Source: Clostridia bacterium (GTDB lineage Bacteria > Bacillota > Clostridia > Oscillospirales > Feifaniaceae). From it: 32,152 nucleotides of DNA. Position numbers and translations under genes: made by a program. This document shows positions 1 through 32,152 of this stretch, one piece after another; position 1 is the stretch's first letter; each line of letters begins with the position of its first letter. The DNA is taken from positions 1 to 32,152 of the forward strand of contig JAFRSP010000047.1 of the NCBI GenBank assembly GCA_017427525.1. The letters are read 5' to 3'. The notes below the pieces were generated by a model. The model was not told the origin of the DNA, searched no databases, and saw only the letters and a program-made list of their open reading frames with translations.

Positions 1-977
1 ACGGCGTCCACGCCGCCCATGGCGGCCGCGAAGGAGCCGATGTATTTCTTGACCTGGTAGACGAACATATCGATCGCAAGGCCGGCGCGCTCATTGCCCT
101 CGGCAAAGGCGGCTTCGAGATCGCGGAAGTCGGAGGAAACGCCGGAGACGCCCAGAACGCCCGACTTCTTGTTGAGGATATTGTTGATCTCCGCCGTGCT
201 GAGACCCTCCTTGTCCATCAGGAAAGTGACGATGGCGGGATCGATAGAGCCGCTGCGGGTTCCCATGATAAGGCCTTCCAGGGGGGTGAAGCCCAGCGTG
301 GTGTCGACCGACACGCCGCCGTCGACCGCAGTGATCGAAGAGCCGTTGCCCAGATGGCAGGTGATGATCTTGAGCTCGGAGGCAGGCTTGCCCAGCATGG
401 CTGCAGCACGCTCGGTCACATAGCGGTGAGAGGTTCCATGGAATCCGAACTTGCGCACCTTGTATTTCTCATAGTATTCATAGGGCAGGCCATAGAGGAA
501 GGCCTTTTTCGGCATCGTCTGATGGAAGGCGGTATCGAACACGCCAACCTGCGGGATGGATTCGCCCATGACCTCTTTGCAGGCGTTGATTCCCACGATG
601 TTCGGGGGGTTGTGAAGAGGAGCCAGCTCGGAGCACTCCTCCAGAGACTTCATGACGGCCTCGGTGATCTTGACCGAGCCGGAGAAGGTTTCGGAGCCGT
701 GGACGACACGGTGGCCGACGGCGTCGATCTCGCTCAGAGAACCAATGCAGCCGTAGTCCGCGCTGGTGATGGTCTCGATCACAGCCTTGATCGCATCGGC
801 GTGGTTCTTCATGGGGACGTCTTTATTCTTAAACTCCCCCTTGACAGACTTGTGGTTGAGCTTACCGTCGATGCCGATTCGCTCACAAAGTCCCTTGGCC
901 AGCACTTCGTTGGTATCCGTTTCGATGAGCTGATACTTCAAAGAAGAGCTGCCGGCGTTGATGACAAGAATTTTCAT
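1..977 (-). CDS. ackA: Acetate kinase (3' end beyond window edge)
   Basis: AckA interconverts acetyl phosphate + ADP and acetate + ATP, the last substrate-level phosphorylation step of acetate-forming fermentation in the cytoplasm. The frame opens with [17 protein letters not shown], the N-terminal signature of the ASKHA acetate kinases. It keeps the substrate-binding Asn7, Arg90 in GHRVVHGSE, the catalytic Asp148 in DTAFHQT, the GFHGTSH loop, HLGNGSS and the late [11 protein letters not shown] motif. About 325 codons are present of a family length near 400, and the C-terminus lies off the left edge. The ATG at 977 follows a GGAGG six bases away. No pta gene is seen on this side. The gene is transcribed divergently from tmcAL and has its own sigma-A type promoter at 1104-1132, leaving a leader of about 120 bases. 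Identification is secure. Confidence 0.97.
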
Positions 978-1103
978 GCTTGTACCTCCACAAATGGTTT
1001 TTCTTTTGATATAATCGGGTTGAGTTTCTGAATTGTTGCATCTGCCGCACGGAAGATGCGCCTGAATTTTTCCAGCGTCTGCACTGGGAATCAACTAAGT
1101 TTT

Positions 1104-1132
1104 ATTATATAAAACAATTCCCGTTCGTGCAA
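1104..1132 (-). promoter_or_regulatory. Sigma-A promoter of ackA
   Basis: Reading the minus strand, TTGCAC (1132-1127) is followed after 17 bases by a perfect TATAAT (1109-1104). Transcription would start near 1097, giving an untranslated leader of about 120 bases. That leader contains a small hairpin (arms 1038-1043 and 1054-1059, with a 3-bp inner helix). Spacing and -10 are ideal; only the -35 deviates, at its last bases. Confidence 0.8.
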
Positions 1133-1184
1133 CTCTTTCTTTGCATGATTTTTACAAAACCGACTCAAATTCGGAGGAATGATG

Positions 1185-2387
1185 ATGCGCATTGCCGGAG
1201 TGGTCTGTGAATACAATCCCTTTCATACGGGGCATCAGCATCAGCTTGCGGCAACCAGGCTGGCGGGGGCCGACGCAATCGTTTGCGTCATGAGCGGCAA
1301 TTTCGTCCAGCGGGGCGAGCCAGCCCTCATTTCCAAGTGGACGCGGGCCGAAGCTGCCGTGCGCTGCGGCGCCGACCTGGTCGTGGAGCTCCCCACCTCC
1401 TGCGCCCTGCTCTCCGCGGAAGGCTTTGCCGACAATGCCGTTTCGCTCCTTTTGTCTGTGGGAATCAATCTGCTGAGCTTCGGCAGCGAAGGCGGGGACG
1501 CAGCCTCCGTTTTCTCCGCGGCGAAGCTGCTGTGCAGCGAGCACTTCGAGCCTCTGCTGCGCGAGGAGCTTGCCCTTGGGCTCCCCTACGCGGCCGCACG
1601 GCAAAGAGCCCTTATTCGGCTCGGCGGCAAGGGCGAGCTTCTTACAAACCCAAATGACAATCTCGCCGTGGAATACTGCAAGGCCCTGATCCGGCGAGAG
1701 ATGCAGCTCCCCCTGTTTGCCGTGCAAAGACAGGGGGCCGGCCACAACCAACCGGCCGACCGACTTGGTTCCTCTCTTGCGCAGGCCGAAGCAGGATCTT
1801 TCTCAGCCTCCGCACTGCGCTCCGATTACTTTGAAACAGGGGGCGCGCTGTGGAAAACCGCCGTTCCCCATGCCGCCCTCCCTCTCTTTGAGGCGGAGCT
1901 CGCCGAGACCGGCGGCGCTTCCCTTCTTCTCTTAGAGCGGTCGCTGATCGCCTCTCTGCGCAAAAGCGGCCTTGCGGAGCTCCTCTCTTTCCCGGATGCC
2001 GCGCCCGATCTGGTCAACCGGCTGAAGCGGTCTTCTTCTCTCCCCTCGCTCGAAGAGATCCTGACCGAGACCGCATCCAAGCAGTATACCAGAAGCCGTG
2101 CGCGCCGCCTGATCCTGCGCTGCTTTTTGGGCCTTTCCCACGCGGGGCCGCCAGACTATCTGCGAATTCTGGCCTTCAATGATACGGGCCGTGAGCTGCT
2201 GCGCCGCGCGCAGGAAGGGGCGCTTCCGGTGATCACAAAGCCCGCCGCCCACAAGGCGCTTTTAGCAGAAGAAGCGCTCCTGACCAATCTCTATTCCCTG
2301 TTTGCAAAGCGGCCGCTGCCGGCCGCCCGGGAACTGACCGCTTCGCCCAAATATGTTCCGGGACGGCACGAAATGCCGGCGCAGTAA
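1185..2387 (+). CDS. tmcAL: tRNA(Met) cytidine acetate ligase (TmcAL, YlbM family)
   Basis: TmcAL makes N4-acetylcytidine at the wobble position of elongator tRNA-Met. It activates acetate with ATP to acetyl-AMP and transfers the acetyl group. The product opens with MRIAGVVCEYNPFHTGHQ, carrying the HxGH nucleotidyltransferase motif, then MSGNFVQRGEPA and the conserved LPTSCALLSAEGFA region, all typical of the family. Length (about 400 residues) matches. Three ATG codons run in tandem at 1179, 1182 and 1185. The GGAGG at 1173-1177 is best placed (7 bases) for the third, so I start there; an earlier start would only add Met residues. It stands alone, divergent from ackA, and ends before a strong shared terminator. 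No clear promoter was found for it. Confidence 0.93.
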   Translation: MRIAGVVCEYNPFHTGHQHQLAATRLAGADAIVCVMSGNFVQRGEPALISKWTRAEAAVRCGADLVVELPTSCALLSAEGFADNAVSLLLSVGINLLSFGSEGGDAASVFSAAKLLCSEHFEPLLREELALGLPYAAARQRALIRLGGKGELLTNPNDNLAVEYCKALIRREMQLPLFAVQRQGAGHNQPADRLGSSLAQAEAGSFSASALRSDYFETGGALWKTAVPHAALPLFEAELAETGGASLLLLERSLIASLRKSGLAELLSFPDAAPDLVNRLKRSSSLPSLEEILTETASKQYTRSRARRLILRCFLGLSHAGPPDYLRILAFNDTGRELLRRAQEGALPVITKPAAHKALLAEEALLTNLYSLFAKRPLPAARELTASPKYVPGRHEMPAQ

Positions 2388-2454
2388 TCTGCCGGATTTG
2401 GATTTGACTGTTTTACGCTCCGGCCCATACGGAACCCTGGGTTCTTCACAAAAC

Positions 2455-2490
2455 AAAAGGCTGGCAGCCCTATTAGGCTGCCAGCCTTTT
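2455..2490. terminator. Bidirectional intrinsic terminator between tmcAL and upp
   Basis: A perfect 15-bp inverted repeat has arms 2455-2469 and 2476-2490 and a 6-base loop. Its arms end in A4 on the left and T4-5 on the right, so either strand yields a GC-rich stem followed by a U run. It lies between the convergent tmcAL (plus) and upp (minus) and can end both transcripts. Confidence 0.93.
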
Positions 2491-2520
2491 TCACCGCTAC
2501 AAAAACCCCGTTTTACCGGA

Positions 2521-3228
<708 letters not shown>

Positions 3229-3666
3229 TTACTCGATCGCCATAACTTTGTCTACCCTGCGCTGGTGTTTTCCTCCGAGAAATTCTGCACTCAAAAAGGT
3301 ATCGACCAGCTCCAGCGCCAGCCCCTGTCCCACGACGCGCTCGCCGATGCACAGAATATTGGCGTTGTTGTGTTCTCTGGCGGCGCGGGCGGAAAAGGTA
3401 TCTGAACAGACGGCGGCACGGATGCCGCGCACCTTGTTGGCGGCAATGCTCATCCCAAGTCCGGTACCGCAGAACAACAGCCCCAGCTCGCATTCACCGT
3501 CACGCACCAGCTCGGCAGCCTTCTTCGCATAGTCCGGATAGTCGCAGGAATCGGTCGAGTTACACCCCACATCGACAAAATCGAGCCGCTTGTCAATCAA
3601 AAGCCGAATCGCCGCCAGCTTGAGCTGATATCCCGCATGATCGCTTCCCACCGCAATCTTCATCAT
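3229..3666 (-). CDS. rpiB: Ribose-5-phosphate isomerase B
   Basis: RpiB interconverts ribose 5-phosphate and ribulose 5-phosphate in the pentose phosphate pathway, supplying ribose for PRPP. The 145-residue product shows GSDHAGY (residues 7-13), catalytic Cys66 in LLFCGTGLG, the SIAANKVRGIRAA phosphate loop and His99 in EHNNANILCIGERVVG. These mark the RpiB/LacAB family; Cys66 and the ribose-type context favour RpiB over LacA/LacB. Two Met codons are adjacent (3666 and 3663), and the AGGAG spacing suits 3666. It precedes upp, a logical pairing because Upp consumes PRPP. The 188-base region upstream holds DnaA-box-like sites. Confidence 0.95.
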   Translation of the reverse strand: MMKIAVGSDHAGYQLKLAAIRLLIDKRLDFVDVGCNSTDSCDYPDYAKKAAELVRDGECELGLLFCGTGLGMSIAANKVRGIRAAVCSDTFSARAAREHNNANILCIGERVVGQGLALELVDTFLSAEFLGGKHQRRVDKVMAIE

Positions 3667-3754
3667 TTTCCTCTCCTTGCTGCTTTCATTTCAGGCAAAA
3701 ACCGCTCCGAAATCTCCGTTTCCCGGTTTGGCAGGCCGTTTTTTCAGTTTCAGG

Positions 3755-3810
3755 TTATGCACGGTTTCCACAGAGTTATCCACATCAAAAGTGCCGAAAA
3801 CTGTGGAAAT
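3755..3810. promoter_or_regulatory. Cluster of DnaA-box-like 9-mers in the tsaB-rpiB gap
   Basis: Four 9-mers resembling the DnaA box TTWTNCACA lie within 56 bases. They are TTATGCACG (3755-3763, 8/9), GTTTCCACA (3764-3772, 8/9), the perfect TTATCCACA (3776-3784) and, on the other strand, ATTTCCACA (3810-3802, 8/9). The gap (3667-3854) holds no gene and no obvious sigma-A promoter. DnaA binding is an inference. Roles could be DnaA titration, or control of rpiB-upp transcription. No dnaA, dnaN or AT-rich unwinding element is nearby, so this is not proposed as the origin. Confidence 0.45.
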
Positions 3811-3854
3811 TCGACCGCTTTCTCGAGTTTTCCCCATCGTTTTACAAAACTGCG

Positions 3855-4571
3855 CTACAGGATCACGTCTTTTGCCTCGGGAGCGAAGGCAACCTCGCCG
3901 CGCTCCAACCGCTCCCGCTCAGCCTGAGGTTTGCGCAGGTATAAGGGATGGAGCTCCTGCGCGCCGACCGGCTCCCCACTCAAGGCGAGCAGCGCCGCGC
4001 CCAGCGCCCTTTGGTACCGCTGATGTTCGGGGGCGACCGAAATCGGGAGCCCATCCATCACAGAGGCACAGAGCGTGGTTCCGTCTCCCGTCAACCACAC
4101 GGGAAGGCGGAGCGCCTCCAACTCGTCTCGCAGAACGCTCGCGGGGAGGGCGCGATCCTCTGTCAGCCGCTTCAAGGTGCCGCTTTCCCAACAGAACAGC
4201 GCATTATAGACCTGCGCGCGGCGCGCATCCATCACAGGACACAAAATCCCCTCTCTCGGCGGGCAGATCCGCGCCATGGCGGCAAGCGCAGAGACCGGAA
4301 CACAGGGGATTTCTTTTGGAAAGGCGATTCCCTTTACAGTGGAAACTCCGATCCTCACCCCCGTGAAGGAACCGGGACCCACCGTAACTGCGATTCGATC
4401 AAGCTGATCCACCCTTCTTCGAGCGCCGGAAAGCAGCGTTTCGATGAGGGGAAGCAGCGTTTCGCTGTGGGTATATCCGATATTGAGATAGTGCTCTCCC
4501 AGCAGAACGCCGTCTTCCAACAGGGCGCAGCTCGCTGCACTGCCCGTGGAATCCACGGCTAGAATCAGCAT
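3855..4571 (-). CDS. tsaB: tRNA threonylcarbamoyladenosine biosynthesis protein TsaB
   Basis: TsaB is the non-catalytic ASKHA partner of TsaD. Together with TsaE they transfer threonylcarbamoyl to A37 of ANN-decoding tRNAs (t6A). The 238-residue product starts MLILAVDSTGSAASCALLEDG and has the family motif VGPGSFTGVRIGVSTVKG around residues 64-81, with VMDARRAQVY downstream. The ATG at 4571 overlaps the 3' end of tsaE by 7 bases, indicating translational coupling. The RimI and TsaD genes that often follow in Firmicutes are absent here. Confidence 0.95.
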   Translation of the reverse strand: MLILAVDSTGSAASCALLEDGVLLGEHYLNIGYTHSETLLPLIETLLSGARRRVDQLDRIAVTVGPGSFTGVRIGVSTVKGIAFPKEIPCVPVSALAAMARICPPREGILCPVMDARRAQVYNALFCWESGTLKRLTEDRALPASVLRDELEALRLPVWLTGDGTTLCASVMDGLPISVAPEHQRYQRALGAALLALSGEPVGAQELHPLYLRKPQAERERLERGEVAFAPEAKDVIL

Positions 4572-5002
4572 GCCGACCGTCCTCCCTCCGCCGTGATTCG
4601 CCTGGTATCGTCATTGTTTGGGTTCTCGATGGTAACCGTGATCCGGTTTTGGGGAAGCTCCCCCTCCGCATTCTCGCTCCACTCGATCAGAACCACGCCC
4701 TCACGGCCCAGGAACTCTTCAAACCCGATCGACCAGAGCTCCTCGGCATCAGGGATTCGATAGAGATCGAAGTGATACAAGGGCATCTCCCCAGCATATT
4801 CGTGCATCAGCGCAAAGGTGGGACTGGAGACCCTTGCCTCCGGCGCGAGCAGGGAGGCGATCCCGCGCACAAAGGCCGTTTTCCCTGCACCGAGGCCTCC
4901 GCGCAGTGCAACAACGTCCCCGGGACGAAGCTGCGCGGCGAATTCCCGCCCCGCAGCCTCGGTTTCTTCCACGCTGGAGGTGATCCATTCTCGGATTGCC
5001 AT
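4565..5002 (-). CDS. tsaE: tRNA threonylcarbamoyladenosine biosynthesis ATPase TsaE
   Basis: TsaE is the P-loop ATPase that resets the TsaB-TsaD complex during t6A synthesis. The 145-residue protein has the Walker A motif GGLGAGKTAF (Lys41, Thr42). It also has the switch region VSSPTFALMHEY, the YHFDLYRI motif and the IEWSENAEGELP segment typical of YjeE/TsaE proteins. The ATG at 5002 is preceded by GGGAG ten bases upstream. It overlaps tsaB, and fhs lies 98 bases upstream on the same strand. The separating region has only a weak hairpin without a U run in the right direction, so read-through from fhs is possible. Confidence 0.95.
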   Translation of the reverse strand: MAIREWITSSVEETEAAGREFAAQLRPGDVVALRGGLGAGKTAFVRGIASLLAPEARVSSPTFALMHEYAGEMPLYHFDLYRIPDAEELWSIGFEEFLGREGVVLIEWSENAEGELPQNRITVTIENPNNDDTRRITAEGGRSAC

Positions 5003-5100
5003 GAAACCGTATCTCCCGCTCTTATTTATTCCGAACCGTAAGCACCATTTTTTACGGCAAACAGGCCGTTTGAAAAGATCTTGCAGCCAATTTCGAGTTC

Positions 5101-6771
5101 TTAGAAAATCCCGCTGATGACCCCGTTGTTGTCCACATCGATCTTCTCGAGGGCCGGCTGCTTGGAAAGGCCCGGCATGGTCATGATATCTCCCGCAAGG
5201 GCGACCACAAAGCCCGCGCCGTTCGACAGACGGATATCTCTCACATTCAGGCGGAAGCCCTCGGGCGCGCCCAACTTCTTGGGATCGTCGGACAGGGAAT
5301 ACTGGGTTTTGGCGATACAGACCGGCAGATTCGCGCGGCCCAGCTTTTCGATGCGGCGAATGGCCGTTTTTGCCGCGGGGGCGTAATCCACCCCTGCAGC
5401 CCCGTAGATTTCCCGGGCAATGGTCTCGATCTTTTCCTCAATGGGAAGCTCGGTATCGTAAATAGGCGAAAAACGGCTCTCATCGAGATCCAGGATCTCC
5501 ATCAGCTGTTCGGCGAGCTTGACGGTTCCTTCGCCGCCCTGCTCATAGCAGTTGACAAATTCATAGGCCGCTCCGATTGATTCACAGTATCCGGCCATAA
5601 ATCCAAGCTCATCCGGCGTGTCGGTTGCAAAGCGGTTGATCGCAACGACCACCGGCACCTGATACTTCAGCAGATTGCGTACGTGCCGCTCCAGATTGAC
5701 GGCGCCCACGCCAAGCGCCATGATATCCTCCTTGCCAAGGTCCTCTTTCTTCACGCCCCCGTTGTATTTGAGGGCTTTGATGGTGGTGACCAGCACGACC
5801 GCTGAGGGCCGAAGCCCTGCGACACGGCACTTGATGTCAAAGAACTTCTCCGCGCCGAGGTCGGCACCGAACCCTGCCTCCGTGACCACATAGTCGGCCA
5901 GCTTGAGCGCCAGCTTGGTCGCCCGGATCGAATTGCAGCCGTGTGCAATATTGGCAAAAGGCCCGCCGTGCATGATGCAGGGGGTGTTTTCCAGCGTTTG
6001 GATCAGGTTGGGCTTCACGGCATCCTTCATCAAAGCCGCCATGGCGCCCTCCACCTTGAGATCTCTGGCATAGATGGGATTCCGCTCCACGTCGTATGCG
6101 ATGAGGATGTTGCCGAACCGCTGCTTGAGATCGTCCAGATCCTTGGCAAGACACAGGATGGCCATGACTTCACTGGCCACCGAGATCATAAATCCGTCTT
6201 CTCTCGGCACCCCGTTTCCCTTACCGCCCAGACCGATCACAATGTTGCGCAGCGCACGCTCATTCATATCCATGCAGCGCTTGATCAGAATGGTGGCAGG
6301 ATCGATGCGAAGGGCGTTGCCTTGGAACAGATGATTGTCGAGCGCAGCACACAGCAGGTTGTTTGCCGCTGTGACCGCATGCATGTCGCCGGTGAAATGC
6401 AGGTTGATATCCTCCATGGGCGCGACCTGGGCATAGCCGCCCCCTGCCGCTCCGCCCTTGACGCCGAACACCGGCCCTAGGGACGGCTCTCTCAGCGCGA
6501 TGACGGCGCGCTGCTTGAGCTTTCCGAAGGCCTCTCCCAGCCCAACCGTGACGGTGGTTTTCCCCTCGCCCGCAGGCGTTGGATTCACGGCGGTAACCAG
6601 AATCAGCTTTCCATCTTTCTCATCGGCCAGACGATTCAGGGCGGCGTCGGTGATTTTGGCCTTATAGCGGCCGTAAAACTCCAGTTCCTCTTCGAAAATC
6701 CCAAGCTCCTTTGCCACCTCGGAAATCGGCTTCAGTTCGGTGGCCTGTGCAATCTCAACGTCTGTTTTCAT
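5101..6771 (-). CDS. fhs: Formate-tetrahydrofolate ligase
   Basis: Fhs makes 10-formyl-tetrahydrofolate from formate, THF and ATP, the entry of formate into the C1 pool (purines, fMet, or the methyl branch of acetogenesis). The protein begins [16 protein letters not shown] and has the P-loop [16 protein letters not shown] near residue 63. [22 protein letters not shown] and the [15 protein letters not shown] segment are also present. The frame opens earlier with GTG at 6792, but that codon has no ribosome binding site. The ATG at 6771 gives exactly 556 residues, the usual family length, with AAAGGA about 12 bases upstream. It is divergent from rodA and has its own candidate promoter at 6842-6871. 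Confidence 0.97.
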
Positions 6772-6841
6772 GGAAGGGAGCCATCCTTTCACATAAGTTT
6801 TTAAGAGATCAGCGATAATTCTCGCTCACGTTTCTTCAAAT

Positions 6842-6871
6842 ATCTTACCACAAAACGCAACTTCAAAACAA
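6842..6871 (-). promoter_or_regulatory. Candidate promoter of fhs
   Basis: On the minus strand a TAAGAT -10 (6847-6842) carries an extended TGG just before it. TTGTTT (6871-6866) lies 18 bases upstream as a moderate -35. The start would fall about 65 bases before the fhs ATG. It is back to back with the rodA promoter. Confidence 0.55.
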
Positions 6872-6905
6872 CCGTTTTTCTGGTGACTTTTTTCATGAAA
6901 ATCAC

Positions 6906-6935
6906 TTTCCCACTCACCCTGAATTATGGTATAAT
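6906..6935 (+). promoter_or_regulatory. Extended -10 promoter of rodA
   Basis: A perfect TATAAT (6930-6935) is preceded by TGG, forming an extended -10. TTTCCC at 6906-6911 is a poor -35 at 18 bases. An extended -10 can compensate for a weak -35. The inferred leader to the rodA ATG is about 130 bases. Confidence 0.65.
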
Positions 6936-7070
6936 ACCTGTAAAAATTCAAAGATTTCGAGAATTCCGGCTCTTCTTCGGCTTTTCCCGTTTCTGAAGCC
7001 TCTTTTTCCGGCAAAACCGGGCCCATTTACCCCGTTTTTCTCTTCCCCGAGTCCTTCAAGGAGACGCACT

Positions 7071-8198
7071 ATGGCTACGCTCTTTCGTCAATTGAAAACC
7101 TATCTTCGCCGGGTCGATTTCCGGCTTCTCCTACCGGCGCTCGCCTCCTCCTGCTATGGGCTGGTGCTGGTGCTGGCTGCAACGGCAACCTCGACCCGAA
7201 CTTTCTCCCGCTCCTTCTTCGTACAGAGCATTGCGCTGGTGATCGGGATCCTGGCCATGATCGTGGTCAGCCTTCTTGACATGGACCTGCTGACCGATCT
7301 GTGGCCAGCGCTCTATGCGCTGGCCGTGGGCGCCATCGTGATCACCATCCTCTTCGGCAGAGGGCCGACCGGAGACAGCAACCGAAACTGGATCTACCTC
7401 GGCCCCGTCAGCATTCAACCCACCGAATTTGTCAAGCTGGCCTATATCCTCATTCTCGCCAAGGCTCTGGACCGCGTGAAGGAAAACATCAATTCGCTCT
7501 ATTCCCTGCTCTATGTCGGCGCTATCGCAGGCGGCATCCTGCTGCTGATGGCCATTCAGGGCGATATGGGCACGACCCTCGTCTTCCTCTTTATCACGGT
7601 TCTCATGCTCTTTTGCGCCGGGCTCGACTGGAAGTTCTTTGCAGCGGGCATTCTGGGCGTCCTGCTGATCGCTCCGTACGCCTGGGAGCATGTTTTGTCC
7701 GGCTATATGCGCAGCAGGATCCTCTATGGTTTTCGTCCCGATCTCGATCCGGAGGTCTACGGATTTCAGGCGCTCCAGAGCAAAATCGCCATCGGAAGCG
7801 GACAATTCTTCGGAAAGGGTTTCCTGAAGGGAACCCAGATCAGCCTTCTCCCCGCCCGGCAAACCGACTTTCTTTTTGCAACGGCGGGCGAAGAATTCGG
7901 ATTTCTCGGCAGCGTGCTGGTGCTGGTGCTGCTGGTGCTGCTCCTTTTGCGGCTGCTCCAATGCGCGATCGGCGCGCGCACCGATATCGGGACCCTCATT
8001 TGTATGGGCGTGTTCGGTATGTTTTTCGGCCAGATCTTTGAAAATATCGGCATGTGTCTCGCCATGCTTCCCGTGGTCGGCATCACGCTGCCCTTCTTCA
8101 GCTACGGCGGTTCCTCCATGATCTCCTCTTGGCTCGCCATCGGACTTGTTCTCGCCGTTTATTGGCAGAGTGAAACCACTCTTTCCTTTGACGCGTGA
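7071..8198 (+). CDS. rodA: SEDS peptidoglycan glycosyltransferase, RodA type
   Basis: SEDS proteins polymerise lipid II into glycan strands, and RodA does so in the elongation complex with a class B PBP. The 375-residue protein is highly hydrophobic with about ten membrane segments. It contains NRNWIYLGPVSIQPTEFVKL (about residues 105-122) and the large extracytoplasmic loop QSKIAIGSGQFFGKGFLKGT. The catalytic-region Asp266 sits in PARQTDFLFA, and the late motif LPFFSYGGSSMI is present. The GKGxxxGTQ form is closer to RodA than to FtsW, which usually has a different sequence there; SpoVE or FtsW remain possible. The ATG follows AAGGAG. The partner PBP is not in the window. Confidence 0.88.
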   Translation: MATLFRQLKTYLRRVDFRLLLPALASSCYGLVLVLAATATSTRTFSRSFFVQSIALVIGILAMIVVSLLDMDLLTDLWPALYALAVGAIVITILFGRGPTGDSNRNWIYLGPVSIQPTEFVKLAYILILAKALDRVKENINSLYSLLYVGAIAGGILLLMAIQGDMGTTLVFLFITVLMLFCAGLDWKFFAAGILGVLLIAPYAWEHVLSGYMRSRILYGFRPDLDPEVYGFQALQSKIAIGSGQFFGKGFLKGTQISLLPARQTDFLFATAGEEFGFLGSVLVLVLLVLLLLRLLQCAIGARTDIGTLICMGVFGMFFGQIFENIGMCLAMLPVVGITLPFFSYGGSSMISSWLAIGLVLAVYWQSETTLSFDA

Positions 8199-8271
8199 AT
8201 CTGAGTTTGCTTCATTTTTCGTGTGTTTGCACGATTCCTGTGAAAGAAATCTTGAAAGGCGGTATCCCACT

Positions 8272-8919
8272 ATGAACAACCTCAACTTTGTAATTACCAT
8301 CGGCAGAGAATATGGCAGCGGCGGCCGCGAAATCGGACGCCAGGTCGCCGAAAAACTCAGAATCCCCTTCTACGACAAGGAGCTCATCGCTGCCTCGGTC
8401 AGAGAAAGCGGTATGGACGCCAAGGTGTTTGAAGAGCTGGAAGAGCGCACCACGCCCAGCTTCCTCTTCTCCCTTGCGGTCGGAAGCCTCACTCCCAATA
8501 TCGTGGACGGCAATATCCTGGGCTTTTCTCTGAATGACCGTGTCAATGATATCCAGGCAGAAACCATCAAAAAGCTGGCTGCCAAGTCGAGTTGCGTGAT
8601 CGTGGGACGCGCGGCCGACGACATCCTGGCAAAAGATGCCGATTGTCTGAACGTGTTTATCCATGCTCCCCTCGACGCTCGGATCGCCCGCTCGAGAAAT
8701 GATTATGGTCTCCAGGGGGACTATGAAGAACTGAAGAACACAATCCTCAAGATCGACAAGCGCCGTGCAAACTACTACAGCTATATCACCAGCAAATCCT
8801 GGGGCGACGCCAGCAACTATCATCTCTCACTCAACAGCAGTCACTTTGGGATTTCTGGCTGCGTGCAGATGATTCTTGAGGCCGCCGCTCTGCAGCGCCC
8901 TGAATTTGCGAAAAAATAA
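8272..8919 (+). CDS. Cytidylate kinase-like family protein
   Basis: The 215-residue protein resembles the cytidylate-kinase-like group (Cytidylate_kin2 type) common in Clostridia. The start MNNLNFVITIGREYGSGGREIG is the altered P-loop region of that group. It lacks the classic GxxxxGK[ST] lysine of true Cmk, having GGRE instead. Further family-like segments are IPFYDKELI, SCVIVGRAADDIL, FIHAPLDARIARS and RRANYYSYITSKSWGDASNYHLSLNSS, the latter a lid and substrate-like region. A nucleotide or other phosphoryl-transfer role is inferred; the real substrate is unknown. The frame is open further upstream, but the ATG at 8272 has AAAGGCGG nearby and matches the family start. It lies between rodA and the two-component genes, all on the plus strand. 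Confidence 0.8.
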   Translation: MNNLNFVITIGREYGSGGREIGRQVAEKLRIPFYDKELIAASVRESGMDAKVFEELEERTTPSFLFSLAVGSLTPNIVDGNILGFSLNDRVNDIQAETIKKLAAKSSCVIVGRAADDILAKDADCLNVFIHAPLDARIARSRNDYGLQGDYEELKNTILKIDKRRANYYSYITSKSWGDASNYHLSLNSSHFGISGCVQMILEAAALQRPEFAKK

Positions 8920-8974
8920 CAGAAGGCCCTTCTGCAACCCTTTTCCACAACCTGTCAATACAAGGAGGTTTCTC

Positions 8975-9664
8975 ATGGTTCCAACTGCTTGGCGCATCCT
9001 TATCGCCGAGGACGACGTTGATCTCAACAACGGCATCACCTTCTATTTCAACTCTCAGGGATATAAGTGCCTGCAGGCTTTCGACGGTGCTCAGGCGCTG
9101 GAGCTCTTTGAGAATAACATCGTCAACCTCGCCATCCTCGACGTGATGATGCCGGTGAAAGACGGCTACGAGGTGCTGCGCAGCATGCGTTCGCACTCCA
9201 ACGTCCCCATCATCATGCTGACCGCGCTTTCGGAAGAGCGAGACAAGCTGGAGGCCTTCTCCGGAGGCTGCGACGACTATCTGAGCAAGCCTTTTTCTCT
9301 CAAAGAGCTCGAGGCCAGGGTTTCCGCGCTGATCACCCGCACCTACCGGCCTGACCACAAAGTCATCAGCGATCTCACCTTTGGCGCGCTTTCGGTCAAT
9401 ACCGACCGCAGAGAGATCTCACTCAACGGCGTTCCCCTTGTGCTCAAACGCAAGGAATACGAACTGCTCTATTTCCTTCTCTGCAATCCCGGGCGCGCCT
9501 TTTCCAGAGAGGCGCTGATCGAAAAGGTCTGGAGTGAATCGGACATCAACGATTACCGCACAGTGGACAGTCACGTCAAACGTCTGCGCAAGCTCCTGGG
9601 CGATTACGGCGACTGTATCCAGACCGTCTGGGGGCTGGGGTACAAGTTGGTCATGAAGGAATAA
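8975..9664 (+). CDS. OmpR/PhoB-family response regulator
   Basis: A two-domain transcription factor of 229 residues. The receiver domain (about 1-120) has the acidic pair in AEDDVD, phospho-acceptor Asp56 in ILDVMMP, Thr83 and Lys105 in LSKPF. The winged-helix DNA-binding domain (about 130-227) has LKRKEYELLYFLLCNPGRAFSREALIEKVW in family order and ends TVWGLGYKL, the recognition-helix and wing region of OmpR proteins. AAGGAGG (8962-8968) sits six bases before the ATG at 8975, which settles the start. The histidine kinase gene lies 138 bases downstream and is surely its partner. Target genes are unknown; the MFS gene beyond the kinase is a candidate. Confidence 0.93.
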   Translation: MVPTAWRILIAEDDVDLNNGITFYFNSQGYKCLQAFDGAQALELFENNIVNLAILDVMMPVKDGYEVLRSMRSHSNVPIIMLTALSEERDKLEAFSGGCDDYLSKPFSLKELEARVSALITRTYRPDHKVISDLTFGALSVNTDRREISLNGVPLVLKRKEYELLYFLLCNPGRAFSREALIEKVWSESDINDYRTVDSHVKRLRKLLGDYGDCIQTVWGLGYKLVMKE

Positions 9665-9720
9665 CGGATCAACTGTCAATTCTCATGGAAAAGGCTGCTT
9701 TTCGTCTGAGAGGTCCGATC

Positions 9721-9748
9721 GGGGGATGCGGCTCACGCTGCATCCCCC
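9721..9748 (+). other. Strong hairpin between response regulator and kinase genes
   Basis: A 12-bp stem (arms 9721-9732 and 9737-9748, one G-T wobble) closes a TCAC tetraloop in the 138-base gap. Only GTTT follows, so it is a poor intrinsic terminator. It may instead act as an RNA-stability or partial-termination element that sets less kinase than regulator. Confidence 0.55.
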
Positions 9749-9802
9749 GTTTGAAACGTATCCTGTTGTTCTGCGGGATCCCTGAGAGGAGGTGTTTCGT
9801 TT

Positions 9803-11230
9803 TTGCGTCTGTTTACAAAGTTCTGGGTATCGATCGTCGGCGTCACGATGGCCGTTTTGCTGCTGGCCATCTCGGTTTATGCCTTCCTGCTCTACGGGGC
9901 CGAGAACACCGCCACGCTGACCATGCTCGACGAACAGGCGGCGACCATTTCCACCATGATCAACAACGATCTTCCCCCGAAAGACATCTATGCCAACATG
10001 AGCCGTTTTTGTATGGCGCACAACGCCGCCTCGATCCTGTTCGATCGCGTGCTCCCGGAAAACTCCCCTTCTTACTATGTCAACGCCGCTCTGCAGGCCG
10101 AGCTGGAAAACTGCGCCGACTCCTATTCCGAAGCGGTCGCGAAGGGAGAACGGCTTGAGCTTCGCCTCCCCTCCACCCCGGATGATCCCTCCTCTTCGCT
10201 TTTGCTTAGGGGGGTTCCTATGCCGGATGGGCGATATCTAATGCTTGCCACCCACGTTCCCACTTTCTATGGCGGTCTGCTCCAACAGGCCAGGATGGTG
10301 GGACTGATTCTGCTGATCTCCATTCTTCTGACCACGCTGCTCTCCAGCCTTTTGGCTCGCGCGATCGTCCGCCCCCTGCACGATATCGATGAAGCTTCCC
10401 GCAAAATTGCGGAAGGAAACTTCGACGTTGCCATTCAAACCCACGGAAAGGACGAGCTCGCCTCGGTCGCCCGCTCCATTAACACGATGAGCGAACAGCT
10501 CAAGCGGTCTGACAGCTTTAAAAATGAAATCATCTCCAATGTGTCCCACAATCTCAAAACCCCGATCGCCGCCATTCTCACCTATACCGAGTTGCTGCAG
10601 AGCTGCGACGGCATCGATCCCGAACAGCAGCGCCAATTCGTCGACGTGATCGACGCCAGGGCCCACACGCTGGAGGGAATGGTGCAGTCTATGATTCTGC
10701 TCTCCAAGATTCAGACAGGAGCTTCCCAAGTGAAGTATGAGGTAATCGATCTCGAAGAGCTCTGCCGCGACACCCTCGAAAGCTTTCAGGTGCTGGCAGA
10801 TAAAAAACAGATTGCGCTCAATCTCCACTGCCCCGATGAGCTTCCAGACGTTCTTAGCGACCACGAGAAACTCTCGACCATTTTAAGCAATATGATTTCC
10901 AATGAAGTCAAGAATAGCTTTGAAGGCCACTCTGTTGATCTCACTCTCTCCCGTGAGGGCCGTTCCACCTGTGTGACCATTTCCGACAGCGGAGAAGGAA
11001 TCCACCCCGACGACCTCCCACACGTTTGGGAACGGTTTTATAAATCCCCTCATTCCAAAATCAGCCGCGACGAAGGCTCCGGCATCGGGATGCACATTGT
11101 CAAAACGCTCTTTGACCTGCTGGAGTACCCCTATGATCTCGACAGCGTTCCCGGGGAGGGCACCACCGTGACCTTTACCATTCCCGACCTGGATGAGATC
11201 CCAAAGCCCGCGCCGATCGAGCCTCTGTAA
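9803..11230 (+). CDS. Sensor histidine kinase, TTG start
   Basis: Membrane sensor kinase of 475 residues, partner of the upstream regulator. TM1 is at about residues 9-31, an extracytoplasmic sensor region spans 32-155, and TM2 is about 162-186. A HAMP linker follows (RPLHDIDEASRKIAEGNF), then the dimerisation/phosphoacceptor helix with His249 in SNVSHNLKTPIAAI. The ATPase domain has an N-box-like SNMISNEVKNS, the G1 box DSGEGI, the F box WERFYKS and the G2 box GSGIGMHIVKTL. The N-box reads EVKNS where many kinases have A[IV]K[YF][ST]. The start is TTG at 9803, nine bases after AGAGGAGGTG. The first ATG (9849) would cut into TM1. The stimulus cannot be read from the sequence. Confidence 0.93.
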   Translation: MRLFTKFWVSIVGVTMAVLLLAISVYAFLLYGAENTATLTMLDEQAATISTMINNDLPPKDIYANMSRFCMAHNAASILFDRVLPENSPSYYVNAALQAELENCADSYSEAVAKGERLELRLPSTPDDPSSSLLLRGVPMPDGRYLMLATHVPTFYGGLLQQARMVGLILLISILLTTLLSSLLARAIVRPLHDIDEASRKIAEGNFDVAIQTHGKDELASVARSINTMSEQLKRSDSFKNEIISNVSHNLKTPIAAILTYTELLQSCDGIDPEQQRQFVDVIDARAHTLEGMVQSMILLSKIQTGASQVKYEVIDLEELCRDTLESFQVLADKKQIALNLHCPDELPDVLSDHEKLSTILSNMISNEVKNSFEGHSVDLTLSREGRSTCVTISDSGEGIHPDDLPHVWERFYKSPHSKISRDEGSGIGMHIVKTLFDLLEYPYDLDSVPGEGTTVTFTIPDLDEIPKPAPIEPL

Positions 11231-11329
11231 AAACGCTTGTTTTTCGCCGCATGGAAAATCGGTCGCTTTCTCTCTTGCTTTGGCAGTTTCCCGTTTTGTC
11301 ATTCCGATCCGTCTTTCCTTTTCTCTTGA

Positions 11330-11351
11330 CGATCGATCCCCAAATCGATCG
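11330..11351. promoter_or_regulatory. Perfect 8-bp inverted repeat before the MFS gene
   Basis: CGATCGAT (11330-11337) and ATCGATCG (11344-11351) form a perfect inverted repeat with a 6-base spacer, 35 bases before the MFS start. The symmetry could be an operator for a dimeric regulator or a short RNA hairpin. There is no U run after it. Each arm is itself partly self-complementary, so some symmetry may be trivial. Confidence 0.4.
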
Positions 11352-11386
11352 GGCTTCAAAAGGATATTTCAGAAAGGAGCTGTGCC

Positions 11387-12628
11387 ATGTCATTCTCCAA
11401 CCTGGCGCCCTCTCAAACCAAAAAGGCTTCGCCGATGCGTCTTTACATCTTTTACTCCTATCTTTCCGTCTGCATGAACATGGTGCATCCCGTCACGCCG
11501 ACTCTGGTCAAGGAACTCGGGTTTTCCTCTTTCCTCTACAGCGCGCTATCCTCCACCCTGGCTCTGACCAATTTTCTGTGCGCACCACTCTGGGGGTACT
11601 ACTGTGACCGGCGCGGCCGTCGACCGGTTCTTCTGATCGGCACCGCTCTGTATACCTGCTCGCAGGTCATCTTCTCCCGTGCAAAAACCGTTCCCCTGCT
11701 TTTGTTTGCCCGCATGTGCGGAGGAATCGGCTCAGCAGGTTACCTGACTGGCAGTCTTGCCTATGTGGTCGATGTGTCGGAGGCCGAAGAAAAGGGACGA
11801 AATCTTGCCATCTTCACAGCGCTGACCTCCATCTTCTCCTCCTTCGGCTATCTTGCCGGCGGCATGATCGGCACGCGTTTTTCGGTGATGACGACCTTCC
11901 ACGTGCAGATCTTTTTGCTGTGCACCAGTGTGGTCCTGGGGTATTTCATCTTGACCGAATCCCGCTCTTCTGAGGAGCTCCTGACGGCCCAGGCCGACAC
12001 ACAGGCCAAAAAGTTTTACGATTTCAAGGCGATGGCCAAGATCATGACGGTTCCGGTGATGCTGTTCCTCTGCGCCACGATCGTGGCAAACTTCGGAACC
12101 ATGGGCTACGACAACGCCTTCAACTACTACATCAAAGACGTTCTGTCCTTCCCCTCCTCCTACAATGGATACATCAAGGCGACAACCGGTATCCTGGGCC
12201 TGGTTGCAAACTTCACCCTGAGCCTCTGGCTGATCCGGCACTTCCGTCCGCAGGATATCCTGCTGGTGCTTTTCCCCTGCTGTGCAGCGGCGCTTTTCCT
12301 GGCTCCGCAGATGAAGAGCATCCCGACCTTTTTGCTCACCTGCATCGTGTTCTACTTCTTCAATTCGGTCTATCTGCCCATTCTTCAGACCATGATGACC
12401 CAGATCAAAACCGAAAACACCGGTCTGCTCTCGGGCATGTTCAACGCCGCCAAAAGCATCGGCAGCTTCGTCGGGCCGCTCTTTATGAGCTTCGTCTATT
12501 CCAAAGGCACCGAATTCCCCTTCTATGCCGCTTCTCTCGCCTTTCTGGTTGCCATGCTGATTTTGCTCCTGCATAGAAAAGCCGAGAAAAAAGCGCTGCA
12601 GGCAAAGCAACAACTCCCCGTTGCCTGA
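11387..12628 (+). CDS. Major facilitator superfamily transporter
   Basis: Integral membrane protein of 413 residues with about 12 hydrophobic segments in two halves joined by a cytoplasmic loop (about residues 190-220). The MFS motif A is clear between TM2 and TM3: GYYCDRRGRRP at residues 70-80, with Asp74. The second-half loop lacks a strong copy. The layout suits the DHA1-like drug or metabolite exporters, but the substrate cannot be named. AAAGGAG precedes the ATG at 11387. It follows the two-component genes by 156 bases and precedes purine nucleoside phosphorylase by 111 bases. Either connection (TCS-controlled efflux, or nucleoside/base transport) is only inference. Confidence 0.88.
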   Translation: MSFSNLAPSQTKKASPMRLYIFYSYLSVCMNMVHPVTPTLVKELGFSSFLYSALSSTLALTNFLCAPLWGYYCDRRGRRPVLLIGTALYTCSQVIFSRAKTVPLLLFARMCGGIGSAGYLTGSLAYVVDVSEAEEKGRNLAIFTALTSIFSSFGYLAGGMIGTRFSVMTTFHVQIFLLCTSVVLGYFILTESRSSEELLTAQADTQAKKFYDFKAMAKIMTVPVMLFLCATIVANFGTMGYDNAFNYYIKDVLSFPSSYNGYIKATTGILGLVANFTLSLWLIRHFRPQDILLVLFPCCAAALFLAPQMKSIPTFLLTCIVFYFFNSVYLPILQTMMTQIKTENTGLLSGMFNAAKSIGSFVGPLFMSFVYSKGTEFPFYAASLAFLVAMLILLLHRKAEKKALQAKQQLPVA

Positions 12629-12739
12629 TTGATTCCCGTCAGGCAGTCGGCTGCGTGGTCAGCAAGATGCTCCATGCAGGGCGCATTCCTGCCTGTTTTC
12701 TTCCCTGACGCTTTCATTCATGACGAAGGAGGATCCCCT

Positions 12740-13564
12740 ATGATAATCTATGAAAACTACTGTGAGGCCGCTGATTTTCTCCGTGCGAAGATCGGCGCCT
12801 TTTCCCCCGAGGTGCTCCTGATTCTCGGCACCGGCGTGGGCTATCTGGCCGACGAGGTGGAAAACCCCATCGTGATCCCCTATCGGGACGTACCCTATAT
12901 GCCCGTCTCGACAGCCAGCTCTCACAAGGGGAACTTTGTTTTTGGCCAGTTGGGCGGCCGCAATGTGATGATTATGCAGGGCCGCGTTCACATCTATGAG
13001 GGGTATTCGGCCGAACAGGTGGCCCTTCCCGTCCGTTTGGCACGGCTGCTGGGCTGCGAGCGCATGATCGTGACCAATGCGGCCGGCGCCGTCAACTACA
13101 ACTATCGCGTTGGGGATATTATGCTGATCAGCGACCAGATCCGCCTCTTCGACCCCGATCCCCTGATCGGCCCCAATATTGAGCAATTCGGCGGCCGTTG
13201 GTGCGATATGTCCGACGTCTATACGGCTGAATATCGCTTCCTCGCCAAACAGGCGGCAAGTGAGCTTGGCCTGCAGCTGCGCGAAGGCGTTTACTTCTAC
13301 TTCACGGGCCCGCAGTTTGAAACCCCCGCGGAGATCCGTGCGGCGCGCATCCTCGGAGCAGACGCCATCGGAATGTCGACCGTTCCTGAGGTGATCGCGG
13401 CCGTGCACTGCGGCATGAAGATCCTCGGCTTCTCTCTTCTCACCAATATGGCAGCCGGCATGGTGAAAACAGCCTACGTCCCCGGCGAGGTCACCCAGAC
13501 CGCCGAGATGGTCAAGGATTCCTTCTGCAACCTGGTGCGCATTTGCCTGACCCGCCTTCCCTAA
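12740..13564 (+). CDS. Purine nucleoside phosphorylase (PNP/MTAP family)
   Basis: The enzyme phosphorolyses purine nucleosides to free base and (deoxy)ribose 1-phosphate. The 274-residue product shows the trimeric PNP/MTAP pattern: LGTGVG (residues 29-34), the phosphate/ribose motif QGRVHIYEGY with His84, TNAAGAVN at 112-119, GPQFETPAEIRA with Glu194, Met212-Ser213, and SLLTNMAAG with Asn236. Asn at that position is typical of enzymes for 6-oxopurines (inosine, guanosine type), while MTA phosphorylases carry Asp. AAGGAGG is seven bases before the ATG at 12740; an open extension to 12629 is rejected. The next gene, 22 bases on, encodes an MTA/SAH-type deaminase, so the natural substrate might be a deaminated thio-nucleoside. 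Confidence 0.9.
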   Translation: MIIYENYCEAADFLRAKIGAFSPEVLLILGTGVGYLADEVENPIVIPYRDVPYMPVSTASSHKGNFVFGQLGGRNVMIMQGRVHIYEGYSAEQVALPVRLARLLGCERMIVTNAAGAVNYNYRVGDIMLISDQIRLFDPDPLIGPNIEQFGGRWCDMSDVYTAEYRFLAKQAASELGLQLREGVYFYFTGPQFETPAEIRAARILGADAIGMSTVPEVIAAVHCGMKILGFSLLTNMAAGMVKTAYVPGEVTQTAEMVKDSFCNLVRICLTRLP

Positions 13565-13586
13565 TCTTTTGAAAGGAGTTTCTCCC

Positions 13587-14891
13587 ATGAACCTCGATCT
13601 TCTGTTTCGCGGCATCACGGTTCTTACCATGGACGATGCGCGTCCACTTTTGCGGGACGCCTATCTCGGTATCGAGGGCCGGAAAATCGTCTGGCTCGAC
13701 ACGAAAGCCCCTGAGGGAACCGCTGCTCGCACTCTTGACGCTCCTCATTTTGTGCTGATGCCCGGTCTTTTCAACACACACACCCATCTCGGCATGAGCG
13801 TGCTGCGGGGATATGCAGACGACTACGAACTCGATACCTGGCTTCGTCAATATATCTGGCCGGCCGAGGCCAAGCTGACCCCAGAGGCCATTTTGGCAGC
13901 CGATGCGCTCTCGCTGGCAGAGGGCATTGCATCGGGAACTGTCTCTTTTACCGACATGTATTTTCACGAGCCGAAAATGGCGGAGCTCTGCCTGCAAGCA
14001 GGCTGTATGGCAAATCTCTGCAATGCCTTCATGTGTCTGACCGATGAATACGATCCCAACACCGACCGTGCGTTTCAGGAGCTGCAGGTGCTGACAAGGG
14101 ATTACCACAATGCCGACGGCCGCATCAAAGCCGATGTGGGCGTGCACGGAGAATACACCTCCTTCCCCGCGGTTTGGGAACTGGCGGCTGGATTTGCAAA
14201 GGAACACGGGCTCAATGTGCACCTTCATCTGAGCGAAACAAAGCGGGAGCACGACGCCTGCGTTGCAAAATACGGTATGACGCCCGCCGCGCTCTTTGAG
14301 AAATACGGGCTTTTCGACACCCGAACAACGGCAGCCCACTGCGTTCATGTCACAGATGAAGACGTGGAGATTCTTGCCGCCCGCGGAGTCACGGCGGTGC
14401 ATGACCCCGGCAGCAACCTCAAGCTCGCCTCCGGCGTGCAGCGGACAGAGTATCTGATCAAAAAAGGCGTCAATGTCTCTCTGGCAACCGACAGCGCCTG
14501 CGCGATCAACACCAACGAGCTCTTCTATGATCTGAAGCTGGCTGCGATTCTTCACAAGGGAATCCAACTCGACCCTGCCCTGTTGCCTGCTGCCGAGACC
14601 CTCAAGCTGGCTACCCGCAACGGCGCATACGCCCAATCAAGGGAAAAGGAAAGCGGCATGCTGCGGGTTGGAATGGACGCCGATCTGATCGCCATCGATT
14701 TTGACAAACCGCATCTCATCCCCTGCCATGATGTCGCTTCCAGCGTGGTCTACTCCGCACGCCCCTCGGATGTGGCCCTCACAATGTGTAAAGGAAAAAT
14801 CCTTTACGAAAATGGGGAGTGGAAAACGCTGGACATCGAACGCATCAAGTATGATATGCTGCATGTTGCGCTGCCTTGTGTGACCGGCTGA
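13587..14891 (+). CDS. mtaD: Amidohydrolase, MTA/SAH deaminase type
   Basis: Metal-dependent deaminase of 434 residues, expected to convert 5'-methylthioadenosine or S-adenosylhomocysteine to the inosine forms plus ammonia. The metal ligands are all present: His65 and His67 in NTHTHLGM, His214 in HLHLSET, His251 in AAHCVH and Asp302 in LATDSAC. Substrate-pocket features RGYADDYELDTWL and VHGEYTS follow the MtaD/SsnA-like pattern. Other amidohydrolases (guanine deaminase, chlorohydrolase-like) are possible but fit less well. GAAAGGAG precedes the ATG at 13587. It overlaps nothing and follows PNP closely, forming a likely two-gene unit that ends at the terminator at 14938-14981. Confidence 0.85.
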   Translation: MNLDLLFRGITVLTMDDARPLLRDAYLGIEGRKIVWLDTKAPEGTAARTLDAPHFVLMPGLFNTHTHLGMSVLRGYADDYELDTWLRQYIWPAEAKLTPEAILAADALSLAEGIASGTVSFTDMYFHEPKMAELCLQAGCMANLCNAFMCLTDEYDPNTDRAFQELQVLTRDYHNADGRIKADVGVHGEYTSFPAVWELAAGFAKEHGLNVHLHLSETKREHDACVAKYGMTPAALFEKYGLFDTRTTAAHCVHVTDEDVEILAARGVTAVHDPGSNLKLASGVQRTEYLIKKGVNVSLATDSACAINTNELFYDLKLAAILHKGIQLDPALLPAAETLKLATRNGAYAQSREKESGMLRVGMDADLIAIDFDKPHLIPCHDVASSVVYSARPSDVALTMCKGKILYENGEWKTLDIERIKYDMLHVALPCVTG

Positions 14892-14937
14892 GCTCCGATC
14901 GCGAGGCGGTATGCTTTCCGTTTGACTTTCTCCGCAA

Positions 14938-14981
14938 AAACCGGCTGTTTTCTGGCGCCTGAGCCAGAAAACAGCCGGTTT
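14938..14981. terminator. Bidirectional terminator after mtaD
   Basis: A perfect 19-bp inverted repeat (14938-14956 and 14963-14981, 6-base loop) with TTTCTC following on the plus strand and a T5 run on the minus strand. It separates convergent mtaD and the DUF4430 gene and can serve both. Confidence 0.92.
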
Positions 14982-15068
14982 CTCTTGTGATGCGGCCGAT
15001 GCAGGCGATCTCTCTCTTCCCGTTTCGACTGCCAAAATCAATGCAGCCTGAAACAAGGGTCTATTCCG

Positions 15069-15590
15069 CTATGCAGCCTCTTCTTCAAAGTCACTGACAT
15101 AGCGAATTAAATCACAGACATATCGAAATGCGATCTCATCCCCTTCGGAGACAGGCTGACTTGCAAGATCGGTCATCAGCATTTCTCCATTAATATAGAC
15201 CATCCAGCCGGAGAACTCGCCGCAGTCGGTCTCATAGAGGTTGCCGATCCCCCGCACATAGGCCGAATCGGAGGAGACCACACTGTCCGCATGGAGCTTG
15301 TTCTGCTGCACGGCTTGAGAAAAAACATCAAAAACCGTGTCTCCCTCTTTAAATGTGATCTGGGTGGACAGCATAACGCCATCCTCGGGAATCAATTCCT
15401 GTTTTTCGGAGGCCAACTCGTCCCAGTGCTCAAAAACCGAGCTGCACTCGATCAAAAGCGTACAATTTGCAGTCTTTGTTTCGCTGTCGGTATCCTGCTG
15501 CTTTCCCTTGTCAGCTGAACAGGCGGAAACCAGAAGCAAAAGAATCAGCAGCAAGGCAAAACACCGGCGTTTTCTCTCTTTACGTGCCAT
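15069..15590 (-). CDS. DUF4430-domain lipoprotein
   Basis: A 173-residue exported protein. A basic N-terminus (MARKERKRR) and a leucine-rich stretch lead to the lipobox VSAC with Cys24, so it is predicted to be a membrane-anchored lipoprotein. A polar linker follows. The remainder has the DUF4430 pattern (related to the transcobalamin C-terminal-like fold): TVFDVF, GIGNLYETDCGEFSGWMVYING (residues 114-135) and VSEGDEIAFRY. Members of this domain family occur in cobalamin-binding and cell-surface proteins; ligand binding here is unproven. The ATG at 15590 has AAAGGGG about 11 bases before it. The frame extends to 15647, but that start lacks support. It lies downstream of rpsU beyond a strong terminator, so it probably has its own promoter, not clearly seen. 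Confidence 0.8.
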   Translation of the reverse strand: MARKERKRRCFALLLILLLLVSACSADKGKQQDTDSETKTANCTLLIECSSVFEHWDELASEKQELIPEDGVMLSTQITFKEGDTVFDVFSQAVQQNKLHADSVVSSDSAYVRGIGNLYETDCGEFSGWMVYINGEMLMTDLASQPVSEGDEIAFRYVCDLIRYVSDFEEEAA

Positions 15591-15982
15591 ACGCGGAGAC
15601 ACCCCTTTCCCGTGTTCTTCATGACGATTCCGATCCGACAGACACACAGGCGCATTGCGAGAATCCCTGTTCGCTTGGTCGGAAAGGCTGCGTTTTGTTT
15701 TCTATCCTCGGAAGAAAGCACAGCGCCAAACAACCTGCCGGAATCCAAGCCGTCAAAATCATTTGAGAAAAACCATACGGAGGTCAGACTCCCGCAAGAG
15801 TCTGACCTCCGTATCCATTTTGTCAGCATTCGCGAACCGCATTCAAACCGGTTTGGCAGCTTCCCTGCCCTTTGCAAAACCGGTCAGCTAAAAGCAAGAA
15901 TGACAGAAAACCAACATGTTTCCGCGGGACCGGCAGAAACTTGCTTTTATGAGGGGAAATCAGCAAAGATGACAAAACCTGC
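15591..15982. other. 392-base region between DUF4430 gene and rpsU: terminator and structured RNA, no gene
   Basis: I find no convincing coding region here. 15591-15774 is the leader of the DUF4430 gene; TTGACG near 15757 is a possible -35 without a good -10. 15775-15814 is a strong terminator. 15815-15982 is the 3' region of rpsU and holds two further inverted repeats. One has arms 15847-15858 and 15873-15884 (one G-T wobble), with a nested GGCAG/CTGCC. The other has arms 15890-15898 and 15940-15948 (perfect 9 bp). Small frames here overlap the hairpins and lack ribosome binding sites. Confidence 0.6.
15775..15814 (-). terminator. rpsU: Strong terminator downstream of rpsU
   Basis: A perfect 17-bp inverted repeat (15775-15791 and 15798-15814) with a 6-base loop. 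Reading the minus strand, the stem is followed by GGTTTTTCTC, a usable U run. It lies about 170 bases past the rpsU stop codon and insulates the DUF4430 gene. Confidence 0.88.
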
Positions 15983-16159
15983 CTACTTGAACTTGCGCTT
16001 TCTTGCAGCCTCTGACTTCTTCTTTCTCTTCACGCTGGGCTTTTCATAATGCTCTCTCTTACGGAGTTCAGAAAGAACACCGGATTTGGCACACTGTCTC
16101 TTAAATCTTCTCAGAGCGCTATCCAACGACTCATTATCCTTCACTCTAACTTCAGACAT
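15983..16159 (-). CDS. rpsU: 30S ribosomal protein S21
   Basis: S21 is a small basic protein of the 30S subunit, placed near the platform and the anti-Shine-Dalgarno region. The 58-residue product begins [20 protein letters not shown] and ends in a Lys/Arg-rich tail ([19 protein letters not shown]). This is the standard S21 form and length. The frame is open 25 codons further upstream, but the ATG at 16159 follows GGGAGGGATAGG and matches all S21 starts. Its consensus promoter begins 4 bases after the leuS stop, and a terminator lies about 170 bases beyond its own stop. The usual Firmicutes neighbour yqeY is absent. Confidence 0.97.
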
Positions 16160-16205
16160 TCCTATCCCTCCCCTCATTGTTCCAGTCCCAGAACTTTGAT
16201 AACCT

Positions 16206-16234
16206 ATTATACTGCTCTGATTCAGCGATGTCAA
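16206..16234 (-). promoter_or_regulatory. rpsU: Perfect-consensus promoter of rpsU
   Basis: On the minus strand TTGACA (16234-16229) and TATAAT (16211-16206) are separated by exactly 17 bases, the sigma-A ideal. The inferred leader is about 40 bases. It lies in the 78-base leuS-rpsU gap, suiting a gene that must be transcribed at ribosomal-protein rates independent of the operon upstream. Confidence 0.92.
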
Positions 16235-16237
16235 CCC

Positions 16238-18637
16238 TTATTTTGCAACAAGATTGACCAGTTTATCGGGAATCACGATCTCCTTGACGACCGTTTTTCC
16301 TTCCAGATAGGAGGAAACCCTCTCCCTTGCCTTGGCCAGCACGGAATCTTTGTCTTCTCCTCTGGCGATGACGATAGTACCGCGCAGCTTGCCTGAAACC
16401 TGAACCGGGATCTCCAGACTATTTTCGATGGTCTTGGCCTCGTCGTAGGTCGGCCAGGTCTGTTCGGTCACCATGCCTCCGAATCCGCACTGCTCCCAGA
16501 GCTCTTCGGTGAGATGGGGAGCCATGGGGTTGAGCAGGATGAGATAGGTGCGAAGCTCCGCCTCGGTGATGGACTTCTTCTGCTCGATCTCATTCAGATA
16601 GGTCATGATGGCGGCAATGGCCGTGTTGCCCTTGAGGTGGGCGATATCATAGGTGACCTTCTTGATCAGGGCATGGGTTTTGGTCTCCATATCGGGAGAG
16701 TATCCCTCACCCTTCTTCATGATGGCGGGCAGATCGGCCGTGCGCTCCAGGAAGCGTTTACAGCCCTTGATTCCTGTGGCAGACCAGGGGGCCGATTTCT
16801 CAAAGTCGCCGATGAACATCTCATACAGGCGCATGGTATCGGCACCGTATTCCGCAATGATATCGTCCGGATTGACCACGTTTCCGCGCGATTTGCTCAT
16901 CTTCTCGCCGTTCTCGCCCAGAATCATGCCGTGCGAAGTGCGCTTCTGATAGGGCTCCTTGGTCGGCACCACGCCGCAGTCATAGAGGAATTTGTGCCAG
17001 AACCGGGAATACAGCAGATGCAGGGTGGTGTGCTCCATCCCGCCGTTGTACCAGTCGACCGGCAGCCAGTATTTGAGCGCCTCTTCGGCCGCAAGCTCCG
17101 TATCGTTGTGAGGATCGATGTAGCGCAGGAAATACCAGCTCGATCCGGCCCAGTTGGGCATGGTGTCGGTCTCGCGCTTGGCGGGGCCTCCGCAATGCGG
17201 GCAGGTCGTGTTGACGAATTCGGGAATGTTGGCCAGCGGGGAATCGCCGTCGTCGGTGGGCTCGTAGCTCTCCACATCGGGCAGCAGCACGGGGAGCTGG
17301 TCGTAGGGCACAGGCACCCAGCCGCACTTCTCGCAGTAGACCAGCGGGATGGGTTCGCCCCAGTAACGCTGACGGGAGAAGATCCAATCTCTGAGCTTGT
17401 AGTTGACCTTGGGCTCGCCCTTGCCGTTCTCAGACAGCCACTTCTTGATGGCGACCTTGGCCTCTTCCACCGTCATCCCATCGAGGAAGCCGGAGTTGAC
17501 CATCACTCCGGTTTCACAGTCGGTAAAGGCCTCTTTTTCGATGTCGCCGCCCTTGACCACCTCAATGATCGGAAGATCAAAAACCTTTGCAAAATCATAG
17601 TCGCGCTCATCGTGAGCCGGAACAGCCATGATGGCGCCGGTGCCGTAGCTCATGAGAACATAGTCTGAAATATAGATCGGGATCTCGGTTCCGTTGACGG
17701 GGTTGATCGCGCGGACCCCTTCGATGCAGACGCCGGTTTTGTCTTTGACCAGCTCGGTACGCTCAAAATCGCTCTTGCGCGCAGCTTCCGCACGGTATTG
17801 CAGCAGCGCATCCATATTGGTGATATGGGGCGCCCATTTCTCGATCAAGGGATGCTCCGGTGCGATGACCATATAGGTGGCGCCAAACAGGGTGTCGGGA
17901 CGGGTGGTGTAGACCTCCAGAATATCGCCCACCGTGGTGGCAAAGCGAACGTCTGCTCCCTCGGAACGGCCGATCCAATTCTTCTGTTGGATCGTTACAC
18001 GGTCGATAAAGTCAAGATCGTCGAGATCATCGATCAGGCGCTGCGCGTACTTCGTGATGGCCAACATCCACTGGCTCTTGATCTTCTGCTCGGTCTGCGC
18101 GCCGCAGCGCTCGCAGACGCCGCCCGTGGACTCTTCATTGGCCAGCACGACTTTACAGGAGGGGCACCAGTTGACCGCCATTTCCTTCTTGTAGGCAAGT
18201 CCCTTCTCAAAGAATTTCAGGAAGATCCACTGGGTCCACTTGTAGTAGTTCGGGTCGGTGGTGTTGATTTCCCGAGACCAGTCGAAGGAAAGGCCGAGCG
18301 ACTGAAGCTGCGCCTTGAAGCGCGCGACGTTGCGCTCGGTGACAACAGCGGGTTTCATCTTATTGGCAATGGCATAGTTTTCGGTCGGCAGACCGAAGGC
18401 GTCCCATCCCATCGGATAGAGAACATTATATCCCTGCAGGCGCTTCTGACGGCAGATCGCGTCGAGCGCGGTGTAGGAGCGGGGATGTCCGACATGGAGT
18501 CCCTGTCCCGACGGATACGGGAATTCCACCAGACCGTAGAACTTGGGCTTCGAATAATCATTGGGGGCGTGGAAGCATCCCTTTTCTTCCCAGATATCCT
18601 GCCATTTCTTTTCGATCGCTGCAAAATCATATTTCAT
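16238..18637 (-). CDS. leuS: Leucyl-tRNA synthetase
   Basis: LeuS charges tRNA-Leu, a class I enzyme with post-transfer editing. The 799-residue protein has the HIGH-type motif HVGH (residues 48-51) after FPYPSGQG. A Cys-rich zinc site [18 protein letters not shown] begins near residue 157, followed by the CP1 editing insertion ([24 protein letters not shown] and the [19 protein letters not shown] loop). A second Cys4-like cluster (YCEKCGW...CPHCGGP) and KMSKS (about 579-583) complete the set. ATG at 18637 follows AGAGGAAG. It is the last gene of the smc-to-leuS operon, 38 bases after rsfS. No T-box leader is visible in that short gap. Confidence 0.98.
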
Positions 18638-18675
18638 GTTTGATTCTTCCTCTCAAAAGCCCTTACGAGCTGTTT

Positions 18676-19044
18676 TTATACCTGGATCGACTGCTCTCCC
18701 GGCAGTTCAAGACGTTTTGCATCGGCCCATAGGTGTTCTAGTCGGTAAAATTCGCGGGAATCTTTATAGAACACGTGGACAATGACCGAGGAATAATCGA
18801 GTAGCACCCAACTGGTCGAGCGGTGTCCCTCGATGTGGTGAGGCTCGATTCCCAGCTCGGATAGTCGAAATTCCACCTCCTCAGCCAACGACCTGACCTG
18901 TGTGCTGCTGGTTCCGGTGCAGATCACAAAATAATCTGCCAGCACCGTGAGATCGGTGATTTCGAGGACTTCAACGTCGTGTGCCTTTTTCTCACTGAGA
19001 AAATGTGCGGCTTGCAGGGCAAGCTCACGGGGTGTCAATTCCAT
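18676..19044 (-). CDS. rsfS: Ribosomal silencing factor RsfS
   Basis: RsfS (Iojap/YqeL family) binds uL14 on the 50S subunit and blocks joining with the 30S when nutrients are short. The 122-residue product has the family core DVEVLEITDLTVLADYFVICTGTSSTQVRSLAEEVE, then HHIEGHRSTSWVLLDYSSVIVHVFYKDSREFYRLEHLW, the most conserved stretch. Length is typical. GGAGG precedes the ATG at 19044. Its place between lcp and leuS, downstream of nadD-yqeK, is the conserved Firmicutes arrangement. Confidence 0.96.
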   Translation of the reverse strand: MELTPRELALQAAHFLSEKKAHDVEVLEITDLTVLADYFVICTGTSSTQVRSLAEEVEFRLSELGIEPHHIEGHRSTSWVLLDYSSVIVHVFYKDSREFYRLEHLWADAKRLELPGEQSIQV

Positions 19045-19077
19045 GGAAGAACCTCCTTTACTACCGCTCGGCTGCCG

Positions 19078-20529
19078 TCAAAAGCCCTCGGGCAACCGAT
19101 CGGGCGGGGAACTTTCAGAATTTGGATTGGGATTGGACTCGGACTCCGGCTCGGGTTCCGGCTCCAACTCGGGTTCCGGCTCCAACTCGGGCTCCGGCTC
19201 CGGCTCGGGTTCCAACCCGGGCTCGGGTTCCGGTTCCGGCTCTTCAGGAGGCTTCTGCTCAGGGGCAGTCTGCCCCGTTCCTTCGGGAGGAGTCGGTTCC
19301 GGCTTTCCCTGGGCGGGAAGCTCTTCACTCTCACCCGCTGCAGGAAGCGGTGCAGCCGGTTCGGTCTTTTCCTTCTCCTCAGTTTGCTCGGGCTGCACCG
19401 CAGAACCTCCCCCCGCGGTCTGGCTTGCCAGATACTCCTTCCAGTTCCACTTAGGATTGAGATAGAACTTGGGGTGATTCTCATCGATTTCCACAAAGGT
19501 TTTCCCGTCGAGCTCCCACTCCGCGTTCTCCTTGCGGCCCAGCTCCATCAGAGTCTCCCCTGTGATGAGCTCCTGATAGGGACTGAAATAGTTGTTGATG
19601 ATATACATGGCCTCATCGTGGTAGGCGGTCAGCCCGCTCTCTCCTTTGTAAAACCATGCTTCGCCCGGCAGGGTAAAGATCCGGATATCCTCCAGCGACA
19701 GCTTGAGCGCCTCGCCGGCAAGATCCAGCATATCGTTGACCGTGAAATCGGTCTTCATATTCTTGAACACCGCCGTGAGGATGCCGGGCACCTCGGCGAT
19801 ATTCTTCTTGCTGAGCGCCGTTTTGGCAAGCGCAGTCAAAAACATCTGCTGCGCCTTCATTCGGCCGATATCCATATCCGAGTATCCATAGCGGAAACGG
19901 ACAAAGCCCTCGGCCTGCGCTCCGGTCAGGGTCTGCATTCCCTTTTTGAGGTGGATCGACAGGCCCTGTGCGGGGTCTTCATAATCCATATTGAAAGGCA
20001 CGTCGAGCGTAACTCCGCCCAGCTTGTCGACCACGGTTTTGAAGCAGCTGAGATTGACGACCACATAGTGCTCGATCGGGATCCCGAAGGTCTCGCTCAG
20101 CACGCTCTTCATCAGGCTGCCCTTTCCGTATGCATACAGGGCGTTGGCCTTGCGGCTGGCATACCCCGTGTCCACAAAAAGGTCGCGCGGGATCTGCAGC
20201 AGATTCAGCTGCTTTTCGGATGGGCAGAAATAGACCAGCAGCATCGCATCGGTGCGATACCCTTCCTTGTCGGTCCCGCCGACCAGAAAAATATGCGCAT
20301 CCTTCTTTGTCTCGGGCTCGTTCTCCTGCTTCTCTTTCGCGGTGCCCTCATAGCGGATATAGTGAATCCCCTCTCCCCAATCCTCCTGTTCCGGATCGAC
20401 ATAGGTATCGGCGGCAACCGAATAGAAATACATGCCCGTTGTCACCGCGGCGGCGGCGAGAACCAGCAATAACGCAGCGAACATTGCGATGGCCGAGCGC
20501 CGTTTCACACCCGAATCCTTAGACGGCAT
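19078..20529 (-). CDS. LytR-CpsA-Psr (LCP) family protein with Glu-Pro-rich tail
   Basis: LCP enzymes transfer undecaprenyl-linked glycopolymers to peptidoglycan outside the membrane. The 483-residue protein has a short basic N-terminus, one TM anchor (about 12-38) and an LCP core (about 77-300). The pyrophosphate-binding residues are present: Asp94 in YRTDAML, Arg115-Asp116 in IPRD, Arg127 in SRKAN, and the Arg pair in FVRFRYGYSDMDIGRMKAQQ. From about residue 375 the protein becomes low-complexity, rich in Glu and Pro, with EPEP repeats at about 429-470. That is an unusually long wall-spanning type of tail. The ATG at 20529 overlaps the end of nadD-yqeK by 11 bases. Confidence 0.93.
   Translation of the reverse strand: MPSKDSGVKRRSAIAMFAALLLVLAAAAVTTGMYFYSVAADTYVDPEQEDWGEGIHYIRYEGTAKEKQENEPETKKDAHIFLVGGTDKEGYRTDAMLLVYFCPSEKQLNLLQIPRDLFVDTGYASRKANALYAYGKGSLMKSVLSETFGIPIEHYVVVNLSCFKTVVDKLGGVTLDVPFNMDYEDPAQGLSIHLKKGMQTLTGAQAEGFVRFRYGYSDMDIGRMKAQQMFLTALAKTALSKKNIAEVPGILTAVFKNMKTDFTVNDMLDLAGEALKLSLEDIRIFTLPGEAWFYKGESGLTAYHDEAMYIINNYFSPYQELITGETLMELGRKENAEWELDGKTFVEIDENHPKFYLNPKWNWKEYLASQTAGGGSAVQPEQTEEKEKTEPAAPLPAAGESEELPAQGKPEPTPPEGTGQTAPEQKPPEEPEPEPEPGLEPEPEPEPELEPEPELEPEPEPESESNPNPNSESSPPDRLPEGF
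19120..19245 (-). repeat. Degenerate hexamer repeats encoding the Glu-Pro tail of the LCP protein
   Basis: The plus strand shows repeated units of the form GGCTCCGGCTCGGGTTCC and GGCTCCAACTCG in varied order. They read on the minus strand as (Glu/Leu)-Pro repeats. All units keep the reading frame. Such a tract is prone to slippage, so tail length may vary between strains. Confidence 0.85.
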
Positions 20530-21751
20530 GGCAGTTCTCCTTTATGCTTTGCATCAGAATGCTGTTGCGGGCCGCGAGCGTATCGGGGTGAATCAGGCTC
20601 CCGAGCTCAACGAGTTCTCCAATCGTTGCATCCAGTGCCGTAAGCAATGCCTCTTCAAGCCGATCATCCACCAGTCGGCGGACCTGCTCCACTCCTTCGA
20701 AGGCGCGCAGCGGCTCCACATAGTCCGCCAAATAGAGCAGCGCTTCAAAAAGCGTCATATTCGCGCGTGCGGTGGTGTGATAGCGGATGGCGCCAAGCGC
20801 CTCCTCATCCTTCAGGCCAAAACGCACTCTTGCATAGGCGGCACCGGTGATAGCATGCAGCAGCTTGGGACTGTATCGTTCAAGATCACTAATGATTATA
20901 CCAAATTCTTCACAGAGCCGCAACTGGTTTTCAAAGGTTTCGTCCTTGGTGCAGTCATGCACGAGCCCTGCGATCCTCGCCCGCGCGACATCGAGCCCAT
21001 AGCGCTGCGCCAGACGCTCCATCTCTTCCATCACGGCGATGGAGTGGTGGAGCCGCTTCTCCGAAAGCCGCTTGGACAGCAGCGTGATGAGCTCCGCCTC
21101 CCGCTCAGTCCTGCCGCGTGAAACGTCGAACCGAACGCCGTAAAGTCCCTTTGCAAGAACTTCACGCAACACCTTGGCGGGAACCGTGCGGGGCAGCGGC
21201 CCCTTTCGAATCTGCTCCCGCAGCTCGGTGGAAGAGACGTCCTGCATCGGAAAACCCGCGACGATGATCCTGGCCCGGTAGGCGCTCTGCAGATGCTCCA
21301 CCAGAGAGGAAAGCTCTTCATCCCGCTGCTCTCCCTCGAGCTGAGGACGCGGGAAGACCACGATGGGCGTTTCTCTGAGCAGATCCTCTCCACGGTACCA
21401 CTGCGGAGTGGTCTCAAGCATATCTTGCCCCATCAGAAGGGATATTTCCCCCTCGCCCTGCTGCTCGTGCAGCAGACGCAGCGTTTCATAGGTGTAGCTC
21501 TTTCCCTTCCGGCGCAGCTCGAAATCACTGACCTCGACGCCCGGGATCCCCTCGAAAGCAAGCCGGGTCAGCTCCAGCCGCACCTGCGCCGACACCTTTT
21601 CCGCCACGTCCTTATGAGGCGGATCGGCGGCTGGAAACACCAGCACCCGATCAAAATGGAGCTGCTCGAGCGCAAACTTCACCATATCGACATGCACGTT
21701 GTGCGGCGGATTGAAGGTGCCGCCCAAAAGTGCGGTTTTGCAAGTACTCAT
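20519..21751 (-). CDS. nadD-yqeK: Fused NadD nicotinate-nucleotide adenylyltransferase and YqeK HD phosphohydrolase
   Basis: A 410-residue two-domain protein. Residues 1-205 are NadD (nicotinate mononucleotide + ATP to deamido-NAD): LGGTFNPPHNVHVDM at residues 9-23 with the nucleotidyltransferase TFNPPHNVH signature, PAADPPHK, and DVSSTELR at 171-178. Residues from about 220 to the end are YqeK, an HD-domain enzyme shown in other Firmicutes to split Ap4A symmetrically. It has HHSIAVMEEM (His235/236), the HD pair His265-Asp266 in LVHDCTKD, and Asp343 in LYLADYVEP. There is no stop codon or frameshift between the halves, so it is a true fusion of two genes often adjacent. The ATG at 21751 forms an ATGA overlap with yhbY; the frame's extension to 21829 is rejected. 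Confidence 0.94.
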   Translation of the reverse strand: MSTCKTALLGGTFNPPHNVHVDMVKFALEQLHFDRVLVFPAADPPHKDVAEKVSAQVRLELTRLAFEGIPGVEVSDFELRRKGKSYTYETLRLLHEQQGEGEISLLMGQDMLETTPQWYRGEDLLRETPIVVFPRPQLEGEQRDEELSSLVEHLQSAYRARIIVAGFPMQDVSSTELREQIRKGPLPRTVPAKVLREVLAKGLYGVRFDVSRGRTEREAELITLLSKRLSEKRLHHSIAVMEEMERLAQRYGLDVARARIAGLVHDCTKDETFENQLRLCEEFGIIISDLERYSPKLLHAITGAAYARVRFGLKDEEALGAIRYHTTARANMTLFEALLYLADYVEPLRAFEGVEQVRRLVDDRLEEALLTALDATIGELVELGSLIHPDTLAARNSILMQSIKENCHAV

Positions 21752-22032
21752 AGCTTGATCTTCTTCTCCTTTGACGGACGGTAGAGGATGAATCGGGAAC
21801 CGATCACCTGCACCACTTCCGCGCGGCATCGCCCTGCAAGCTCGGCAGCCGCCTCCCTCGGATCCAAAAGGGCGCTTTCAAGCACCCGCAGTTTGATCAG
21901 CTCCCGCGCCTCCAACGCGGCGTCGACCTGTGCATAAAACGAGTCCCCGAGCCCGTCTTTTCCCACCTGAAAGATGGTATCGATGGTATTTGCCATTCCA
22001 CGCAGTGCGGCGCGCTGCTTACTCGTCAGCAT
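21748..22032 (-). CDS. yhbY: YhbY-family RNA-binding protein (CRM domain)
   Basis: A 94-residue single CRM-domain protein thought to bind pre-50S ribosomal particles during assembly. It begins MLTSKQRAALRGMANTIDTIFQVGKDG, with a GxxG-like loop and KLRVLESALLDPREAAAELA, ending QVIGSRFILYRPSKEKK, all matching the family. ATG at 22032 overlaps the end of rdgB by 14 bases; its AGAGGAG is about 14 bases away, so translation may rely on coupling. A TTG at 22053 would be an alternative, but the family begins MLT. Its stop overlaps the next start as ATGA. Confidence 0.93.
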   Translation of the reverse strand: MLTSKQRAALRGMANTIDTIFQVGKDGLGDSFYAQVDAALEARELIKLRVLESALLDPREAAAELAGRCRAEVVQVIGSRFILYRPSKEKKIKL

Positions 22033-22648
22033 TGTCTTCTCGGCTCCTCTCAAGCTGTTCCACCAGCAATCGCATGGCGACCGCCCTGTGGCTGACGCGG
22101 TTCTTGCTCTCTTCGCTCATATCGGCAAAGGTGCACCCCTCCGGCGCATAGAAGAAAACGGGATCATATCCGAACCCTCCTTCTCCCGACGGCTCAAGCG
22201 CAATCATGCCGTAGCATTCTCCCGTGACGACAAAACCGCCGCCGTCCGGAAGAGCAAGGGCGATGGCCGAAGTGAAGTGCGCTCCGCGGTTTTCGAGCTC
22301 CACCTCTTTCATGCGGGAAAGGAGCAGCTCTACCCGCTGACCGTCGCTCAGCCCCGGGCCGCCGAACCGAGCGGAATAGACACCTGGCGCTCCGTCCAGC
22401 GCATCGACGCAGAGCCCCGAGTCGTCGGCCACCGCGGCGATCCCGGACGCTCTGCAATAGGCAAGCGCCTTGATCACGGCATTTTGCTCAAAGGTTTCGC
22501 CGGTCTCTTCCACATGCAGTCCTTGAATGCCGCAATCCTCCGGAGAGAGCACCTTCACTCCCAGCGGTTCCAGCATGACCGCGAGTTCCCTCATCTTTCC
22601 CTTGTTTCCGGTGGCCATGACCACCTCGGAGAATTCCCACCTGTTCAT
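22019..22648 (-). CDS. rdgB: XTP/dITP diphosphatase (non-canonical purine NTP pyrophosphatase)
   Basis: RdgB (Ham1 family) removes dITP, XTP and similar mutagenic nucleotides by hydrolysis to monophosphate. The 209-residue protein shows ATGNKGKMRE near residue 12, AVADDSGLCVDAL (DDSGL at 75-79, metal binding), GVYSARFGG, GFGYDPVF and SHRAVAM near the C-terminus. This is the complete family signature set. The ATG at 22648 shares an ATGA overlap with the ftsY stop codon, so expression is coupled to ftsY. Confidence 0.96.
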   Translation of the reverse strand: MNRWEFSEVVMATGNKGKMRELAVMLEPLGVKVLSPEDCGIQGLHVEETGETFEQNAVIKALAYCRASGIAAVADDSGLCVDALDGAPGVYSARFGGPGLSDGQRVELLLSRMKEVELENRGAHFTSAIALALPDGGGFVVTGECYGMIALEPSGEGGFGYDPVFFYAPEGCTFADMSEESKNRVSHRAVAMRLLVEQLERSREDNADE

Positions 22649-23556
22649 CCCACAATCGCCTCCGCAAAGGCCGCGGCATCAAAGGGCTGGAGATCGTCTA
22701 CGCCCTCTCCCACTCCGACGAATCGTACAGGAAGTCCGAGTTCCCGATGGATGGCCACCACGATTCCGCCCTTGGCCGTTCCGTCGAGCTTGGTCAGCAC
22801 CAGACCGGTGACCGGCGCGGCGTCTAAAAACTCTCTCGCCTGGGAAAGCCCGTTCTGTCCTGTCGTGGCGTCGATCACCAGCAAAACCTCTCGATTGCAG
22901 TTCGGAAGCTCCCGCTCGATGACGCGGAAAATCTTATTGAGCTCGTTCATGAGGTTTTTCTTGTTGTGCAGCCGCCCCGCCGTGTCGCAGATGATAACGT
23001 CGGCCCCACGGCTCTTTCCTGCGGCGATCGAATCAAAAACCACAGCCGCCGGGTCGCTTCCCTCTTGGTGGCGCACAAGGTCGGCCCCTGTGCGGTCGGC
23101 CCAGATCTTGAGCTGATCGGCGGCCGCAGCCCTGAAGGTATCGGCTGCGCCGAGCAGCACCTTTTTCCCCTGCGCTGCGAAGTAAGCCGAGAGCTTGCCG
23201 ATCGTGGTCGTCTTTCCGACCCCGTTGACTCCGACCACCAGCAAAACAGAGGGTTTGGTGGAAAGGCGCATCGGCTCCTCCTCCCCTGTCTCGATCTGTT
23301 CTTTCATGATTTCAGCCAGCATCCCGCGGATCTCCGCGGGGTCGGTTACCCGCGCCAGCTTGACGCGCTCCCGCAGCTGCCCGAGAACCTCCTCCGAGGC
23401 ATCGAGCCCGATATCTGCCAGGAGCAGCACCTCTTCCAGCCCTTCAAACAGATCTTCATCGATCTTGGTGAAGGTCGCCAGCACATTGTCGACCGCTTTG
23501 CCAAGCGAATCCCTTGTTTTTCCGAGCCCCTGCTTCAGCTTTTCAAACAGCCCCAT
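22645..23556 (-). CDS. ftsY: Signal recognition particle receptor FtsY
   Basis: FtsY is the membrane-associated SRP receptor GTPase that accepts ribosome-nascent-chain-SRP complexes. The 303-residue protein is an NG-domain form without the long acidic A region. The N domain occupies about 1-95. The G domain has GVNGVGKTTT (109-118), DTFRAAAADQLKIWADR, DTAGRLHNK, TKLDGTAKGG and the GVGEGVDDLQPFD closing motif. The ATG at 23556 follows AAAGGAA; an open extension to 23619 lacks homology. It sits 98 bases after smc. The SRP partner ffh is not in the window. Confidence 0.97.
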   Translation of the reverse strand: MGLFEKLKQGLGKTRDSLGKAVDNVLATFTKIDEDLFEGLEEVLLLADIGLDASEEVLGQLRERVKLARVTDPAEIRGMLAEIMKEQIETGEEEPMRLSTKPSVLLVVGVNGVGKTTTIGKLSAYFAAQGKKVLLGAADTFRAAAADQLKIWADRTGADLVRHQEGSDPAAVVFDSIAAGKSRGADVIICDTAGRLHNKKNLMNELNKIFRVIERELPNCNREVLLVIDATTGQNGLSQAREFLDAAPVTGLVLTKLDGTAKGGIVVAIHRELGLPVRFVGVGEGVDDLQPFDAAAFAEAIVG

Positions 23557-23654
23557 GGTTCGATTCCTTTCCGTTTTCTTTGACACACATCCTGCTGTGC
23601 CACGCAGCGCTCGCCTCACGGCACAGCCATCCGGCTTTTTCCTGCGCGTTTTGA

Positions 23655-26600
23655 TCAGGTCGCGCGCAGATGGATCCGCCGCTCCACATCGTTGACGTCG
23701 ATCCGCAAGATCTTGGAAACGCCCTGCTCCTGCATGGTGATCCCATACAACACGTCTGCCATCTCCATGACGCCGCGGCGATGTGTGACAAGAATCAGCT
23801 GGGTCTTTTCCGTGAAGCGCTTGTAGTAGTTTGCAAGGCGCACCACGTTGACCTCGTCGAGCGCCGTGTCGATCTCGTCAAGAATGACAAAGGGCGACGG
23901 ATGCACGCGGAGGATCGCAAAATAAAGGGCGATAGCGGTCAGAGCCTGCTCCCCGCCCGAGAGCGCCGAGAGATTGTTGATGATCTTACCCGGCGGCTGA
24001 ACCCGCAGCTCGATATTCGACTCCAGCACATCGGAGGGATCCGAGAGGGAAAGACTTGCCGTGCCGCCTCCGAAGAGATCTGAAAAAATCTGCTTGAAGT
24101 GGCTCTCGATCACCCGGAACTGCTCTCTGAAGATGGTCTGCATCTCGGCGGTGAGCTGCGCGATCAGCTTCTCCAACTCTGCCTTGGAGACCTCCAGATC
24201 TCCGACCTGCGCCGTATAATAGTCGAATTGCTCTTTGACGGTTTTGTATTCCTCAATGGCGTCGACATTGACATGGCCGAGCGCCTTGATGGCATGCTTA
24301 AGCTCTGCGATCCGTTTTTGCGCCGCGGCCCGATCCGGCATGGGGGTGCGAAGCTCGAGCGCCATCGAGGCGGTAAGCTCGTATTCATCCCAGAGAGCGC
24401 CGATCAGGGCGTCGCGCTCGGCCTCCACCTGCGCCTTCTGCGCTTCGCAGCGCATCTGCTCTTTCACCAGTCCCTCCCGCTGTTCGGCAAGGGCGCGCTC
24501 CTGCGTGCGCAGGGAAACCTGTGTGCGCTCGGCAGCATCCCGCTCTTCGGAAAGCCGCGCCATCTGCTCAAGCCTTTGGGCAGCCTGCCGCTCATAACCG
24601 AGCGCGCCTTCCCGCAGAGAGGCAAGCTCTTGATCGAGCCGTTCCCGATCCTGCACAAGCGCCTGCCGCTCGGTTTCCAGCCGGTCGCGGTCGAGCCCCT
24701 GCAGAGCGAGCAGCTCTGCCGTTTCCCGCCTCGACTCCTCCAGCGCGCTTGCATCCCGCTCGCAGGCGGTCAGCGCCAGGCGAAGCTCGGAAGAGCGGCG
24801 CATCAGCGCGTTGAGCGCCTCTGACTGCTCCTCATAACTCTGTTCAAGCTCGGAGAGAAGCTTTGCCTCCTCTTCCTGCCGGAGCTGGAGCTCACTTTGC
24901 TGACGTTTTACCTTTTCCAGAGACTCTAGGGCCTCGTTTTGTCCTTCTTGGGCGCGATCCCGCCTGAGGAAGAGCGCCTCGCGGCTGCGCAGCAACAGCT
25001 CAAGCGCCGCCTGTGCGCTGCTCAGCTCGCCGAGCAAACGGATCTGCTCTTCTCTTGCCGTCTGACGTTCGGCCTGTGCTCCCTGCGACTCGGCCAACAC
25101 CTTCGCCGCCTCCTGCTGCGCCGCCTTGACACGGACGGCTGCCGCCTCTTCCTCCGCCTGCTCGTCCGCCGCCTGCTTGGCCAGCGCCTCGATCTCGCCG
25201 CGCCTGGAAAGCATACCTGCTCCCCGCACGGCCGAACCGCCGGTGAGAGATCCCCCCACGTTGACCAGCTGCCCGTCCAGCGTGACGATGCGGAAGCGGT
25301 AGCGGTGCTGCTTTGCAAGGGCGATGGCATGGTCGATCTCGCGCACCACAAGCGTTCTCCCGAGCTGGGCGTCGATCAGCGGGCGATACCGCTCGTCACA
25401 GGAGACGAGCTCGGCCGCGCTGCCCACGATGCCTTCGCCCTCCCGCGGCGGGGTCTCGCCGTCGCGGCGCTGCACCGCCGAAAGGGGCAGGAAGGTCGCG
25501 CGCCCGGCATTTCTCGCCTTGAGCATCGCAATCGCAGCCTTCGCCTGCTGCTCGGTATCGACCACAAGATATTGCAAGGCTCCGCCCAGCGCCGTTTCAA
25601 TGGCAAGGGCGTAGCGTTTTTCCGTTTCAATCAGAGAGGAGACGGCGCCGTGAACGCCGGCCAGCCTGCCGAGCTGCTTCTCTTTGAGGATCAGCTTGAC
25701 GGCGCCCGAGAATCCCTCAAGATTCTGCTCGAGTTCCTTGAGCGCATGCAGGCGCTGCTCGGTCTGCATCCGCTTGCGGGTCAGATCCTCCAGGGCCTGG
25801 CGCTCCTCCTGAAGCCGCTGCATCCGCACGGCATGCTTTTTCTCGTAGCCGCCGACGGAATTTTCAGCGCGCTGCAGGATCTCTTCCTGCCGCTTTAACA
25901 GCGCTTCGGTCTCGGAAAGGCACTGCTGCGCGAGGGATATCTCTTTTTCCAGCGCCGCAAGTTCGGTCTCGACCTGGGTTTCCTCTTCTTTCTTTGCGGC
26001 GAGCGCGGTCTCACAGTTCGCCGCTTCCGCACGATTGCGGCCGAGCGCATCGAGCAGGTCGAACTGCTCCGTCCGCTTGCGCACGATGGTTTGCTCCGCC
26101 TCTTTGAGAGATCCGTCTTCGGCCTGCAAGAGCAGCTGCTCCATCTGCTGCCGAAGCGCGGAGCCCTGCTCCGTGAGCCGCTTCTGATCTTCGGCCATCT
26201 GCGCGTCGCGGGCCTGCAGCGCCAGAAGCCGCTCTTTCGACAGGGCCGCGCTTTCCACCAGCGACTCCTGCCGCTGACGGTTGTGTGCAAGCTCGTTTTC
26301 GGTCACGGCGGCCTCGCTTCTCGCCTGCGCCGCCTGCTGCTCGAGCTCTCTTTGACTGCGCAGCGCCTCATCCGTTTCCAAATTGATCTGGGAGACCCGC
26401 TCTGCAAGATGGTCGAGCTCCTGTTCGACGTCCTGCTGCCGCAGGGTCAGCTCTTCCAGCTGACTGGTTGCGATCAGATAATTGTCCTGCCAGCGCGAGA
26501 TCCGATCCTTGGTCTGATCCAGCTGCTCCAGCCAGACGTCGATCTCCAGCGCCTTTTTCTCTTCCCTGTAATCAAGATACTTTCTTGCCTTTTCAGACTG

Positions 26601-27221
26601 CTGCTTCAGGGGTCCCACCCGCTGCGCATAGCCGTTTTGAATTTCACGCAGACGGATGAGATTGTCCTCCGTCGCCTCCAGACGGCGCTGGGACTCGTTG
26701 CGGCGGTAACGGAATTTGGAGATGCCCGCCGCTTCCTCAAAAATGGCGCGGCGATCCTCGCTCCGGTTGGACAGCACCTCTGCAATTTTACCCTGACCGA
26801 TCAGAGAATACCCATCTCTGCCGATTCCCGTGTTCATAAAGAGCTCGTGGATATCGCGAAGGCGCACGCTGCGCCCCGCCATCAGATATTCGCTCTCACC
26901 CGAGCGATAGAGCCTGCGCGTGACCCGCAGTTCCGTGAGGGGCGTGGGCAGCTCTCCGTCGGCATTGTCGATCACCAGGGAGACCTCCGCCATGCCGACA
27001 GCCCTCCGGCCCTGTGTACCGGAGAAAATCACATCTTCCATTTTGCCGCCGCGCAGCGTTTTGCTGCTCTGTTCGCCGAGCACCCAGCGCACCGCATCGA
27101 CCACGTTGCTCTTTCCGCTTCCGTTGGGGCCGACGATGGCAATGATGCCGCTGTCGAAATTGATTTCCACCCTGTCCGGGAAGGATTTAAAGCCGTTGAT
27201 CTCCACCGACTTGAGCCTCAC
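23655..27221 (-). CDS. smc: Chromosome segregation protein SMC, GTG start
   Basis: SMC dimers with ScpA/ScpB extrude and organise chromosomal DNA. The 1188-residue protein starts MRLKSVEINGFKSFPDRVEI. It has Walker A GPNGSGKSN (31-39), a long coiled coil, and a hinge region around residues 510-660 (GVHGAVSSLIETEKRYALAIETALGGALQYLVV). The return coil leads to the ABC signature LSGGEQALTA (about 1087) and Walker B FVILDEIDTALDEVN. The start is GTG at 27221, seven bases after AAAGGGGGGAG; the frame is open to 27281 but without another ribosome binding site. Its own promoter lies at 27286-27314, so smc heads the operon running to leuS. ScpA/B are elsewhere. Confidence 0.98.
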   Translation of the reverse strand: MRLKSVEINGFKSFPDRVEINFDSGIIAIVGPNGSGKSNVVDAVRWVLGEQSSKTLRGGKMEDVIFSGTQGRRAVGMAEVSLVIDNADGELPTPLTELRVTRRLYRSGESEYLMAGRSVRLRDIHELFMNTGIGRDGYSLIGQGKIAEVLSNRSEDRRAIFEEAAGISKFRYRRNESQRRLEATEDNLIRLREIQNGYAQRVGPLKQQSEKARKYLDYREEKKALEIDVWLEQLDQTKDRISRWQDNYLIATSQLEELTLRQQDVEQELDHLAERVSQINLETDEALRSQRELEQQAAQARSEAAVTENELAHNRQRQESLVESAALSKERLLALQARDAQMAEDQKRLTEQGSALRQQMEQLLLQAEDGSLKEAEQTIVRKRTEQFDLLDALGRNRAEAANCETALAAKKEEETQVETELAALEKEISLAQQCLSETEALLKRQEEILQRAENSVGGYEKKHAVRMQRLQEERQALEDLTRKRMQTEQRLHALKELEQNLEGFSGAVKLILKEKQLGRLAGVHGAVSSLIETEKRYALAIETALGGALQYLVVDTEQQAKAAIAMLKARNAGRATFLPLSAVQRRDGETPPREGEGIVGSAAELVSCDERYRPLIDAQLGRTLVVREIDHAIALAKQHRYRFRIVTLDGQLVNVGGSLTGGSAVRGAGMLSRRGEIEALAKQAADEQAEEEAAAVRVKAAQQEAAKVLAESQGAQAERQTAREEQIRLLGELSSAQAALELLLRSREALFLRRDRAQEGQNEALESLEKVKRQQSELQLRQEEEAKLLSELEQSYEEQSEALNALMRRSSELRLALTACERDASALEESRRETAELLALQGLDRDRLETERQALVQDRERLDQELASLREGALGYERQAAQRLEQMARLSEERDAAERTQVSLRTQERALAEQREGLVKEQMRCEAQKAQVEAERDALIGALWDEYELTASMALELRTPMPDRAAAQKRIAELKHAIKALGHVNVDAIEEYKTVKEQFDYYTAQVGDLEVSKAELEKLIAQLTAEMQTIFREQFRVIESHFKQIFSDLFGGGTASLSLSDPSDVLESNIELRVQPPGKIINNLSALSGGEQALTAIALYFAILRVHPSPFVILDEIDTALDEVNVVRLANYYKRFTEKTQLILVTHRRGVMEMADVLYGITMQEQGVSKILRIDVNDVERRIHLRAT

Positions 27222-27285
27222 TGTCTGTCTCCCCCCTTTACAAACGCGTTTTGTCGCCGTTTCTCTCATACGGCATAACATTTTT

Positions 27286-27314
27286 ATTTTATCACGCGAC
27301 TTCGGCTTTTACAA
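27286..27314 (-). promoter_or_regulatory. Promoter of the smc-leuS operon
   Basis: Minus strand TTGTAA (27314-27309), 17-base spacer, TAAAAT (27291-27286). Four of six and five of six positions match the sigma-A consensus. The leader to the smc GTG is about 60 bases. It makes smc independent of rnc, from which it is separated by the divergent hydrolase gene. Confidence 0.7.
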
Positions 27315-27392
27315 GTGGTGAAAAGGACACTCGGTCTGCGAATCCCCCTGCAAAAAAACTTCCCTTTCCCTTAGCTCTCCCCACCCTGCCGC

Positions 27393-27421
27393 TTGCCCGC
27401 GCCGATGCGGTATGGTATACT
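27393..27421 (+). promoter_or_regulatory. Promoter of the alpha/beta hydrolase gene
   Basis: TTGCCC (27393-27398), exactly 17 bases, then TATACT (27416-27421) preceded by TGG (extended -10). The ATG lies about 50 bases after the -10. It is back to back with the smc promoter. Confidence 0.75.
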
Positions 27422-27473
27422 TGCGTCGGACCGCAAAGCGGGAAAACACCTATGTTGGAAGGAGGCCTGCCGT

Positions 27474-28277
27474 ATGCCGCGCCGTATCGAAACCATCCGG
27501 CACAAACGCTTTGTTATGGAGGCCTTTCGTTTCGGGGAGCAAGGCAGAGAACCCATCGTTTTGCTCCCGGGACTCAGCGTGGGGAGCGTGCTGGCCTATG
27601 CCGACGCAATTGCCGACGCCTATCGGATCTTCGCAGAGGAGTTTGAGATCTTTGTGCTGGATCGGCGTCTGGATCTTCCTCCCTCTTACTCGGTGTGGGA
27701 CATGGCAGACGATACGGCGGACGCCATAGCTCTGCTCGGGATCCAGGCTGCCAACCTATATGGTGTCTCACAGGGAGGCATGATCGCACAGGCAATCGCT
27801 CTTCGCCATCCGGAGCTGGTAAAGAGGATGATGTTGGGCTCCACCGCCGCACGGCTGAGCGCCGCTGCAAAGGAACTCTTGCAGACCTGGGTTCGACTGG
27901 CACGGGAGGGAGACGCAAAAGGGCTCATAGACGCCTTTTGCGAGGCGGTGTATTCCGAGGCCTTCTATCTCCAAAACCGCGACGCCCTTCTTTCTATGGC
28001 AAACGGTATCACACAGAAAGACCTCTCCCGCTTTCTAATCCTTGCAGAGCAGACGGCGGACTTCAACTGCTACGAGGATCTGTCCCGCATCACCTGCCCC
28101 GTTTTGGTGCAGGGGGCCGGAAAAGACCGTGTGCTGGGGCGGGAAGCCTCGGTGGAACTCGCACACAAACTGGGCTGCATGCTCTGCCTGCACGAGGATT
28201 GCGGACACGCCGCCTATGACGAAGCGCCCGACTTCAAGGTGCTATCTTACCGGTTTTTCAAGGGGGACCCGATCTGA
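27474..28277 (+). CDS. Alpha/beta hydrolase, substrate unknown
   Basis: A cytoplasmic 267-residue alpha/beta-hydrolase-fold protein with no signal peptide. The nucleophile elbow is GVSQGG with Ser99. The acid is likely Asp218 in GAGKDRVLG, and the base His245 in EDCGHAAYDE. The oxyanion region reads LLPGLSVGS, with Pro where many members have His. A cap region (about 125-200) is present. Esterase, lipase-like or C-C bond hydrolase activities are all possible; the sequence does not decide. AAGGAGG stands eight bases before the ATG at 27474. It is the only plus-strand gene among minus-strand core genes, interrupts the usual rnc-smc neighbourhood, and has its own promoter and terminators. Confidence 0.88.
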   Translation: MPRRIETIRHKRFVMEAFRFGEQGREPIVLLPGLSVGSVLAYADAIADAYRIFAEEFEIFVLDRRLDLPPSYSVWDMADDTADAIALLGIQAANLYGVSQGGMIAQAIALRHPELVKRMMLGSTAARLSAAAKELLQTWVRLAREGDAKGLIDAFCEAVYSEAFYLQNRDALLSMANGITQKDLSRFLILAEQTADFNCYEDLSRITCPVLVQGAGKDRVLGREASVELAHKLGCMLCLHEDCGHAAYDEAPDFKVLSYRFFKGDPI

Positions 28278-28291
28278 CTTCTTCCCCCATG

Positions 28292-28325
28292 CACAGAGGC
28301 AGCCGGAAATCTGGCTGCCTTTGTG
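28292..28325 (+). terminator. Terminator-like hairpin after the hydrolase gene
   Basis: 13-bp stem (28292-28304 and 28313-28325, one G-T wobble) with an 8-base loop, 14 bases past the stop. Only short T runs follow, so termination strength is uncertain. The second hairpin at 28378-28408 backs it up. Confidence 0.6.
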
Positions 28326-28377
28326 ACCGTTTCCCGCTTTTCCGCTTTCATCCTGCATTCTGAAACAAAAAAACAAG

Positions 28378-28408
28378 CGGCGCAGTTTCCATTATAGAAA
28401 CTGCGCCG
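28378..28408. terminator. Bidirectional terminator between the hydrolase gene and rnc
   Basis: 12-bp perfect stem (28378-28389 and 28397-28408) with a 7-base loop. Plus strand is followed by TTCTTTTTATT; minus strand by CTTGTTTTTTT. It can stop both convergent transcripts and is the main terminator of acpP-rnc. Confidence 0.92.
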
Positions 28409-28414
28409 TTCTTT

Positions 28415-29128
28415 TTATTCGAATTCATCCTGCCCCATCAGGCGGAGCGCGGCCCGCGCCGCCTGCTGCTCGGCTTCCTTCTTGCTGCGTCCGCTCCCCC
28501 TGGCAACGGGGTTGGAGTTGAGATAAACCTCCACCTCAAACACCTTGTCGTGATCGGGCCCGTGGGAGGCCACCAGCTGATAGGAGAGCTGCTCCTCCTT
28601 GTTTTTCTGCACGATCTCCTGCAGCACTGTTTTGTAATCGCGGAAACAGCGCCCCTCGATCGCCAAAGCCACGGCTGGCTCCACATAGGGCATGAGAAAG
28701 GCGGCGGCCGTTTCCAGCCCCCCGTCGAGATACAGTGCGGCAATCAGCGCCTCAAAGGCGTCTGCCAGAATCGAATCGCGGTCTCTTCCGTGATTCTGCT
28801 CCTCGCCGCGCCCCATACGCAAAAATCCGCCGAGACCCAGCTTTCTTGCAAACCCAGCCAGCGATCGTTCACAGACCACGGTGGCCCTCACCTTGGAGAG
28901 ATCCCCCTCCGGCAGTGAGGTGTAATGGGTGAAAATATACTGGGAAACCACGACCGAGAGCACCGAATCCCCGAGAAACTCGAGCCGCTCATTGTAAACC
29001 ACGCGGTGCGGTTTTTGTTCATTTGCATAGGAAGAATGGGTCAAAGCCGCAGTCAGTACGTCCTGATTCTGAAAGCTATAGCCAATTCTCCGCTCCAGCT
29101 CTCTTTTGTCTGTTCCGAATCCCGACAT
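28415..29128 (-). CDS. rnc: Ribonuclease III
   Basis: RNase III cuts double-stranded RNA, including rRNA precursors. The 237-residue protein carries the catalytic signature ERLEFLGDSV at 47-56 and a second acidic cluster in ILADAFEALIAALYLDGG. The C-terminal dsRNA-binding domain (about 156-230) contains YQLVASHGPDHDKVFEVEVYLN and GSGRSKKEAEQQAARAAL. GGGGAGGAG precedes the ATG at 29128. It follows acpP by 18 bases, the usual Firmicutes pair. The normal next gene, smc, is displaced by the inverted hydrolase gene. Confidence 0.97.
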   Translation of the reverse strand: MSGFGTDKRELERRIGYSFQNQDVLTAALTHSSYANEQKPHRVVYNERLEFLGDSVLSVVVSQYIFTHYTSLPEGDLSKVRATVVCERSLAGFARKLGLGGFLRMGRGEEQNHGRDRDSILADAFEALIAALYLDGGLETAAAFLMPYVEPAVALAIEGRCFRDYKTVLQEIVQKNKEEQLSYQLVASHGPDHDKVFEVEVYLNSNPVARGSGRSKKEAEQQAARAALRLMGQDEFE

Positions 29129-29146
29129 GCGCTCCTCCCCCCTTTT

Positions 29147-29368
29147 TTACACTTCCTCGGCCAGCTGCGCAAGGTCCCCCAAGGTTGCAACGCGCTCCAG
29201 CTCTTCATCGGGCAGCTGAACGCCGAGCTCGGCCTCCAGCGCCATCACAAGCTCCACCACGTCGATCGGGTCCGCCCCGATATCGTCGAACCGGGTGTCG
29301 GCCTCCAGGTCACCATACTCCAGATTGAGCTGCTCCACAAGCAGCTCCTTGATTTGCTCCAGGATCAA
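29147..29368 (-). CDS. acpP: Acyl carrier protein homologue lacking the phosphopantetheine serine
   Basis: A 73-residue acidic four-helix protein of acyl carrier size and pattern: MILEQIKELLVEQLNL, then ADTRFDDIGADP-IDVVELVMALEAE, then LPDEELERVATLGDLAQLAEE. In functional carriers the helix-II start reads GADS(L/I)D and the Ser carries 4'-phosphopantetheine. Here codon 34 is CCG (Pro) at 29269-29267. Reversion of one base would give TCG (Ser). Everything else in the helix-II recognition region is intact. It may be a non-functional or regulatory ACP, a decaying copy, or a base-call error; another ACP may exist in a fab cluster. The start is TTG at 29368 behind AGAGGTGAG; no in-frame ATG is available before helix II, and an in-frame TGA lies four codons upstream. 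Confidence 0.85.
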   Translation of the reverse strand: MILEQIKELLVEQLNLEYGDLEADTRFDDIGADPIDVVELVMALEAELGVQLPDEELERVATLGDLAQLAEEV

Positions 29369-29515
29369 AAACGCTCACCTCTGCCAGAAAACAAGAATCA
29401 TGCAGGCCAAGTCGCAACAGACGCTTTGTCGAGTCGCTTCCACCTCTCCGCTCAAAGCAGGGATGCAGCTTCGCATCACCCTGTGAAAACCGCGCCTGTT
29501 TTTGCTGCATTACCC

Positions 29516-29544
29516 ATCATACTCAGGAAGCAGGCTATTGTCAA
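29516..29544 (-). promoter_or_regulatory. Near-consensus promoter of acpP-rnc
   Basis: Minus strand TTGACA (29544-29539), 17 bases, TATGAT (29521-29516). Transcription would begin about 140 bases before the acpP TTG. The leader contains a small hairpin around 29459-29480. No FapR-like operator was recognised. Confidence 0.88.
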
Positions 29545-29635
29545 TCCAAAGCGCCCGTCTTTTTTATCCCGTTGCAGATCATTTGTCAGCCCCGTCAAGG
29601 GCGTGCCGAATCACTCGTGCCGGAAAAAGCAGCCT

Positions 29636-30973
<1,338 letters not shown>

Positions 30974-30991
30974 CGCGATCCCCCTTTTTCT

Positions 30992-32152
30992 CTATCCCTG
31001 TGAAAGCTCCTGCGGCGCCTCTGTCTGCATTGACTGCGACTCTTTGGCCGCATTGGGGCATCCCTCATTGGAGCAGACCAGAATCTTCTTTCCGTATCGT
31101 ACCTGCTGGAGCAAAACGCTGCCGCACAGCTCGCAGTGCTGTTTGGAAGGCTCGTACCAAGTGATGAAAGAACACTTGGGCGCAAACTCGCAGGCATAGT
31201 ATTTGTTTTTATTTTTGCTGATACGCATCACGATCCGCCCGCCGCATTTGGGGCACTTCGCTCCCGTATCGCGGATCAGGGGCTTGGTGTTTTTGCACTC
31301 CGGGTAGCCCGGACAGGCAAGGAATTTCCCATAGCGGCCGTTTTTGATCACCATGCGGCGGCCGCACTTTTCGCAGATCTCGTTGGTCTCCTCGTCCGGC
31401 ACCTTGAAATAGACCCCTCCGAGCTCGGTTTCGGCCGCATCGAGTTCCTTTTCAAAGGAGGCATAAAACTCACGGATCGACTGCGGCCATTCGATCTCGC
31501 CGTTTGCGACCCTGTCGAGACTGTCTTCCATGTGGGCGGTAAACTCCACATCGACAATATCCTTGAAGTGATCCTTCATAAGGGTAGTGGTCACCACCCC
31601 TAAAGGCGTGGGCTTGAAGCTCTTTCCGTCCTTGACCACATATTCTCTTGCCAGAATGGTTGTGATGGTGGGCGCATAGGTGGAGGGACGTCCGATTCCA
31701 TTTTCCTCCAGCGCCTTGATGATCGAAGCCTCGGTATAGCGGGAGGGCGGCTGGGTAAAGTGCTGATCTCCCGCAAGGTCGAGCAGGGTAAGCGCCTGCC
31801 CCTCCTCAAGTTCGGGGAGCTTGCCCTCCTCCTCTTTTTCATCGGTGGACTCTTCGTATACGGCGGTGAAGCCGGGGAATACCACGGTGTGTCCCGACGC
31901 TTTGAGCAGATAGCTCTGCACGGTTTCTCTCGACTTGGCTGCAACGTCGACCGCCACCACATCCAGCACCTGCGCTCCCATCTGGCAGGCTACGAAGCGA
32001 TCCCAGATCAGCTTGTAGAGCCGATAGTGATCTCTCGAAAGGCTCTCCTTCACCTTCTCGGGCGGGAGGGTAAAGGTGGTGGGGCGAATGGTTTCGTGTG
32101 CGTCCTGCGCGCCGCTGCGGCTCTTGTAGTAGCAGGGCGAAGCAGGTCGATA
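30992..32152 (-). CDS. topA: DNA topoisomerase I (5' end beyond window edge)
   Basis: TopA relaxes negative supercoils by single-strand passage. The C-terminal 386 codons or so are present; the frame is open to the right edge, and the N-terminal Toprim domain and the active-site tyrosine region lie outside. At the edge the protein reads SGAQDAHETIRPTTF, the conserved AHExIRPT region, followed by RLYKLIWDRFVACQM. GIGRPSTYAPTI is the second conserved block. Three C-terminal Cys4 zinc ribbons follow: CEKCGRRM...CPGYPEC, CPKCGGRI...CEFAPKC and CELCGSVL...CSNEGC. The tail after them is short and Gln/Ser-rich. It begins a unit with trmFO 18 bases later. Confidence 0.97.
   Translation of the reverse strand, partial: YRPASPCYYKSRSGAQDAHETIRPTTFTLPPEKVKESLSRDHYRLYKLIWDRFVACQMGAQVLDVVAVDVAAKSRETVQSYLLKASGHTVVFPGFTAVYEESTDEKEEEGKLPELEEGQALTLLDLAGDQHFTQPPSRYTEASIIKALEENGIGRPSTYAPTITTILAREYVVKDGKSFKPTPLGVVTTTLMKDHFKDIVDVEFTAHMEDSLDRVANGEIEWPQSIREFYASFEKELDAAETELGGVYFKVPDEETNEICEKCGRRMVIKNGRYGKFLACPGYPECKNTKPLIRDTGAKCPKCGGRIVMRISKNKNKYYACEFAPKCSFITWYEPSKQHCELCGSVLLQQVRYGKKILVCSNEGCPNAAKESQSMQTEAPQELSQG

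Follow-up and report, generated by a model that had tools for sequence, protein, structure and literature searches.

A candidate phosphopantetheine-independent acyl carrier protein encoded beside rnc in a Clostridia genus

The acyl carrier protein (ACP) gene beside rnc in a Clostridia bacterium (Oscillospirales; Feifaniaceae) encodes proline at the position of the serine that carries phosphopantetheine (PPant), and the genus to which this genome belongs keeps the gene. The residue change is present in the sequence but, taken alone, amounts to a single base in a draft assembly. More weight falls on a result that is independent of Pro34, namely that the genus retains an ACP while lacking, as far as its genomes can be read, every visible means of charging it. 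Together with alanine at the same position in a sister genus, this genus-wide retention favors a PPant-independent role over the alternatives, with a probability that we put at roughly 0.55: the rnc-linked ACP would have become independent of PPant, as a bacterial parallel to the mitochondrial ACP of Plasmodium. The window, i.e., the whole stretch of DNA analyzed, comprises 32,152 nt (contig JAFRSP010000047.1). Hereafter, G000 denotes the window's genome, G001 to G003 members of the same genus, G004 a member of a sister genus in the same family, and G005 to G007 other members of the family. G000 is a draft of 74 contigs that is 93.9% complete, and the relatives' genomes are also drafts.

The gene and the elements discussed with it lie on the minus strand as follows.

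29147 to 29368, minus strand: acp, 73 aa, TTG start, stop included, with Pro34 replacing the PPant serine
29267 to 29269, minus strand: codon 34 of acp, CCG (Pro); TCC (Ser) in relatives, or GCC (Ala) in G004
29225 to 29269, minus strand: helix II (residues 34 to 48), the partner-binding helix of ACPs, placed by model secondary structure and alignment
29516 to 29544, minus strand: promoter-like site TTGACA-17-TATGAT upstream of acp, with 11 of 12 sigma-70-like matches

The 73-aa translation, (M)ILEQIKELLVEQLNLEYGDLEADTRFDDIGADPIDVVELVMALEAELGVQLPDEELERVATLGDLAQLAEEV, matched the ACP family PF00550 with 54.7 bits (E = 1.2e-14; curated cut-off, 20.8 bits) and the NCBIfam ACP models with E-values of 1e-18 to 1e-16, slightly under their curated cut-offs. 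In a functional acyl carrier, helix II opens with the serine of the DSL/DSI motif, where this protein has Pro34; among 34 aligned bacterial ACPs, the attachment serine was absent in the window's copy only. On the plus strand, positions 29269 to 29267 read G-G-C, and a single change, at 29269, would convert CCG into the serine codon TCG. The sister codons are TCC, so the window's CCG differs from them by two bases. A random base change could yield CCG, yet the site is nearly invariant elsewhere. A sequence-only reading of this DNA had described a real ACP with proline at the PPant serine (codon 34, CCG), one base at 29269 away from serine, and both points are borne out by the ORF, the PF00550 match and the predicted fold.

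The near-consensus promoter and ribosome binding site reported in the same reading are also in place. Specifically, the promoter-like site, of which 0.3 were expected in shuffles, ends 148 nt upstream of the acp start, and AGGTGA is located 6 nt 5′ of the TTG. This TTG is the sole in-frame start downstream of the preceding stop codon; the same-genus genes start with ATG at the equivalent place, or nearby in G001, and the start is thus weakened from ATG to TTG in the window's species.

The AlphaFold2 model of the protein (input, the 34-sequence alignment; mean pLDDT, 94.4) is a predicted four-helix ACP fold, for which the nearest solved structures in the PDB are apo- and holo-ACPs (TM, about 0.85 to 0.92). 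Pro34 is the first residue of helix II in this model, within its first turn, and the overall predicted fold is intact. Helices generally accept proline well at such a position. Further along helix II, the stretch VELVMALEA is unchanged in all five rnc-linked copies of the G000 to G004 clade.

The neighboring genes are listed below.

28415 to 29128, minus strand: rnc, ribonuclease III, downstream of acp (TIGR02191, 2.1e-78)
29636 to 30973, minus strand: trmFO, upstream of acp (NF003739, 1.3e-198)
23655 to 27281, minus strand: smc (ORF), farther downstream in the same conserved block

The gene order trmFO-acp-rnc-smc is common to G000 to G004, which agrees with the conserved place before rnc noted from the sequence. 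In G005 and G007, plsX lies directly before a serine-bearing acp, followed by rnc; in G006, plsX is followed by rnc, and no acp was found between them. Since plsX is present here in G005 to G007 and absent in G000 to G004, it left the locus in the latter clade while the rnc-linked acp stayed. The proximity of acp to rnc and smc reflects old synteny and is no evidence of partnership. The start of rnc lies 18 nt past the acp stop and has its own Shine-Dalgarno sequence, GGGGGGAGGAGCGC-ATG; we also considered acp as a leader for rnc translation, which is unlikely given this strong ribosome binding site of rnc and the selection on the acp amino-acid sequence. A strong, bidirectional, terminator-like hairpin of 14 pairs occupies positions 28376 to 28410, immediately after rnc. 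Between rnc and smc, an alpha/beta hydrolase ORF (27393 to 28277) runs on the opposite (+) strand, its best family match being 3-oxoadipate enol-lactonase, below cut-off; rnc and smc are adjacent in G002 and G003.

Searches for the machinery that would make or use a charged ACP point the same way across the genus. In G000, acp was the sole PF00550 match, and an unfiltered search of all 74 contigs, in stretches, with its own profile returned acp at E = 4.8e-28 and a next best match at E = 0.12, i.e., no second ACP. The genome-wide check for a second acpP with DSL that the sequence-only reading had proposed therefore found none in G000, and its suggestion that lipid synthesis runs through a second ACP is unsupported, as the genome has neither that ACP nor type II fatty-acid synthesis (FAS II) to use one. 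PPant transferase (PF01648) had no match in G000 to G003 even at E ≤ 10, with matches in relatives, and an unfiltered own-profile search of the G000 contigs gave nothing significant (best E = 2.5). FabF (PF00109) and PlsX (PF02504) were likewise absent from G000 to G003 and found in relatives, and relatives' FabF, FabH, FabD, FabZ, AccA, AccD, PlsX and transferase proteins gave nothing significant against the 74 contigs of G000. Hence neither a PPant transferase nor the FAS II or PlsX clients of a functional acyl carrier were found in G000. Matches resembling AccC, AccB, FabG and FabK, at 32 to 47% identity, likely belong to nitronate monooxygenase-like enzymes, to short-chain dehydrogenases and to carboxylases of other kinds. 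It follows that no member of the genus is visibly able to make holo-ACP, whatever the base at 29269: the claim that this protein cannot become holo-ACP is supported by Pro34 and by the lack of a transferase match in G000 to G003 alike, and an A at 29269, which had been named as the refutation of the Pro34 observation, would undo the serine change without making the protein a carrier.

In G004, the transferase, PlsX, FabH, a second ACP, FabK, FabF and the acc genes sit on a single 21-kb contig, and such clustering makes their joint loss explicable by one deletion. One assembly gap could for the same reason mimic the loss in one genome, and four in a row are unlikely. In G006 (C80 and C67), an ACP with DSL occurs in a fab cluster with FAS II, yet PF01648 had no match, so that a single PF01648 negative is not proof. 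Elsewhere in the order, PlsX and PPant transferase without a FabF match were observed in G009, G021, G022, G027 and G028, apparently an intermediate stage in which ACP would serve external fatty acids only.

FakA (TIGR03599), FakB, PlsY and PlsC are present in G000, which fits a scavenger of external fatty acids; PlsY had no match in G003. PlsC occurs in G000 to G003 without PlsX or holo-ACP, and it measures 272 to 282 aa in the window's genus versus about 200 aa in G005 and G006. An acyl-CoA ligase-like gene of G000 might supply PlsC; AMP-binding acyl-CoA ligase had no match in G001 to G003, so this gene is not a general answer.

Comparison of the same locus in relatives, which had been proposed as a check on Pro34, found the gene in G001 to G004 but split on the residue. 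The acp genes of G001 to G003 share 70 to 81% identity with the window's and carry serine (DSI; codon TCC); the rnc-linked copy of G004 carries alanine (GCC) at the attachment site, evidence that this position is open to change within the clade, and its genome has a fab cluster with its own DSL ACP. In the ACP tree, the five rnc-linked copies (G000 to G004) formed one clade with a support of 0.987, and by parsimony serine would be ancestral, with two separate losses, one leading to G000 and the other to G004. In the smc and topA trees, G001 fell outside G004 plus the rest (support, 0.89 to 0.93), so that FAS II loss may have happened on two occasions, and its order relative to serine loss may be read in more than one way. 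We also searched for codons starting with C or G at the serine position, within the context D-x-[LIVMF]-[DE]-x-V-E-x-x-M only. Across the order (394 genomes), the true ACPs with this pattern were those of G000 and G004 only, and across the phylum (398 genomes) that of G000 only, i.e., no further serine-less ACP with such codons and context in about 790 genomes. The pattern also matched in G349, G429 and G729, where translation gave non-ACP sequences. Both replacements, Pro34 and Ala34, thus fall within the clade whose rnc locus has lost plsX.

Next to its retention at the same locus with an intact ORF in all four genus members, acp bears signs of constraint. Within the genus, dN/dS ranged from 0.11 to 0.22 for acp, compared with 0.07 to 0.16 for rnc and 0.13 to 0.16 for trmFO. 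Between the acp genes of G002 and G003 there were 15 synonymous against 7 nonsynonymous codon differences, where neutrality would predict 16 of the latter, and none of 2,000 neutral simulations gave as few nonsynonymous changes. Because both genomes are without the transferase, their divergence most likely postdates its loss; the gene was thus maintained by selection after the transferase and FAS II were gone, and acp would have been selected as an apo-protein, unless the transferase was missed in both. This key pair carries serine; Pro34 is known from one genome, and the change to proline could be very recent. A scan of genome contigs for further strains gave no near relatives, from a set in which close records may be omitted.

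Among the explanations that compete with a PPant-independent role, slow decay comes next in probability, and we regard it as unlikely. The gene would have become functionless after FAS II loss, with Pro34 and TTG as early signs and the ORF still intact only for want of time; the weakened start and the loss of serine do occur in the same species, and a ribosome binding site of its own makes rnc translation independent of acp. Against this stand the purifying selection between two species already without a transferase, the four intact ORFs, a dN/dS comparable to that of rnc and the alanine of G004, a genome in which FAS II is intact. The sequence-only reading had offered both decay and a carrier-independent role; the selection disfavors the former, which persists as a rival, and the latter is the better supported of its suggestions.

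A base or assembly error at 29269 is somewhat less probable still: the true codon would be TCG, and the protein the same apo-type ACP as in the sisters. It would need one base in a draft of 74 contigs, and all three same-genus relatives have serine, but the reading frame and the remainder of acp are clean, and G004 demonstrates change at this very site. Least probable, and to our minds improbable, is that the genus continues to use the ACP as a carrier, with an unrecognised PPant transferase acting on the sisters' serine and the window's species having lost that enzyme or using a carrier missing from the assembly. Serine retention in G001 to G003, the PF01648 miss in G006 despite its fab cluster and the incompleteness of G000 would all suit such an oversight; however, PF01648 matched nothing in the genus at E-values up to 10, and neither PlsX, FabF nor any other core FAS II gene is there to use holo-ACP.

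For the preferred reading, a PPant-independent role, the following course can be proposed. An ancestor would have possessed a fab-cluster ACP as well as a second one beside rnc, and the latter would have taken on, or kept, a role that uses the protein surface only, chiefly the acidic helix II. Loss of FAS II, PlsX and PPant transferase would then have left the rnc-linked copy as the sole ACP, under purifying selection as an apo-protein, with its attachment serine free to vary, to proline in the window's species and independently to alanine in the sister genus. Membrane lipids would probably be made from external fatty acids through FakA/FakB (acyl-phosphate), PlsY and PlsC, without acyl-ACP, and the rnc-linked ACP would most likely act through helix II on an arm-independent partner. 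The fold match, residue, gene order, absences and selection can be read from the genomes; expression of the protein, its apo state in the cell and its binding of a partner are inferred. Candidate partners are SMC, a cysteine desulfurase (by motif, G000 has two cysteine desulfurase-like ORFs), RNase III and a lipid acyltransferase. The fuller proposal, that a bacterial clade keeps the rnc-linked ACP as a dedicated non-carrier, selected for partner binding without phosphopantetheine, in cells that have no holo-ACP of any kind and build phospholipids without acyl-ACP, is tentative, and we place it just short of even odds.

Some observations weigh against the preferred reading. Although the site should be free, serine (DSI) persists in three of the four genomes without a transferase, a hint that it could still be of use in them or that the searches overlooked a transferase. 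The weakened start codon in the window's species also counts against it. By analogy with E. coli, in which the S36T substitution of AcpP abolishes binding to IscS (PMC13343975), a serine-less ACP need not keep every partner.

If the preferred reading holds, its interest lies in what it would separate. Carrier chemistry is the usual account of ACP, although its partners include SMC-like, Fe-S and stringent-response proteins as well. A lineage without the carrier chemistry but with the protein kept would have parted these two roles by nature, and the clade would offer a clean setting in which to look for what a bacterial ACP does apart from carriage. A further question is by what route acyl groups reach PlsC, for the second phospholipid acylation, in the absence of both PlsX and holo-ACP. 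In the open-access literature searched, we found no report of a serine-less bacterial ACP or of a link between ACP and RNase III.

The window's protein resembles E. coli AcpP and the rnc-linked AcpP of Firmicutes in fold, acidic helix II and place beside rnc; those proteins carry PPant on serine and serve FAS II or PlsX, whereas here serine, transferase, PlsX and FAS II are absent. Another comparable protein is the auxiliary AcpB of Enterococcus faecalis, a second ACP whose role lies outside de novo synthesis, but it is apparently an acylated carrier that works with exogenous fatty acids (PMC6509188). A role indifferent to the apo or holo form has a precedent in E. coli AcpP, whose apo-form stimulates the ATPase of the SMC-like MukB equally to holo-AcpP (PMC8602292); unlike in that system, the neighbor in the window is an ordinary smc. 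A close likeness is to the mitochondrial ACP of P. falciparum and other apicomplexans, in which FAS II and the PPant transferase are lost and the protein is kept (PMC8547962). The attachment serine is replaced by phenylalanine in Plasmodium and by cysteine or glycine in Toxoplasma (PMC8547962), and by proline here, so that in G000 the same combination of a replaced serine with loss of transferase and FAS II is found. The Plasmodium protein is organellar and essential and binds Isd11-Nfs1 (PMC8547962), whereas the window's acp is bacterial, rnc-linked and known from its sequence.
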